This document shows, one piece after another, positions 1 through 56,551 of a DNA stretch of 56,551 nucleotides. Source of the DNA: Sphingomonas sp. 32-66-10 (GTDB lineage Bacteria > Pseudomonadota > Alphaproteobacteria > Sphingomonadales > Sphingomonadaceae); NCBI GenBank assembly GCA_002280565.1, contig NCEF01000023.1, positions 4,729 to 61,279 of the forward strand, read 5' to 3'. Made by a program: the position numbers and the translations under genes. The notes under the pieces were generated by a model. The model worked only from the letters and a program-made list of their open reading frames with translations. It did no database searches and was not told where the DNA came from. Positions within the stretch are counted from its first letter, which is position 1. The number at the start of each line of letters is the position of its first letter.

Positions 1-49
1 GCAGCCATGTGCGGCCCCTAGGCTCGTCTGACGATAGTGGAGAGCGTGG

Positions 50-916
50 ATGCTGAGATTGATCGGGCTGGGACTGGCAACGACGGTATTGGCGGCACCC
101 GCGCCCGCGCGACAGTCGCAACCGGCTGTGATGACCCAGCGCGACGTCGTCTATCGCACCACCGATACCGGGCCGCTGCACCTCGACCTCCACCGCCCAA
201 GCAGCGACAAGGGCAAGCGCGCACCGGTGCTCGTCGTCATCCATGGCGGGGCCTGGGCGCGGGGCGAGCGACCCAAGGGCTGGGCAGGCTATCGCCGCTT
301 CGTCGATGCCGGGTTCGCGGTGGTCAGCATGCAATATCGCCTGTCCGGACAGGCGCGCGCACCTGCGGCGGTCGAGGATGTCCGCTGCGTCATGGGCTGG
401 ATCGCACGCGCGGCGGAGCGCGAAGGGCTGGACCCGCGGCGGATCGTCCTGCTGGGCACATCGGCGGGCGCACATCTGGCGCTGATGGCGGCCTATGTCG
501 ACGCCAGCGAGGGCCTCGACCCGGCCGAATGCGGACCCGCGCCGCGCGCCGCTGCGGTGATCGACTTTTACGGCCCGACCGATCTGCGCCCGCAATCGCT
601 CGGCGCGTGGAACAGCCCCTCGATCGGCAAATGGGTCGGGGAAGGGGAGGCGGGCGCCGCCATGGCCGCCCGCATGTCGCCGATCGCCCGCGTCCGTCCG
701 GGCCTGCCCCCGGTCTTCATCGTCCATGGTGATGCCGACCCGGTGGTCCCGCTCGCCGCATCGACCGCGCTGAAAGCCGCGCTCGAACGGGCGACGGTGC
801 CGACCGAACTCCATGTCGTGCCGGGCGGGGTGCATGGAAAATTCGGTCCCGAGGTTCAGGACCGGCTGATGGCCGATGCAGTGACCTTCCTGAAGCGCCA
901 CCGCGTGATCGACTGA
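50..916 (+). CDS. Secreted alpha/beta hydrolase (BD-FAE/esterase-like)
   Basis: A 288-residue alpha/beta-hydrolase. Residues 1-20 form a hydrophobic Ala-rich signal peptide, so the enzyme should be periplasmic. The oxyanion-hole motif HGGAW lies at about 65-69, the nucleophile elbow GTSAG at 136-140 (Ser138), the likely acid in HGDADPVVP and the likely base in GGVHGK near the C-terminus. This order is typical of the carboxylesterase/kynurenine-formamidase-like branch, which hydrolyses ester or amide bonds; the substrate cannot be read from sequence. The ATG follows a purine-rich stretch and fits the signal peptide. The gene stands alone and converges on the leftward Psp cluster across a hairpin. 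Confidence 0.85.
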   Translation: MLRLIGLGLATTVLAAPAPARQSQPAVMTQRDVVYRTTDTGPLHLDLHRPSSDKGKRAPVLVVIHGGAWARGERPKGWAGYRRFVDAGFAVVSMQYRLSGQARAPAAVEDVRCVMGWIARAAEREGLDPRRIVLLGTSAGAHLALMAAYVDASEGLDPAECGPAPRAAAVIDFYGPTDLRPQSLGAWNSPSIGKWVGEGEAGAAMAARMSPIARVRPGLPPVFIVHGDADPVVPLAASTALKAALERATVPTELHVVPGGVHGKFGPEVQDRLMADAVTFLKRHRVID

Positions 917-929
917 GCCCCTAAAGGGG

Positions 930-959
930 TGGGAGCGGCGTCTGCAGCTGCCGCTCCCA
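930..959. terminator. Hairpin between convergent genes
   Basis: A perfect 10-bp inverted repeat (TGGGAGCGGC / GCCGCTCCCA) with a 10-base loop sits between the end of the hydrolase gene and the end of the leftward Psp cluster. A smaller CCCC-TAAA-GGGG hairpin lies just before it. There is no clear T-tract on either side, so a bidirectional terminator is an inference from position. Confidence 0.5.
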
Positions 960-1011
960 TGGTGCAGTGGCGGTGGCCTCCCAACCTGTCCGCCGCTGCT
1001 CCGGGGGCTCG

Positions 1012-1257
1012 TTAAAGGTCCACGCCTGCGGCGATCGCCTCAAGCTTGCGGATGCGTTCCTTCAGGTCCGCGATCTCGATCCGTGCGCCGGCATTGCCCT
1101 GCGCGGCGGAAGCCGTTTCGCCCGGGTGCACCAGCGACAGTTCCTGCCGCTTGAGTGCCAGCCAGCCGCGCCATCCGGCGAGGCCCGCTCCGGTCACCAT
1201 GCCAAGGCCAGCAAGGGTCGCCAGCGCCATGACCATGTAGAAATTGGGGTCGGTCAT
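1012..1257 (-). CDS. Small one-helix membrane protein, last gene of the Psp array
   Basis: An 81-residue protein with one N-terminal membrane helix (about residues 6-30), a basic WRGWLALKRQ segment and a C-terminal helix ADLKERIRKLEAIAAG. The helix matches the PspB-type motif L-x-x-R-I-x-x-L-E in the upstream paralogues, but the DREIERLR tail found in most of them is missing. A GTG lies one codon earlier (1260). I chose the ATG because GGAGGAGG sits 5 bases upstream of it. It is the most degraded or divergent member of the array. No function is known; a role in the envelope-stress membrane complex is inferred from position and shared motif. Confidence 0.75.
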   Translation of the reverse strand: MTDPNFYMVMALATLAGLGMVTGAGLAGWRGWLALKRQELSLVHPGETASAAQGNAGARIEIADLKERIRKLEAIAAGVDL

Positions 1258-1285
1258 CACATCCTCCTCCGGTTCTGACCGGACT

Positions 1286-1552
1286 TCAGTTGCGGTCGTC
1301 GCGCAGCTTCTCGATTTCGCGGTCGAGGCTGACGCTCGAATGATTGTCGGTGATCACCCGCTCCAGCACCGCGATACGGTCCTTCAGCGTGCGCACTTCC
1401 TGCTCCAGACGGCGGGCTTCGGCGCTCGCCGCGGGATCATGGGCGACATAATCGTTGCCGCGGCCATCCTTCTGGATGCCCATCTTGGCGCGGACGATGT
1501 TGCCGACGGTTACGATCGCTACGATCATCACCACCATGAACGCCCATTCCAT
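1286..1552 (-). CDS. PspB-like small membrane protein (paralogue)
   Basis: An 88-residue protein with an N-terminal membrane helix (about 3-20), a short polar linker and a long C-terminal coiled coil. The coiled coil contains LKDRIAVLERVITD followed by LDREIEKLRDD, nearly the same as in the paralogues at 1759-1990, 2001-2321 and 2338-2628. The first half matches the known E. coli PspB segment RERIQALESILD. AGGAGG lies 7 bases before the ATG. The gene is co-directional with the psp genes. It probably forms a membrane-anchored coiled coil that could pair with PspB or PspC; this is inference. Confidence 0.8.
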   Translation of the reverse strand: MEWAFMVVMIVAIVTVGNIVRAKMGIQKDGRGNDYVAHDPAASAEARRLEQEVRTLKDRIAVLERVITDNHSSVSLDREIEKLRDDRN

Positions 1553-1596
1553 ACCCTGCCTCCTGTTCGTGTAATCTTGTGTTGGCCCCTGGGGGC

Positions 1597-1728
1597 TTAT
1601 TCGGCCGGCTGAGCCGCCGCTTCGCGCGCCAATCGCTCGGCGCGGCGCGCGGGGCGGTCGCGCATCTCGGCCATCGTGACGCCGATCGCGCCAATGACGC
1701 CCAGCACCGCGAAAACTCCGATCAACAT
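1597..1728 (-). CDS. 43-residue single-helix membrane protein
   Basis: A short ORF in the Psp array that is easily missed. The product begins MLIGVFAVLGVIGAIGVTMA, a single hydrophobic helix, followed by a strongly charged Arg/Glu tail (EMRDRPARRAERLAREAAA) ending PAE. GGGAG lies about 8 bases before the ATG. Gene order, strand and spacing match the neighbouring paralogues, but the coiled-coil motif is absent. The SD, helix-plus-charged-tail design and position support a real gene. The function is unknown. Confidence 0.6.
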   Translation of the reverse strand: MLIGVFAVLGVIGAIGVTMAEMRDRPARRAERLAREAAAQPAE

Positions 1729-1758
1729 GGTAGATACTCCCTCACAAATTTCGTTGGT

Positions 1759-1990
1759 TCAGTTCACCGGCCGGTCGTCGCGCAGCCGTTCGATCTCGTC
1801 GGCCAGGTCGACACCCTTGTCGGTGACGATCCGCTCCAGCACCCGCACTCGCTGCTCCAATCGCTCTGTATGCGCCGCATATTGCGCGGCCTTCTCGGCG
1901 GTTTGTGCACTGAGCGCCGATTCCGGCGATCACCGGGATGCCGACCACGATGAAGAAGAAGCCGAGGATGAAGCTCTGCTTATCGCCCAT
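1759..1990 (-). pseudogene. Frameshifted PspB-like membrane protein
   Basis: Translation from the ATG at 1990 (GAGG 8 bases upstream) gives one membrane helix (MGDKQSFILGFFFIVVGIPV, then IAGI). The frame then turns into sequence with no family resemblance. Reading one base further on near 1918-1921, the rest becomes ALSAQTAEKAAQ..., then LEQRVRVLERIVTD and LADEIERLRDDRPVN and a TGA at 1759-1761, which is the family motif. Removing one G in the run GGAATCGGCG restores a protein of about 76 residues. It is therefore either a recent one-base insertion or a sequencing error. Confidence 0.75.
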
Positions 1991-2000
1991 CGTCCGGTCC

Positions 2001-2321
2001 TCAATTCTTGCCCAGCCGCAGCGCTTCGATCTCGCGATCCAGCGCGTGGCTGCTGTCGGTCACGATCCGCTCGACATTGGCGAGCCGGTCCTTGACCGAC
2101 CCCAGCTCGGCGCGGAGCTGGGCGTTTTCCTGGCTGATCAGCTTGATCCGCTCGATCATCTCTTCATTCTTCTGCGGATAGACCGCCTGGCCCCAGGCCC
2201 CGTCGAGCGGGTAGCCATTCTTGATGCGGAGCCAGGTGGTGAACATCCACCCGATCATCCCGGCCACGCCGACGATTGCGATCGTGGGGGCCAGCGCGCT
2301 GAAGAATTGTATCTTTTCCAT
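2001..2321 (-). CDS. PspB-like small membrane protein (paralogue)
   Basis: A 106-residue protein. An N-terminal membrane helix (about 8-30) is followed by LRIKNGYPLDGAW, which resembles IRAKHGYPIENEW in the adjacent paralogue. A coiled coil follows with VKDRLANVERIVTD and LDREIEALR. AAGGAA lies about 7 bases before the ATG. The shared juxtamembrane GYP segment makes this gene and the one at 2338-2628 a close pair, probably from tandem duplication. It is part of the leftward psp array. A role in binding PspA or PspC at the membrane is inferred. Confidence 0.8.
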   Translation of the reverse strand: MEKIQFFSALAPTIAIVGVAGMIGWMFTTWLRIKNGYPLDGAWGQAVYPQKNEEMIERIKLISQENAQLRAELGSVKDRLANVERIVTDSSHALDREIEALRLGKN

Positions 2322-2337
2322 GTTCTCGTTCCTTCGT

Positions 2338-2628
2338 TCAGCGCAGGCGGTCGATTTCGCGGGCGGTCCGCTCGGCGGGGTCGGTGGCGATGCGTTCGAG
2401 CACCGCGATCCGCTCCTCCAACCGGCTGATCTGCCCGGTCAGCCGCTCATTCTCGTTCGTCAGCAGCTCGATCTTGCGATCCGCCTGGGGGTTTTCCTTG
2501 GTGGTCGTCCCCATCCATTCATTTTCGATCGGGTATCCGTGCTTGGCGCGGATCCAGGTCGAAGCGAGCCAGCCAAAGGTCGTGATCGCGATGATGGCGA
2601 TGACGAAGCCCGGTCCACCCCAGTTCAT
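2338..2628 (-). CDS. PspB-like small membrane protein (paralogue)
   Basis: A 96-residue protein with one membrane helix (about 6-24), the juxtamembrane motif IRAKHGYPIENEW and a C-terminal coiled coil ending LEERIAVLERIATD then REIDRLR. The reading frame is open well upstream into pspC. The ATG at 2628 is preferred because the membrane helix begins right after it and GGGAG lies 7-8 bases before it. It immediately follows pspC on the same strand. The coiled-coil tail matches both PspB and the C-terminal extension of this PspC. Confidence 0.8.
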   Translation of the reverse strand: MNWGGPGFVIAIIAITTFGWLASTWIRAKHGYPIENEWMGTTTKENPQADRKIELLTNENERLTGQISRLEERIAVLERIATDPAERTAREIDRLR

Positions 2629-2659
2629 GTCCAGTCTCCCTGTTCGGATCGGCGCGCGC

Positions 2660-3037
2660 TCAGCGCAGGCGTTCGATCTCGTCGGCGAGCTGCGTGTTGC
2701 GGCTCGTGTAATAGGTCTCGATGTCGGCCATGCGGCGATCGATGTCGCGCAGCTTGGAGCGGACTTCCTGGGTCGAGCGGCGCGGATTGGCGCGCACGCC
2801 CTGCCAGAATTTTGCATCCTCGGCATTTTCGTAGAGGCCCATCGGCTTCTGCGACACGACCATGGCGAGGCCGATATAGACGAAGAACATCAGCGGGAAG
2901 GTCGCAAAGGTCAGGACCAGGAAGCCCAGGCGGATCCACAACGGGTCGACCCCGGTATAGTCGCCCAGTCCTTCACAGACGCCGAGCCATTTTCCGTTGA
3001 CCTTGTCGCGATACAGTTGGGTGCGGCTAGCGGACAT
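2660..3037 (-). CDS. pspC: Phage shock protein C (PspC-domain membrane protein)
   Basis: A 125-residue inner-membrane protein. The PspC domain covers about residues 6-65: LYRDKVNGKWLGVCEGLGDY, then DPLWIRLGFLV and a hydrophobic membrane segment. The C-terminal 50 residues are charged and end in RMADIETYYTSRNTQLADEI-ERLR, the same tail as in the small paralogues downstream. The known PspC role is to sense envelope stress with PspB and to recruit PspA. The start at 3037 is favoured over an upstream in-frame ATG because GGAGGA overlaps the end of pspB just before it. Confidence 0.9.
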   Translation of the reverse strand: MSASRTQLYRDKVNGKWLGVCEGLGDYTGVDPLWIRLGFLVLTFATFPLMFFVYIGLAMVVSQKPMGLYENAEDAKFWQGVRANPRRSTQEVRSKLRDIDRRMADIETYYTSRNTQLADEIERLR

Positions 3038-3038
3038 T

Positions 3039-3320
3039 TCAGTTCCTCCGTGCGCGTTCATAGTCGGGGAGTTCGCGGGCCGGCGGCGTGTCATTGCCGC
3101 GCAGGCGGAACTCGGGATTATCGGCGGCGATGATCCGCTCGATGGTGTGCAGGCGATCCTCCAGGCGACGCGCCGTATAGTGCAGCTCGTCCAGCAGGCT
3201 TTCGTCTTCGCCGGTCAGCGTCTTGGCCTGCTTCCACTTGGTGACATAGTGGAGGATGACCCAGGGCATGCCAATGAAGAGCATGCCGACGACGACGATC
3301 GGGACCAGGATATCTTCCAT
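3039..3320 (-). CDS. pspB: Phage shock protein B
   Basis: A 93-residue protein with an N-terminal membrane helix (about 4-24), then LHYVTKWKQAK and a coiled coil LEDRLHTIERIIAADNPEFR. This aligns well with the E. coli PspB pattern of one helix followed by R-x-R-I-x-x-L-E-x-I-L-D-A-E-H-P. PspB partners PspC in the membrane and relieves PspA inhibition of PspF under stress. It starts 3 bases after pspA, with AAGGGAG in the end of pspA as its SD, so the two are translationally close. Confidence 0.9.
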   Translation of the reverse strand: MEDILVPIVVVGMLFIGMPWVILHYVTKWKQAKTLTGEDESLLDELHYTARRLEDRLHTIERIIAADNPEFRLRGNDTPPARELPDYERARRN

Positions 3321-3323
3321 GGC

Positions 3324-3992
3324 TTAGCTCCCTTTGTTCAGACGCGCCTTGAGCGCGGCCAGCTCGGCATCGACCTTCTCGGCCGACTGGAGCTCGGCAA
3401 TCTCTTCCTCCAGCGACTTCTTCGGCGCGCCCAGCGCCAGCGCATCGGCGCGGCCCTCGGCAAAATCGACGCGACGCTCGAGCAGGTCGAAGCGGCTGAA
3501 CGCGTCGTTGACCTTCGACCCATGGGTCATCTCGCGCAGCTTGACGCGGTTATTGGCGCTTTCCAGGCGGGTCATGATCGCATTCTGGCGGGCACGGGCG
3601 TCGCGCAGCTTGGTCTGGAGCTTGGCGATATCCTCTTCCGACGCGCGCAGTGCATCGTCGAGCACCGCGATCTCGGCATTCAGCTGATCGCACATGTCAT
3701 ACGCCTTCTGACGTTCGACCAGGGCGGCTTTCGCCAGGTCCTCGCGGTCCTTGCTCAGCGCCAGCTCGGCCTTTTCGGTCCAGCTCATCTGGAGGTTTTC
3801 CAGCTTGGCGATGTGGCGGCGCATTTCCTTCTGGTCGGCGATGGTGCGGGCCGCGCTGGCGCGGACCTCGACCAGCGTCTCCTCCATTTCGAGGATGATC
3901 ATGCGGATCATCTTCGCCGGGTCTTCCGCCTTGTCGAGCAGGTCGGTGAAGTTGGCGGCGATGATGTCGCGGGTGCGAGAGAAAATGCCCAT
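3324..3992 (-). CDS. pspA: Phage shock protein A (membrane-stabilising ESCRT-III-like protein)
   Basis: A 222-residue PspA, the same length as the E. coli protein. The N-terminal amphipathic helix begins MGIFSRTRDIIAANFTDLLD, and the rest is almost wholly alpha-helical coiled coil (PspA/IM30 family). PspA oligomerises on stressed inner membrane and, when free, binds and inhibits PspF. AAGGAG lies about 10 bases before the ATG. It is the first large gene of the leftward cluster, behind the 48-residue ORF and the sigma54-type promoter. Confidence 0.95.
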   Translation of the reverse strand: MGIFSRTRDIIAANFTDLLDKAEDPAKMIRMIILEMEETLVEVRASAARTIADQKEMRRHIAKLENLQMSWTEKAELALSKDREDLAKAALVERQKAYDMCDQLNAEIAVLDDALRASEEDIAKLQTKLRDARARQNAIMTRLESANNRVKLREMTHGSKVNDAFSRFDLLERRVDFAEGRADALALGAPKKSLEEEIAELQSAEKVDAELAALKARLNKGS

Positions 3993-4019
3993 CTGAACTT
4001 AGCTCCTTGGAAACTCGTG

Positions 4020-4053
4020 CCGCCGGGCGGACTAGGGGGTGCCCGCCCGGCGG
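4020..4053. promoter_or_regulatory. Stem-loop between the small ORF and pspA
   Basis: A perfect 11-bp inverted repeat, CCGCCGGGCGG / CCGCCCGGCGG, with a 12-base loop lies between the stop of the 48-residue ORF (4060) and the start of pspA (3992). No T-tract follows it on the minus strand. In an mRNA started at the promoter near 4270 it would separate the small ORF from pspA. It could be a partial terminator, a processing site or an mRNA-stability hairpin. The structure is seen; the role is inferred. Confidence 0.5.
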
Positions 4054-4059
4054 GATCGC

Positions 4060-4206
4060 TTACGCGATGGCTCGGGTGGAAACCGCGACCCCATCCGTCG
4101 CCGTGACGGCGGGGCCGGCCACGGTTGCCAGGCTGGTGGTGCTGACGATCAGGGTGCAGACCAGCGCCGCCAGCGTCGTGCGAAAGCTGTTGTGGCCCTT
4201 ATACAT
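4060..4206 (-). CDS. 48-residue exported or membrane protein heading the psp transcript
   Basis: A short ORF between pspA and pspF. The product begins MYKGHNSFRTTLAALVCTL, with a basic N-terminus and a hydrophobic helix to about residue 30, then a Thr/Ala/Val-rich tail ending STRAIA. This looks like a signal peptide or single anchor with a very short remainder. GAGGGA lies 8 bases before the ATG; an in-frame ATG three codons earlier abuts that SD and is less likely. It lies directly downstream of the sigma54-like promoter, so it would be the first gene of the psp transcript. I recognise no family. Confidence 0.65.
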   Translation of the reverse strand: MYKGHNSFRTTLAALVCTLIVSTTSLATVAGPAVTATDGVAVSTRAIA

Positions 4207-4265
4207 TGTTTCCATCCCTCAATTTCTTCGTGTCGTTGCCGCCCTTCGCGGCATGCCAGGCACAT

Positions 4266-4281
4266 TGCACGGGGCGTGCCA
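4266..4281 (-). promoter_or_regulatory. Sigma54-type (-24/-12) promoter for the psp cluster
   Basis: Read on the minus strand, TGGCACG-CCCC-GTGCA matches the sigma54 consensus TGGCACG-N4-TTGCA, with the invariant GG and GC exactly 10 bases apart. Transcription would start near 4255 and run into the 48-residue ORF and pspA. PspF is a sigma54 activator, and E. coli pspA is also sigma54-dependent, so motif and context agree. Confidence 0.85.
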
Positions 4282-4355
4282 AATCGGTTTAGCCGCAGTT
4301 TTCCGCCATTTTCAGCCCAGACGGGGACGTGGTCGAAACTTCGCACTTGCCAAAA

Positions 4356-4374
4356 CTTGGGAAAATATCCCAAG
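4356..4374. promoter_or_regulatory. Palindrome, likely PspF binding site
   Basis: CTTGGGAAAATATCCCAAG is a perfect 7-bp inverted repeat with a 5-base AT spacer. It lies about 110 bases upstream of the predicted psp start point and 8 bases before the pspF ATG. Sigma54 activators bind at that distance, and in E. coli the PspF sites likewise overlap the pspF promoter and cause autorepression. The assignment is inference from position and symmetry. Confidence 0.65.
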
Positions 4375-4382
4375 AGTTCGGC

Positions 4383-5417
4383 ATGGAGCGCACCACCCAT
4401 GTCGTCGGCCAATCGGGCGCCTTTCTCGACGCGCTCGAACTTGCCTCGCGCGCGGCGGCGCTGGACCGTCCGGTGCTGGTGATCGGGGAGCGCGGGACCG
4501 GCAAGGAACTGGTCGCCGAGCGCCTCCACCGCCTGTCCCCGCGCTGGGATCAGCCGTTGGTCGTGATGAACTGCGCTGCGCTGCCGGAAACGCTGATCGA
4601 GGCCGAACTGTTCGGGCATGAGGCGGGATCGTTCACCGGCGCGACCAAGGGCCGGCCCGGGCGGTTTGAGGAGGCCGATGGCGGCACCCTGTTCCTCGAC
4701 GAGCTCGGCACGCTCAGCATGGCGGCGCAGGATCGCCTGCTGCGTGCGGTCGAATATGGCGAGATCACCCGGATCGGATCGTCACGCCCGATGCGCGTCG
4801 ATGTCCGCATCGTCGCCGCGACCAATGAGGATCTGCCCGATCGCGTCGAGAAGGGGACCTTCCGCGCCGACCTGCTCGACCGGTTAAGTTTCGAAGTGGT
4901 GACGCTGCCGCCATTGCGCGCCCGCGCTGGCGATGTGCTGGTGCTTGCGGAGTTTTTCGGGCGGCGCATGGCGGCGGAACTGGGGCTGGAATGGCAGGGC
5001 TTTGGCCCGACCGCGCTCGATGCACTGACAACGCATAGCTGGCCGGGCAATGTGCGCGAGTTGCGCAATGTCGTTGAGCGTTCGGTGTATCGCTGGGACC
5101 GGTCGGGCCCCGTGGACGCGATCCAGATCGACCCCTTTGCCTCACCCTATCGCCCCAGGCCGATGCCGCACAGCATCCCCGGCAACGCCGCGCCGGTTCA
5201 GTTGACGACGGAAGAACCCGGCCCGCTGCCGCGCGGCGAGGACGACCTGTCCGGCGACTTCAAGAGCCGTGTCAGCCGCTTCGAACGCGAACTGCTCAGC
5301 CGCGCGCTTTCGGAAAACCGTTTCAACCAGCGCGCAACCGCCGAAGCGCTGGGCCTCAGCTACGACCAGCTCCGTCACGCGCTCAAGCGCCACGACCTGC
5401 TCAACGCGGGCGGCTGA
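4383..5417 (+). CDS. pspF: Psp operon sigma54 activator PspF
   Basis: A 344-residue bacterial enhancer-binding protein without an N-terminal sensory domain, as in known PspF. The AAA+ domain starts almost at once, with Walker A GERGTGKE, the sigma54-contact loop GSFTGA (GAFTGA in E. coli PspF), Walker B GGTLFLDEL and sensor motifs. The C-terminus carries a Fis-type HTH, FNQRATAEALGLSYDQLRHA. PspF drives psp transcription and is inhibited by PspA. An in-frame ATG lies 18 codons upstream. The start at 4383 is chosen because the homologous N-terminus begins here and AAGAG precedes it. It is divergent from the psp cluster. Confidence 0.93.
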   Translation: MERTTHVVGQSGAFLDALELASRAAALDRPVLVIGERGTGKELVAERLHRLSPRWDQPLVVMNCAALPETLIEAELFGHEAGSFTGATKGRPGRFEEADGGTLFLDELGTLSMAAQDRLLRAVEYGEITRIGSSRPMRVDVRIVAATNEDLPDRVEKGTFRADLLDRLSFEVVTLPPLRARAGDVLVLAEFFGRRMAAELGLEWQGFGPTALDALTTHSWPGNVRELRNVVERSVYRWDRSGPVDAIQIDPFASPYRPRPMPHSIPGNAAPVQLTTEEPGPLPRGEDDLSGDFKSRVSRFERELLSRALSENRFNQRATAEALGLSYDQLRHALKRHDLLNAGG

Positions 5418-5512
5418 TCGCCCCACTCGATCCTGCCCGCAGAAAAATTTGTGCGGCATTCATGGGCGTCATGCGTTAGGCGGTCGCGAACCAAAAAACG
5501 GAGGGACATCCC

Positions 5513-6130
5513 ATGGCGTTCGAACTTCCCACGCTCCCCTATGCCAAGGACGCGCTCGCGCCGACGATCTCGGCCGAAACGCTCGAATTCCACTATGGCA
5601 AGCATCACAAGGCCTATGTCGACAAGACCAATGGGTTCGTCGCGGACAAGGGGCTCGAAGGCAAGTCGCTGGTCGAGGTGATCAAGCATGCCAAGGAAAC
5701 CGGCGACAAGGGCCTGTTCAACAACAGCGCACAGATCTGGAACCACAGCTTCTACTGGTTCGGCCTGACGCCGGAAGCCAAGGAGCCGACCGGCAAGCTC
5801 GCCGAGCTGATCGAAGCCAAGTTCGGTTCGAAGGAAGAGCTGGTCAAGCAGCTGATCGCCGAATCCACCGCGCATTTCTCCAACGGCTGGGGCTGGCTGG
5901 TGCTCGACGGCGACGAGATCAAGGTGACGTCGCTTCACGACGCCGATACGCCTGTGGTCTATGACTATAAGCCGCTGCTGACGATCGATGTGTGGGAACA
6001 CGCCTATTACATCGACTATCGCAACGCGCGCCCGGGCTATCTCGAAGCGATCACCAAGATCATCGACTGGGACTTCGTTGCCGCCAATCTCGACGGCGAA
6101 GGCGTCAGCCGCGCCGACCAGGCCGGCTGA
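5513..6130 (+). CDS. sodB: Superoxide dismutase, iron type
   Basis: A 205-residue Fe/Mn superoxide dismutase. Metal ligands are visible as His27, His78 (QIWNHSFYW), Asp159 and His163 (DVWEHAYYIDYRN). Gln74 in FNNSAQ sits in the N-terminal domain, the arrangement typical of the iron form. The enzyme converts superoxide to oxygen and hydrogen peroxide in the cytoplasm. GGAGGGAC lies just before the ATG. The gene is monocistronic, with a strong hairpin terminator right after it. Confidence 0.95.
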   Translation: MAFELPTLPYAKDALAPTISAETLEFHYGKHHKAYVDKTNGFVADKGLEGKSLVEVIKHAKETGDKGLFNNSAQIWNHSFYWFGLTPEAKEPTGKLAELIEAKFGSKEELVKQLIAESTAHFSNGWGWLVLDGDEIKVTSLHDADTPVVYDYKPLLTIDVWEHAYYIDYRNARPGYLEAITKIIDWDFVAANLDGEGVSRADQAG

Positions 6131-6155
6131 TCCAGCGGATCATCGATTGAAGAAG

Positions 6156-6188
6156 CGGGTCGGGGGAAACCTCGGCCCGTTTTGGTTT
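6156..6188 (+). terminator. sodB intrinsic terminator
   Basis: CGGGTCGGGG and CCTCGGCCCG form a 10-bp stem (two G-T wobbles) closed by a GAAA tetraloop, followed by TTTTGGTTT. This is a standard rho-independent terminator 26 bases after the sodB stop. Confidence 0.85.
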
Positions 6189-6207
6189 CAGGTAGTTCGA
6201 ACTCTTT

Positions 6208-6293
6208 CGTCGTCCCGGGCTTGACCCGGGACAGGGCGTCTTCAGCGTGTTCAGGAAAGGCAGCCCGGCCCCGGATCAGGTCCGGGGCGACGA
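6208..6293. repeat. Dispersed double-hairpin repeat, copy A
   Basis: Two GC-rich palindromic arms (TCGTCCCGGGCTTGACCCGG and the complementary GGATCAGGTCCGGGGCGACG) flank about 30 bases. Each arm folds alone and the two can pair. The same design recurs at 17892, 28955 and 36781. This copy fills the convergent gap between sodB and yciB. Confidence 0.75.
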
Positions 6294-6298
6294 ACGGG

Positions 6299-6940
6299 TC
6301 ACTGCTCCGGCGGCAGCGCCTTGTCGACGATCTCGCCATCGGTCTTCAGCCCATGGCGCAGCAGCAGCGGCACATTGCCGATCGCGAACAGCAACGTCAG
6401 CGGCACCACGCCCCACAGTTTGAACGCGACCCAGAAATCCCAGCTCTGCGTGCGCCAGACGATTTCGTTGAGCACCGCCATCACGACGAAGAACGCCGCC
6501 CAGTTGACCGTCAGCAACTGCCATCCGCGCGCGGTCAACCCGGGATAAGCGCTCTCGAGCAGCATCTGCAGCAGCGGCTTTTTGGTGATCAGGCCATAGA
6601 TGAGCACGATCGCGAACATCGAATAGACGAGCGTCGGCTTGACCTTGATGAACGTGTCGTTGTGGAACCACAGGGTCAGCCCGCCGAACACCAGCACCAG
6701 CACCCCCGAAATCCACAGCATCGGGGAGATATGCCGCGTCTTCCACAGCGACAGCCCCATGGCGAGGAAGATCGCGACCATGAACGCCGCCGTCGCCGCG
6801 AGCATCCGCGTCAGCTGCGGCCCGCCCATGAAGCTGTTCACGGCAAAGAACATCGCCAGCGGACCGAAATCGATCAGCATGCGCAGGCCGGGGGAGGGGG
6901 CGGGTTTGCCCGAGCTCTGGGGCGTCGTGGATTCGGTCAT
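6299..6940 (-). CDS. yciB: Inner-membrane septation protein A family (YciB/IspZ)
   Basis: A 213-residue integral membrane protein. The N-terminus RMLIDFGPLAMFFAVNSFMG is followed by several hydrophobic helices and the family segment FWVAFKLWGVVPLTLLFAIG. YciB/IspZ proteins are about 180-210 residues and are linked to cell envelope and septation; the biochemical function is not settled. It is third in a leftward mtaB-ftsY-yciB order, 55 bases after ftsY, probably one transcript. Confidence 0.9.
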   Translation of the reverse strand: MTESTTPQSSGKPAPSPGLRMLIDFGPLAMFFAVNSFMGGPQLTRMLAATAAFMVAIFLAMGLSLWKTRHISPMLWISGVLVLVFGGLTLWFHNDTFIKVKPTLVYSMFAIVLIYGLITKKPLLQMLLESAYPGLTARGWQLLTVNWAAFFVVMAVLNEIVWRTQSWDFWVAFKLWGVVPLTLLFAIGNVPLLLRHGLKTDGEIVDKALPPEQ

Positions 6941-6995
6941 GCACTCACTCTACAAATGGCGCGGGGCTTGTCGAAGAAAACTGGACGCGGGGCGC

Positions 6996-7928
6996 TCAGC
7001 CCTTGGTCAACGCCTCCACTCCGGCGATGATCCGCGATACTTCGCGCGGGTCAAATCCGCGCAGGTCGTCGACCTTTTCGCCAACGCCGATCGCGTGGAT
7101 CGGCAGGCCGTATTTCTCGGCCGCCGCGACCAGCACGCCGCCGCGCGCAGTGCCGTCCAGCTTGGTCATCACCATGCCGGTCACGCCCGCAACCTCCTGA
7201 AACACCGCGATCTGGTTGAGCGCATTCTGCCCGGTGGTCGCATCGAGCACCAGCAGCACGTCGTGCGGCGCAGCGGGATCGAGCTTGCCGAGCACGCGGC
7301 GAATCTTGGCGAGTTCGTCCATCAGCTCGCGCTTGTTCTGCAACCGCCCGGCGGTGTCCACGATCAGCAGGTCGATGCCCTCGGCAGTCGCGCGGCGCAG
7401 CGCTTCATGCGCGACCCCTGCGGCGTCTCCACCCTCGGCCCCCGCGACGATCGGCACGCCGATCCGCTCGGCCCAGGTGCGCAGCTGCCCGATCGCGGCC
7501 GCGCGGAACGTGTCGCCCGCCGCGACCATCACCTTCAGCCCCTGATCCTTCAGGATCGCGGCGAGCTTGGCGATTGTCGTGGTCTTGCCCGATCCGTTGA
7601 CGCCGATCACCAGCATCACCTGTGGTCGCGCCTTGTCCGTGATCAGCGGCTGGGCAACCTTGGTCAGCACCTTCTCGATCTCGTCGGCAACGACCAGCCG
7701 GATGCCCAGCTCCTCTATCCCGCGCTCGACCTGTTCCTCGGCCAGCCGGTTGCGGATCCGTGCCGCCGTCGCCGGGCCCAGGTCGGACGCGATCAGCGCC
7801 TCCTCGATCTCGTCGAGCGTCGCATCGTCGAGCCGCCCGGCGCCCAGCCCGGCGAGATTGCCGACCAGCCGGTCCGACGTCTTCTTGAACCCGCCGAGCA
7901 ACCGCTCGCGCCAGCTGGGGCCGCTCAT
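6996..7928 (-). CDS. ftsY: Signal recognition particle receptor FtsY
   Basis: A 310-residue SRP-type GTPase. It has a short helical N domain (about 1-95), then the G domain with G1 GVNGSGKTTT at about 109-118, DTAGRLQNK, and TKLDGTARGG. FtsY docks the ribosome-SRP complex to the inner membrane. It lacks the long acidic A domain of E. coli FtsY, which is common in alphaproteobacteria. Its ATG overlaps the mtaB stop by 4 bases, so translation is coupled. The partner gene ffh is 5 kb away. Confidence 0.96.
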   Translation of the reverse strand: MSGPSWRERLLGGFKKTSDRLVGNLAGLGAGRLDDATLDEIEEALIASDLGPATAARIRNRLAEEQVERGIEELGIRLVVADEIEKVLTKVAQPLITDKARPQVMLVIGVNGSGKTTTIAKLAAILKDQGLKVMVAAGDTFRAAAIGQLRTWAERIGVPIVAGAEGGDAAGVAHEALRRATAEGIDLLIVDTAGRLQNKRELMDELAKIRRVLGKLDPAAPHDVLLVLDATTGQNALNQIAVFQEVAGVTGMVMTKLDGTARGGVLVAAAEKYGLPIHAIGVGEKVDDLRGFDPREVSRIIAGVEALTKG

Positions 7929-9163
7929 GCCTGCACCCCGATCAGTTTGCCGTTCTGCACGTCCGTGATCTTCACTTGTTGTACCGATCCAATGTCACTC
8001 TGCGGAAGCATGACCTCCGCGAAATTCTCCGCATGCCCGCGATCCCCCGGCCGCTCGACCAGCACCCGCTGCATCGTCCCGATCAGGCCGCGCAGCCAGT
8101 CCGCCCGCCGCGCCGCCGCCCGCGCGCGCAACGCCGCCGCGCGCGCTTTCGCCACGCCCGGCGCAACCTGTGGCATCCGTGCCGCCGGCGTGCCCTCTCG
8201 CGGGCTATAGGGAAAGATATGCGCGTGCACGATGTCGCAATCGTCGATCAGCGCGAGCGTATTCGCCGCCATACCCTCATCTTCGGTCGGAAAGCCCGCG
8301 ATCAGGTCCGCGCCGATGGCAATCTCCGGCCGCGCTGCCTTCAGCCGCTCGACCAGCGCCACCGACTGCCCACGCAAATGCCGCCGCTTCATCCGCTTGA
8401 GGATCATGTCGTCGCCCGCCTGCAGCGACAGGTGCACATGCGGCAGCACGCGGCGCTCCTGCGTCAGCAGCGCGAACAACCGGTCGTCAATCTCGATCCC
8501 GTCGAGCGACGACAGCCGCAGCCGCTCCACCGCCGTATGCGCCAGCACCCGCTCGACCAGTTGCCCCAGCGTCGGCGCGCCCGGCAGATCGGGGCCATAG
8601 CTGGTCAGGTCGACCCCGGTCAGCACGATCTCGCGATGTCCTGCTGCGACCAGCGCCTGGACCCGATCGATCACCGCGCCCGCCGGCACCGACCGGCTGT
8701 TCCCGCGCCCGAACGGGATCGCGCAAAAGGTGCAGCGATGGTCGCAGCCATTCTGGACTTCAACAAACGCGCGGACATGCGCGGAGAAACTCGCGGCCAG
8801 GTGCGGCGCGGTCTGGCGCACGGCCATGATGTCCTGCACCAAAGCCGCATCGTCGCGCGCCCACGATGCCGGGATCAGCTTTTCGGCATTGCCGATCACC
8901 CGGTCCACTTCGGGCATCGCGCCGAACGACGCCGGGTCGATCTGTGCCGCGCAGCCCGTTACCACCAGCTGTGCCGAGGGTCGCGCCCGCCGCGCCCGAC
9001 GGATCGCCTGGCGCGTCTGGCGGACCGCTTCGTTGGTCACCGCGCAGCTGTTGACGACAACCACGTCGCTGGATCCCAACAGCGCGCGGATCGTTTCGCT
9101 TTCGGCAAGGTTGAGCCGACAGCCAAGGCTGATTACTTCAGGTGCGACAATGGAGGACGACAT
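7925..9163 (-). CDS. mtaB: tRNA t6A37 methylthiotransferase MtaB
   Basis: A 412-residue radical-SAM methylthiotransferase. The N-terminal MTTase domain has cluster cysteines Cys15, Cys40 and Cys71. The radical-SAM motif is CDHRCTFC (Cys140, 144, 147). A C-terminal TRAM-like segment follows. MtaB adds the methylthio group to t6A37 of ANN-decoding tRNAs. SLGCRLN and CAVTNEAVRQTRQ favour MtaB over MiaB or RimO. No clear SD precedes the ATG, which shares the bases CATG with the divergent DUF924 gene, so the start is the least certain point. Confidence 0.92.
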   Translation of the reverse strand: MSSSIVAPEVISLGCRLNLAESETIRALLGSSDVVVVNSCAVTNEAVRQTRQAIRRARRARPSAQLVVTGCAAQIDPASFGAMPEVDRVIGNAEKLIPASWARDDAALVQDIMAVRQTAPHLAASFSAHVRAFVEVQNGCDHRCTFCAIPFGRGNSRSVPAGAVIDRVQALVAAGHREIVLTGVDLTSYGPDLPGAPTLGQLVERVLAHTAVERLRLSSLDGIEIDDRLFALLTQERRVLPHVHLSLQAGDDMILKRMKRRHLRGQSVALVERLKAARPEIAIGADLIAGFPTEDEGMAANTLALIDDCDIVHAHIFPYSPREGTPAARMPQVAPGVAKARAAALRARAAARRADWLRGLIGTMQRVLVERPGDRGHAENFAEVMLPQSDIGSVQQVKITDVQNGKLIGVQA

Positions 9164-9740
9164 GGCAGGCGATCTAGAGACGCACGGGGTCGAAGTCCAT
9201 GCGTGCGCGAAGGCGGTGCTGGACTATTGGTTCGACGAACTGAAGCCGCAGCAGCAATTCGCCAAGGACGATGCGCTGGATGCGGAGATTTCGCGCCGCT
9301 TCGGCCATGCGCGCAACGTCGTGCTGGCAAGCGGCGCGGCGGGATGGCGCGATAATCCGGATGCGCTGCTCGCGGCGGTGATCCTGCTCGACCAGTTCAG
9401 CCGCAACATCCATCGCGGGACGCCCGAAGCGTTCGCCGCAGACCCGCTCGCGCTCGCGCTGACGCTGGAGGCGATCGGCAAGGGCTGGGACCGCGACATG
9501 CCGCCGGAGCGCGCGACCTTTCTCTACATGCCGCTGATGCACGCCGAAAATGCCGAGGCACAGCGGATGTGCCTCGAGAAATTCACGGCGCTTGGGCGCC
9601 CCGAAAATCTCCGCTTCGCCATGGACCATGCGGTCGTGATCGAACAATTTGGCCGCTTCCCCAGCCGCAACGAAGCGCTCGGGCGCGAGTCGACTGCGGA
9701 AGAGCTGAAGTATCTGCAGCGTCCGGATGCTGGGTGGTAA
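9162..9740 (+). CDS. DUF924 family protein
   Basis: A 192-residue protein of the DUF924 (TPR-like, YbhB-region) family. Conserved blocks are VLDYWFDE, LLDQFSRNIHRGTPEAFA, MPLMHAENAEAQ, and FAMDHAVVIEQFGRFPSRNE. The function is unknown; members are soluble helical proteins. The frame is open far upstream, antisense to mtaB. The ATG at 9162 is preferred over one at 9150 because GGAGG lies 5 bases before it and the family begins here. It overlaps the divergent mtaB start codon. Confidence 0.9.
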   Translation: MAGDLETHGVEVHACAKAVLDYWFDELKPQQQFAKDDALDAEISRRFGHARNVVLASGAAGWRDNPDALLAAVILLDQFSRNIHRGTPEAFAADPLALALTLEAIGKGWDRDMPPERATFLYMPLMHAENAEAQRMCLEKFTALGRPENLRFAMDHAVVIEQFGRFPSRNEALGRESTAEELKYLQRPDAGW

Positions 9741-10388
9741 TCAGCCCGGGTGAGCCTCCAGCCAGATGTCACGGCGCGCGAACAGTATGCCGTCCCCGGT
9801 CCGGTCAAGCCGCACGATCCCGTTGCCGCCGCGCAGCTCACACGCTTGGCGATAAGCGGCGGTGACTCCGAACTCCCCATCGAACACCACATCGTCGATA
9901 TAATAGGGCCGCTTTCCCGGCTCGCCGACGAACAGGTGAATATGTGCTGGGCCGGCCATGTCGGGATAGGGCGCAGGCTTGATCGTGCGAAAAGTGTAAA
10001 CGCCGTCTACCCCGGTCTTTACCCAGCCGCGCAGTCGTCCGTGGCGGCGGCTCCATTCGGTTTCTTGCGTGCCATTTGCGTAGAGCCCGTCCCGGTTGGT
10101 GTGATGGGCGTAGAGGACGACATCTTCCGCAGGTGTGCCGTCCCGCGAAAGGACGCGGCCGGTAAGCGTCATCCGCTCGCCCGGCTCCTGCGCCGATGCG
10201 AGCTGGAGTGTTGCGGAAAGCGTATCTGGCCTGCGTTCGGCGACCGCGTCGCAGCCTTCACAGGCATAGAGGTCGGCGCGCACCTTGCCGCGCTCGGGTT
10301 CGGTTGCGGCCGAGATCCCGCGGCAAGCGATCAAAGTGCTTGCGCCGCCTGCTAGGGCGAGCAGCGCGCTGCGCCGGTCGATGCTCAT
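9741..10388 (-). CDS. Intradiol ring-cleavage dioxygenase-like lipoprotein
   Basis: A 215-residue protein. The N-terminus has a twin-arginine-like DRRSALLALAGG and then LIAC, a lipobox, so it may be an exported lipoprotein anchored at Cys22. The body matches the intradiol dioxygenase fold: VVLYAHHTNRDGLY, GVYTFRTIKPAPYPD and PAHIH. These could supply the usual two Tyr and two His iron ligands. Classic members cleave catechols in the cytoplasm; exported members have poorly known substrates. Its stop directly abuts the DUF924 stop on the other strand. Confidence 0.8.
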   Translation of the reverse strand: MSIDRRSALLALAGGASTLIACRGISAATEPERGKVRADLYACEGCDAVAERRPDTLSATLQLASAQEPGERMTLTGRVLSRDGTPAEDVVLYAHHTNRDGLYANGTQETEWSRRHGRLRGWVKTGVDGVYTFRTIKPAPYPDMAGPAHIHLFVGEPGKRPYYIDDVVFDGEFGVTAAYRQACELRGGNGIVRLDRTGDGILFARRDIWLEAHPG

Positions 10389-10451
10389 TGACTTGCTCCT
10401 GCTTCCGCTCCCAAGTTTGCCAGCTTACGTCAATCAGAGAGGAAGGGAAGT

Positions 10452-10985
10452 GTGACCGGAGATCGCTATGCACTGCCGGCACGGCTCCTTCACTGGCTGG
10501 TGGCGATCGGTGTCGTCGTGCAGATCGGGCTCGGGTGGGCCTCCGAATGGACTGAGCAACGCGAAGCCAGCTTCCAGCTCATCTATAATCACTATCAGCT
10601 TGGGGTCATTTTGGCCGGGTTGATGGTGATGCGCATCTTGTGGCGCGCGGCCATGGGCGCGCCGCCGTCCGATCTGGGCGAGCCGATCGCACGACGCCGC
10701 ACCGCGTCGGCGGTGCATTGGGCACTCTACACGCTGCTGTTGACGATGCCGATCAGCGGCTATGTTATCTGGATTTGGATGGACGCACCGCGCGAGGTAC
10801 TGGGACTGTTCGAGCTGCCACGCCTGTTCGTGCCGCCAGTTGAGGACGAAACCTGGCGCGCCAATGCCTGGTATGTCCATGTGTACAGCAGTTGGGCAGT
10901 GGTCGCTCTGGTGGTCGTCCATGTCGGCGCGGCACTGTGGCATGAACTGGTGCTGCGGGACCGACTGATCCGGCGGCGGATGTAG
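10452..10985 (+). CDS. Cytochrome b561-type membrane protein
   Basis: A 177-residue protein with four membrane helices and the His pattern of the CybB group: LLHWLVAIG, YNHYQLGV, AVHWALY and VVHVGAALWHELVLRD. These His residues would coordinate two b hemes. It probably passes electrons from quinol, for example to periplasmic acceptors. The start is GTG with GAGAGGAAGGGAA just upstream. It is divergent from the dioxygenase-like lipoprotein, with only about 60 bases between the starts, so the two may be co-regulated. Confidence 0.88.
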   Translation: MTGDRYALPARLLHWLVAIGVVVQIGLGWASEWTEQREASFQLIYNHYQLGVILAGLMVMRILWRAAMGAPPSDLGEPIARRRTASAVHWALYTLLLTMPISGYVIWIWMDAPREVLGLFELPRLFVPPVEDETWRANAWYVHVYSSWAVVALVVVHVGAALWHELVLRDRLIRRRM

Positions 10986-10989
10986 CCCG

Positions 10990-12657
10990 CTAACGGGCCA
11001 ACCGCTGGTCCTGGATGATCGCCGGCTGTTCGAACGCGTCGGTCACGACCGGCTCAACCGGTGCCTGCACCAGCAGGCGGCGTTCGGCGAGCAGGCGGCG
11101 GGCGCCGCTGACCGACAGCGGCTTGCCATAATGCCAGCCCTGCGCCTTGGCACAGCCGAGCGCCTTCAACCGCGCGGCGATCGCCTCATCCTCCACGCCC
11201 TCGGCGGTGATCGGCAGGTTGAGGCTTTCGCCCAGCGACACGATCGCGTTCACGATCGCCGCCGAATCGGCGCTCTCGTTCAATGAGATCACGAAGCTCT
11301 TGTCGATCTTGATCCGGTCGAACGGCAGCGCGCGCAGATGCGCCAGCGATGAATAGCCCGTCCCGAAATCGTCGAGCGCCAGCCGCACGCCCTGGTTCTT
11401 CAGGCTGCCGACGATCGACTGGGCGAGCGAGAGATTGTCGAACAGCGAGCTTTCGGTGATCTCGATCTCCAGCCGGCTCGCCGGGAAACGCGTCTCGGTC
11501 AGCACCTTGATGATCTTTTGCGCCAGCCACGCGTCGCGCAGCTGGATCGGTGAGATATTGACCGACAGGCTGAGCGAGCTGTCCCAATCGCGTGCGGCGT
11601 TGAATGCCTGATGCATCAGCGACAGCGACATCTCCGCGATCAGGCCGGTTTCCTCGGCGATCGGGATGAACAATTCGGGGCTGATCAGGCCGCGCGTCGG
11701 GTGTTCCCAGCGCGCCAGCACCTCGAACCCGATCAGCTTGCCGGTCTGCAGGTCGACCTGCTGTTCGAAATAGGGGACGATCTCGCCGCGCGGGATCGCG
11801 GTGCGCAGGCCGTTTTCCAGCTCGTTGCGGGTCTGCAGCTCGCGCTCCATCGAATGGTCGAACCAGGCATAGCGGTTGCGGCCCGATTTCTTGGCGACAT
11901 ACATCGCAATGTCCGCCGATCGCATGAGCGAATCGACCGACTGGCAGTCAAAGTCCGACCGTGCGATCCCGACCGAGCAGCTGACGTGCAGCCGCAGCCC
12001 TTCCGCCTCGAACGGCTGCGCCATCTGCGCGACGAGCTTCTCGGCGATCCGTTCGATCAAGTCGGGATGCTGCGGATCGAACAGAAAGGCGCACGCGAAT
12101 TCGTCGCCGCCCAGCCGCGCGGTCAGCGCAATCGGCGGCATCGCGCCGGCAATCTCGCCCGCCGCCGCGCGCAGCAGCGCGTCGCCGACGGCATGGCCGT
12201 GCATGTCGTTGACCGTCTTGAAATGGTCGAGGTCGATGATCATCATCGCCATTGCCTTGCGCCGCTTCTGCCCGCGCACGAACATTGCCGCGCCTTCTTC
12301 GGCCAGGCTGCGGCGGTTGAGAAATCCGGTCAGCGGGTCGCGGCTCGCCAGCATCTGCGCGCGCTCCTCGGCGGCGGCGCGGATGCGCACCTCGTTGCTC
12401 AGGCCGCGATGGCGGCGCCAGCCGAACAGGATCAGCGCGACGTTGAGCAGCAACGCAATAACGAGGGTGCGATCGGCCGGGGCCGCACCCTCCAGATAAT
12501 GGCGCAGCGTCTTGGACAGCACCGAACTGCCGGTCCCGACGAACATCAGGATCGCGGCGACGCTGATCGCACCCGTGATCAGGTCAGATCCCGCGCCGCT
12601 GCGTTCGGTCCGATCGTTGTCGATGTCCAGCGGCATGCCGGAATTGCTCCCCTTCAT
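10990..12657 (-). CDS. Membrane GGDEF-EAL cyclic-di-GMP protein
   Basis: A 555-residue protein. Two N-terminal membrane helices (about 25-42 and 65-80) are followed by a GGDEF domain with an intact RLGGDEFACAF motif and then an EAL domain. The EAL signature reads FEVLARWEHP (EVL in place of EAL), with DDFGTGYSSL and ITESSLFDNL conserved. It may both make and break cyclic-di-GMP, or be mainly one of these; the first EAL-motif substitution is common among active enzymes. It is convergent with cytochrome b561, with 4 bases between the stops. Confidence 0.92.
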   Translation of the reverse strand: MKGSNSGMPLDIDNDRTERSGAGSDLITGAISVAAILMFVGTGSSVLSKTLRHYLEGAAPADRTLVIALLLNVALILFGWRRHRGLSNEVRIRAAAEERAQMLASRDPLTGFLNRRSLAEEGAAMFVRGQKRRKAMAMMIIDLDHFKTVNDMHGHAVGDALLRAAAGEIAGAMPPIALTARLGGDEFACAFLFDPQHPDLIERIAEKLVAQMAQPFEAEGLRLHVSCSVGIARSDFDCQSVDSLMRSADIAMYVAKKSGRNRYAWFDHSMERELQTRNELENGLRTAIPRGEIVPYFEQQVDLQTGKLIGFEVLARWEHPTRGLISPELFIPIAEETGLIAEMSLSLMHQAFNAARDWDSSLSLSVNISPIQLRDAWLAQKIIKVLTETRFPASRLEIEITESSLFDNLSLAQSIVGSLKNQGVRLALDDFGTGYSSLAHLRALPFDRIKIDKSFVISLNESADSAAIVNAIVSLGESLNLPITAEGVEDEAIAARLKALGCAKAQGWHYGKPLSVSGARRLLAERRLLVQAPVEPVVTDAFEQPAIIQDQRLAR

Positions 12658-12734
12658 ACGAGCCGGGGATATCCCATACCGACCGTGTAGAAGGGGTTAA
12701 GGCAAACGCAGGAAGAGGGTTAACGCCGCGGCAG

Positions 12735-12763
12735 TTGCACTTATCTTGGTTTGTCGCTAAGCG
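12735..12763 (+). promoter_or_regulatory. Possible ffh promoter
   Basis: TTGCAC, a 17-base gap and TAAGCG lie in the 222-base divergent gap between the GGDEF-EAL gene and ffh, about 117 bases before the ffh start. The -35 is good and the -10 is weak. I see nothing else in this gap apart from a repeated GGTTAA. Confidence 0.35.
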
Positions 12764-12879
12764 CGCTCCCGACCGTTCTCACGAACGCGACGACATATGC
12801 CCCCGGGCAACGCTGGCTGACGAGGTTTCGTCCGCCGGCGTTTTATGCGTTTCGGACGTGAGAGCAATGGGAGAAGCGA

Positions 12880-14364
12880 GTGTTTGACAGTCTGAGCGAA
12901 CGGCTTGGCGGCGTATTCGACCGTCTCAAGGGCCGTGGCGCGCTGACCGAAGCGGATGTGCGGACCGCGATGCGCGAAGTGCGTATCGCGCTGCTCGAGG
13001 CTGACGTCGCGCTGCCGGTCGCCCGCCAGTTCGTCGACGGCGTCACCGAACAGGCGGTGGGGCAACAGGTGCTGCGTTCGGTCACGCCGGGGCAGCAGGT
13101 CGTCAAGATCGTCAACGACGCGCTGGTCGCGATGCTCGGCCCCGATACGGCCGAGTTGCAGATCGACGTCACCCCGCCCGCGGTGATCATGATGGTCGGC
13201 CTGCAGGGCTCGGGCAAGACCACCACGACCGCCAAGCTCGCCCGCCTGCTCAAGAAGCAGGGTAAAAAGGTGATGATGGCGTCGCTCGACGTCAATCGCC
13301 CGGCGGCGCAGGAACAGCTCGCGGTGCTCGGCACCCAGATCGAGGTCGCGACCCTGCCCATCGTGGCGGGCCAGCAGCCGGTCGATATCGGCCGTCGCGC
13401 GATGCAGGCCGCCAAGCTGCAGGGCTTTGACGTCCTGATGCTCGACACCGCAGGCCGCCTGCACGTCGACCAGCAGCTGATGGACGAGATGAAGGCAGTT
13501 GCCGACATTTCGCGCCCCCAGGAAATCCTGCTCGTCGTCGATTCGCTGACCGGCCAGGACGCGGTCAATGTGGCGCAGAACTTCAGCGATCAGGTGCCGC
13601 TGACCGGCGTCGTGCTGACCCGCATGGACGGCGATGCGCGTGGCGGCGCGGCGCTGTCGATGCGCGCGGTCACCGGCAAGCCGATCAAGTTTGCGGGCGT
13701 CGGTGAAAAGCTCGACCAGATCGAGCCGTTCCACCCCTCGCGCGTCGCCGGCCGCATCCTCGGCATGGGCGACGTCGTGTCGCTGGTCGAAAAGGCCGCC
13801 GCGTCGATCGAGGCCGAAGACGCCGAGAAGATGGCGGCGCGGCTGGCCAAGGGTCAGTTCGACATGAACGACCTGCGCGGCCAGCTTGCGCAGATGCGCC
13901 GCATGGGCGGCCTCGGCGCGCTCGCCGGCATGATCCCGGGCATGAAGAAGGCGCAAGGCGCGGTCGAACAGGCCGGCGGCGACAAGATCCTGCTGCGCAT
14001 GGACGCGATCATCACCTCGATGACCGTCAAGGAACGCGCCAAGCCCGAACTGATCAACGCCAAGCGCAAGATCCGCATCGCCAAGGGCAGCGGCACGACC
14101 GTTCAGGACGTGAACAAGCTGCTCAAGATGCACCAGGAAATGTCCACCGCCATGAAGCGGCTCAAGAAGATGGGCGGCCTCAAGGGCATGCTGGGCATGC
14201 TCGGCAAGGGCGGCATGGGTGGCCTTGGCAATGCGCTCGGCGGCCCGGCGATGGGCGACATGATGGGCAAGATGGGCGGTCCCGGTGGCGGGCTGCCCGG
14301 CCTGCCCGGCGGGGGCGGCGACATCCCGCCTGAACTCGCCAAGTTTTTGAACAAGAAGAAGTAA
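12880..14364 (+). CDS. ffh: Signal recognition particle protein Ffh
   Basis: A 494-residue SRP54 GTPase. The NG domain has G1 GLQGSGKTTTT at about 107-117, DTAGRLHVD and TRMDGDARGG. The M domain (from about 300) is rich in Met and binds 4.5S RNA and signal peptides. The last 60 residues are Gly/Met-rich repeats (GMLGKGGMGGLG type), longer than in E. coli Ffh (453). The start is GTG giving MFDSLSERLGGVF, which matches the family N-terminus. It leads the ffh-rpsP-rimM gene group. Confidence 0.97.
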   Translation: MFDSLSERLGGVFDRLKGRGALTEADVRTAMREVRIALLEADVALPVARQFVDGVTEQAVGQQVLRSVTPGQQVVKIVNDALVAMLGPDTAELQIDVTPPAVIMMVGLQGSGKTTTTAKLARLLKKQGKKVMMASLDVNRPAAQEQLAVLGTQIEVATLPIVAGQQPVDIGRRAMQAAKLQGFDVLMLDTAGRLHVDQQLMDEMKAVADISRPQEILLVVDSLTGQDAVNVAQNFSDQVPLTGVVLTRMDGDARGGAALSMRAVTGKPIKFAGVGEKLDQIEPFHPSRVAGRILGMGDVVSLVEKAAASIEAEDAEKMAARLAKGQFDMNDLRGQLAQMRRMGGLGALAGMIPGMKKAQGAVEQAGGDKILLRMDAIITSMTVKERAKPELINAKRKIRIAKGSGTTVQDVNKLLKMHQEMSTAMKRLKKMGGLKGMLGMLGKGGMGGLGNALGGPAMGDMMGKMGGPGGGLPGLPGGGGDIPPELAKFLNKKK

Positions 14365-14401
14365 TCGTTTCAACGCTTTGAATTTACAGAAGGAAGATTA
14401 A

Positions 14402-14896
14402 ATGGCTCTCAGCATGCGTCTGTCGCGTGGCGGTTCGAAGAAGCGCCCTTATTACCGCATCGTCGTTGCCGATGCGCGCTCGCCCCGCGACGGCAAGTTC
14501 ATCGAGAAGATCGGCACCTACAACCCGCTGCTCGCCAAGGATGACGAGAAGCGCATCGTGCTCGACACCGATCGCGCGAAGCATTGGCTGAGCGTCGGCG
14601 CGCAGCCGACCGACCGCGTCGCCCGCTTCCTCGACGTCACCGGCGTCAAGGAGCGCGCTGCCAAGAACAACCCGAACAAGGGCAAGCCGGGCGAGAAGGC
14701 CGTCGAGCGCGCCGAGGAAAAGGCCGAGAAGCTGAAGGCTGCCGAGGAAGCCGCCGCTGAAGCCAAGGCCGCTGCTGAAGCCGCCGCCGCTGCCCCGGCC
14801 GAAGAGCCCGCCGCTGAAGAAGCCCCGGCTGCTGAAGAAGCTGCTGGCGAGGAAGCTCCGGCTGCCGACGCTGGCGAAGAAAAGGCCGAGGGCTGA
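14402..14896 (+). CDS. rpsP: Small ribosomal subunit protein bS16 with long acidic tail
   Basis: Residues 1-85 are a normal bS16 ([20 protein letters not shown], then [10 protein letters not shown]). A tail of about 80 residues follows, built of Ala, Glu, Lys and Pro ([18 protein letters not shown] type). The usual bacterial length is about 80-90; extensions occur in other alphaproteobacteria. The core helps assemble the 30S body; the tail is probably disordered and its role unknown. AGAAGGAAG lies before the ATG, 37 bases after ffh. Confidence 0.97.
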
Positions 14897-14899
14897 TCC

Positions 14900-15376
14900 T
14901 TGGCTAAGGACACCCCCGTCACGCTCGCCGTCATTATCGGCGCGCACGGCGTGACGGGGGAGGTCCGCCTCAAGGTCTTCGCCGAAGACCTGTCGGTACA
15001 CCGCCGCTTCAATGGCGGTGCGCTGACGCTCAAATCGGTCCGTCCCGGCAATAACGGCGCGATCGCGCGCTTTGCCGAAGTGACCGACCGCAACGCTGCA
15101 GAAGCGCTGCGCGGCACCGAACTCACCGTCACGCGCGACGAACTCCCGCCGCTGGGCGAGGGCGAATATTACCACGCCGACCTGCTCGGCCTGGCCGCCG
15201 TGTCGGAAAGCGGCGACCCCATCGGCACCATCGTGACGGTCGAAAACTTCGGCGCGGGCGACGTGCTCGAAATCGAAAAACCCGACGGCAAGCGCTTCAT
15301 GGTGCCGATGCGCGTAGAAGCCGTGCCCGCATGGGATGCGATGACGCTGACGATCGCCGACGGCTGGGCAGAATAG
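14900..15376 (+). CDS. rimM: Ribosome maturation factor RimM
   Basis: A 158-residue RimM. The N-terminal beta-barrel contains VIIGAHGVTGEVRLKVF. The PRC-barrel half contains YYHADLLGLAAVSESG and FGAGDVLEIEKP, ending with the family segment VPAWDAMTLTIADGW. It binds uS19 and assists 30S head maturation. The start is taken as TTG, 3 bases after the rpsP stop, because the protein needs this N-terminus and no ATG or GTG is available. trmD, its usual next gene, is 4 kb away. Confidence 0.93.
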   Translation: MAKDTPVTLAVIIGAHGVTGEVRLKVFAEDLSVHRRFNGGALTLKSVRPGNNGAIARFAEVTDRNAAEALRGTELTVTRDELPPLGEGEYYHADLLGLAAVSESGDPIGTIVTVENFGAGDVLEIEKPDGKRFMVPMRVEAVPAWDAMTLTIADGWAE

Positions 15377-15502
15377 AGCGAGCGAGCTCAATTAATCCCC
15401 ATATATTCAGTCCATTAAACGCGCTCGACGCGGCGATCGCGGCTGCGCTTCATCCAACGCGTGAGCAATGCGCTTTACATATCCAATAAGTTATATATCC
15501 AT

Positions 15503-15841
15503 ATGGCTATGGATGAGTCGCTCGATCTTGCTTTCGCCGCCCTGGCCGACCCCACCCGCCGCGCGATCCTCGCACGGCTGGCCAAGGGGGAGGCAACGGT
15601 GTCCGAACTCGCCGCACCGTTCGCGGTCAGCCAGCCAGCTATTTCCAAGCATCTCAAGGTGCTCGAACGCGCCGGCTTCGTCGAAACCGCCACCGCCGGC
15701 CAGTCGCGTCCGCGCCGCCTCAATCGTGCCGCGCTTGCGCTCCCCGCCGACTGGCTCGACCGGCTCGGCGCCGACTGGGATGCGAAGTTCGACCGCCTCG
15801 ACGCCTATCTCGCCACGTTCAACGATGGAGACCCCGCATGA
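15503..15841 (+). CDS. ArsR-family transcriptional repressor
   Basis: A 112-residue winged-helix regulator: LAFAALADPTRRAILARLA, then VSELAAPFAVSQPAISKHLK (recognition helix) and VLERAGFVE. No metal-binding Cys motif is seen. It belongs to the ArsR group paired with START-domain (AHA1-like) genes. The start is uncertain. The ATG at 15503 fits family N-termini but has no SD, an ATG at 15509 is also possible, and a GTG at 15461 would add 14 residues. The upstream stretch is unusually AT-rich and holds CCATATGG over the start, a possible operator. Its stop overlaps the next ATG. Confidence 0.85.
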   Translation: MAMDESLDLAFAALADPTRRAILARLAKGEATVSELAAPFAVSQPAISKHLKVLERAGFVETATAGQSRPRRLNRAALALPADWLDRLGADWDAKFDRLDAYLATFNDGDPA

Positions 15842-16338
15842 CCGACGCCACCGTGACTCCCGAATTCACGATCCAGCGCACCTTCAAGGCCCCGATCGAC
15901 CGCGTGTTCGACGCCTGGGCCGATCCGGTGCAGATGGCGCGCTGGTCGGGGCCGGAGGGGACGCAGGTGACCGTGCTCAGCGGCAATATCGCCACCGGTG
16001 CAACGCTGCACGCCCGCTCCGACGCGGCGGATGGCGCTGTGCTCTACACGCTCTGCGACTATCGCACGGTCGATCGCCCCGACCACCTCGTCTATGATCA
16101 GAGCTTCGCCGACGCCGAGGGCAACGTCGTGCCGTGCCCCTTCTTCGACGCCTGGCCCGCAACGCTGCGCACCGATATCCGATTCGAAGCGGTCGAGGGC
16201 GGCACGCGCATCACGCTGCGCTGGATTCCGGTCGATCCGACGGCGGAACAGGCGGCCAGCTTCGTCGCGGCGATGGACTCGATGACCGGCGGCTGGAGCG
16301 GCAGCTTCGACAAGCTCGACAGCTACCTCGCGGCGTAA
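15838..16338 (+). CDS. SRPBCC/START-like (AHA1-domain) protein
   Basis: A 166-residue protein of the Bet v1/START superfamily: FTIQRTFKAPIDRVFDAWAD, then VQMARWSGPEGTQV and a C-terminal amphipathic helix with FDKLDSYLA. The fold makes a hydrophobic ligand pocket; the ligand is unknown. Its ATG overlaps the ArsR stop (ATGA), so the two are translated together. Such ArsR-SRPBCC pairs are common, and the regulator usually controls the pair. Confidence 0.88.
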   Translation: MTDATVTPEFTIQRTFKAPIDRVFDAWADPVQMARWSGPEGTQVTVLSGNIATGATLHARSDAADGAVLYTLCDYRTVDRPDHLVYDQSFADAEGNVVPCPFFDAWPATLRTDIRFEAVEGGTRITLRWIPVDPTAEQAASFVAAMDSMTGGWSGSFDKLDSYLAA

Positions 16339-16387
16339 CGTGCGCAGGGGTTTGCGTGCGGGGCGGATTTCTGGTTGGCTGCACGCC

Positions 16388-17884
16388 ATGAAACTTCGCC
16401 TCGCCGCTGCCCTCGCGCTCGCCCCGCTGCCCGCGCTCGCCCAGACCCCAGCGGGCCAGATCCCGCCCGCTCAGGTCACCGAGATTGGTGACCATTTCGC
16501 CAAATATCGCGACCAGAACCCGACCCCGGGCATGATCTATGTGGTCATCAAGGACGGCAAGCCGGCGCTGTCCGCCATGGTCGGCACCCAGACGCCGGGC
16601 GGCGCGCCGGTCACGCTCGACACCCGCTTCCGCATCGCATCGATGAGCAAGGCGTTCACCGCGCTCGCAATCCTCAAGCTGCGCGACGAGGGGCGGCTGG
16701 TCCTCGACGACCTCGCCGAAAAGCACATCCCCGAAATGCGCGGCTGGACATATCCGACCAGCGACAGTCCGCGCATCCGCATCCGTGACCTGCTCGCCCA
16801 TGTCGGCGGCATGGTCACCGATGATCCATGGGGCGACCGGCAACAGGTGCTGAGCGAGGCGCAGTTCAGCGCGATGATCGCGCAGGGCGTGCCGTGGAGC
16901 CGCACCGGCGGCATGGCGCATGAATATTCCAATTATGGCTATGCGCTGCTCGGCCGCATCATCACCAATGCCGCGGGCGAGCCGTACCAGCGCTATATCG
17001 GGCGCACGATCCTGCAGCCGCTCGGCATGACCGCGACCACCTATGACATCGCACAGGTGCCGCGCGACAGGTTCGCGCTCGGCTATCGCTGGGAGGATGA
17101 GAAGTGGGTCGCCGAACCGGAAATGCGCGACGGCGCATTCGGCGCGATGGGCGGGATGATCACCACCGCCAATGATTACACGAAGTGGATCAGCTTCCTC
17201 CTCTCCGCCTGGCCGCCGCGCGACGGTGCTGAAACCGGCCCGGTCAAGCGCGCGACGGTGCGGGAAATGGTGCAGGGCCTCAATTTCGTTCGAACCGGCC
17301 CGCGGCGCGGCGCGGGGGAGGGCGACACCTGCATCCTTGCGACCGCCTATGGCATGGGCATGCGGATCACCCGCGACTGCGACCTCGGCACCGCGCTCGA
17401 GCATGGCGGCGGCTATCCCGGCTATGGCAGCTATGTCGTGCTGGTGCCGGAGCGCGGCGTCGCCGCCTTCGCCTTCACCAACAAGACCTATACTGCCCCC
17501 GCCGTGCCGGTGTGGCAGTCGCTCTGGTCCTTGGCGCGGGCAGGGGCGGCGGACCCCCGCGCGGTGCCGCTGAACCCGCTGCTCGCCCAGATGCAGGACG
17601 CCGCCCGCGCCGCCTATGCCGCAGGCGACCTCAAGCCGCTCGACGGCAAGCTGGCGATGAACTTCCTGATGGACCGCGACGCCGCGCACTGGCGGACGGA
17701 ATTCGCGCGGATAAAGGCCGTGCTGGGCGATTGTCCCACCGCCGAACCGCTCGACCCGACCGGTAATCTGTCGACCTATCTCCGCTGGAACTGCGCCAAG
17801 GGAAAGTTGGACGGGCAAATCCTGCTCGCCCCGACGAGCCCGCCGACGATCCAAGCGCTACGGTTCGTGCCGCGGCCCGACTAA
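16388..17884 (+). CDS. Secreted serine hydrolase, beta-lactamase/class C-like fold
   Basis: A 498-residue exported protein with signal peptide MKLRLAAALALAPLPALA. The beta-lactamase-family domain has SMSK (Ser85, Lys88) as the catalytic SxxK, HEYSNYGYALLG containing the YxN motif, and a late LEHGGGYPGYGSY in the place of the third motif. A C-terminal region of about 130 residues lies outside the core fold. This family includes esterases and peptidases as well as beta-lactamases, so antibiotic resistance cannot be assumed. The start was chosen for its signal peptide; the frame is open to 16340. Confidence 0.88.
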   Translation: MKLRLAAALALAPLPALAQTPAGQIPPAQVTEIGDHFAKYRDQNPTPGMIYVVIKDGKPALSAMVGTQTPGGAPVTLDTRFRIASMSKAFTALAILKLRDEGRLVLDDLAEKHIPEMRGWTYPTSDSPRIRIRDLLAHVGGMVTDDPWGDRQQVLSEAQFSAMIAQGVPWSRTGGMAHEYSNYGYALLGRIITNAAGEPYQRYIGRTILQPLGMTATTYDIAQVPRDRFALGYRWEDEKWVAEPEMRDGAFGAMGGMITTANDYTKWISFLLSAWPPRDGAETGPVKRATVREMVQGLNFVRTGPRRGAGEGDTCILATAYGMGMRITRDCDLGTALEHGGGYPGYGSYVVLVPERGVAAFAFTNKTYTAPAVPVWQSLWSLARAGAADPRAVPLNPLLAQMQDAARAAYAAGDLKPLDGKLAMNFLMDRDAAHWRTEFARIKAVLGDCPTAEPLDPTGNLSTYLRWNCAKGKLDGQILLAPTSPPTIQALRFVPRPD

Positions 17885-17891
17885 CCCCCAC

Positions 17892-17976
17892 CGTCGCCCC
17901 GGCCTTGAGCCGGGGCCGGGCTGTCTCTTTGACCTCGAAAAAGAAGCCCAGCGCCGGGTCAAGCCCGGGGCGACGG
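17892..17976. repeat. Dispersed double-hairpin repeat, copy B
   Basis: Begins CGTCGCCCCGGCCTTGAGCC and ends with the matching GTCAAGCCCGGGGCGACGG, separated by about 40 bases. It has the same design as copies A, C and D. It lies 8 bases after the beta-lactamase-fold gene, where it may act as a terminator or mRNA-end protector. Confidence 0.8.
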
Positions 17977-18045
17977 GTAGAATGGGTGCGTCGTCGGTCA
18001 CCCCAACCATTGCCGACGTAGCCCAGATCGAGCAAGATCACGGAT

Positions 18046-18255
18046 ATGCCGGAGTGGTCATTATACGTTGCGCTTGTAATCGCCTTTTTGTTGGCATTGA
18101 TCGTCAATGCTCAGGTGCAGTTGAGCAGCACGCGAAAAGGTGATGGTTTGATCAAAATGTGGCTCAAGGGTGGTCTGGCTGGCGGAGTGGCCATGGTCGG
18201 CTTTATTGCAGTGTTTCTAGTGCTGGCTAACCTCGTGAATGCGCTCGCTGGTTAG
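18046..18255 (+). CDS. Small two-helix membrane protein
   Basis: A 69-residue hypothetical protein with hydrophobic segments at about 6-23 and 44-66, separated by a basic loop (STRKGDGLIKMWLKGG). No strong SD is visible before the ATG. Base composition is less GC-rich than the neighbours. I recognise no family. Confidence 0.6.
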   Translation: MPEWSLYVALVIAFLLALIVNAQVQLSSTRKGDGLIKMWLKGGLAGGVAMVGFIAVFLVLANLVNALAG

Positions 18256-18412
18256 TTTGGATTTTCGCGCTAACAGCGGTCCTTCAGTCTCGCCGCATTG
18301 CAGCGCATAATACAGCTTTCCTACAAGCTCCCATCCGGCATATCTAAACGGTCCAATGCCGAATCCGGACGCCCTCCTCGGCTTTCAGCGCGCCGTCGCC
18401 ACCCCGCCCAAA

Positions 18413-18457
18413 GCTGACAGGATCGCGCGCGTTTCCCTTAACTTCGTCAGTTTCCGC
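18413..18457. repeat. 45-base dispersed repeat, copy 1
   Basis: Matches the reverse complement of 36541-36585 at 41 of 45 positions. Ends are GCTGACAGGATCGCGCGCG and AACTTCGTCAGTTTCCGC, with CTGAC/GTCAG as internal inverted ends. It lies 7 bases beyond the stop of the leftward flavin reductase gene. The rest of the gap 18256-18412 holds nothing I can identify. Confidence 0.8.
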
Positions 18458-18464
18458 GTGGCAC

Positions 18465-19373
18465 CTACCGCCAAATCGCTCGCTGCGCGCTCAGCATATT
18501 CCGGATCGTCGTCGACGCGACCCCCGCCTGACCCATCGCATTGCTGATCTGGTCCAGCCCCTTCACCACATCGCCCGCCGCGAACAGGCCGGGGATGCTG
18601 GTGCGCTGGTGGTCGTCGACCTCAAGGCACCCCTCCTCGGTCGCCGCCGCGCCCGCTGCTACCGCGAGGTCGGAGCGGATGCGCGACCCCAGCGCCGGGT
18701 AGATGCTGTCGAACGTCATCCGCCCCTGCGCGGTATCGAGCGCAATCCGATCGCCCTCGATTCCATAGCCGCCGCACGGCCCATCCACCCGCGCGATCCC
18801 GGCTTCCTCCAGCTTGGCGACACACGCCGCGTCCAGCCGATGCTCAACATCCGGCGCGATCAGCGTCACGTCGCGGGTAAAGCCGCGCAGGAACAACGCC
18901 TCGCGCATCCCATGGTCCCCGGTCCCGATCACGCCCACACGCGCGTCGGTCACCTCATAGCCATCGCACACCGGACAATAGCGCAGCAGCCCCCGCGCCA
19001 GCGCCGGATCATGCACCGCATCCTCCAACCCCTCGGGCCGGTGATTGATCACCCCGGTTGCCAGCAACACCGACCGCGTCGCCACCCGCCGCTCGCCCGC
19101 ATGAACGATAAAACCCTCATCGACCGGCTCGATCCGCGTCACCTTGGCCGGCTCACGCACCGCGCCGTAGAGCTCGGCCTGCGCCAGCATCCGCCGCAGC
19201 AGTTCCACCCCCTCAATCCCCTCGGGATAGCCGGCATGATTGTGCGTGCGCGGGATCAGCGCCGCCCGGCTCGACCCGCAATCGAACAGCCGGATCGACA
19301 GGTGATAGCGCGCCAGATAAATCGCCGCCGTCAGTCCGCCCGGCCCCGCGCCGATGATGATGCAATCTTCCAT
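18465..19373 (-). CDS. Thioredoxin-reductase-like FAD/NAD(P) oxidoreductase
   Basis: A 302-residue flavoprotein. The FAD motif [18 protein letters not shown] is at about 5-22. The redox centre YCPVCDGYE (CxxC) lies in the NAD(P) domain, [19 protein letters not shown] is the second dinucleotide site, and [20 protein letters not shown] is the C-terminal FAD block. This is the TrxR layout, but trxB proper is at 35566, and this copy has CPVC in place of CATC. Its electron acceptor is unknown. It is divergent from trmD, 44 bases start to start. Confidence 0.9.
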
Positions 19374-19417
19374 GCCCGCTCCCTTGCCAATTGGCGTCCA
19401 AGCGGCGAACAGGCGCG

Positions 19418-20143
19418 ATGACCTTCGCCGCGACCGTCTTAACGCTTTACCCGGACATGTTTCCCGGCCCGCTCGGCGCGTCCATCGCCGGACGCGCGTT
19501 GAACGAGGGGAAATGGAGCCTCGATACCGTCCAGATCCGCGACTTCGCGACCGACAGGCATCGCACCGTCGATGATACGCCAGCCGGGGGCGGGGCGGGG
19601 ATGGTGCTTAAGCCCGATATCCTCGCCGCCGCCTGCGATTCCGTCGGATACGACCGTCCGATGCTGGCGATGACGCCGCGCGGCGCGCCGCTGACGCAGG
19701 ACCGCGTGCGTGCGCTCGCCGCCGGTCCTGGCGTGTCGATCCTGTGCGGCCGGTTCGAGGGGTTTGACGAACGATTGTTCGACGCGCGCCCCATCGAACA
19801 GGTGTCGATCGGCGACTATGTGCTGTCGGGCGGCGAGATGGGCGCGCTGGTGCTGCTCGACGCTTGCATTCGGCTGCTTCCCGGCGTAATGGGCGCGCCT
19901 TCCAGCGGAGTCGAGGAAAGCTTCGAAAGCGGACTCCTCGAATATCCGCAGTACACCCGACCCGTCGAATGGGAAGGGCGCACGATCCCGCAAGTGCTGC
20001 GATCGGGGGATCATGCGCGGATCAACGCCTGGCGCAAGCACCAGGCCGAGACCGATACACGGCTAAGGAGGCCGGATCTTTGGGAGCGCCATGAGGGCGC
20101 TCGGGTCCAGTCTCCCTCTGGCGCGCGGCGCGAAAAGGAATGA
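19418..20143 (+). CDS. trmD: tRNA (guanine37-N1)-methyltransferase TrmD
   Basis: A 241-residue Trm[16 protein letters not shown] at the N-terminus, [16 protein letters not shown], the SAM-knot segments [12 protein letters not shown] and [11 protein letters not shown], and ARINAWR near the end. It makes m1G37 in tRNAs and prevents +1 frameshifting. The ATG at 19418 is the family start; a TTG nine codons earlier is in frame but unneeded. It is followed directly by rplS. Confidence 0.96.
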
Positions 20144-20148
20144 GAGCC

Positions 20149-20541
20149 ATGAACCTGCTCCAGCAGATCGAGGCCGAGAACGTCGCAAAGTTCTCCGCCG
20201 ACAAGAAGATCCCCGAATTCCGCCCCGGCGACACCGTCCGCGTCGGCGTGAAGGTCGTCGAAGGCGAGCGCACCCGCGTTCAGGCCTATGAAGGCGTCTG
20301 CATCGCCCGCGCCAACAAGGGCATGGGCAGCAACTTCACCGTCCGCAAGATTTCGTTCGGTGAGGGCGTCGAGCGCGTCTTCCCGCTCTATTCGCCGAAC
20401 ATCGACAGCATCGAAGTCGTCCGTCGCGGCGTCGTGCGTCGTGCGAAGCTCTATTATCTGCGCGGTCGTACCGGCAAGTCGGCACGTATCGCCGAGCGCC
20501 GCGACCCGCGTCCGGCCAAGACCACCGAAGCCGCCGAATAA
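20149..20541 (+). CDS. rplS: Large ribosomal subunit protein bL19
   Basis: A 130-residue bL19: [51 protein letters not shown] and a basic C-terminus [15 protein letters not shown]. It sits at the 30S-50S interface. The start is 5 bases after the trmD stop, so the pair is co-transcribed. The GC hairpin after it probably ends the transcript. Confidence 0.97.
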
Positions 20542-20564
20542 TCGGCTTCCGGCAGGAACAAGCG

Positions 20565-20600
20565 CGGGGCGCGGGGCGAAAGCTTCCGCGCCCCGTTTGA
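20565..20600 (+). terminator. trmD-rplS terminator
   Basis: CGGGGCGCGG and CCGCGCCCCG form a perfect 10-bp stem with an 11-base loop, followed by TTTGATT, 24 bases after the rplS stop. Confidence 0.75.
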
Positions 20601-20630
20601 TTCCGGGCCCTGCGGCACTAAATTGGTCGG

Positions 20631-21023
20631 GTGACAGCCCGATCCGCCGCCTTTGCCGCCCAGGACGCCCGGACATTCCGGGCGGCGGCGCTGTGGATCG
20701 CCCTTCTTGTCGCACTGGCCTCCGCGCTGCTCAGCAGCGGCCCGCCGCGCACCGTGGCGTTCGGCTCGGCCTTCAACCCCGCGACCACGGTCGATGCGCT
20801 TCGCCCGCTGCGCGCTGCGCCGCGGATCGTCGCACCAGAGGTCCGGCCCGACCCCGATCCAGTTGCGGGAGCCGGTAACGCCACGCTCTCAAGTGCCGCG
20901 CCGGCGCAGATCGTCCCGGCCCCCGCTGCGATCGCCGCGCAACCGTCCGCGGTCGCGTCCGCCCCGATAAGCCCGTCCCACCCGCCGCGTGTCGGCAACC
21001 CGCGCGCGCCCCCTGTCGCCTGA
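20631..21023 (+). CDS. Hypothetical single-helix protein, Pro/Ala-rich
   Basis: A 130-residue protein with a charged N-terminus, one membrane helix at about 19-37 (AAALWIALLVALASALLSS) and a long low-complexity Ala/Pro/Val tail likely to be periplasmic and disordered. The start is a GTG with no strong SD. The frame is open and codon use is typical, but no family is recognised. Confidence 0.5.
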   Translation: MTARSAAFAAQDARTFRAAALWIALLVALASALLSSGPPRTVAFGSAFNPATTVDALRPLRAAPRIVAPEVRPDPDPVAGAGNATLSSAAPAQIVPAPAAIAAQPSAVASAPISPSHPPRVGNPRAPPVA

Positions 21024-21065
21024 CATTCCCCGTTCGCGCTTCGGCGCGGTTTCAGGAGCAATGTC

Positions 21066-21179
21066 ATGAACAATGCGCACGACAAACGGCAGCCCTGGTG
21101 GTTTGCGCCGATCGTCTGGAGCGGAGTGGCGGCCAGCACGGCGGCCGCGGCGCTCGTGATCGGCGGCACCAGCGGCTGA
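21066..21179 (+). CDS. 37-residue single-helix membrane protein
   Basis: A tiny ORF with an excellent SD (AGGAG, 8 bases before the ATG). The product begins MNNAHDKRQPWWFAPIVW, and the rest is a single hydrophobic helix rich in Ala and Gly. The Trp-Trp pair at the membrane border and a charged head are typical of real small membrane proteins. The function is unknown. It lies just upstream of the YbaL-type antiporter on the same strand. Confidence 0.55.
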   Translation: MNNAHDKRQPWWFAPIVWSGVAASTAAAALVIGGTSG

Positions 21180-21237
21180 ACGCACTGCCCGGGCCGTATG
21201 TTACGGTCCGGGCCACAACCGGGACAGCTGCCAGCCT

Positions 21238-22875
21238 ATGCACCACACACCGCTGATCGCCACAATCGTGGCCGGACTCGTCATCGCCTTCATCATGGGG
21301 GCGATCGCCCACAGACTGAAGGTTTCGCCGATCGCGGGCTATCTGCTCGCCGGGATCATGGTCGGGCCGTTCACGCCCGGCTTCGTCGCCGACGGAGATC
21401 TGGCCGCCGAGCTCGCCGAGATCGGCGTCATCCTGCTGATGTTCGGCGTCGGCCTGCACTTCTCGCTGCGCGACCTGCTCGCGGTGCGCAAGATCGCGGT
21501 GCCCGGCGCGATCGGCCAGATCGCCGCCGCGGTGGTGATGGGCATGGGCCTGTCCTGGACGCTGGGCTGGGACCCGCTCGCCGGGTTCGTCTTCGGCCTG
21601 GCCCTGTCGGTCGCGAGCACGGTGGTGCTGCTGCGCGGGCTGCAGGGGTTCGGCATCGTCGATACCGAACGCGGGCGGATCGCGGTCGGCTGGCTGATCG
21701 TCGAGGATCTGGTGATGGTCCTCGCGCTGGTGCTGCTGCCGGTGCTGGCACAGGTGGTGAAGAGCGACGGCCCGATGACGTGGGGCGCACTGCTGGTGCC
21801 GCTGGCGCAGGTCGGGTTCAAGGTGACCGGCTTCCTCGTCGTCATGCTGCTGGTCGCGCGGCGGCTGATCCCGTTGGCGCTGCACTGGGTGGTCCATACC
21901 GGATCGCGGGAGCTGTTCCGGCTTGCGGTGCTCGCCATCGCGCTCGGCGTCGCGTTCGGCGCGGCGGTGGTGTTCGACGTGTCCTTCGCGCTGGGCGCTT
22001 TCTTCGCCGGCATGATCCTGGGCGAAACGCCGCTCAGCCGTCAGGCGACCGAGGAAACGCTGCCGCTGCGCGATGCGTTTGCGGTGTTGTTCTTCGTGTC
22101 GGTCGGCATGTTGTTCAACCCGGCGGTGATCGTGGAACAGCCGCTGCCGCTGATCGCGACCTTCCTGATCATCGTGGTCGGCAAGTCGCTGGTCGCCTAT
22201 GCCATCGTCCGTGCGCTGGGCCGCACGCACCGGATCGCGGTGACGGCCGCAGCCAGCCTCGCCCAGATCGGCGAGTTCTCGTTCATCCTGGTCGGGCTCG
22301 GCGTATCGCTGCAGATCTTGCCGCCGGAAGGGCGCGATCTGGTGCTGGCGGGTGCCTTGCTGTCGATCCTCGCCAACCCGTTCATCTTCAACGCCTTCGT
22401 CCCGCGCCGACAGGAACAGACCGACCCGATCGAACCGCCGCTCGATACCGGCGACCGGACGGGGCATATCGTGCTGGTCGGCTATGGGCGGGTCGGCAAG
22501 CTGATCGCGCGCGACCTGCTGGCGCGCAAACGCCCGTTCATCCTGATCGAGGATCAGGCGGACATCGCCAATGTTGCGAAGGAGGCGGGACTCGACGTCG
22601 TGCGCGGCAACGGCGTCGATCCCGAAGCGCTGAAGGCCGCCGGCGTCGACCGCGCGGCGAAGCTGCTGATCGCGATCCCCCATGGGTTCGAGGGCGGCGC
22701 GGTTGTCCAGGCGGCGCGCGAACTCAACCCCGGCATTGCCATCGTCGCGCGCGCGCATTCGGACGCCGAGGTCGAACATCTCGAAGCGCGCGGTGCGGGC
22801 GATGTCGTGGTCGGCGAGCGCGAGATCGCCAGCCGCATGCTCAGCCTGTGCGCGGCGCTGGCGGGGCGGACCTGA
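21238..22875 (+). CDS. YbaL-type monovalent cation/proton antiporter (CPA2) with TrkA-N domain
   Basis: A 545-residue protein. About 12 membrane helices (residues 5-390) include LAELAEIGVILLMFGVGLHF and GWLIVEDLVMVLALVLLP, very close to E. coli YbaL. A cytoplasmic TrkA-N domain follows from about 410, with the nucleotide motif HIVLVGYGRVGKLIARDLL. CPA2 proteins exchange K+ or Na+ for H+, and the TrkA-N domain gates by NAD(H). No TrkA-C domain is present. It lies downstream of two small membrane-protein ORFs. Confidence 0.93.
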   Translation: MHHTPLIATIVAGLVIAFIMGAIAHRLKVSPIAGYLLAGIMVGPFTPGFVADGDLAAELAEIGVILLMFGVGLHFSLRDLLAVRKIAVPGAIGQIAAAVVMGMGLSWTLGWDPLAGFVFGLALSVASTVVLLRGLQGFGIVDTERGRIAVGWLIVEDLVMVLALVLLPVLAQVVKSDGPMTWGALLVPLAQVGFKVTGFLVVMLLVARRLIPLALHWVVHTGSRELFRLAVLAIALGVAFGAAVVFDVSFALGAFFAGMILGETPLSRQATEETLPLRDAFAVLFFVSVGMLFNPAVIVEQPLPLIATFLIIVVGKSLVAYAIVRALGRTHRIAVTAAASLAQIGEFSFILVGLGVSLQILPPEGRDLVLAGALLSILANPFIFNAFVPRRQEQTDPIEPPLDTGDRTGHIVLVGYGRVGKLIARDLLARKRPFILIEDQADIANVAKEAGLDVVRGNGVDPEALKAAGVDRAAKLLIAIPHGFEGGAVVQAARELNPGIAIVARAHSDAEVEHLEARGAGDVVVGEREIASRMLSLCAALAGRT

Positions 22876-22902
22876 CCCCACTTCTTGTTGTACTTTCTCA
22901 AA

Positions 22903-22924
22903 CCCCTCCCGCGAGCGGGAGGGG
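22903..22924. terminator. Hairpin between convergent genes
   Basis: CCCCTCCCG-CGAG-CGGGAGGGG is a perfect 9-bp stem between the ends of the antiporter gene and the leftward VOC gene. No T-tract is seen. It is a likely bidirectional terminator. Confidence 0.55.
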
Positions 22925-22938
22925 GCCAAGAAGGGAAT

Positions 22939-23313
22939 TCACCCGTAACTCACAATCTCGAACTCGATCCCGTCGAAGTCGAAAAAGTAGAACCGTCGCC
23001 CCGGCTCATAATCGTCATGGCCGAACGGCTTCAGCCCCGCGGCAGCGACCCTGGCCTCGACGCCATCGAGATCGTCGACCACGAAGCCGACATGGTTGAG
23101 CGGCTGCCCTTTGGGATAGCGCCGCTCGCCCTCGACCGGCGGGGCGTAGAGCGCGAGGTAGCTGCGGTCGTCGCCGACATGGATCGACGTGCCGCCATCG
23201 CGCGCGGCCCCCTGCCAGCGGATGTGCCAGCCGAACAGATGCTGGATCAGCTTCGCGGTGCGCGCCGGGCTGGTGACGGTCAGGTTGGCGTGTTCGATAA
23301 AGGTCGTGGGCAT
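22939..23313 (-). CDS. VOC-fold (glyoxalase/dioxygenase superfamily) protein
   Basis: A 124-residue vicinal-oxygen-chelate protein: FIEHANLTVTSPARTAKLIQ at the N-terminus, NHVGFVVDDLDGVEARV in the middle and YFFDFDGIEFEIV at the end. The paired His and Glu could bind a metal. The reaction is unknown; the superfamily includes glyoxalases and resistance proteins. GGAAAC precedes the ATG at 23313. The frame is open upstream, but the start is supported by family length. It faces soxR across a SoxR box, so SoxR control is likely. Confidence 0.85.
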   Translation of the reverse strand: MPTTFIEHANLTVTSPARTAKLIQHLFGWHIRWQGAARDGGTSIHVGDDRSYLALYAPPVEGERRYPKGQPLNHVGFVVDDLDGVEARVAAAGLKPFGHDDYEPGRRFYFFDFDGIEFEIVSYG

Positions 23314-23357
23314 CGCTGTTTCCTTGCGGTTTGCGGAAGTGCCCGACTCCGCTACAA

Positions 23358-23375
23358 CCTCAACATAAGTTGAGG
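23358..23375. promoter_or_regulatory. SoxR box
   Basis: CCTCAACATAAGTTGAGG has both 6-base outer arms identical to the E. coli soxS SoxR site (CCTCAAGTTAACTTGAGG), with a different centre. On the minus strand TTGACC overlaps it and TAGCGG lies 19 bases on, the long spacer typical of MerR-type promoters. The regulated promoter therefore points to the VOC gene. Confidence 0.85.
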
Positions 23376-23386
23376 TCAAACGGAAA

Positions 23387-23872
23387 ATGCGCGGCAACGA
23401 ACTGCTCACCATCGGCGAACTGGCGGCGCGCACCGGGCTTAGCGTCTCGGCGATCCGTTTCTACGAGGGAAAAGGGCTGGTCGCGCCGATCCGCACCAGC
23501 GGGAACCAGCGCCGCTTCCTGCGCTCCGACATCCGCCGCCTGTCCTTCGCGCTGATTGCGCAGAAGCTTGGGCTGACGATCGAGGAGATCGCGACCGAGC
23601 TGAACCGCCTGCCGCACGGCCGCACCCCGAATGCGGCCGACTGGGCCCGCATCAGCCGCCATTTCCGCGCCGAGATCGACCGCCGCATCGCGCTGCTGGA
23701 GCGCACGCGCGACAAGCTGGACGGCTGCATCGGCTGCGGCTGCCTGTCGCTCAAGAAATGCGGTCTCTACAATCCGGGCGACGAAGCAGCGTTTAGCGGC
23801 ACGGGGCCGCGCTATGTGCTGAGCGACGCGGTTGCCGCCGAGACTTTACCTCGCCCCCGGGAAGCCCGATAG
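23387..23872 (+). CDS. soxR: Redox-sensing regulator SoxR
   Basis: A 161-residue MerR-family protein. The N-terminal HTH is LTIGELAARTGLSVSAIRFY, followed by a dimerisation helix. The 2Fe-2S cysteines are Cys114, 117, 119 and 125 in CIGCGCLSLKKC, the exact CX2CXCX5C pattern of SoxR. Oxidation of the cluster by redox-cycling compounds activates it. The ATG is 11 bases after the SoxR box, so it may also autoregulate. No soxS is nearby; the likely target is the divergent VOC gene. Confidence 0.95.
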   Translation: MRGNELLTIGELAARTGLSVSAIRFYEGKGLVAPIRTSGNQRRFLRSDIRRLSFALIAQKLGLTIEEIATELNRLPHGRTPNAADWARISRHFRAEIDRRIALLERTRDKLDGCIGCGCLSLKKCGLYNPGDEAAFSGTGPRYVLSDAVAAETLPRPREAR

Positions 23873-23908
23873 GCGTCGGCACAGTGATAACGATGGACGG
23901 GTTGCAGG

Positions 23909-26146
23909 ATGTGGAAAGCGGCGTTGGGCGCGATGGCGTTGTTGTCGGCGGGGGTGGCGATGCCGGTTGAGGCACAGCAGGTGGCGGGCAGCGACCTGAC
24001 GCTCGAGCGCGTCTTCGCCAGTCCCGACCTGGCCGGCACCACCCCGCGCGCGCTGCGCTTGTCGCCCGATGGCACGCTGGTCACGGTGCTGCGCAACCGC
24101 CCCGACGACAATCAGCGCTTCGACCTGTGGGCGATGGACACCGCCACCGGGCAATGGCGCATGCTGGTCGACAGCCTCAAGCTCGGCACCGGCGCGGAAC
24201 TGTCCGAAGCGGAGAAGATGCAGCGTGAGCGCGCGCGCATCGGCGGCAGCAAGGGCATCGTGGCCTATGACTGGGCACCCGATGGCAAGTCGATCCTCGT
24301 GCCGCTCGACGGCGACCTCTATCTCGCCACGCTCGACGGCAATGTCCGTCGCCTGACCGCGACCGAGGGCGGCGAGCTGAACCCGGTGATCAGCCCGCGC
24401 GGCGGCTATGCCAGCTTCGTGCGCGACCAGAACCTGGTCGTCCTCGATCTCGCGAGCGCCAAGGAAATGAAGGCGACGACCGAAGGCAAGGGCACCGTCC
24501 ATTTCGGTGAGGCCGAGTTCGTCGCGCAGGAAGAAATGGGCCGCCGCACCGGTTACTGGTGGGCGCCCGACGACACGCGCATCGCCATCCAGCGCTTCGA
24601 CGAAAGCCCGGTCGGCATCGTCAGCCGCGCCGCGATCGGGGCGGAGGGCACCAAGATCTACGACCAGCGCTATCCCAAGGCGGGCACGGCAAATGTGCTG
24701 GTCGATCTCTATGTCATGAACCCCGACGGGTCGGGCCGGGTCAAGGTCGACCTCGGCACCGAAACCGACATCTACCTCGCCCGCGTCGACTGGACGCCCG
24801 ATGGCAAGACCCTGCTCGTCCAGCGCCAGAACCGTGCGCAGACGATGCTCGACATGCTCGCGGTCGATCCCGCCACCGGCGCATCGCGCGTGCTGTTCAG
24901 TGAGAAGTCGGGCGAACGCAGTTGGATCAACCTGTCCGACGCCTATCACCCGATGCAGGACGGCAGCCTGATCTGGTGGTCGGAGCGCGACGGCCATGGC
25001 CATCTCTACCGCTTTAAATCGGGCAAGTGGACGCAGCTGACCAAGGGCGACTGGGAAGTCGCCGACATCGTCGGGGTGGATGAGGCGAGTGGCCGCATCA
25101 CCTTCACCGGCAACAAGGACGGCGTGCTCGAACGCCACCTCTACACGGTGAACTTGGGCAAGCCCGGCGTCGTGACCCGCATCACCGAACCCGGCTGGTG
25201 GCACGGGGCCAGCGCCAACGGCACGGCGAGCAAGATCATCCTCACCCGCTCCAAGAGCGACCAGCCCGCGCAGGTGATGCTGACCGACGCGGTGGGCAAG
25301 CGCCTCGCCTGGGTGAACGAGAACAAGGTCGCGGGCGACCACCCCTATGCGCCCTATCTCGCCAGCCATCAGCAAAAGCAGTTCGGGACGATCAAGGCCG
25401 CCGATGGCACCGTCCTGCACTGGGAGATGATCACGCCCAAGCTGGAGCCGGGCAAGACATACCCGGTCTTCTTCCACCATTATGGCGGCCCGCATTCGCA
25501 GCAGGTCAGCCGCGCATGGGGCGGTGCGCTCCAGCAATATCTCGTCGATCGCGGCTATATCTGGTTCGTGCTCGACAATCGCGGCGCGGCCAATCGCGGC
25601 AAGGCGTTCGAGGATCACCTGTTTCAGGCCATGGGCGGGGTCGAGGTTGAGGATCAGCTCGCCGGTGCTGCCTATCTCAAGACCCTCGATTTCGTCGATG
25701 CGGCCCGCATCGCAACCTATGGCTGGTCGTACGGCGGCTATATGACGCTCAAGATGCTCCAGGCCGCCCCCGGCACCTTCGCGGCCGGCATCTCCGGCGC
25801 ACCGGTCAGCAAATGGGAGCTGTACGACACCCATTATACCGAACGCTATATGGGCGACCCGCGCCAGGTGCAGGCGGCCTATGACAAGGCCAACACCGTC
25901 GCGGATGCCACCAAGATCGCCGATCCGCTGCTGCTGATCCACGGCATGGCCGATGACAATGTCGTGCTGGAACATTCGACCGTGATGATGGCGAAGATGC
26001 AGGGTGCGGCGGTGCCGTTCGAGACGATGCTCTACCCCGGCCAAACGCACCGCGTCGCGGGTCCAGGCATCAGCGTGCATCTGTGGACCACGATCCTCAA
26101 CTTCCTCGACCGCCATATGGGCAAGGACGCACCGCCCGCGAAATGA
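23909..26146 (+). CDS. Secreted S9 peptidase, dipeptidyl-peptidase IV-like
   Basis: A 745-residue exported serine peptidase. The signal peptide is about 1-22 (ends PVEA). A DPP-IV N-terminal beta-propeller covers about 90-450. The alpha/beta-hydrolase domain has the nucleophile in YGWSYGGYM (Ser at about 607), the acid in HGMADDNV and the base in GQTHRVAG. It would release dipeptides from peptide N-termini in the periplasm. It probably ends with its own transcript, 36 bases after soxR. Confidence 0.93.
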   Translation: MWKAALGAMALLSAGVAMPVEAQQVAGSDLTLERVFASPDLAGTTPRALRLSPDGTLVTVLRNRPDDNQRFDLWAMDTATGQWRMLVDSLKLGTGAELSEAEKMQRERARIGGSKGIVAYDWAPDGKSILVPLDGDLYLATLDGNVRRLTATEGGELNPVISPRGGYASFVRDQNLVVLDLASAKEMKATTEGKGTVHFGEAEFVAQEEMGRRTGYWWAPDDTRIAIQRFDESPVGIVSRAAIGAEGTKIYDQRYPKAGTANVLVDLYVMNPDGSGRVKVDLGTETDIYLARVDWTPDGKTLLVQRQNRAQTMLDMLAVDPATGASRVLFSEKSGERSWINLSDAYHPMQDGSLIWWSERDGHGHLYRFKSGKWTQLTKGDWEVADIVGVDEASGRITFTGNKDGVLERHLYTVNLGKPGVVTRITEPGWWHGASANGTASKIILTRSKSDQPAQVMLTDAVGKRLAWVNENKVAGDHPYAPYLASHQQKQFGTIKAADGTVLHWEMITPKLEPGKTYPVFFHHYGGPHSQQVSRAWGGALQQYLVDRGYIWFVLDNRGAANRGKAFEDHLFQAMGGVEVEDQLAGAAYLKTLDFVDAARIATYGWSYGGYMTLKMLQAAPGTFAAGISGAPVSKWELYDTHYTERYMGDPRQVQAAYDKANTVADATKIADPLLLIHGMADDNVVLEHSTVMMAKMQGAAVPFETMLYPGQTHRVAGPGISVHLWTTILNFLDRHMGKDAPPAK

Positions 26147-26205
26147 ATTGACCATCCAGTGGCTCCGGCGCACCCTCTTTGTCTGACATGGCGGGGAGGG
26201 GGAGC

Positions 26206-26727
26206 ATGAAGCCACTGGTCGCAGCAGCGCTCGCAGTGACGCTGGCAGCCGGACCTGCAGCGGCGGAACTGACCCAGTCGGACGCCGCTGCCTTCGTCTC
26301 GACCCACCGGCTCGTCGTCGCCGCGCCGCCTGAAAAGGTGTGGGACACCATCGCGCGGCCTGCGCTGTGGTGGAGCAAGGATCACACCTACTCAGGCGAC
26401 AGCGCAAACCTCAGCTGGGACACCCGTCCAGGCGGCTGCTGGTGCGAAAAGCTCGATGGTGGCGCGGTCGAACATGGCCGCACGCTCTACGCCGTGCGCG
26501 GCAAGACGCTGCGCCTGTCCGGCGCATTCGGTCCGTTGCAAAGCGGTGCCGTCACCGCGACGATGACCTTCGCACTGAAGCCTGAGGGGCAGGGGACTGC
26601 GCTGACCGTCACTTATGTCGTCGGCGGCTTCCACCCGGCCGGCCTCACCACGCTCGCCGCGCCGGTCGACGGCGTGATCGCCGCACAGATGCCGGGCCTG
26701 AAGGCCGCAGCGGAGCGTGCCGAATAG
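26206..26727 (+). CDS. Exported SRPBCC/START-like protein
   Basis: A 173-residue protein. The signal peptide is MKPLVAAALAVTLAAGPAAA, then a Bet v1/START-like fold (THRLVVAAPPEKVWDTIARP, ALWWSKDHTYSG). The periplasmic location is unusual for this fold. GGGGGAG precedes the ATG. Ligand and role are unknown. Confidence 0.8.
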   Translation: MKPLVAAALAVTLAAGPAAAELTQSDAAAFVSTHRLVVAAPPEKVWDTIARPALWWSKDHTYSGDSANLSWDTRPGGCWCEKLDGGAVEHGRTLYAVRGKTLRLSGAFGPLQSGAVTATMTFALKPEGQGTALTVTYVVGGFHPAGLTTLAAPVDGVIAAQMPGLKAAAERAE

Positions 26728-26811
26728 GGCCATCGGCACCATGCTGACCGCTTGGCCACTGCCCAGCTTTGGTGTATGGCAGTCGGACCGATTTTTAACC
26801 CGGCCCGGTGC

Positions 26812-26840
26812 TTGACAGTGCGGGCCGCGGTGAATATGTC
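26812..26840 (+). promoter_or_regulatory. Promoter of the rpsM-rpsK-rpoA-rplQ operon
   Basis: A perfect TTGACA, a 17-base spacer and TATGTC lie about 130 bases before the rpsM ATG. The predicted leader runs from about 26848 to 26969; it has no clear ORF with a good SD. Confidence 0.65.
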
Positions 26841-26969
26841 GCCCATCTTCCGAAACACCGGCCAACGGCAGCGTGCGTGCGCGTCTGCCGCGCGCATGCG
26901 TTTCGGGTCAACGCTACGAGATGGGGCTTGCTGCCATGCACGCCCCGTGGAGCTGGGAGAATTTGGTTC

Positions 26970-27338
26970 ATGGCACGTATTGCGGGCGTTAACTTGCCCA
27001 CCAACAAGCGCGTTCTGATCGCGCTTCAGTATATCCACGGCATCGGCCCGGCAAAGGCCAAGGAAATCACCGAAAAGCTCGGCATCACCGTTGAGCGCCG
27101 CGTGCAGGACCTGACCGATTCGGAAGTGCTGCAGATCCGCGAAACCATCGACGCCGACCACACGGTCGAGGGCGATCTGCGTCGTCAGACCGCGATGAAC
27201 ATCAAGCGTCTGATGGATCTGGCCTGCTATCGTGGCCTGCGTCACCGCAAGGGCCTGCCGGTTCGCGGTCAGCGCACGCACACCAACGCCCGTACCCGCA
27301 AGGGCAAGGCGAAGCCGATCGCCGGCAAGAAGAAGTAA
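26970..27338 (+). CDS. rpsM: Small ribosomal subunit protein uS13
   Basis: A 122-residue uS13: [44 protein letters not shown] and the basic tail [17 protein letters not shown]. It sits in the 30S head and contacts the P-site tRNA. The frame is open upstream, but MARIAGVN is the conserved N-terminus and GGGAGAA precedes it. First gene of the alpha operon. Confidence 0.98.
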
Positions 27339-27396
27339 GCCGCTGGGCCGTTTTGCGACGGCCCGCCTGCTTCGATTTTCGAAGGATTACTGAACA

Positions 27397-27786
27397 ATGG
27401 CACAAGCACCACAGCGTCTTCGCCGTCGCGAACGCAAGAACATCACCGCCGGCGTCGCCCATGTGAACGCCAGCTTCAACAACACCATGATCACGATCAC
27501 GGACGCCCAGGGCAATGCGATCAGCTGGTCCTCGGCCGGCATGATGGGCTTCAAGGGCTCGCGCAAGTCGACCCCGTACGCGGCCCAGGTCGCTGCCGAG
27601 GACGCGGGCCGCAAGGCTGCCGAGCACGGCGTCCGTACGCTCGAGGTCGAGGTGAAGGGTCCGGGTTCGGGCCGTGAGTCGGCGCTTCGTGCGCTGCAGG
27701 CGGTCGGTTTCCAGATCACGTCGATCCGCGACGTGACCTCGATCCCGCACAATGGCGTTCGCCCGTCGAAGCGTCGCCGCGTCTGA
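27397..27786 (+). CDS. rpsK: Small ribosomal subunit protein uS11
   Basis: A 129-residue uS11: [51 protein letters not shown] and the C-terminal [18 protein letters not shown], conserved in all bacteria. It forms part of the 30S platform. GAAGGA lies before the ATG, 58 bases after rpsM. Confidence 0.98.
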
Positions 27787-27891
27787 TTTACCTTTCCGCT
27801 TCGCCTGCGGTCCGGGAAGCCGGGCCGGGGTGGGGCGGTTCTCTCTACTGGCAGGATGCACCCCCCATCCTGCCCAACCCAGGGGAAGCCT

Positions 27892-28953
27892 GTGTCTGTC
27901 AATGCAAAGAACTGGCAGGAACTTAAGAAGCCGAACGGCCTTGAGAAAAAGGGCGGCGACGGCAAGCGCAAGGCGACGTTCGTCGCCGAACCCCTTGAGC
28001 GTGGTTTTGGCCTGACGCTCGGCAACGCGCTGCGCCGCGTATTGCTCTCGTCGCTTCAGGGCGCCGCGGTCACGTCGATCAAGATCGAAAACGTCCTGCA
28101 CGAGTTCAGCTCGCTGGCCGGCGTGCGTGAAGACGTCACCGACCTCGTGCTCAACGTGAAGCAGATCGCACTGCGCATGCAGGGTGAAGGCGCCAAGCGC
28201 CTTCAGCTCAGCGCAACCGGCCCGGCGGAAGTCAAGGCTGGCGACATCGCCGTGTCGGGCGACATCGAAGTGATGAACCCCGAACTGGTGCTCTGCCATC
28301 TTGACGATGGTGCGACGCTGAACATGGAACTCATCGCCGACACCGGTAAGGGCTATGTCCCGGCCAGTGCCAACCGTCCGGCCGACGCGCCGATCGGTCT
28401 GATCCCGGTCGATGCGCTCTATTCGCCCGTCCGCCAGGTCAGCTACAAGGTCGAGAACACCCGCGTCGGACAGGAACTCGATTATGACAAGCTGAGCCTG
28501 TCGATCGAAACCGACGGCACCGTCACCCCGGAAGACGCGCTCGCCTATGCCGCGCGCATCCTTCAGGACCAGCTGGCGCTGTTCGTCCACTTCGACGATT
28601 CGGCGATCACCCGCAGCGCGCCGGTCGGCGTCGCCGCCCAGTCGACTGCGTCGGAAGGCAGCAGCGACACCGCGACGATCAACCGCTACCTGCTCAAGAA
28701 GGTGGACGAGCTCGAGCTGTCGGTCCGTTCGGCCAACTGCCTCAAGAACGACAACATCATTTATATCGGCGACCTGGTCCAGAAGACCGAAGCCGAGATG
28801 CTGCGCACCCCGAATTTCGGCCGCAAGTCGCTGAACGAAATCAAGGAAGTGCTGTCGTCGATGGGTCTGCGCCTCGGCATGGAAATCCCGGGCTGGCCGC
28901 CTGAGAACATCGAAGAGATGGCCAAGAAGCTCGAGCAGGAAATCATGGGCTAA
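27892..28953 (+). CDS. rpoA: RNA polymerase alpha subunit
   Basis: A 353-residue RpoA. The N-terminal dimerisation domain has [28 protein letters not shown] and a long insertion-free body. The C-terminal domain has [20 protein letters not shown], then [17 protein letters not shown], which contacts activators and UP elements. The start is GTG giving [15 protein letters not shown], with AGGGGAAG just upstream; an in-frame ATG at 27856 is less likely. It is slightly longer than E. coli RpoA (329). Confidence 0.97.
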
Positions 28954-28954
28954 G

Positions 28955-29039
28955 CGTCGCCCCGGCGAAGGCCGGGGCCGCCATGTCGCTTGGCGTGGCA
29001 CTTTGCTCATAGCGGCCCCGGCCTTCGCCGGGGCGACGG
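28955..29039. repeat. Dispersed double-hairpin repeat, copy C, inside the alpha operon
   Basis: Two perfectly complementary 27-base arms (28955-28981 and 29012-29038), starting CGTCGCCCCGGCGAAGGCC and ending GCCTTCGCCGGGGCGACG, enclose 30 bases. Each arm is itself a hairpin (CCCCGGCGAAGGCCGGGG). It begins 2 bases after the rpoA stop and separates rpoA from rplQ, so it lies within a ribosomal transcript. It is the most perfect of the four copies. Confidence 0.9.
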
Positions 29040-29115
29040 ATTTTCGGCAGGCGCACCGTCCCTGCCTGGTCCGGGGTACCTGATACGGCCCCCGAACGAA
29101 CTGAAAGGAAATACC

Positions 29116-29538
29116 ATGCGTCATAAATACGGCGGTCGTAAGCTTCAGCGCACCTCGGCACATCGCATCGCGCTGTTCCGCAACATGTCGGCCGCGCTGA
29201 TCAAGCATGAGCAGATCACCACCACCGTCGCCAAGGCGAAGGAACTGCGTCCCTACGTCGAAAAGCTGGTCACGCTGGCGAAGAAGGATGGTCTTTCGAA
29301 CCGCCGTCTTGCGCATGCGCGTCTGCTCGACGATGCGCAGCTGGCAAAGCTGTTCGATGTGCTTGCGTCGCGCTACGCCGACCGCAACGGCGGCTATACC
29401 CGCATCATCAAGACCGGCCCTCGCGCTTCGGACGCGGCGCCGATGGCGATCATCGAATTCGTCGACCGCGACGTCTCGGCCAAGGGCCAGGATTCGGGTC
29501 CGGTGATGGGTGACGAGGATTTCGACGAAGCCGCCTGA
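29116..29538 (+). CDS. rplQ: Large ribosomal subunit protein bL17
   Basis: A 140-residue bL17: [59 protein letters not shown] and an acidic C-terminal end ([10 protein letters not shown]). It binds near the peptide exit tunnel. AAAGGAA precedes the ATG. Last gene of the operon, separated from rpoA by repeat copy C. Confidence 0.98.
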
Positions 29539-29564
29539 TTTCGGGCACTTCATCGACCAGAGCT

Positions 29565-29603
29565 GGGGCGGTCGCACGACGGTGCGGCCGCCCCTTCTCG
29601 TTT
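29565..29603 (+). terminator. Alpha-operon terminator
   Basis: GGGGCGGTCGCAC and GTGCGGCCGCCCC form a 13-bp stem (one T-G wobble) with a GACG loop, followed by TTCTCGTTT, 26 bases after the rplQ stop. Confidence 0.85.
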
Positions 29604-29628
29604 GGGGCGTTGCCCGTCCTTCAAATAT

Positions 29629-29648
29629 CCTCCCCCGCCAGGGGGAGG
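29629..29648. repeat. Short palindrome CCTCCCCC-GCCA-GGGGGAGG
   Basis: A perfect 8-bp hairpin followed by GTGGCGCCGAAGGCGACGGA and a G run. It looks like a dispersed element rather than a terminator, because the alpha operon already ends at 29603. The weakly similar hairpin at 22903 may be related. Confidence 0.5.
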
Positions 29649-29677
29649 TGGCGCCGAAGGCGACGGAGGGGGGGGCC

Positions 29678-29765
29678 GTCATGCTTAACTTGTTTCAGCA
29701 TCCACCGTTCGACAAGCGACGGAGTGGCAGGCGGCGGGCTGGCGCTGAAACAGGTTCAGCGTGCC
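29678..29765. repeat. Imperfect inverted repeat in the rplQ downstream gap
   Basis: GTCATGCTTAACTTGTTTC(AGCATC) at the left and GCGCTGAAACAGGTTCAGCG at the right are imperfect reverse complements (about 18 of 23 bases) around a 40-base centre. It lies just before the end of the leftward secreted-protein gene. No ORF is credible in 29604-29786. Confidence 0.55.
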
Positions 29766-29786
29766 GCCCGAAAGGGCGTTACCACC

Positions 29787-30146
29787 TCACCGGCAAACCC
29801 CCTTCAACCCGCGTCCATGATGATACCGCACGTCGCGCGGCAAAAACTGCGGGAACCGGCACGCGAACAGATGCACCCGCCGCGCTCCGGCAAAGATCGC
29901 GGGCGCGCTGCCCGCCGCCTTCACGTCATAGCTGCCGACTTGCCCCTTGGCGCAGTCGAAATAGGTCTCGCGCGCGCGCAACGGTGGGCCGGTCACGCAC
30001 ATGAACACCACCAACCGCTCGGTGCAGCGATTCTCCAGCGTTCCGATCGTCCCGCTGGCGGGCGCAACCGCGCGGATGCAGCGACTGGCATCGGCAGCGG
30101 GATCGGCTTGCGGCGGCGCGGCGAGAAGCAGGGCAAATAGGATCAT
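29787..30146 (-). CDS. Hypothetical secreted protein with cysteines
   Basis: A 119-residue protein with a short signal peptide MILFALLLAAPPQA. Mature cysteines lie in ASRCIRAVAP, ENRCTERLVVFMCV, YFDCAKG, LFACRF and GVCR, and would suit disulfides in the periplasm. The frame is open further upstream to 30236, but the start at 30146 gives the signal peptide. No family recognised. Confidence 0.6.
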   Translation of the reverse strand: MILFALLLAAPPQADPAADASRCIRAVAPASGTIGTLENRCTERLVVFMCVTGPPLRARETYFDCAKGQVGSYDVKAAGSAPAIFAGARRVHLFACRFPQFLPRDVRYHHGRGLKGVCR

Positions 30147-30322
30147 CGCCGCCACTTTGCCATGCTCGGCCACCCCAAGCCAATGTTGCGCCCCCGTAAG
30201 AATCACTGAACTTTGGTGGGGCGTCCAGCTCCCCATCTATCGTGTCACGGAAGAACCGACGGAAATCCGCCGATCGCCGATTTGGCACGCGCCCTGCAAC
30301 CAATGCGGCGCAGGAGGATCTG

Positions 30323-30439
30323 ATGAAGAATACACGCGGAACTGGAGCTGGCAACGCGGTGGCACTCGCCTTTGCAACGCTCCCGCTGATGGTGATGAGC
30401 TGGGTCGCCTATGAAAGCGCGCTGACGTCATTTGCGTGA
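30323..30439 (+). CDS. 38-residue single-helix membrane protein
   Basis: A small ORF with a strong SD (AGGAGG, 6 bases before the ATG). The product is MKNTRGTGAGNAVALAFATL followed by PLMVMSWVAYESALTSFA, one hydrophobic helix with a basic head. The function is unknown. The frame opens 27 codons earlier, but the SD decides this start. The gap 30440-30615 after it holds no gene. Confidence 0.6.
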   Translation: MKNTRGTGAGNAVALAFATLPLMVMSWVAYESALTSFA

Positions 30440-30615
30440 CTGTCGTCCAAACGGCGCGTGATTGTCGCGCGCCGGTCGCGTTGGCGTCCTGTCACGGTCG
30501 CAAACCGGTCGCGTCAGCCCAAAACCCCCGCTTTTTCGTCAGGTTCGTCGGACCGCCCGCTTGACCCCACGCAGTGTGGCAATAGGGTAAGGCGCTTCCG
30601 TTTCAGGAGATACCA

Positions 30616-32702
30616 ATGCGCCGCGCGTCGATTCTCGCCCTGCCGCTTTTGTTCGTTACCCCCACCGCATTCGCCAGCCCGGAGTCCGCGCCGACCATGA
30701 CTGCACCGATCACCTATCCCGACACCCGCCGCGCTCGGTCAGTCCCGCCGTGGCCGAATGGGTCAAGGCGCAGAACAAGGTCACCGACGCCTATCTCGAC
30801 ACGCTGCCCGGTCGCGACGCGTTCAAGGCGCGTCTGACCAAGCTGTTCGACTATGAGCGCTTCGGGATGCCGTATCGTAAGGGCACGCGCTATTTCTACT
30901 CGCGCAACTCGGGTCTCCAGAACCAGGCTGTCCTGTATGTCCGCGATGGCCTCAATGGCGAAGGCCGCGTCCTGATCGATCCCAATAGCTGGGCGGCGGA
31001 CGGCGCGACGGCGCTCGGCGAATGGCTGCCGTCTGAAGACGGCAAGCTGCTTGCCTATTCGATCCAGGATGGCGGCAGCGACTGGCGCACGATCCGCGTC
31101 CTCGACGTTGCGACCGGCAAGGTGCTCGACGACAAGATCGAATGGGCCAAGTTCGCCATGGCCGCGTCCTGGGCCAAGGACGGATCCGGCTTCTACTACT
31201 CGCGCTATCCCGAGCCGCCGGCCGACGCCAAGTTCCAGGCGCTGAACGAAAATCACCGCATCTATTTCCACAAGCTCGGCACGCCGCAGAGCGCCGACCG
31301 CCTCGTCTATGAAACCCCGAGCCAGCCCAAGCAGAGCCATTATTCGGGCCTGACCGACGATGGCCGCTGGCTGGTGATCTACACCAGCGAGGGCACCGAC
31401 AACCGCAATCTGCTGCACGTCATCGACCTCAAGGACCCGGCGGCCAAGCCGAAGACGATCATCGGCGAACTGACCAATGACTGGTCGGTGATCGGCAATG
31501 TCGGATCGACCTTCTATATCTCGACCAACAAGGATGCGCCGCGCAGCCGCGTCGTCACCATCGACGTCGCCAGCGCCGACCTGACCGCACGCGAAATCGT
31601 GGCACAGGATGCAGCGGTGCTGGGCGGCGCGTCGATCGTCGGCGGCAAGCTGATCCTGTCCTATCTGGTCGACGCCAAGACCGAAGTGCGCCGCCATGCG
31701 CTCGACGGCAAACTGCTGGGCAAGGTGACGCTGCCAGGCATCGGCACCGCAGCGGGCTTTGGCGGCGAGCCGGACGAGAATGAGACGTTCTTCGCCTTCA
31801 CCAGCTTCAACTATCCCACGACCATCTTCCGCTACGACGTCGCGACCGACAAGGCGACGGTCTGGGCGCAGCCCAAGGTGGCGTTCAACCCGACCGACTA
31901 TGTCGTCGATCAGAAATTCTACACGTCAAAGGACGGCACCCGCGTGCCGATGTTCGTGGTGCGCAAGAAGACGACGACCGGCCCGGCGCCCACGATCCTG
32001 TGGGGCTATGGCGGGTTCAACATCGCCTATACGCCGGCCTTCTCCGCTGCGCGGGTCGCATGGATGGAGCAGGGCGGGGCGTTCGTCCTCGCCAACATCC
32101 GCGGCGGCGGCGAATATGGCAAGGCGTGGCATGATGGCGGCCGCCTGGCCAACAAGCAGAATGTGTTCGACGACTTCATCGCCGCCGGCGAATATCTGAT
32201 TGCGCAGGGCGTGACCAAGAAGGACGGTCTGGCGATCCAGGGTGGGTCGAATGGCGGCCTGCTCGTCGGCGCGGTGGTCAACCAGCGGCCCGACTTGTTC
32301 GCGGCGGCGATGCCCGCGGTCGGCGTGATGGACATGCTCCGTTTCGACCGCTTTACCGCTGGCCGCTATTGGGTCGACGATTATGGCTACCCTTCGAAGG
32401 AAGCCGACTGGAAGCGACTGCGCGCCTATTCGCCTTACCATAACATCCAGTCGGGCAAGACCTATCCCGCGATCCTGGCGACGACGGCCGACACCGATGA
32501 CCGCGTCGTGCCGGGCCACACCTTCAAATACACCGCCGCGCTGCAGGCCGCCGACATTGGCCCCAAGCCGCACCTCGTCCGCATCGAAACGCGGGCCGGG
32601 CATGGCGCGGGCAAGCCGACCGACAAGGTGATCGAGGAGACGTCCGACCTCTACGCCTTCGCAGCCAAGTGGACCGGGCTTGAGGTCAAGCCGGTCGAGT
32701 AA
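30616..32702 (+). pseudogene. Prolyl oligopeptidase (S9A), N-terminal segment deleted and frameshifted
   Basis: The gene begins at 30616 (CAGGAGA before the ATG) with a signal peptide (MRRASILALPLLFVTPTAFA) and TYPDTRR, the usual start of the mature enzyme. At about 30732 the sense continues in another frame as RSVSPAVAEWVKAQNKVTDA. The family normally has about 22-25 residues between these blocks, including DYHG and DPYxWLED. They are missing, and the frame change needs a loss of 3n+1 bases. The remaining 650 residues are complete: propeller, IQGGSNGGLL nucleophile (about residue 500 from a GTG at 30750) and RAGHGAGKP. A leaderless product from that GTG is possible. Confidence 0.8.
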
Positions 32703-32709
32703 TCCGGGC

Positions 32710-32756
32710 TCCGGGGCAGGGCGGCGGATCGTTCCGTTACCGCTTTCTGCCCCGGA
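32710..32756 (+). terminator. Hairpin after the prolyl oligopeptidase
   Basis: TCCGGGGCAG and CTGCCCCGGA form a perfect 10-bp outer stem with a possible inner stem, 8 bases after the stop. Only a weak T-tract follows. Confidence 0.5.
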
Positions 32757-32797
32757 TTGCCGAAGCTATCATCCTGCGAATCGCAAGGGGGCTTTCG

Positions 32798-34522
32798 GTG
32801 AACGGATTCTGGACGGTGCTGGCCGGCGCATTGGCGACCGGTGGGGCAATGGGTGGCGCACAGGCGGGGCAGACCGAGGTGGTCGAAGTGCCATCGCCGC
32901 CGCCACCGCCGGCCCCGGTTGCGCCCCAGCCTGCGACCGCGGCGGACTATCCGGCGTGTGACGGCTATCCCGTCCCCAACCCGAAAAAGAAGCTCAACCC
33001 TGGCGAGAAACAGCCCGAGCATCGCGGCTGGGGCGGCCTCGGACCGAATTACGGCATCCGCCTGCGATCATTTGGCGTGCAGGGCAGCGCAGCGTGCGAG
33101 CGGACGCTCGCCGACCCGATGCTCGTCCCGGAGTTCCGCAACCGCCGCCTCTCGCTGCTCCGCGCTCGCGCGCTGCACGAATTGGCCGAAAAGAGCGACG
33201 CCACTGCCCTGGCCACGCTGGACGAATTCGACACGTTTCACGCGACCTATGCTACGACAGAGGAGCTTGCCGCATCGCGTCTGGGCAGCGACGCACTGCG
33301 CGCCATCGCGTTGTATCGTACCAAGAAGACGGCAGACGCGCAGAAATTGCTGGATTCGATCGTCGCGCGGCGCCCCTATTCGCCCAGCGTGCGGCGCCTG
33401 GCCTCGGCGATCCGGCTGTTGTTCGACACCGATCGCGGCAACCGCATCGCGCAGTTGCGCGAACAGGCATCGTACAATCCGAACATGCTTCGGCTCATGC
33501 TGATGATCGCCCTGCAGACCGGCGATTTTGAAAATGCCGCGCTCTATGCCGAACAGATCAGCTTCGACCTGCCCAAGGGCCGGGGCGGCTGGACGCTGAG
33601 CGGCGAGGCGGATCGCAAATATGAGGAAATTGAGGGGCGCGCGGCGATCCGGGGCGCCCGAGCCTATGCGCTGCTCGCTTCGGGCAAGACCGAGCAATCG
33701 GCGAGCGAGCTGAAGGCTGCGCGTGACGAGGTGGCGTTTGCCGTCGAACCTCCCCCGCCACGCCCCGATGGGCGCAAGCAGCCCAAGCGGGTCGAGGAGG
33801 ATTATCGCCGCCGCGTCGCGGCCGGGGACAAGGCCACCGCAGTGCTCGACGACTGGTCGCGTGCCATCGCCTTGCGATTGCGTGCCGGCAAGTTGACGAT
33901 GAAGGCGCTCGCCGCCGAGCCCGAGCGGCCGCGCGGCGAGGCGCTGGTTGTCATGTCGGACCTGATCGCACAGCTGCGGGCCGATGATCCTGCAGAAGCT
34001 CGGGCAATCGATGCGACGATCGACCAGATCCGGCGGATGCAGGACGTGAGCACCACGCGGATGCTGCAGCTGGGCTTTGCCGATCTGGTGAAGCTCTTGC
34101 CGCGCGGTGAGCATGCCGCTGGCAAGCCCAAGATGCGGGACGAGGGGAGCAATTTCTGGCGCACCGATATGGAAGGATATCGGGTCATGAAGGGCGACGA
34201 TCCCCAATTGGTCAATCTGCGGATGGGCAGCCTGTCGGCGAGCCCGGCGATGGTCGAAGAGGCGGCGATGCTGGTTGCGGCGGACCATGTGCGCGGCCTG
34301 GGCAAGGATGCCTTCATCATCGAGAGCGCGTTGCTGGTCGAGCGCACGGTGACCTACGGCTATCATCGCTACAGCGCCGGGACGCCACAGGGGTTTGAAT
34401 ATCGCCTGTTGATCCGGCCGATCAGCCTGGCGGCAGGCGAAGAACCGTCGCGGCAATGGCGGGCGATCAAGGTGGCCGATGTCCGCGCCGCACTGGCCGA
34501 GAAATATCCGCCGGCGCAGTGA
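32798..34522 (+). CDS. Large hypothetical exported helical-repeat protein
   Basis: A 574-residue protein. The signal peptide is about 1-23 (ends GGAQA). A Pro-rich linker (PSPPPPPAPVAP) follows, then mostly helical sequence resembling TPR repeats: RARALHELAEKSDATALATL, ALYRTKKTADAQKLLDSIV, RAYALLASGKTEQSASELKA. No catalytic motif is visible. The start is GTG with AAGGGGG upstream. The function is unknown; a periplasmic scaffold or protein-binding role is a guess from the repeats. Confidence 0.7.
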   Translation: MNGFWTVLAGALATGGAMGGAQAGQTEVVEVPSPPPPPAPVAPQPATAADYPACDGYPVPNPKKKLNPGEKQPEHRGWGGLGPNYGIRLRSFGVQGSAACERTLADPMLVPEFRNRRLSLLRARALHELAEKSDATALATLDEFDTFHATYATTEELAASRLGSDALRAIALYRTKKTADAQKLLDSIVARRPYSPSVRRLASAIRLLFDTDRGNRIAQLREQASYNPNMLRLMLMIALQTGDFENAALYAEQISFDLPKGRGGWTLSGEADRKYEEIEGRAAIRGARAYALLASGKTEQSASELKAARDEVAFAVEPPPPRPDGRKQPKRVEEDYRRRVAAGDKATAVLDDWSRAIALRLRAGKLTMKALAAEPERPRGEALVVMSDLIAQLRADDPAEARAIDATIDQIRRMQDVSTTRMLQLGFADLVKLLPRGEHAAGKPKMRDEGSNFWRTDMEGYRVMKGDDPQLVNLRMGSLSASPAMVEEAAMLVAADHVRGLGKDAFIIESALLVERTVTYGYHRYSAGTPQGFEYRLLIRPISLAAGEEPSRQWRAIKVADVRAALAEKYPPAQ

Positions 34523-34628
34523 TCGCGAGGGTTAATGCGGACCCACGTAGTATCCCGACTGCATTTTCCCGATATGGGCAACCCGCCCGGCGCATGGCAG
34601 GCATGGCAGCATCGAGCGGAGAGTTGCC

Positions 34629-34766
34629 ATGTCCTCCTACCACGAGATTGCCAGCGCGGATGACGCGACGAACGACGCGCTGCCCGCCGGTTCGGGCTTT
34701 CTGATGGTCGTGTGTGGGTCGTTGCTGTTCTGGCTATTCGTCCTCTTCCTGTTCAGTGCGGCTTAA
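34629..34766 (+). CDS. 45-residue single-helix membrane protein
   Basis: A short ORF with GGAGAG 6 bases before the ATG. A polar N-terminus (MSSYHEIASADDATNDALPA) is followed by one strong hydrophobic helix (LMVVCGSLLFWLFVLFLFS). Its TAA overlaps the stop codon of the leftward cyclophilin gene. The function is unknown. Confidence 0.6.
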   Translation: MSSYHEIASADDATNDALPAGSGFLMVVCGSLLFWLFVLFLFSAA

Positions 34767-35401
34767 GGCACGCGGGTCACCTTCAGGATCCGGATTTTCG
34801 GGCTGAGCATCTGGCCCTTCATCACGCCTTCGCCCGCTGTGGGTGAAGTGGGGGCGTCGAGAATCTTCCACACCACCTCCATCCCCTCCACCACCTTGCC
34901 GAAGGCGGCATAGCCGAGATTGTCGCCGGGCCGCGTCGGATCGGCGTCGAGCGAGGGCTGGTCCCCGACGCTGATCGTGAACTCGCCGCGCGCCGTTCCG
35001 GGGGCGAGGCGGGCGGTGCTGATCGCGCCATTCACATGCTTCACGCCGGTTTGCGTGGTCGGCTCGTGCTTGATCGGCGGCAGGATGCGCTTGGGGTCGT
35101 TGTCGATCCCGAACTGGATGAAGCCGAATTTGTCGGCGACCTTCACCGTCCGGTAGAAGGCGATGCCGTCGAGCCGCTTCTGATCGGCATAGCGCAGGAA
35201 ATTGCGCGCGGTGAGCGGGGCGCGCTGCGTCTCCAGTTCCAGCACGATGCGGCCGAAGCTGGTGTCGAGCGCGACCTTTTGCGTTGCCGGTTTGGGCGCC
35301 GGGGCAGGGGTGGGCGTCGGCGTAGGCGCGGGCGCCTCCTGCGCCACGGCGGAGAGGGGAAGCAGCAGGGCTGCGGCGAGCAGGGTGCGGCGCAATGTCA
35401 T
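34763..35401 (-). CDS. Exported cyclophilin-type peptidylprolyl isomerase
   Basis: A 212-residue protein: signal peptide MTLRRTLLAAALLLPLSAVA, a Pro/Ala/Thr linker (APTPTPTPAPAP), then a cyclophilin domain: VALDTSFGRIVLELETQRAP, TARNFLRYAD, GIAFYRTVK and LGYAAFGKVVEGMEVV. It assists proline isomerisation in the periplasm. Members of this cyclophilin group vary at the classic FxxQGGD block; here it reads KFGFIQFGIDND, so activity may be altered. The start is chosen by the signal peptide. Confidence 0.9.
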   Translation of the reverse strand: MTLRRTLLAAALLLPLSAVAQEAPAPTPTPTPAPAPKPATQKVALDTSFGRIVLELETQRAPLTARNFLRYADQKRLDGIAFYRTVKVADKFGFIQFGIDNDPKRILPPIKHEPTTQTGVKHVNGAISTARLAPGTARGEFTISVGDQPSLDADPTRPGDNLGYAAFGKVVEGMEVVWKILDAPTSPTAGEGVMKGQMLSPKIRILKVTRVP

Positions 35402-35565
35402 GCCGCCAGTCTGCCCAGCCGCGCGCCGCCCTTCAACCGGCTTTCGTCCACAACAGAATCGCTTTGCTGGCGGCGGATGTGACACCACCCATGTTGCCTT
35501 AGGCGGCGCTGCCCCCCTAGATGCAGCGCCGTGACCCGCTTCCCGGGACTGAACAGGATTCTCGA

Positions 35566-36537
35566 ATGACCGCCACCCACTCGACCCGCATGCTGATCCT
35601 CGGTTCCGGCCCGGCCGGCCTGTCCGCCGCCATCTATGGCGCGCGCGCGGGGCTGGCGCCGATCGTGGTGCAGGGCATCCAGCCGGGCGGCCAGCTCACC
35701 ACGACTACCGATGTCGAGAATTACCCCGGCTTTCGCGAAGTGATCCAGGGCCCGTGGCTGATGGAAGAGATGCAGGCGCAGGCCGAGCATGTCGGCGCGC
35801 AGATGATGTATGATTCGATCGTCGAGGTCGATTTGTCGCAGCGCCCGTTCCGCCTGATCGGCGATGGCGGCACCGTCTATTCGGGCGACACGCTGGTGAT
35901 CGCGACCGGCGCGCAGGCCAAGTGGCTGGGGCTGGAGAGCGAAGAGGCGATGAAGGGCAAGGGCGCGTCGGCCTGTGCGACCTGCGACGGATTCTTCTAT
36001 CGCGGCAAGAAGGTGGCGGTGATCGGCGGCGGCAATACCGCGGTCGAAGAGGCGCTGTACCTGACCAACCACAGCCATGACGTGACGCTGATCCACCGCC
36101 GCGACACGCTGCGCGCCGAAAAGATCCTGCAGGAGCGGCTGTTCGCCAATCCCAAGATCAAGGTGCTGTGGAACAAGGAAGTCGTCGAGTTCGTCGGCGG
36201 CGGCGATCCCGAGGGGCTGGTGGCGCTGAACCTGAAGGACCGCGTGACCGGCGAGGAATCGCGCATCGATGTCGAGGGCGGCTTTGTCGCGATCGGCCAT
36301 CACCCGGCGACCGAGCTGTTCCGCGGGCATCTGGAGCTGGACGAGGACAGCTACATCACCGTCGAGACGGGGACGACGCGCACCAGCGTGCCCGGCGTGT
36401 TCGCGTGCGGCGACGTGATGGACAAGGTCTATCGCCAGGCGATCACCGCAGCCGGCACGGGCTGCATGGCTGCGCTGGATGCCGAACGCTTTCTGGCCGA
36501 AGCGGATTTCGAGGCCGTTGCTCAGGCTGCGGAGTGA
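35566..36537 (+). CDS. trxB: Thioredoxin reductase
   Basis: A 323-residue TrxB: FAD motif LILGSGPAGLSAAIYGARAG, redox centre ACATCDGFF (CATC), NADPH motif VAVIGGGNTAVEEALYL with HRRDTLRAEK, and GVFACGDVMDKVYRQAITAA. It reduces thioredoxin with NADPH. The ATG at 35566 fits the family N-terminus, with AGGA before it. It is followed 3 bases later by repeat copy 2. Confidence 0.96.
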   Translation: MTATHSTRMLILGSGPAGLSAAIYGARAGLAPIVVQGIQPGGQLTTTTDVENYPGFREVIQGPWLMEEMQAQAEHVGAQMMYDSIVEVDLSQRPFRLIGDGGTVYSGDTLVIATGAQAKWLGLESEEAMKGKGASACATCDGFFYRGKKVAVIGGGNTAVEEALYLTNHSHDVTLIHRRDTLRAEKILQERLFANPKIKVLWNKEVVEFVGGGDPEGLVALNLKDRVTGEESRIDVEGGFVAIGHHPATELFRGHLELDEDSYITVETGTTRTSVPGVFACGDVMDKVYRQAITAAGTGCMAALDAERFLAEADFEAVAQAAE

Positions 36538-36540
36538 TCC

Positions 36541-36585
36541 GCGGAAACTGACGAAGTTAAGGACAACGCGCGCGATTGTGTCAGC
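36541..36585. repeat. 45-base dispersed repeat, copy 2
   Basis: Starts GCGGAAACTGACGAAGTTAA and ends ATTGTGTCAGC, 41 of 45 identical to the reverse complement of 18413-18457. In both places the element follows a flavin disulfide-reductase gene in the same orientation. The rest of the gap to 36780 contains short direct repeats of GCGCGGGGTG but no gene. Confidence 0.8.
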
Positions 36586-36780
36586 ATTGGATGACGAAGC
36601 TGACGGAATGCGCGGGGTGTCATGCGTGCGCGGGGTGGAAGCTGACACTTGGCTGGCCCCGTAAACACGCGGTCGCGCGGCTCCGTTGTTTAGGAATAGG
36701 CAGGGCTGGGCGAGTCGGCGGTGCATCGACCAGTGTATGCGCTTTTCGGGGTTTTGTAGGAAAGCCCTTACCATTCACTT

Positions 36781-36862
36781 CGTCGCCCGGGCTTGACCTG
36801 GGGCCGGACTGCCTCGTGCGGTTGACCAGAAGCCTTGCTCCGGCTCAAGGCCGGCGCGACGG
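36781..36862. repeat. Dispersed double-hairpin repeat, copy D
   Basis: Begins CGTCGCCCGGGCTTGACCTG and ends GGCTCAAGGCCGGCGCGACG. It has the same layout as copies A-C but more mismatches. It sits between trxB and the end of the leftward histidine kinase gene, probably as a terminator-like structure. Confidence 0.7.
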
Positions 36863-36872
36863 TGAGGTTGGG

Positions 36873-37907
36873 TTAGACCTTCCCCAAATGCGTGATCGCC
36901 ACCCGCGTGCCGGGGGCGGTGTCCGTCACGATGACGGTGGCGTCGAGCTGGTTGGAGAGGGCGTCGACGATGCCGGTGCCGAGGCCCGGTTTCTTCGCCT
37001 CGTCTTCGGGGGGCATGCCGATGCCGTCGTCGGTGACGGTAAGCTGCCATCCCGTCGGCCGGCTCCAATATTCTACGGTGATGCAGCCAGCCTTCGCGGG
37101 ATCGGGGAAGGCGTGTTTGAGCGCGTTGATAACCAGTTCCGTGACGATCAGGCCGAGGCTGACCGAGACGTCGGCGCTGGTGCTGGTGTCATCGACGATG
37201 ACGTTGATCCGCGTCACGCTGTGGTCGAAGATCATCGATGCGCCGATGCTGTCGCACAGGTCATTGAGATAGGCGCGCAATTTTACGTCGCCCGGTGTGC
37301 CTGCGGCCAACTGACGCTGGAGTGTGGCGATCGACATGACGCGGTGGTGAGCATCGTGGAGGTGGAGGCGCGCCTCATCCGATTGGACGCGGCGGGCGCT
37401 TTGCATCAGCACGCTGGCGATGATCTGGAGGCTATTGGCGACGCGGTGCTGCAATTCGCGCAGCAACACGTCCTTTTCGCGTTCGGCGGCGGCCCAAGCC
37501 TTCTTCGCCTTGCGGATCGCCGTCACATCGAGCACCGCAAGCGCCATCCGCCGCTGATCGGCGCCGTCGATCTCAAGGAGGTGCGCGTTGAGGATCAGGT
37601 ACAAGGTCGGTTGGCCGGTGCGGATCAACTCCATTTCATAGGCATCGATCGCGGCATTGCCCGTTATTGTCGCGCGTAACAGCGAGCGGAGCTGGGGCGC
37701 CGCCCATTCGCCGTCGCCAAGGGCAGACAAATCCGCGCCGACCACCTGCGCCGGATCCAGTTCGAACGCGCTGCAAAAGGATCGGCTGGCGGCCTCCACG
37801 CACAGATCCTTGTCCAGCAACAACAACGGCGTTGCAGACGAGATGACGAGCGCAATCCCCAGACTGTTGGGGAGCGGCGGCAGTGACGGCGCGGAACGCA
37901 TTGGCAT
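36873..37907 (-). CDS. Sensor histidine kinase, HisKA_2 type
   Basis: A 344-residue soluble-looking kinase. A PAS-like sensory region (about 15-140) is followed by the phosphoacceptor helix LLRELQHRVANSLQIIASVL, and the ATPase domain has LIVTELVINALKHAFPD (N box), DDGIGMPPED and GLGTGIVDAL. HisKA_2/HWE kinases often act in the alphaproteobacterial general stress response. No response regulator is adjacent, so it is an orphan. The start is uncertain: two nearby ATGs (37907, 37901) fit, and the frame is open to 38009. Confidence 0.85.
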   Translation of the reverse strand: MPMRSAPSLPPLPNSLGIALVISSATPLLLLDKDLCVEAASRSFCSAFELDPAQVVGADLSALGDGEWAAPQLRSLLRATITGNAAIDAYEMELIRTGQPTLYLILNAHLLEIDGADQRRMALAVLDVTAIRKAKKAWAAAEREKDVLLRELQHRVANSLQIIASVLMQSARRVQSDEARLHLHDAHHRVMSIATLQRQLAAGTPGDVKLRAYLNDLCDSIGASMIFDHSVTRINVIVDDTSTSADVSVSLGLIVTELVINALKHAFPDPAKAGCITVEYWSRPTGWQLTVTDDGIGMPPEDEAKKPGLGTGIVDALSNQLDATVIVTDTAPGTRVAITHLGKV

Positions 37908-38030
37908 GGCCCAACAAGGCCGGAGGTTCGCGGTAAGCGATCCATCCCCGGGGTAGCGACGTCGAGACGATTGAAGACTGGGAAAATCTGCCCAATGGGA
38001 TCGTAGCACGCTTACGGGGGCGGCCCTAAC

Positions 38031-38840
38031 TTATTCGGGCGCGAGGGCCGCGTGCACCTGATCGGTCAGCCATGCCTTGTCCGCTGGGCGGGCGAAGCTG
38101 TGGCTGTCGGTGGGGCAGGTGGTTAGGGTGTGGCGGGTGCGGGCGGGGGCGAAGGCGGGGCTTTTCCAGTGATCGGCGAAGGCCAGGGCGGTGTTGTCGC
38201 GTTCGGCCAGCAGGATCGTCACCGGCACCTTGGTGGCCGCCAGCGATGTTGCGAGGCGGGCGGGGAGGCTGGTCGGGGGTTGAGACTGTTTCGCCGACGC
38301 CTTGGCCAAGCCATTGATTAGCTTGCGGATATTGACGTCGCCCGTGAGCAGGCGGAGGAGTTCGCGGGGGTTCTTCAGCTTTTCGACATACCGTGAGCGG
38401 ATCGCGGCGGCGGGGGGCAGGTCGTTGCCCTCCGCGCTCGGCTCGATTGTCCAGGGGTTGGTGAGGATCAGGGCGTCGATCGGTGCATCGGCGTGGAACA
38501 GGATCAGCGCGCCGGCGGCGTCGCAATTGCCGAACGCGACGACGCGGGTGAGGTGTGGGGCTTCGCGGCGGAAGGCGCTGGCGGCTTCGAAAATGTCCTG
38601 CGCTGTAGATTCGAAGCCGTTGTTATCCCCGGATGAATCGCCGATGCCGCGGCGGTCGTAGCGGAATACCGGGTGACCCGATGCGGCGATCGTGGCGGCG
38701 AGTTCGGCCATGCCGCGATGCGCGCCGATGCGGATTTCGTTGCCGCCCGAGACGATGAGCAGGCCGGTGGTGCCGGGGGCCTCGTCGAGCGTGGCGGCGA
38801 GGGTTTCGCCGGCGCAGGGGAAGCTGATCAGGCGGCGCAT
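38031..38840 (-). CDS. Exosortase A system-associated hydrolase 1
   Basis: A 269-residue alpha/beta hydrolase: RRLISFPCAGETLAATLDEA, LIVSGGNEIRIGAHRG, FRYDRRGIGDSSGDNNGFES, VVAFGNCDAAGALILF. The nucleophile elbow reads GNCDAAG, a Cys in the place of Ser, as in this XrtA-linked family. Target unknown. ATGs at 38852 and 38840 are both in frame; the second matches the family start. It overlaps the end of hydrolase 2, so the two are coupled. Third in a leftward ACP-hydrolase2-hydrolase1 group. Confidence 0.88.
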   Translation of the reverse strand: MRRLISFPCAGETLAATLDEAPGTTGLLIVSGGNEIRIGAHRGMAELAATIAASGHPVFRYDRRGIGDSSGDNNGFESTAQDIFEAASAFRREAPHLTRVVAFGNCDAAGALILFHADAPIDALILTNPWTIEPSAEGNDLPPAAAIRSRYVEKLKNPRELLRLLTGDVNIRKLINGLAKASAKQSQPPTSLPARLATSLAATKVPVTILLAERDNTALAFADHWKSPAFAPARTRHTLTTCPTDSHSFARPADKAWLTDQVHAALAPE

Positions 38841-39484
38841 GTGGCGATCCATTGGGCAATGTCGTCGGCGACGGCCTGGGCGAAGGCGGGGTCGTTATCC
38901 GGCTCGGCGCGGCGCCACAGCGGGCTGCCGGGGAGCTTCACGTCGGCGGGTTTGGCTTCGGTGGCGAGGCGGACGGTGCGGGTCTGCTCGGGTGACGGCG
39001 TGGCGTCGCTGAGCTGGGCGAGCAGGGTCGGGCTGACCCGATTGCCGGCGAGTTCAACCGGAGCGGTGGCGGTGTCGAGGCTGGCGGGATCGAACGGCTC
39101 GCCGGATTCGCGTGCCGATGCCTGGCGTGCGCGGATGAGTTCGCGGCGCAGGTCGGCTCCGGTCATCGGGGAGAGGTGGGTGCGGGCGGTGACCAGCGCC
39201 TCGCCGTCGAGCAGGGCGCCGCTGCGGATGGCGAGGGTTAAGGCGGGCGTGTTGAGGCTGGCGACGGCGGCGGCGAACGCGGCGCGCAGCCTGATGAGAT
39301 CTGTTTCGTGGGTCGGCATCAGGCTCTCGCCCTGGCCCGGCAGGTCGGGGAGTGCGCCCGCGATGCCGCGCTCCGCCAGCGCGCACAGGATCGTCACCGC
39401 AAAGGCGCGGGTGCGGTTGGCTTCTTCGAACAAGGGGAGCGCGACGACCACGACCGGGCCGGTCTCGGGGCCGAAGCGGAGCAT
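38828..39484 (-). CDS. Exosortase A system-associated hydrolase 2
   Basis: A 218-residue protein of the second XrtA-linked hydrolase family: VVVVALPLFEEANRTRAFAV at the N-terminus, LPDLPGQGESLMP, then a variable region rich in Ala and Arg. The classic GxSxG elbow is not obvious, so catalysis is doubtful. The frame is open and looks protein-like for 13 codons before the ATG (RADAYDWPEGREA), but no standard start codon exists there. It follows the ACP gene closely. Confidence 0.8.
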   Translation of the reverse strand: MLRFGPETGPVVVVALPLFEEANRTRAFAVTILCALAERGIAGALPDLPGQGESLMPTHETDLIRLRAAFAAAVASLNTPALTLAIRSGALLDGEALVTARTHLSPMTGADLRRELIRARQASARESGEPFDPASLDTATAPVELAGNRVSPTLLAQLSDATPSPEQTRTVRLATEAKPADVKLPGSPLWRRAEPDNDPAFAQAVADDIAQWIATCAA

Positions 39485-39525
39485 CGCTTCGCGGCCCTCG
39501 GGCCAGTCATAGGCGTCTGCGCGGA

Positions 39526-39798
39526 TCAGTTGAGCGCCTTGGACGCGGCGAACTGGACCAGCGCGCCGAAGGTTTCGAGCATGTCGCCATCCACCTCATC
39601 ATCGTCGATGATGATGCCCAGGCGATCCTCGATCTCGGTCAGCACGCCGGCGACCGCCATCGAGTCGAGTTCGGGGAGCGCGCCGAACAAAGGCGTCGCT
39701 TCGTCGAAGGTCGCGGCGCGGGCGGCGTCGATGCCCAGCACATCGCGCAGCACGCCGCGCACGGTTTCTTCGACTTCATTGTATCCGTCAGGCTGCAC
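39526..39798 (-). CDS. Acyl carrier protein of the XrtA locus
   Basis: A 90-residue ACP: VRGVLRDVLGID, then the phosphopantetheine site LPELDSMAVAG (Ser46), and IEDRLGIIIDDDEVDGDMLE. It would carry an acyl group, possibly loaded by the divergent acyl-CoA ligase. The start is taken at a GTG with GGGG upstream; an ATG at 39864 would add 22 poorly conserved residues. The divergent gap to the ligase gene (39799-39919) should hold both promoters. Confidence 0.85.
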   Translation of the reverse strand: MQPDGYNEVEETVRGVLRDVLGIDAARAATFDEATPLFGALPELDSMAVAGVLTEIEDRLGIIIDDDEVDGDMLETFGALVQFAASKALN

Positions 39799-39919
39799 GG
39801 CCCCAAATCCCCGGTTGTTTTGGCGCCCGTTACGCTCTGGACGCGGCGATGCCAAGTGCTGCACCTGCTAAGCGATAATAGACACTGGATCGTTAACCGA
39901 TGCGGGATATGCAGGCGCG

Positions 39920-41324
39920 ATGGTGGAACTTGACCCGACCCCTTACCCGATCGATGCGCTGACGACGCGCGGTTTGCCTGACGCCGTGGCGCTGGAGGAT
40001 CGTGCGGGGACGCTGAGCTATGCGCAGCTGGAGGCGGCGGTTGCGGCGCTGGCGTTGTGGCTGCGAGCTCAGGGGCTGGGGCCGGGGGATCGGGTTGCGA
40101 CCTGGCTGCCCAAGACGCGGCATGCGTGCGTGATGCCGCTGTCGGCGGCGCGGGCGGGACTGGTGCATGTGCCGGTCAATCCGGTGCTCAAGCGCGCGCA
40201 GGTGGCGCATATTCTGGCCGATAGCGGGGCGCGGCTATTGCTGACGCAAGGGGCGCGGGCGGGGACGCTGGAGGATGGCGATGTGCCCGTTGGTGGCGAT
40301 CCTGTATACTTCAGGGTCGACTGGACGGCCCAAGGGGGTGATGCTGAGCCATGCCAATTTGTGGCTCGGCGCGATCAGCGTCGCGCATTATCTGAAGGTG
40401 GCGGCGGACGACCGCGTGCTGGGCGTGCTGCCGCTGAGCTTCGATTATGGGCAGAACCAGCTGCTGTCGACCTGGGCCGCGGGGGGGCGGGTGATCCCGC
40501 TGGACTATCTGACCGCGCGCGATGTGATCAAGGCGGTGGACCGGCATGACGCCACCACGATTGCGGGGGTGCCGCCGCTGTGGACGCAGTTGCTGGAGGC
40601 GGAGTGGCCGGAGGCGGTGGCGGCGAAGCTGAAGCGGCTGACCAATTCGGGCGGGGCGCTGACGATCGGCATGGTGCGGGGGTTGCGGGCGCGGTTTCCG
40701 GAGGCGGACCTGTATCCGATGTACGGCCTGACCGAGGCGTTTCGATCGACCTATCTCGACCCGAGCCTTGTCGATGCGCATCCCGAGTCGATGGGGCGGG
40801 CGATCCCCTTTGCCGAGATCATGGTGGTGCGGCCCGATGGGACGCGCGCCGATCCGGGCGAGGCGGGGGAGCTGGTGCATGCCGGGCCGCTGGTGGCGCA
40901 GGGCTATTGGCAGGATACGGAGCGGACCGCGCTGCGCTTCAAGCCCGCGCCGGCCGAGTCCAGCTATGGCGGGATGGCGGTGTTTTCAGGGGACACGGTG
41001 GTCGAGGGGGCGGATGGGCTGTTGCGCTTCGTCGGGCGCGATGACGAGATGATCAAATCGTCGGGCAACCGGATCAGCCCGACCGAGGTCGAGGAAGCGG
41101 TGCTGGCCGGCGACGAGGTGCGTGAGGCAGTGGCGCTGGGCGTGCCCGACCCGCGGCTGGGACAGGCAGTGGTGGTGATTGCGGTGGCGCGGGGTGCGGC
41201 CGAGGCGGCAGAAGTGGCGTTGCGCGAGCGGTTGCGGCGCGAGCTGCCGGCGTTCATGCAGCCGGTGCGCTATGTCTGGCGCGAAGATTTGCCGCGCAAT
41301 GCGAACGGGAAGATGACGGCATGA
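39920..41324 (+). pseudogene. XrtA-associated acyl-CoA ligase (AMP-forming), deleted and frameshifted
   Basis: The first part (from the ATG at 39920) is an ANL-family N-terminus: ALEDRAGTLSYAQLEAAVAA, GPGDRVATWLPKTRHACVMP, VNPVLKRAQVAHILADSGAR. At about 40280-40290 the sense moves to another frame, PLVAILYTSGSTGRPKGVML, and continues to the end (YGLTEAFRSTYLDP, GRDDEMIKSSGNRISPTEVE, LPRNANGKMTA). Only about 26 residues separate ILADSG from YTSGSTG; ANL enzymes usually have roughly 70 or more. So roughly 40-50 residues and 3n+2 bases look deleted. The C-terminal 349 residues from an ATG at 40275 could be made but would lack the front of the substrate domain. Confidence 0.82.
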
Positions 41325-42523
41325 AGCCGATGGGGCCGATCCCCCCCTATTTTACGGGGCAGGGCGGGGAATTGCAGATCGCTGGGCGCGCCGCGAGTGA
41401 CTGGGTGGCGCAGGCGGGGACGCCGCTGTTCGTCTATGACACGGCCATCGTACGCGAGCGGTTAGGCCAGTTGCGCGCGGCGCTGCCAGATGCTGTCGAG
41501 ATCCATTTCGCCATTAAAGCCAATCCCTTACCGGCGTTTCTGGAAGTCGTTTCGCCGCTGGTCGGTGGCCTTGATGTTGCGTCCGGGGGAGAGCTGGCCA
41601 AGGCGCTGGCGGTCAAGGAGGCGGGGCACATCAGCTTTGCCGGGCCGGGGAAGCGTGATGTCGAGCTGGAGGCAGCGATTGTCGCCGGGGCGACGCTGAA
41701 CCTTGAATCGGAGGGCGAGGCCGACCGCGCGCTGGCGATCGGCGCGCGGCTGGGCGTGACGCCGAAGCTGGCGGTGCGGGTCAATCCGTCGTTCGAGCTC
41801 AAGGGTTCGGGCATGAAGATGGGCGGGCGGCCATCGCCGTTCGGCATCGATGCGGTGCGGGTGCCGGCGCTGGTCAAGCGACTGATCGCTGCGGGGGCGG
41901 ACTGGCGGGGGTTTCATATCTTTGCCGGGTCGCAGGCGCTGGACAGCGACGCGATCTGTGAGACGCAGGCGGCGACCGTCGGGCTGGCGCGCGAACTGGC
42001 CGAGGCGGTGGGCGCGAAGGCTCCGCTGGTGAATATCGGCGGGGGGCTGGGCGTGCCCTATTTCTCGGGCGATGCGCCGGTGGATATCGGGCTGGTCGGG
42101 GCGCGGCTCAGCGAAGTCCTCGAGCCGGATCAGGCCTATGCAATCGAACTGGGACGGTGGATCGCGGCGGAATGCGGCGTGTATCTGACGCGGATCGTCG
42201 ATCGGAAGGTCAGCGGGGACGAAACGTTCCTGATCTGTGACGGCGGGTTGAATCATCAACTCGCCGCTTCGGGCAATTTCGGGACGGTGGTGCGACGCAA
42301 TTATCCGATCGCGGTTGCGGACAGGATGGGGGACGAGGCGACGGAGACCGTGTCGCTTGTCGGGCCGCTCTGCACGCCGCTCGACCGGCTGGGGGATAAG
42401 GTCGCGCTGCCAGAGGCGCAGGTGGGCGACGTGATCGCCGTTTTCCTCGCTGGAGCCTATGGCGCAAGTGCGAGCCCGGCGGGCTTTCTGGGCCATGGTC
42501 CGGCGGCCGAAATCGTCGCTTGA
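41321..42523 (+). CDS. XrtA-associated pyridoxal-dependent decarboxylase
   Basis: A 400-residue fold-type III PLP enzyme related to diaminopimelate/ornithine decarboxylases. The PLP lysine is in EIHFAIKANPLP (Lys66). Others are GGLDVASGGELAKAL, HIFAGSQALD, LVNIGGGLGVPYFSG and the C-terminal VGPLCTPLDRLGD (Cys of the second active-site half). Such genes are a fixed part of XrtA loci; the substrate is unknown. Its ATG overlaps the ligase stop (ATGA). Confidence 0.92.
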   Translation: MKPMGPIPPYFTGQGGELQIAGRAASDWVAQAGTPLFVYDTAIVRERLGQLRAALPDAVEIHFAIKANPLPAFLEVVSPLVGGLDVASGGELAKALAVKEAGHISFAGPGKRDVELEAAIVAGATLNLESEGEADRALAIGARLGVTPKLAVRVNPSFELKGSGMKMGGRPSPFGIDAVRVPALVKRLIAAGADWRGFHIFAGSQALDSDAICETQAATVGLARELAEAVGAKAPLVNIGGGLGVPYFSGDAPVDIGLVGARLSEVLEPDQAYAIELGRWIAAECGVYLTRIVDRKVSGDETFLICDGGLNHQLAASGNFGTVVRRNYPIAVADRMGDEATETVSLVGPLCTPLDRLGDKVALPEAQVGDVIAVFLAGAYGASASPAGFLGHGPAAEIVA

Positions 42524-42650
42524 CCTGACGTCACGCCGCCAGCGGCCGCGTTCCTAACGCAATCTTTACCTCCCGCCGCCATAGCAAAGCGGTTGTTCGT
42601 GCACGTCGTCCCGGGACGCCGGGACTGCGCGAGCGTCAGGAGGTTCGATT

Positions 42651-43298
42651 GTGATGCGTTTGGGACATGCCGGCAAGAAGTTGGCGCTTCCGCTGATGAT
42701 GGCGGCGGCGCTTTCGGGCTGTATGGGCGGCGGAAATCGTCCGGAGCTGCCGCCGACCACCTTTGTCGCGAGCCGTGAGGGGCCGGGCGAGGAATATGTC
42801 ATCGGCCCGCTCGACACGCTGCAGATCTTTGTCTGGCGCAACCAGGAATTGTCGGCGGAGGTGCAGGTTCGCCCCGATGGCCGCATTACCACGCCGCTGG
42901 TGAGCGACATGCCGGCGGTGGGCAAGACGCCCGCCATGCTGGCCGATGACCTGAAATACGCGCTGGGCGAGTATATCAAGGACCCGATCGTGTCGGTCGT
43001 GGTCAAGAGCTTCTCGGGCACGTTCAGCCAGCAGGTGCGCATCGTCGGTGCCACCGAAAAGCCGGCGTCCTTGCCCTATCGTGCCAACATGACGCTGCTC
43101 GACGCGATGATCGCGGTGGGTGGCCTGAGCGAATTTGCGGCGGGCAATCGCGCGCGGCTGGTCCGGTACGACAAGGCGACGGGCAAGCAGCGCGAATACA
43201 AGGTGCGCTTGTCCGACCTGCTGAAGAATGGGGACACCAGCGCGAACGTCCGGCTGGAGCCGGGCGACGTGATCATCATTCCCGAAAGCATGTTCTAA
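42651..43298 (+). CDS. XrtA/PEP-CTERM exopolysaccharide export lipoprotein
   Basis: A 215-residue outer-membrane export protein (Wza/PES family). The lipobox is ALSGC at about residues 20-24. A PES domain follows (GEEYVIGPLDTLQIFVWRN, QVRPDGRITTPLVSD), then a SLBB domain (QQVRIVGATEKPASLPYRAN, VEPGDVIIIP-like end). AGGAGG lies 7 bases before a GTG and 10 before an ATG; both give nearly the same protein. It starts the main rightward polymer operon after a 127-base gap that contains the palindrome CGTCCCGGGACG. Confidence 0.92.
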   Translation: MMRLGHAGKKLALPLMMAAALSGCMGGGNRPELPPTTFVASREGPGEEYVIGPLDTLQIFVWRNQELSAEVQVRPDGRITTPLVSDMPAVGKTPAMLADDLKYALGEYIKDPIVSVVVKSFSGTFSQQVRIVGATEKPASLPYRANMTLLDAMIAVGGLSEFAAGNRARLVRYDKATGKQREYKVRLSDLLKNGDTSANVRLEPGDVIIIPESMF

Positions 43299-43316
43299 CC
43301 AGACGGAGACCGCCCG

Positions 43317-44840
43317 GTGGGGGGATTGTGGGACGAGATCAGGACGGCACTTCACGGCGTGTGGCAACGCCGCTGGATTGCCATGGCCGTCGCCTGGGCC
43401 GTGTGCCTGGCGGGATGGCTGGTCGTGTCGCAGATCCCCAACCAATATGAGAGCCGCGCGCGCATCTTCGTGCAGCTGCGTTCGATCCTGCCCGGCGAGG
43501 GCATCGCCACCCAGCAGGAACAGCAGAAGGATATCGATCGCGTCCGCACCACGCTGGCGAGCGCGACCAATCTGGAAAAGGTGGTGCGCGGCACCGACCT
43601 GGCCAACACGGTCGCAACCGACCGCGACGTTGCCGAACGGGTTGCAGGGCTGCAGAAGAAGATCAAGATCACCGCGCAACAGGACAATCTGTTCGAGATC
43701 ACCGCCACGGCGGACAGCGGCAAATTGTCGCGCACCATCGTCCAGAAGCTGATCGACATTTTCGTCGAGGATAATCTCGGCACGATCCGCGACGAGGCGA
43801 GCCAGTCGCTCCAGTTCCTCGACCAGCAGCTCGCCCAGCGGCAAAAGGCGCTGCAGGAGGCCGAGGCGAAGAAGGCCGATTTCCAGAACCGCTATCTCGG
43901 CTCGTTGCCCGGCACCGGCACGCTCGCCGAGCGGCTCTCGGCGGCGCGCGCGCAGCTGGCGCAGGTCAATCAGGAGCTGGCAGCGGCGCAGAGCGGCCTT
44001 GCTGCGGTCAATGGCCAGATGGCGGGCACGTCCGCGACGGTCGCAGGAGCAGGCGGCGGTGGCGCGGTGGCTGGGCCGGCACGGGCGCGGCTGGCAGCGA
44101 TCCAGGGGCAGCTGACCGAGGCGCGCGCGCGCGGCTGGACCGACAGTCACCCCGATGTCATCGCGCTCAAGAGCCAGTTGTCAGCGGCTCAGGGCGCGGC
44201 GAAGCGCGAGCCGGTCTATTCGGGCGGCGGCGGCGGCGCGAGCGCCAACCCGCTCTACCTGAGCCTCAAGGCGATGCAGGCCGACAAGTCGGCGCAGGTC
44301 GCCGCGCTGACCAACCGCAAGGCGCAGATCGAGGCCGACATGGCCGCGATCGACGACAAGATCGCGGGCGATCCTGCGGCGGCGCAGGAACAGGCCGAGA
44401 TCGACCGTAATTATCAGGTGATGAAGGCGGCGTACGACAAACTGCTCGCCGATCGCGAGCAGGTGAAATTGCGCAGCCAGGCGGCGGGCCAGGCCGATGC
44501 GGTCAAGTTCAATGTGATCGATCCGCCGACCGCGCCGCGTTCGCCAACCGCGCCCAACCGACCGCTGCTGCTGACCGGCGTGCTGATCGTCGGGCTGGGT
44601 GCTGGCGTGGCGGTAGCGTTCGGTCTGAGCCAACTCGCGGGGACGTTCCCGACGACGGCGCGGCTGGAAAAAATGAGCGGGATGCCGGTGATCGGATCGA
44701 TCGGCGAAGTCGTTACGAGTGCGCAGACCGCGCTGCGCCGCAAGCGATTTCAGATGTTTGCAGCGGCGACCGCCGGACTGGTCGTCGCATGGGTGGCGCT
44801 GCTGGGGCTGGAAATGCTCCAGCGCGGCATGAGCGCGTGA
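43317..44840 (+). CDS. XrtA system polysaccharide chain-length protein (Wzz/GNVR type)
   Basis: A 507-residue protein. The N-terminal membrane helix is about 20-40 (AVAWAVCLAGWLVVSQIP). A long periplasmic coiled coil follows, with the GNVR-like block SHPDVIALKSQL and a hinge of Gly/Ala. C-terminal helices lie at about 415-440 and 478-500. It sets polymer length and links the inner membrane to the export lipoprotein. The start is GTG, 18 bases after the export gene. The matching kinase domain is a separate protein (next gene). Confidence 0.92.
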   Translation: MGGLWDEIRTALHGVWQRRWIAMAVAWAVCLAGWLVVSQIPNQYESRARIFVQLRSILPGEGIATQQEQQKDIDRVRTTLASATNLEKVVRGTDLANTVATDRDVAERVAGLQKKIKITAQQDNLFEITATADSGKLSRTIVQKLIDIFVEDNLGTIRDEASQSLQFLDQQLAQRQKALQEAEAKKADFQNRYLGSLPGTGTLAERLSAARAQLAQVNQELAAAQSGLAAVNGQMAGTSATVAGAGGGGAVAGPARARLAAIQGQLTEARARGWTDSHPDVIALKSQLSAAQGAAKREPVYSGGGGGASANPLYLSLKAMQADKSAQVAALTNRKAQIEADMAAIDDKIAGDPAAAQEQAEIDRNYQVMKAAYDKLLADREQVKLRSQAAGQADAVKFNVIDPPTAPRSPTAPNRPLLLTGVLIVGLGAGVAVAFGLSQLAGTFPTTARLEKMSGMPVIGSIGEVVTSAQTALRRKRFQMFAAATAGLVVAWVALLGLEMLQRGMSA

Positions 44841-44850
44841 GGGGCAGGCC

Positions 44851-45858
44851 ATGAACGACCAGACTCCCAAACGCCTTGGCGGATCGCTGGTGGAGCGGGC
44901 GGCGGCGCATCAGGCGTTCGTCCAGCGCCAGGCTGCACAACAACATGCTCCGGCGCAGCAAGCGGCTGTGGCCCCGGTGGCCCCGCCGGTGCCGAAGCCG
45001 CGCCATGACATTCCGGTATTCGGCGCAGTGGAAGCGCCGCGTGCGCCGCTGGTCCGGCCTGAGCCGGTCGCTGCAGCGCAACCTGTCCAGGAGCCGAGCA
45101 CGCGTCGGCGCGTGGCGATCGATCGCAAGAAGCTGGCCGAGCATGGCATGCTGGTTCCCGGCGCGACCGTGACCGCGCTGGCCGAGGAATTCCGGCTGGT
45201 GAAGCGCCAGTTGCTGACCACCGCGCGGCAGATTCGTGCGGCCGGGGGTGAGGGCGCCGATGACCGGTCGCGGATGATCCTGGTCTGCTCGGCCAAGCCG
45301 AATGACGGCAAGACATTTTGCGCGATCAACCTCGCGCTGTCGCTGGCGGCGGAAAAGGATGTCGAAATCCTGTTGGTCGATGCCGATTTCGCCAAGCCCG
45401 ATGTGCTTCAGCGACTGGGCGCGCCGGATGGCCCGGGGCTGCTCGATGCGCTGTCGGGTGGGGTCAAGGATGTCGAGGACTGCGTCATCGACACCGATGT
45501 ACCGCAGCTGTCGGTCCTGCCCGCAGGCACGCGCAGCGTCGCCGACACCGAGTTGCTCGCCAGCGCGCGGGCACATGCCATCCTCGACGGGCTGGCAGCA
45601 GCCAATCCGCGCCGCATCGTGATTTTCGATTCGCCCCCGATCCTCGCCGCGTCGCCCGCCAGCGCGCTCGCCAGCCATGTCGGGCAGGTGATGCTGGTGG
45701 TCCGCGCCGACCGCACGCGTGAGAACGAACTGCGCGACGCGGTCGGGCTGCTCGACGGGTGCGACCATATCCAGTTGTTGCTCAACAGCGTTTCCATTCA
45801 ACCGGGCGGGCGCCGCTTTGGCAGCTATGGCGCCTATTACGGGGAACCCGACCAATGA
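44851..45858 (+). CDS. XrtA-associated bacterial tyrosine kinase
   Basis: A 335-residue BY-kinase. A Pro/Ala-rich N-terminus of about 85 residues is followed by the ATPase domain: Walker A SAKPNDGKTF at about 148-157, Walker A' ILLVDADFAKPDV and Walker B RIVIFDSPP. The C-terminus is Tyr-rich (GSYGAYYGEPDQ), the usual autophosphorylation cluster. It would modulate the chain-length protein. GGGGCAGG precedes the ATG. Its stop overlaps the next ATG. Confidence 0.92.
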   Translation: MNDQTPKRLGGSLVERAAAHQAFVQRQAAQQHAPAQQAAVAPVAPPVPKPRHDIPVFGAVEAPRAPLVRPEPVAAAQPVQEPSTRRRVAIDRKKLAEHGMLVPGATVTALAEEFRLVKRQLLTTARQIRAAGGEGADDRSRMILVCSAKPNDGKTFCAINLALSLAAEKDVEILLVDADFAKPDVLQRLGAPDGPGLLDALSGGVKDVEDCVIDTDVPQLSVLPAGTRSVADTELLASARAHAILDGLAAANPRRIVIFDSPPILAASPASALASHVGQVMLVVRADRTRENELRDAVGLLDGCDHIQLLLNSVSIQPGGRRFGSYGAYYGEPDQ

Positions 45859-47450
45859 GGCTGTTCGCCGCGGCATGTGCCGCCACCTGCCTGATCGCGG
45901 CTCCGGCCGTTGCGAAGGACAAGAGCAAGTCGATCACCCCCTATGTCGATGCGGGGCAGGTGCTGGTCGCCGACCTTTCGGGCGGGGGCGAGGTGCTGAC
46001 CTACTCCACCATCGGTGCGGGGGTCGATGCGTCGATCCAGACGCGCCGGGTCGAGGTGCAGCTGTCGTATAAGTACGAGCGCCGCTTCGACTGGCAGAAT
46101 GACGTGGCCGATCAGGATACGCATAGCGGCCTGGCGCGCGCAGCGGTGAAGGTCGCGCCGGGCTTTACGGTTGAGGGCGGGGCGCTGGCGACGCGCGCGC
46201 GCAGCGACATTCGCGGCGATGCGCCGACCAATCTGGCGGGCAATGTCCGCAATGTGAGCCAGGTCTATTCGGTCTATGGCGGGCCGACCTTCCACACCGG
46301 CAATGGCCCGGCGAGCGTCAGTGCGGCCTATCGCTTTGGTTATACCAAGGTCGAGGCACCGACGATCTCGTCGATCGACCCTGCTGCGCCGCCGGTCGAT
46401 GTATTCGACAGTTCGACCAACCATCTGGCGCAGGTGCGCGCGGGGGTGAAGGCGGGGACGTTCCTGCCGGTCGGTCTGAGCGTTGCGGGTGCGTGGCAGC
46501 GCGAGGAGATGAGCCAGCTCGACCAGAAGTTCGACGGCAAATATGGCCGCGCGGATGCGGTGCTGCCGATCGGTCGCGGCCTCGCGATCGTCGGTGGCGT
46601 GGGCTATGAAAAGATCGAGATCACCCAGAAGGACGCGCTGCGCGACGGGACCGGTGCGATCGTGCGCGACGGGGCGGGGCGCTTCGTCACCGATCCGGCG
46701 TCGCCACCGCGGATCGCGTACGAAATCGAAGGCATCTTCTGGGACGCAGGCGTGCTGTACAAGCCCAATGCGCGGCTGATGCTGGAGGCGCGGGCCGGGC
46801 GTCGCTATGATTCGATGAGCTATACCGGGTCGCTGCAATGGCAGATTTCGCGGCGGTCGGGGTTGCAGGTCGGGGTGTATGATTCGGTGCAGAGCTTTGG
46901 CCGCCAGCTGGCCAGCGATCTGGCCGCGCTGCCGACCAGCTTCAATGTGCCGACCGATTCATTCGGCGATCAGTTCGATGGATGCATCTTCGGCGACAGC
47001 GGCACGGCGGCGGGCGGGTGCCTGACCAACGCGCTGGGATCGGTCGCCAGCGCCAACTACCGTGCACGCGGGATCACGGGCGTGCTGGCGATGAATTCGG
47101 GCCGCACCACGCTGGGGCTGGGCGCGGGCTATGCCAACCGGCGCTATCTGGTGCCCGCAGGCAGCTCGGTGCTGGCCGGAAGCAGCGACGACACCTATTA
47201 TGCCCAGCTGTTCGCATCGCGCGCGCTGAGTGGCCGGTCCGGGGTGAACGGCAATATGTTCGTCAACTATTATCAGAGCGGCATCGCCGGTGCGCCGGGC
47301 GTGTTCGGCGGTGGTGCGGCGGGGTCCTACTATCACAGCTTCGGTCCGCTGAGTGCGGTCGCCTCGCTCGGCATCTCCAGCTTCGAGGTCGATGGCGAGG
47401 GCAGCAACACCCAGGCACAGGCGCAGCTCGGCCTTCGCTACGGTTTCTGA
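45855..47450 (+). CDS. XrtA system outer-membrane beta-barrel protein (TIGR03016-like)
   Basis: A 531-residue protein. The signal peptide is about 1-21 (MRLFAAACAATCLIAAPAVA). The rest consists of repeated amphipathic beta-strands with aromatic ends (VEVQLSYKYERRFDWQ, PASVSAAYRFGYTKVE) and a terminal Phe (QLGLRYGF), the mark of outer-membrane barrels. It occupies the slot of the PEP-CTERM-associated outer-membrane protein. The role in polymer passage is inferred. Its ATG is fused to the kinase stop (ATGA). Confidence 0.88.
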   Translation: MRLFAAACAATCLIAAPAVAKDKSKSITPYVDAGQVLVADLSGGGEVLTYSTIGAGVDASIQTRRVEVQLSYKYERRFDWQNDVADQDTHSGLARAAVKVAPGFTVEGGALATRARSDIRGDAPTNLAGNVRNVSQVYSVYGGPTFHTGNGPASVSAAYRFGYTKVEAPTISSIDPAAPPVDVFDSSTNHLAQVRAGVKAGTFLPVGLSVAGAWQREEMSQLDQKFDGKYGRADAVLPIGRGLAIVGGVGYEKIEITQKDALRDGTGAIVRDGAGRFVTDPASPPRIAYEIEGIFWDAGVLYKPNARLMLEARAGRRYDSMSYTGSLQWQISRRSGLQVGVYDSVQSFGRQLASDLAALPTSFNVPTDSFGDQFDGCIFGDSGTAAGGCLTNALGSVASANYRARGITGVLAMNSGRTTLGLGAGYANRRYLVPAGSSVLAGSSDDTYYAQLFASRALSGRSGVNGNMFVNYYQSGIAGAPGVFGGGAAGSYYHSFGPLSAVASLGISSFEVDGEGSNTQAQAQLGLRYGF

Positions 47451-47475
47451 AGGTTTTTGGTCCAGGGATGGCAGC

Positions 47476-48588
47476 ATGTACGACGACCATTACGGACTGA
47501 GCGGGCGACCGTTCCAGCTGACGCCGGATCCGGCGTTCTGGTTCGATACCGCCACGCACAAAAAAGCGATGGCCTATCTTGGCTATGGTCTGAGCCAGGG
47601 CGAGGGATTCATCGTCATTACCGGCGCGCCCGGTGCGGGCAAGACGACGTTGGTCGGTCACCTGATGGAGACGATCGACCCCGAATTGCTGCACGTGATC
47701 AAGATCGTGACGACTCAGGTCGAAGCCGAAGACCTGTTGCTGATGGTCGCGGCCGGTCTGAACATCGATGGCACGCACCTGGCCAAGGCGCAGCTGCTCG
47801 CGGCGATCGAAAAGCAGCTGCACGCGGTCGCGCGGCAGGGGCGGCGAACGTTGCTGATCGCCGATGAGGCACAGGCATTGCCGCTGGAGAGCCTGGAAGA
47901 GCTGCGCATGCTCTCCAACTTCCAGGCGGGCGGCTATCCGCTGCTGCAGATTTTCCTGCTCGGCCAGCCCGAGTTTCGTGCGCGCCTGTCCGATCCGCGG
48001 CTCGACCAGCTGCGCCAGCGGGTGATCGCGATGCACGCGCTCGACCCGATGGGCGCGGATGAACTGGAACCCTATCTGATCCACCGGCTGTCCTGCGTCG
48101 GGTGGCGGGGCAAGCCGCGCTTCACCAATGATGCGGTCGCGGCGATGTATCGCTGGTCGGGCGGGATTCCGCGCAAGGTGAACCTGCTCGCCGGGCGGGT
48201 ATTGCTGCTGGGCGCGATCGAGGAGATTACGAGCTTCACCGGCGCGGATGTCGAGGCGGTGATCGCCGATCTGGAAGGCGATCTTTCGGGGGCGATGCCG
48301 CCGTCCGCGCCGGCACGTCCTGCGCCGGTTGCTGCTCCCGTGCCGGCCCCGCCCGAGGCCGCCCAGGCGGCGCGCGAGGCGTTGCGGCGCGAGGTTTCGG
48401 CTCCGGCCGCGCCTGCTGCGGCACCGCCACCTGCGCCGGTCGTCGATGCCGATCTGGCGGCGCGATTCGCGCGGCTGGAGGCGCGGATCGAGGAGCAGGA
48501 TGCGGCGCTGCGCCGCGTGCTGACGCTGATGGTGGATTTCATCGAGGTCGAGGATGCCCGGCCGACGCGGCGGGGAGCCGCTGCCTGA
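47476..48588 (+). CDS. XrtA/PEP-CTERM system-associated ATPase
   Basis: A 370-residue AAA-type ATPase close to GspA/ExeA: YGLSGRPFQLTPDPAFWFDT, Walker A TGAPGAGKTTL at about 49-59, Walker B TLLIADEAQALP, LGQPEFRARL, and RWSGGIPRKVNLLAGRVLL. An Ala/Pro linker and a short C-terminal coiled coil (RFARLEARIEEQDAALRRVL) follow. It is cytoplasmic and probably powers or senses the assembly. The frame is open upstream; MYDDHYGLS is the family start. Confidence 0.93.
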   Translation: MYDDHYGLSGRPFQLTPDPAFWFDTATHKKAMAYLGYGLSQGEGFIVITGAPGAGKTTLVGHLMETIDPELLHVIKIVTTQVEAEDLLLMVAAGLNIDGTHLAKAQLLAAIEKQLHAVARQGRRTLLIADEAQALPLESLEELRMLSNFQAGGYPLLQIFLLGQPEFRARLSDPRLDQLRQRVIAMHALDPMGADELEPYLIHRLSCVGWRGKPRFTNDAVAAMYRWSGGIPRKVNLLAGRVLLLGAIEEITSFTGADVEAVIADLEGDLSGAMPPSAPARPAPVAAPVPAPPEAAQAAREALRREVSAPAAPAAAPPPAPVVDADLAARFARLEARIEEQDAALRRVLTLMVDFIEVEDARPTRRGAAA

Positions 48589-48590
48589 CG

Positions 48591-49460
48591 ATGGTCGCCA
48601 ACGCCCTTTCGGTTGATGTCGAGGACTGGTTCCAGGTCGGCGCGTTCGAGACGGTGATCGCGCGCGACGATTGGGCCGCGCTGGAGCACCGCGTCGAGGC
48701 GAATACCGACAGGGTGCTGGCGCTGTTCGGCGAGGGCGGGGTCAAGGCGACGTTCTTCACCCTGGGCTGGGTGGCGGAGCGCTATCCCGCGCTGATGCGG
48801 CGGATTGCCGATGCCGGGCATGAGGTGGCCAGTCATGGCTGGGACCACCAACGCGTGTTCACCATGGGGCCGGAACAGTTTCGCGCCGATATTGGCCGCG
48901 CGCGCGCGGTGCTGGAGGATGCGACCGGGCAGAAGGTGAGCGGATACCGCGCGCCGAGCTTTTCGATCGATGTCCGCACCCCCTGGGCGCATCAGGTGCT
49001 GGCGGAAGAGGGCTATGCCTATTCATCGAGCGTCGCGCCGATCGGGCATGATCATTATGGCTGGGCCGATGCGCCGCGCCGCGCCTATCGGCCGGTGGCG
49101 GGGAGCGACCTGATCGAGCTGCCGGTGACGACTGCGCGCTTTCTGGGGCGTGAAGTGACGACCGGAGGCGGGTTTTTCCGCCTGTTACCGGGCAGCGTGG
49201 TGCAGGGGGCGATCCGCGCGATGAACAAGGGCGGCCAGCCGGCGGTGTTCTACTTCCATCCGTGGGAGGTCGATCCGGGCCAGCCGCGCGTCGAGAATGC
49301 GCCGTTCAAGTCGAAACTGCGGCATTACAGTCGGCTGGGTGCGATGGCGGGGAAACTGCGGACGCTGTTCGCGGCGCATCGCTGGGACCGCACCGATCGG
49401 GTGGCGGCGGCAGAGGCAGCCTTGCTCGATCGCGCTCCGGCACTGGAGGTGGCGGCATGA
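48591..49460 (+). CDS. XrtA system polysaccharide deacetylase (DUF3473)
   Basis: A 289-residue NodB-type deacetylase: SVDVEDWFQVGAF (catalytic Asp pair), VKATFFTLGWVAERYP, EVASHGWDHQRVF (metal His), GYRAPSFSIDVRTP, and the family end FYFHPWEVDPGQPRV. It would remove acetyl groups from the polymer. It starts 2 bases after the ATPase stop and overlaps the next gene by 4 bases. Confidence 0.93.
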   Translation: MVANALSVDVEDWFQVGAFETVIARDDWAALEHRVEANTDRVLALFGEGGVKATFFTLGWVAERYPALMRRIADAGHEVASHGWDHQRVFTMGPEQFRADIGRARAVLEDATGQKVSGYRAPSFSIDVRTPWAHQVLAEEGYAYSSSVAPIGHDHYGWADAPRRAYRPVAGSDLIELPVTTARFLGREVTTGGGFFRLLPGSVVQGAIRAMNKGGQPAVFYFHPWEVDPGQPRVENAPFKSKLRHYSRLGAMAGKLRTLFAAHRWDRTDRVAAAEAALLDRAPALEVAA

Positions 49461-50530
49461 ACGCACCGATCCAGCTGCGCCCGCTGACGCTGCGTGTCGC
49501 TGACCTTGGCGATACGATCGATCGCGCGCGGATCGGCGCCTATGTTCATGAGCATGTCGATGCCACGCCGTTCCACCTGCCCGCGTGGAGCGCGGCGGTG
49601 GCCAAGGGGTGCGGGCAGCGCAGCCATTATCTGGTCGCGGAGCGCGGCGAGCGTGGCATCGTCGGGGTGATGCCGCTGACCGAGCTGCATTCGCCGCTGT
49701 TCGGACGGGTGCTGGCGTCCGCCGGGTTCGGTGTGGGCGGCGGCATTCTCGCTGACAAGCCGGTGGTGGCCGAGGCGCTGGCCGAGGCGTGCTGGGCACT
49801 GGCGCAGCGGCTGAGCTGTCCGAGTGTCGAAGTGCGCGGCGGGCCGCGGCCGGGGCCGGAATGGAGCGTGGACGACAGCCATTATCTGGGCTTCGCACGT
49901 CCGCTGGCACAGGATGACGCCGCCGAACTGCTCGCTATTCCGCGCAAGCAGCGCGCCGAGGTGCGCAAGGCGCTGGACACCGACCTGAACGTGTCCGTCG
50001 GGCGCGACCCGGCCGATGTCGCGGCGCACTATGCCGTATATGCAGAATCGGTGCGCAATCTGGGTACCCCGGTGTTTCCGCGTGCACTGTTCACGGAAGT
50101 GTTGCAGGAGTTTGGTAGCGCGGCTGACGTGTTGGTCGTGCGGCGTGAAGGTAAAGCGGTGTCCGCTGTGTTGAGTCTGTATTGGCGGCGAACGGTGTTT
50201 CCCTATTGGGGTGGCGGCACGGCGGAGGCGCGCCGGTTGCGCGCCAATGACCGCATGTATTTCGAGCTGATGCGTCATGCGCGCGAGCGGGGCTGCACCC
50301 GATTCGATTTCGGTCGGTCTAAGGTCGGGACAGGGGCGGCGGCGTTCAAGAAGAATTGGGGGTTCGAGCCCCAGCCGCTGACCTATTATGACCGCGTGGC
50401 CGATGGCGCGGCGATCCGCGACGCCAATCCGCTCAACCCCAAATACCGGTTGCAGGTCGCAGTCTGGAGCAAGTTGCCGCTCGCCATCGCCAACCGCGTG
50501 GGCCCGTGGATTTCGCGGGGGCTCGGCTGA
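49457..50530 (+). CDS. XrtA system FemAB-like acyltransferase
   Basis: A 357-residue protein of the FemAB/GNAT fold: VHEHVDATPFHLPAWSAAVA, LAIPRKQRAEVRKALD, EVLQEFGSAADVLVVRREGK, FDFGRSKVGTGAAAFKKNWG. FemAB relatives attach amino acids from aminoacyl-tRNA to amino groups; here the acceptor may be the polysaccharide. The ATG overlaps the deacetylase stop (ATGA), and its stop shares a base with the next ATG. Confidence 0.92.
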   Translation: MNAPIQLRPLTLRVADLGDTIDRARIGAYVHEHVDATPFHLPAWSAAVAKGCGQRSHYLVAERGERGIVGVMPLTELHSPLFGRVLASAGFGVGGGILADKPVVAEALAEACWALAQRLSCPSVEVRGGPRPGPEWSVDDSHYLGFARPLAQDDAAELLAIPRKQRAEVRKALDTDLNVSVGRDPADVAAHYAVYAESVRNLGTPVFPRALFTEVLQEFGSAADVLVVRREGKAVSAVLSLYWRRTVFPYWGGGTAEARRLRANDRMYFELMRHARERGCTRFDFGRSKVGTGAAAFKKNWGFEPQPLTYYDRVADGAAIRDANPLNPKYRLQVAVWSKLPLAIANRVGPWISRGLG

Positions 50531-51750
50531 TGGGTGACATCCTGTTCCTGGCGCATCGCGTGCCGTTCCCGCCCGATCGCGGCGACAAGATCCGCGCGTT
50601 CAACATCATCCGCTATCTGAGCGAGCGCAAGCGGGTGCACCTGATCGCGTTTGCCGACGATCCCGCTGACCTCAAGCGCAAGTCCGGCCTCGCCAAGCTG
50701 ACCGGCAACCGCCAGATCGTGTGGCGCAGCAAGCCACAGGCGCTGGCGGGAGTGCAGTCGTTGCTATCGCATCGGCCGGTGTCGTTGACCGCGTTCGACA
50801 ATGCCGAAGTGCATCGCGCGGTCGATGCGATGCTGGCGCGGCATGCGATCGACACGATCTACGTCTTTTCCAGCCAGATGGCGCAATATGTGCCGCTGCG
50901 CCCAAGGCAGCGTGTCGTGATGGACTTTGTCGACATGGATTCGGCCAAGTTCGCGAGTTATGGCGAGACCAGCCGGGGCTTTACCGGATGGATGATGCGG
51001 CGCGAGGCACGGCTGCTGGCCGCGCATGAAAAGGCGATTGCCGCGCGTGCCGATGCCAGCTTGTTCGTCAGCGAAGAGGAAGCACGGCTGTTCCGCCAGC
51101 GGACCGGGGCAGAGCGTGTCCATGCAGTGTGCAATGGCATCGACACGAGCATTTTCGACCCCGGCGCGCAGTTCAAGCGCATCGACACGATGGGCGAGTT
51201 GATCGTGTTCACCGGCCAGATGGATTATCGCCCGAATATCGAAGGCGTGACCTGGTTCGTCGAGACGATCCTGCCGCATATCCGGCTGCGCCACCCCAAG
51301 GCGCGCTTTGCCATTGTCGGGCGCAAGCCGACCGACGCGGTGCAGGCGTTGACCAAGCATCCCGGCGTTACCGTGACCGGTGAGGTTGCGGATGTCCGCC
51401 CCTGGTTGCAGGCAGCATCGGTGGTGGTCGCACCGTTGAAGCTGGCGCGCGGGGTCCAGAACAAGGTCCTGGAGGCGATGGCGATGGCGCGGCCGGTGGT
51501 GGCTTCGGCGGCGGCGGCGACGGGCATCGACCATGGCGGCACGATCGAGGTGGGCCAAACGGTTGGCGAGATCGCCGATGCGGTCACGCGCATCCTGGCC
51601 GACCCGAAGACCGGCGCGGAGTTCGGTGCGCTCGCGCGGCAGCGGGTGATCGACCATTATAGCTGGGATGCCCGCCTGTCGGCGCTGGACGAACTTCTGG
51701 GGCTGCGCGGCCGCAACGACCGCCGCACGGCCCGCCCGGCGGCAGCCTGA
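50530..51750 (+). CDS. XrtA system glycosyltransferase (TIGR03087-like, GT4)
   Basis: A 406-residue GT-B glycosyltransferase: ILFLAHRVPFPPDRGDKIRA at the N-terminus, SLFVSEEEARLFRQ, VHAVCNGIDTSIFDPG, IVFTGQMDYRPNIEGVTWFV and LKLARGVQNKVLEAMAMARP, the GT4 nucleotide-sugar block. It adds a sugar to the growing repeat unit; donor and acceptor unknown. The start is TGATG-coupled to the previous gene. Confidence 0.93.
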   Translation: MGDILFLAHRVPFPPDRGDKIRAFNIIRYLSERKRVHLIAFADDPADLKRKSGLAKLTGNRQIVWRSKPQALAGVQSLLSHRPVSLTAFDNAEVHRAVDAMLARHAIDTIYVFSSQMAQYVPLRPRQRVVMDFVDMDSAKFASYGETSRGFTGWMMRREARLLAAHEKAIAARADASLFVSEEEARLFRQRTGAERVHAVCNGIDTSIFDPGAQFKRIDTMGELIVFTGQMDYRPNIEGVTWFVETILPHIRLRHPKARFAIVGRKPTDAVQALTKHPGVTVTGEVADVRPWLQAASVVVAPLKLARGVQNKVLEAMAMARPVVASAAAATGIDHGGTIEVGQTVGEIADAVTRILADPKTGAEFGALARQRVIDHYSWDARLSALDELLGLRGRNDRRTARPAAA

Positions 51751-51752
51751 AC

Positions 51753-53285
51753 ATGGCGAGCGCGGCGGTTCCGGTCGCGGCGGGCCAGCCGCTGTTCGAT
51801 ACGGTGTGGCAGCGGCATGCGGCGATGTTGGCCGGTGTGTGGGCGCTGCTGCTGATCCTGTTCCGCGGGGATGTCGGCGATCTGGCTACCATTTACTGGA
51901 CCAATACCACATTTGGCCATTGCCTGTTCGTCGCGCCGGTCGTCGGCTGGCTGGTGTGGCAACGGCGGGTGGACCTGGCCAAGGTGCCGCCCGCCGCCTG
52001 GTGGCCGGGGCTGGTCGTGGTTGCGGGCGGCGCGGGGGCGTGGATGCTGGGCGACGCGGCGGGAGTCGCGCTGTTCCGGCATCTTGGGCTGGTCGTGATG
52101 CTGCAGGGCGCGGTCGTCGCGCTGCTCGGGCCCAATGTGGTGCGCGCGCTGGCGTTTCCGCTGGCCTATATGATCTTTCTGGTTCCGTTTGGCGAAGGGC
52201 TGGAAAAGCCGCTGCAGGACCTGACCGTCGCGATCCTCGTGCCGTTGCTCGACCTGTTCGGCGTGCCGGCGCATGTAGATGGCGTGCTGATCACCACCCC
52301 TAATGGCTATTTCGAGGTGGCGGAGGCGTGTTCGGGCGCGAAGTTCGTCATCGCGATGATCGCATACGGGGCGCTGGTGGCGAATGTCTGTTACACCAGC
52401 TGGCCGCGACGGGTGGCGTTCATGGTGGTTGCGCTGGTGGTGCCGATCGTCGCGAACGGCGTGCGCGCGTTCGGGACGGTCTATGCCGCCTATCTGACAT
52501 CGGTCGAGGCGGCCACGGGGTTCGACCATATCCTCTATGGCTGGGTGTTCTTTGGCGCGGTGATGGCGGGCGTGCTGGCGATCGGGTGGAAGTGGTTCGA
52601 CCGCGATCCGGATGCGCCGTGGTTCGATCCCGCCAAGCTGCAGGCGCGCTGGCCGGGGACGGCGAAGATGCCGGCGGTGGTGGCGCTGGTTTCGCTGACA
52701 GCGGTGAGCCTGTTCATGGCCTGGGCCGGGGTGATTGCCGCGCGCGCGGATACGCTGCCGGCGAAGGTCGTGGCGCCGCAGGTGGCGGGGTGGACGCAGG
52801 GGCCGCTGAGCACGCGTGCGGTGTGGAAACCCAATTTTCCGGGCGCGGACCATTTCGTGATGACGCGCTATTCCGACGGCATGGGCGCGCACGTCGATCT
52901 GGTGATCGCCGTCTATGCCAGCCAGCGCGAGGGCAAGGAGCTGGTCGGGTTCGGGCAAGGCGCGATCCGGGAGAATGACAGCTGGGTGCGGATCGAGGAT
53001 CTGCCCGAGCTTGAGGGCGGTGCGGCGCTGCGGATGACCGCTCCGGGACCGGTCGAGCGCGAGGTTGTGACCTGGTATCGCGTTGGCGACGTGGTGACGG
53101 GCAGCCCGTCGCGGGTGAAGGCGGAGACACTGAAGGCCAAGCTGCTCGGCGGGCGGCAGCGCGCGGTGGCGGTGATGGTGTCGGCGGAGAAGACCGACCT
53201 GCCGACGCGGGCGGCGATCAAGCGGTTTCTGGGGGCGATGCCGCCGGTGGATGAACTGGCGGATCGGGCGGCGGGAGTCGATTGA
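51753..53285 (+). CDS. xrtA: Exosortase A (XrtA) fused to an EpsI domain
   Basis: A 510-residue membrane protein. About eight helices occupy residues 22-310 and carry the exosortase catalytic triad: Cys193 in EACSGAKF, Arg238 in NGVRAFG and His259 in FDHILYGW. Residues 320-500 are a periplasmic EpsI-like domain. XrtA cleaves the C-terminal PEP-CTERM sorting signal of exported proteins. It starts 2 bases after the glycosyltransferase stop. No PEP-CTERM substrate is seen in the window. Confidence 0.96.
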   Translation: MASAAVPVAAGQPLFDTVWQRHAAMLAGVWALLLILFRGDVGDLATIYWTNTTFGHCLFVAPVVGWLVWQRRVDLAKVPPAAWWPGLVVVAGGAGAWMLGDAAGVALFRHLGLVVMLQGAVVALLGPNVVRALAFPLAYMIFLVPFGEGLEKPLQDLTVAILVPLLDLFGVPAHVDGVLITTPNGYFEVAEACSGAKFVIAMIAYGALVANVCYTSWPRRVAFMVVALVVPIVANGVRAFGTVYAAYLTSVEAATGFDHILYGWVFFGAVMAGVLAIGWKWFDRDPDAPWFDPAKLQARWPGTAKMPAVVALVSLTAVSLFMAWAGVIAARADTLPAKVVAPQVAGWTQGPLSTRAVWKPNFPGADHFVMTRYSDGMGAHVDLVIAVYASQREGKELVGFGQGAIRENDSWVRIEDLPELEGGAALRMTAPGPVEREVVTWYRVGDVVTGSPSRVKAETLKAKLLGGRQRAVAVMVSAEKTDLPTRAAIKRFLGAMPPVDELADRAAGVD

Positions 53286-53371
53286 GCGGCGAACTGGTGG
53301 CTGTGCTCTTGCACCGGCGCGTCATCCCCGCGAAAGCCGTGCGACGGAACCGGGCGGGGAACGACTGACTG

Positions 53372-55261
53372 ATGTGCGGCATAGCTGGCCTTTACTATCC
53401 CGGAACGCCCAAGCCGGTGGACGCGGCGCGGGTGCGGGCGATGTCCGATGCGCTGGTGCATCGCGGGCCGGACGGGGCAGGCGTGTGGACCGGGCCGGGC
53501 GTTGGCCTCGGGCATCGGCGGCTGTCGATCATCGACCTGGCGGGTGGCGGGCAGCCGATGGCGACGCCGCAGGGCGATGTCGTCGTCAGCTTCAACGGCG
53601 AAATCTATAATTTTCAGGAGGTCCGCGCTGAGCTGGAGGCGAAGGGCGCGGTGTTCGTCAGCCATAGCGATACCGAAGTGCTGCTGCATGGCTGGCGCGC
53701 GTGGGGCGTGCGGGTGCTGGAGCGGCTGAACGGGATGTTCGCCTTCGCGCTCTATGACGCGCGCACGCAGTCGCTGTTGCTGGCGCGCGACCGGATGGGG
53801 GTGAAGCCGCTCCATTATGCCGAATTGTCGGACGGGGCGGTGGCGTTCGCGTCCGAGATCAAGGGGTTGCTGGCGCATCCGCTGTTCCGTCGCGCTCCGG
53901 ATTTCACCGCGGTCGAGGATTTTCTGGGTCTTGGCTATGTCCCTGACGATGCGAGCGTGCTGGCGGGGGTGAAGAAGCTGCCTGCCGGGCACTATCTGTT
54001 GCTCGAGCGCGGCAAGCCCGTGACCGCGCCGGTGAAATGGTGGGACATCGACTTTTCGCAGCGGGCTAAGGGATCGGCGCGCGATCTGGAGGCGGAGCTG
54101 ATCCACCATCTGCGCAGCGCAGTGCGATCGCGGATGATCGCGGATGTGCCGCTGGGCGCGTTCCTGTCGGGCGGGGTGGATTCGAGCGCGGTGGTGGCGC
54201 TGATGGCCGAGGCGAGCCGGGCGGCGGTCAAGACCTGTACCATCGGCTTCGACGAGGCGGGCTATGACGAGACCGCGCATGCCGCGCTGATCGCCGAGCG
54301 CTTTGCCACGCAGCATCGGGTGAAGACCGTCGCGGCGGATGATTACGCGCTGATCGACACGCTCGTACATCATTTCGATGAGCCGTTTGCCGATGCCTCG
54401 GCGCTGGCGACGTACCGCGTGTGTGAACTGGCGCGCGAGAGCGTGACGGTGGCGCTGTCGGGCGATGGGGCGGACGAGGCGCTGGCCGGGTATCGGCGGT
54501 ATAAATTCCACGCGGCGGAGGAGCGGGTGCGTTCGGTGCTGCCCTCGTCGGTGCGGGGTCTGTTCGGAGCGCTCGGGCGGGTTTATCCCAAGGCCGACTG
54601 GGCACCGCGGCCGCTGCGCGCGAAGACGACGTTGCTGGCGTTGGCGGATGAGGGCGGGGCGGCCTATGCCAAGGCGGTCGGGGTGACGACGCCGGGGGTG
54701 CGGTTCGGGCTCTACACCGATGCCGCGCGGGCGACGCTGGGCGATCATCGCGCTGAACAGCGTTACGTCGACACGATGCGGGAGGCTCCGGCGCGGGATG
54801 GGCTGGACCGGGCGCAGTACGCCGATTTCAAGCACTGGCTGCCCAGCGACATCCTGACCAAGATGGACCGGACCAGCATGGCGGTGAGCCTGGAAGCGCG
54901 CGAGCCGCTGCTCGATTATCGCTTTGTCGAGTTCGCCGCGACTCTGCCCGCGTCGATGCGGATCCGGGGCGGGCAGGGCAAGTGGCTGATGAAGAAGGCG
55001 CTGGAGCCGTATCTGCCCAAGGACATTTTGTACCGCCCGAAAATGGGGTTCGTGACGCCGGTGTCGGCGTGGTTCCGCAAGGCGCTGGCGGAGGAGGCTG
55101 CGGGACTGGCGCGATCGCGGGTGCTGGCCGGGAGCGGGTGGTTCGAGCCCAAGGCAATTGCGCGGCTGGCGGAGGAGCATCGGTCGGGCCGCGCCGAGCA
55201 CGGTCGGACGCTGTGGCAGCTGATGATGCTGGAGCGGAGCCTCGCGCGGCTGTTCCCGTGA
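53372..55261 (+). CDS. XrtA system amidotransferase (asparagine synthase-like)
   Basis: A 629-residue class-II glutamine amidotransferase. The nucleophile is Cys2 (MCGIAGLYYPG). The glutaminase domain has VSFNGEIYNFQEVRAELE and MFAFALYDARTQS. The synthase domain has the PP-loop ATP site GAFLSGGVDSSAVVALM and ALSGDGADEALAGYRRYKFH. It would amidate a sugar or peptide acid of the polymer. An 86-base gap precedes it and contains a degenerate repeat-like TCATCCCCGCGAAAGC. Confidence 0.95.
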   Translation: MCGIAGLYYPGTPKPVDAARVRAMSDALVHRGPDGAGVWTGPGVGLGHRRLSIIDLAGGGQPMATPQGDVVVSFNGEIYNFQEVRAELEAKGAVFVSHSDTEVLLHGWRAWGVRVLERLNGMFAFALYDARTQSLLLARDRMGVKPLHYAELSDGAVAFASEIKGLLAHPLFRRAPDFTAVEDFLGLGYVPDDASVLAGVKKLPAGHYLLLERGKPVTAPVKWWDIDFSQRAKGSARDLEAELIHHLRSAVRSRMIADVPLGAFLSGGVDSSAVVALMAEASRAAVKTCTIGFDEAGYDETAHAALIAERFATQHRVKTVAADDYALIDTLVHHFDEPFADASALATYRVCELARESVTVALSGDGADEALAGYRRYKFHAAEERVRSVLPSSVRGLFGALGRVYPKADWAPRPLRAKTTLLALADEGGAAYAKAVGVTTPGVRFGLYTDAARATLGDHRAEQRYVDTMREAPARDGLDRAQYADFKHWLPSDILTKMDRTSMAVSLEAREPLLDYRFVEFAATLPASMRIRGGQGKWLMKKALEPYLPKDILYRPKMGFVTPVSAWFRKALAEEAAGLARSRVLAGSGWFEPKAIARLAEEHRSGRAEHGRTLWQLMMLERSLARLFP

Positions 55262-55361
55262 TCCCTTAGCGTTCGCCGGATTGAGGCGCGCAATGCCGAT
55301 TGTCACGATGCGCGGTAAGTCGTAGCGTCATAGTAACGATCCTTGGGATGGGGCGGCACCT

Positions 55362-56551
55362 ATGGCCTGGCATTCGGTTCGCGTGATCCTTACGACGATC
55401 GCCCTGGCTGGGCTGATCGCCGGGCCTTCGACGGTTCCGGCACGGGCGGGTTTTGCCGATAATTTGCTCCAGAAGCTGCGCCCGGTCCTGTTGCAGATCG
55501 GGGTGAAGCCCGATGAGATCGAGATGGCGGCGTTCACGATTTCGCGGCCGACCGAAGCATCGACCGTCTATGCCCGTGCCGCCGCGCAGGATTATCCGTT
55601 CTTTGCACTGGTCGGGGCGGCGAAGGCGGCACGGGGCAAGACACTGCCCAAGATCGACGTGTTCACCTACGCCAAATGCGTTTTTCCGATCACTGCGGTC
55701 GATGGCGTGTTCGATCAGGCGTCGAACAAGATCAGCAGTGCCAAGGGCAAGGCCGACACCAATGCAGCGATGCAGTCGGCAGCAGACTTTGCTGCGGCCT
55801 ATGCCCAGGCGCAGACGAATGAGGCGCGCGAGGAAGCCAAGCGGCAACTGGCCGAGGCAGTTCCCTATTTCGGCGATATCGAGACGATCTGCCGCTTTGC
55901 GTTTGAGACGGATTTCCAGATCGAGAAGGACATTCAGACGCTGGCGTCGGCCAAGGTGCGGCTGGTGCGCGACGTCTATGCGGCGATGCGCGAGGGCGAT
56001 GTTGTCACCGGGGTCAAGCTGCTGATGACGCTGGGGGCCAACAAACAGGTCGCGTGTTCGCTGGTCGACCAGGCGGTGCTCGGCGGCTTGATCGGACGAA
56101 CACCGATCCTTGGCCAGCTGGCCAAGGGAGCGTGCGCCGGGTTCGTCGGGACAGTAATCGACGGGATCAACGGATTGATCGACGGCGGGGTCGGGCTGGC
56201 GGAGGCGGGGGTCAGCGCCGCCTATCAGGGCGGCAAGAAGGTCGTCTGCACCGTCTATGGCTATTTCGGATCGGGCTGTTCCAAGGCCAAGGCGCCACCG
56301 CCCCCGCCCACCAGCGTGCAGACCGCGAACGCCTTTGCCGCGCAATATTGCGCCCCGATGGGGGGCACATTGAGCGTCAAGTTTCCGGGCGGAATCGCCG
56401 AATCGAACCTGCAGGCGCAAACGCCGTTCGAGTTCACCTGCAAGGACCTGACCTTTTGCAGCAAGCGTCCAAATGGCCCCTATCAATGTTCGACCGGGGC
56501 CGAGCGTGCGGCGTGGTTCGCGCAGCAGGAACAGTTGCTCGCTGCTGAATT
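55362..56551 (+). CDS. Hypothetical secreted Cys-containing protein, cut by the window end
   Basis: An open frame of 396 codons with no stop before the window ends. The signal peptide is about 1-29 (VRVILTTIALAGLIAGPSTV, ending PARA). The mature part is alpha-helical with scattered Cys (YAKCVFPIT, IETICRFAF, QVACSLVDQ, AKGACAGFV, KVVCTVYGYFGSGCSKAK) and a Pro run. The later segment AQYCAPMGGTLSV, FTCKDLTFCSKRP and QCSTGAERA resembles a disulfide-rich module. No function is recognised. Whether it ends in a PEP-CTERM signal cannot be seen. Confidence 0.75.
   Translation, partial: MAWHSVRVILTTIALAGLIAGPSTVPARAGFADNLLQKLRPVLLQIGVKPDEIEMAAFTISRPTEASTVYARAAAQDYPFFALVGAAKAARGKTLPKIDVFTYAKCVFPITAVDGVFDQASNKISSAKGKADTNAAMQSAADFAAAYAQAQTNEAREEAKRQLAEAVPYFGDIETICRFAFETDFQIEKDIQTLASAKVRLVRDVYAAMREGDVVTGVKLLMTLGANKQVACSLVDQAVLGGLIGRTPILGQLAKGACAGFVGTVIDGINGLIDGGVGLAEAGVSAAYQGGKKVVCTVYGYFGSGCSKAKAPPPPPTSVQTANAFAAQYCAPMGGTLSVKFPGGIAESNLQAQTPFEFTCKDLTFCSKRPNGPYQCSTGAERAAWFAQQEQLLAAE

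Follow-up and report, generated by a model that had tools for sequence, protein, structure and literature searches.

Small membrane proteins with PspC/PspB-type tails lie in a row behind pspABC in Sphingomonadaceae

To our knowledge, it is still an open question what brings PspA to damaged membrane and how PspB and PspC switch it. One of the sources used here, PMC11237479, we take to be the work of Ravi et al. (2024). In the parts of PMC3068692 drawn on here, PspC40-119 of Escherichia coli binds PspA, an interaction that leucine-zipper mutants lack, PspB and PspC contact each other in the membrane region, and PspG is described as a membrane effector that is not needed for psp induction (PMC3068692). 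The C-terminus of enterobacterial PspC is reported, in excerpts from two sources, to contact PspA in the on state (PMC3068692, PMC5596341). Enterobacterial sources are at odds over this C-terminus: the same excerpts of PMC3068692 have it periplasmic, possibly with a flip, and cite Gueguen et al. as regarding it as a signal receiver. Regarding additional copies, a single line of PMC11237479 mentions duplicates of PspB within psp operons (e.g., AOL22920.1), and divergent PspB domains fused to the PspC C-terminus also figure in the portion of that source consulted. For Zymomonas mobilis, excerpts from three sources describe the psp genes ZMO1061-1065 as stress-responsive; on xylose, ZMO1062 (called hypothetical or pspD) and ZMO1063-1065 are all up-regulated, and a comparison of temperatures lists ZMO1062 next to pspA (PMC3495753, PMC8645129, PMC8237431).

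Layout of the psp locus

The window analyzed here is a stretch of 56,551 nt from Sphingomonas sp. 32-66-10. Its psp cluster runs on the minus strand, from a sigma-54-type site through S0, pspA, pspB, and pspC to six small genes, S1-S6 (Table 1), and it shows the classical features of a Psp operon, i.e., divergent pspF, the pspA-pspB-pspC order, and the sigma-54-type promoter-like site. The intergenic gaps preceding S1, S2, S4, S5, and S6 measure 16-44 nt, and S3, frameshifted in the window, has a whole reading frame in relatives (L037, L007). An earlier note on this DNA had claimed an expanded psp cluster with the spacing of a single operon, which is borne out by these gaps and turns out to be larger than reported; S0 is among the additions. 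The row of S genes behind pspABC suggests, as far as sequence goes, the multiplication of a part that may hold PspA at the membrane. No description of such an array was found in the literature surveyed, and the portion of PMC11237479 consulted holds none of the array, S6, the mini-ORF, the lineage distribution, or the presence pattern. No Rfam family was found in window positions 1-6500, the sigma-70 promoter scan returned none, and the terminator scan returned 3 vs 2.9 expected.

Table 1. Features of the psp locus, with positions in the window
Feature	Position	Strand	Description
S6	1012-1257	-	membrane helix + shortened tail; last gene of array
S5	1286-1552	-	88 aa; membrane helix + tail
S4	1597-1728	-	43-aa membrane mini-protein without tail
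S3	~1759-1990	-	membrane helix + tail; frame broken in window
S2	2001-2321	-	106 aa; membrane helix + tail; predicted helices 2-35 and 53-104
S1	2338-2628	-	96 aa; membrane helix + PspC/PspB-type tail LEERIAVLERIATD...REIDRLR
pspC with C-terminal tail	2660-3037	-	TIGR02978 113.5 + PF04024 60.6 bits, above cut-offs
pspB	3039-3320	-	PF06667 93.6 + TIGR02976 79.1 bits, above cut-offs
pspA	3324-3992	-	TIGR02977 279.6 bits, above cut-off
S0 mini-ORF	4060-4215	-	51 aa, signal-peptide-like; between promoter-like site and pspA
sigma-54-type promoter-like site	4266-4281	-	TGGCACG-N4-GTGCA; 289 nt upstream of pspA ATG
pspF, divergent sigma-54 activator	4329-5417	+	TIGR02974 468.5 bits, above cut-off

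The sigma-54-type site matches 10 of 11 positions of the consensus. A site with the same score lies within 500 nt of pspA in 73/81 loci, compared to 12/1620 shuffles, and no internal site of this type scoring at least 10 was found between pspA +660 and +3000 in any of the 81. Among the 70 loci where the site lies at least 150 nt upstream, 67 have an S0-like hydrophobic ORF starting with ATG (30-90 aa), compared to 14/70 on the reverse strand and a mean of 0.8/70 in shuffles. Despite this strong presence pattern, S0 is graded as unproven as a gene because its median dN/dS is 1.02 (48% of pairs below 1).

Tails, membrane helices, and kinship to PspC and PspB

A tail of the PspB/PspC type ends five of the six small proteins (S1, S2, S3, S5, and S6), with S6 carrying a shortened form, LKERIRKLEAIAAGVDL. 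The tail had previously been counted in four proteins; it is indeed shared, by five, and the first motif position, given as L, is V in S2. A regular expression for the tail, run over 757 open stretches (40 aa or longer) from all six frames of the whole window, gave 7 matches, all in the psp operon; since it was derived from these very proteins, what counts is the lack of any other match in the window. As had been proposed, this shared tail sits on varied membrane helices: in the S proteins the tail is conserved and the membrane helix has diverged. Mean pairwise identity over the last 32 residues is 0.82 (S1), 0.76 (S2), 0.76 (S3), 0.68 (S5), and 0.78 (S6), compared to 0.47, 0.37, 0.34, 0.49, and 0.51, respectively, over the first 30 (sequences with a score <30 or a length <35 aa dropped, as for dN/dS below). 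The last 32 residues of PspC reach 0.82, and the S2 linker is as conserved as the S2 tail (0.75). For PspB the figures are 0.60 (first 30 residues), 0.68 (middle), and 0.52 (last 32), but they cannot serve as a clean control here, because its last 32 residues lie past its coiled coil.

Basic residues (K+R) are more numerous after the helix than before it in 76/76 S1, 52/54 S2, 57/58 S3, 62/62 S5, and 77/77 S6 sequences, so that the S tail is predicted to be cytoplasmic. Hydropathy and charge bias fit a single N-terminal membrane helix followed by a predicted cytoplasmic C-terminal coiled coil. Structure models of S2 and S6 show two helices each and were used for helix limits alone because their pTM is low (0.33 and 0.42, respectively), and no solved structure was related to the S1/2/3/5 profile at E <= 0.01.

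Aligned with hhalign, the S1/2/3/5 profile gave E 1e-7 against sphingomonad PspC, covering its second membrane helix and tail, 5.4e-6 against PspB, over the tail only, and 9.7e-7 against S6. The best of the controls (reversed and 20 column-shuffled of each) reached 0.0021, and PspA, itself a coiled coil, gave 0.089; for the PspC comparison, the reversed control gave 0.013 and the best of 20 shuffles 0.038. The first half of the motif had previously been read as the PspB coiled coil; by these alignments the S tail is closer to the PspC C-terminus. Of 57 S members, 30 matched the PspC model (TIGR02978) at E <= 0.01 and 16 the PspB model (TIGR02976), all weakly, the best E among the 57 being 1.3e-4 and 4.1e-5, respectively. 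S2 scored 20.6 bits in the tail region of TIGR02978, under the cut-off of 104, and the PspB scores of S1-S6 (S3 taken as a C-terminal piece) are all below cut-offs, the best being those of S5 (PF06667, 12.6 vs 25.6 bits; TIGR02976, 18.8 vs 51.7 bits). With these scores under the curated cut-offs, we rejected the S proteins as plain PspB members. The profile searches suggested for the small proteins left those of the window far below the PspC cut-off too. PF04024, the PspC domain, matched none of S1-S6 and does not appear among the families listed for the 57 A1 and 15 A2 members.

Against the E. coli proteins the S1/2/3/5 profile gave an insignificant match to PspC (4.9 bits, E 10) and a marginal one to PspB (15 bits, E 0.0074). 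Sphingomonad PspC matches E. coli PspC with its residues 1-71 and not with its tail. As S proteins and E. coli PspC do not match significantly, sphingomonad PspC is needed as a bridge to transfer the enterobacterial contact with PspA.

Distribution and selection

Gene order around pspA, which the earlier note proposed to list, places the array behind pspABC in 76/77 usable loci, with S6 present in all 76 and always last; these loci were chosen by pspA, and four of the original 81 (L059, L061, L096, L104) were set aside because the sequence available from the start of pspA was shorter than 3200 nt. The exception, L102, has pspABC without any S gene across 12.7 kb, and tail-bearing copies per locus go from 0 to 6. 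The S1/2/3/5 profile found a match in 64/64 sampled family genomes, all 64 with pspA, and in the source genome (2.68 Mb) its four matches at E <= 1e-3 fall within 1.35 kb of one contig (C50). S6 is nearly family-restricted, present in 62/64 family genomes and in 0/237 class genomes outside Sphingomonadaceae. S4 is patchy (22/81 regions at E <= 1e-3), and a search with S2 alone matched 38/41 genus genomes, all except G005, G007, and G019. S6 also follows pspA to a second locus, read as pspA2-pspC2-S6 in three genomes (G151, G133, G174) and placed by coordinates <=0.5 kb behind a second pspA in another three (G142, G159, G180).

It had been considered that homologues might lie mostly away from psp genes, which is not so within Sphingomonadaceae and is true of some outside relatives. 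In two order-mates (L125, L126) S-like genes immediately follow a sigma-70/rpoD-type gene, a class member (L158) has an S-like pair behind dut-coaBC, L168 has a lone S-like copy, and two incomplete order-mates, G145 (67% complete) and G152 (62%), match the S1/2/3/5 profile with no pspA match.

Among 297 searched family genomes, 12 have no PspB match. Nine of these also lack pspA, the S1/2/3/5 profile, and S6, although they are not independent (five genus codes, one shared by four genomes and another by two). G092 and G185 have kept pspA and S3/S5, with both PspB and S6 absent; in G092 PspC ends ahead of its tail, which leaves S3 and S5 as the sole tail carriers there. In the last, G467, the S genes start 548 nt from the contig start and pspABC probably lies past the contig edge, and it was left out of the evidence on PspB absence. 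PspB is, hence, dispensable for S gene retention.

The S proteins could be extra PspB-like subunits pairing, through membrane helices and tails, with PspC or PspB, which would give a number of alternative sensor complexes, each suited to different stresses. Their tail is homologous to that of PspB, their membrane helices are divergent, the E. coli partners are reported to touch in the membrane region (PMC3068692, in part), and in the 77 usable loci, which pspA selected, S genes are always beside pspB and pspC. However, it is the tail and not the helix that is conserved, and S3/S5 persist in two PspB-less genomes, in one of which PspC has no tail. We regard this option as rather doubtful: of the two roles put forward earlier, sensors or PspA anchors, the second is favored by the retention of S genes without PspB (two genomes) and their loss together with pspA (nine).

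The median dN/dS of S1-S6 is 0.36-0.49 (pairs limited to dS 0.2-1.5; for S4, 11 sequences and 47 pairs), compared to 0.375 for pspB, 0.32 for pspC, and 0.20 for pspA. Being well below 1 and near pspB, these values indicate that the S genes behave as real genes. In a tree of 125 tail proteins, typed by best profile, paralogues group by type across genera; with 59 of its 122 inner branches left open, the tree supports type clustering and not branching order, and S1, S2, and S3 were each compatible with a one-clade origin. A frameshifted S3, a patchy S4, and 0-6 tail copies per locus are what decaying duplication debris might look like, but with S3 whole in relatives, dN/dS values close to those of pspB, and paralogues that hold together by type, we find such decay very improbable. 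Nor do we give much more than a passing chance to the idea that these are general coiled-coil membrane proteins, alike by convergence and gathered in the operon by chance. Coiled coils do match many Pfam models weakly (20 families for the 57 S members at E <= 0.01) and solitary copies exist away from psp; nevertheless, the reversed, shuffled, and PspA controls were far weaker, on which ground convergence was rejected as the source of the tail similarity, and the near-constant presence of S genes at usable loci, their absence from the nine pspA-less family genomes, and the low dN/dS point the same way.

Possible roles and comparison with known systems

Small size, position at the operon end, the tail-less S4, and the precedent of PspG, a small membrane protein of the E. 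coli Psp system (PMC3068692, in part), would suit effectors that act directly on the membrane, with the tail serving self-assembly only. We consider this improbable, given that the conserved part is the one common to PspB and PspC and that S genes vanish with pspA, a pattern that might also be expected of an effector in this regulon. The explanation we prefer, at roughly even chances, is that the S proteins arose by amplification, specific to this lineage, of the membrane-anchored unit with which PspC/PspB dock PspA, and would themselves be PspA-docking adaptors. Lacking the N-terminal domain of PspC, they resemble a natural version of E. coli PspC40-119.

Under such docking, stress would free PspF and the single sigma-54-type promoter would drive the whole operon, presumably as one transcript, so that S proteins would be made along with PspA. 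Their tails would then hold PspA at the membrane, where it would be kept off PspF in a positive feedback, and the several anchor types, with differing helices, could place PspA in different membrane settings. A more far-reaching version, possible and offered tentatively, has PspA docking uncoupled from stress sensing: the PspA-binding half of PspC would have become stand-alone single-helix adaptors with helices of their own, spreading one ESCRT-III-like PspA pool over several membrane sites with self-amplifying feedback off PspF, up to a full takeover from PspB and the PspC tail in lineages like G092. In this version S0, signal-peptide-like and at the head of the operon, may report export or membrane state.

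Overall, a module of membrane helix plus tail appears multiplied, reaching six copies in addition to PspB and PspC, with the tail kept and the helix varied, and in G092 the S proteins are the only tail carriers. Nature thus offers a series in which sensing, docking, and membrane placement can be told apart; on the docking explanation, the tail by itself should dock PspA.

Compared to the known systems, the S proteins are like the C-terminal part of PspC in its second membrane helix and tail, and differ in being without its PF04024 domain. They are like PspB in having one membrane helix, basic residues after it, and a coiled-coil tail, whereas PspB of the window has no (D/R)EI(E/D)xLR end, into which the tails of S1, S2, S3, and S5 continue. 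In Zymomonas mobilis, a sphingomonad relative, ZMO1062 would precede pspA as S0 does, judging by tag order. With the E. coli pspF-pspABC(DE) system the locus shares divergent pspF, a sigma-54-type site, and the pspA-pspB-pspC order, but there pspD and pspE stand behind pspC in place of a tail-bearing array, and the psp operon of this large environmental family can hold ten ORFs, where E. coli has five psp genes (pspA-pspE).

Small genes behind pspC in the window

The Sphingomonas-like genome of the window (G000, contig C50) comprises 2.68 Mb in 83 contigs and is 83% complete; its closest named pspA relatives among the matches listed were those of Sphingomonas tagetis (95%) and of an uncultured Sphingomonadales bacterium (94%). 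PspA, PspB and PspC exceed their curated cut-offs, and for the six small genes that follow (S1-S6, with S3 represented by its C-terminal piece) no Pfam or NCBIfam model rose above cut-off. A C-terminal motif of PspB/PspC type, hereafter the tail, is common to S1, S2, S3, S5 and S6 and missing from S4 (43 aa), so that the array of small genes described in the earlier note stands, while its count of four tail carriers becomes five. A regular expression derived from these same tails gave exactly seven matches (PspB, PspC and the five S proteins) among the 757 open stretches in six frames of the 56.5-kb window, and a joint profile of S1, S2, S3 and S5, searched over the entire 2.68-Mb genome, matched four times, each time in this cluster. 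S3 is frameshifted in the sequence as assembled, where a genuine break and an assembly error are both possible; it is intact in two other loci (L037 and, from genome G025, L007).

Features of the psp cluster in the window
Feature	Position	Strand	Remarks
pspF			divergent from the minus-strand cluster; TIGR02974, 468.5 bits
sigma-54-type site	4281-4266	minus	ahead of S0 and pspA
S0 mini-ORF	4060-4215	minus	first ORF behind the sigma-54-type site
cluster		minus	order: sigma-54-type site, S0, pspA, pspB, pspC, S1-S6

Conservation of the array and its link to pspA

We read 81 loci, the window plus the best 80 of at least 515 pspA relatives in named genomes, a choice by pspA similarity that is biased to close kin; four were set aside for short flanks, leaving 77. 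Gene order around pspA in sphingomonads, the check proposed beforehand, gave an array containing S6 in 76 of the 77, with S6 as final gene in all 76. Tail-bearing S genes, counted with family models that came from those same loci, numbered four in 36 loci, five in 24 and six in 5, with three in 7, two in 2, one in 2 and none in 1. With the window proteins alone as queries, relatives of S1 appeared in 78 of the 81 regions and those of S5 and S6 in 77 each; the opposite strand of the 81 regions held no S-gene match. The 23 arrangements differ in the presence and tandem copies of genes. In an order-wide sample of 147 genomes, the joint profile matched all 64 Sphingomonadaceae (1-8 matches per genome) and S6 matched 62.

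Outside the family, 58 of 83 order-mates had a match to the joint profile (one in 49, two in 9), and many of these matches may come from solitary genes or from the tails of PspC. Of the 237 other class members 9 matched, with E < 1e-10 in G366 only. S6 gave three weak matches among the same 83 and none among the 237. Eleven psp loci of order-mates comprised six plain pspABC clusters (L129, L130, L131, L133, L134, L135), four in which pspABC is joined by a short gene with a PspC domain and by a single S-like gene (L124, L127, L128, L169) and one with an additional short PspC gene (L132). Homologues mostly away from psp genes, which the earlier note had named as evidence against its reading, were not found within the family, where the array lies behind pspABC; solitary copies do occur outside it. 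In two order-mates a lone S-like gene comes immediately after a gene of sigma-70/rpoD type (L125:1878-2165 and L126:1908-2192), another stands alone in L168, and in G366, from outside the order, two S5-like genes lie in tandem behind dut-coaBC (L158:2730-3224), about 80 kb from its pspB.

Within the family, the S genes track pspA and not PspB, as follows from genomes that lack one or both and from second pspA loci. A PspB match (E <= 1e-4) was missing from 12 of 297 family genomes, nine of which (G434, G449, G464, G471, G480, G503, G516, G558 and G589; completeness at least 96%) also had no match to pspA, to the joint profile or to S6. These nine span five genus codes, four sharing one and two another, and from the searches for pspA, pspB, S1/2/3/5 and S6 they are possibly psp-free lineages. 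G092 and G185 have pspA without PspB or S6 and retain S3 and S5; in G092 (L122) pspC stops cleanly ahead of the tail, and S3 and S5 are the sole tail carriers. The twelfth, G467, is interrupted by a contig edge. A second locus, pspA2-pspC2-S6, was found in G151 (L117), G133 (L118) and G174 (L119), and S6 lies at most 0.5 kb behind a second pspA, judged by coordinates, in G142, G159 and G180. Where the main array of one of the three genomes with pspA2-pspC2-S6 was also read (L116, L120), it contains no S6. The positive side of the link comes from the 64 sampled family genomes, a set of 41 genomes (38 positive) and the 77 loci. Two order-mates with incomplete genomes, G145 and G152, run counter to a general rule: each matches the S profile but has no pspA match.

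Promoter region and the mini-ORF S0

In 73 of the 81 loci, the 500 nt ahead of pspA contain a sigma-54-type site that fits the consensus at 10 of 11 positions, compared with 12 of 1620 mononucleotide shuffles; no site of such score occurs from +660 to +3000 of pspA in any of the 81. Together with median gaps of 11-40 nt preceding S1-S6, this distribution suggests that the whole cluster is one transcript. Among the 70 loci with the site at least 150 nt upstream, 67 have a hydrophobic ATG-ORF of 30-90 aa between site and pspA, compared with 14 of 70 on the reverse strand and a mean of 0.8 of 70 in shuffles. S0 (median 48 aa) is almost nothing but a signal peptide, mostly terminating in a hydrophobic residue plus A. 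Its dN/dS is 1.02, and S0 as a coding gene is therefore unproven. In three papers on Zymomonas, ZMO1062 is reported as up-regulated on xylose with ZMO1063-1065 (PMC8645129), appears next to pspA in a temperature comparison (PMC8237431) and is proposed as a psp regulon member (PMC3495753); its tag would place it ahead of pspA.

Tail homology, proposed function and known systems

In profile comparisons, S1/2/3/5 aligned with PspC over residues 51-125, the second membrane helix and tail (E 1e-7), with S6 (E 9.7e-7) and, over the tail alone, with PspB (E 5.4e-6). Reversed profiles gave E 0.013, 0.038 and 0.0051 for PspC, S6 and PspB, the best of 20 column shuffles each 0.038, 0.023 and 0.0021, and PspA as control 0.089. 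Direct comparison of S6 with PspB gave no tail alignment (E 0.18), and that of PspC with PspB was weak (E 0.0019). Direct matches of the S profile to E. coli are marginal for PspB (15 bits, E 0.0074) and insignificant for PspC (4.9 bits, E 10); the S proteins are linked to enterobacteria via sphingomonad PspB and PspC, which match their E. coli counterparts at 38.6 and 40.4 bits, the latter over residues 9-71, with the tail not covered.

Identity is 0.68-0.82 over the final 32 residues versus 0.34-0.51 over the first 30, and charge distribution predicts a cytoplasmic tail in almost all sequences. AlphaFold2 models of low pTM place helices at 2-35 and 53-104 in S2 and at 5-44 and 57-77 in S6. 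The types, assigned by best profile, cluster in a tree built from 125 tail proteins (10 changes versus 70.8 in shuffles), and a one-clade origin for S1, S2 and S3 was not rejected. The PspC proteins of L037 and the window (65% identity overall) have near-identical tails and very different membrane parts, as if the two halves were evolving or recombining separately.

E. coli PspC40-119 (one membrane helix and the C-terminal part) is reported to interact with PspA and to need its leucine zipper for this (PMC3068692). In Yersinia, PspA is reported to be bound in the on state by the C-terminal domain of PspC, which frees PspF (PMC5596341). How the C-terminus of PspC is oriented in the membrane is itself a matter of dispute in these papers. 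The S proteins resemble PspC in helix and C-terminal part but are devoid of its N-terminal domain. Because this architecture matches the PspA-binding part of PspC, they are most likely candidate PspA-docking adaptors, which would hold PspA at the membrane in several different settings and could pull it away from PspF.

A precedent comes from a study that we take to be Ravi et al. 2024 (PMC11237479). It states that duplicates of PspB occur within psp operons, and it describes fusions of PspC with divergent PspB domains; the available part of the survey PMC9239133 holds nothing of such kind. The earlier note knew of no description of such an array, which agrees with the matches listed from open-access full texts (subscription journals being mostly outside the scope).
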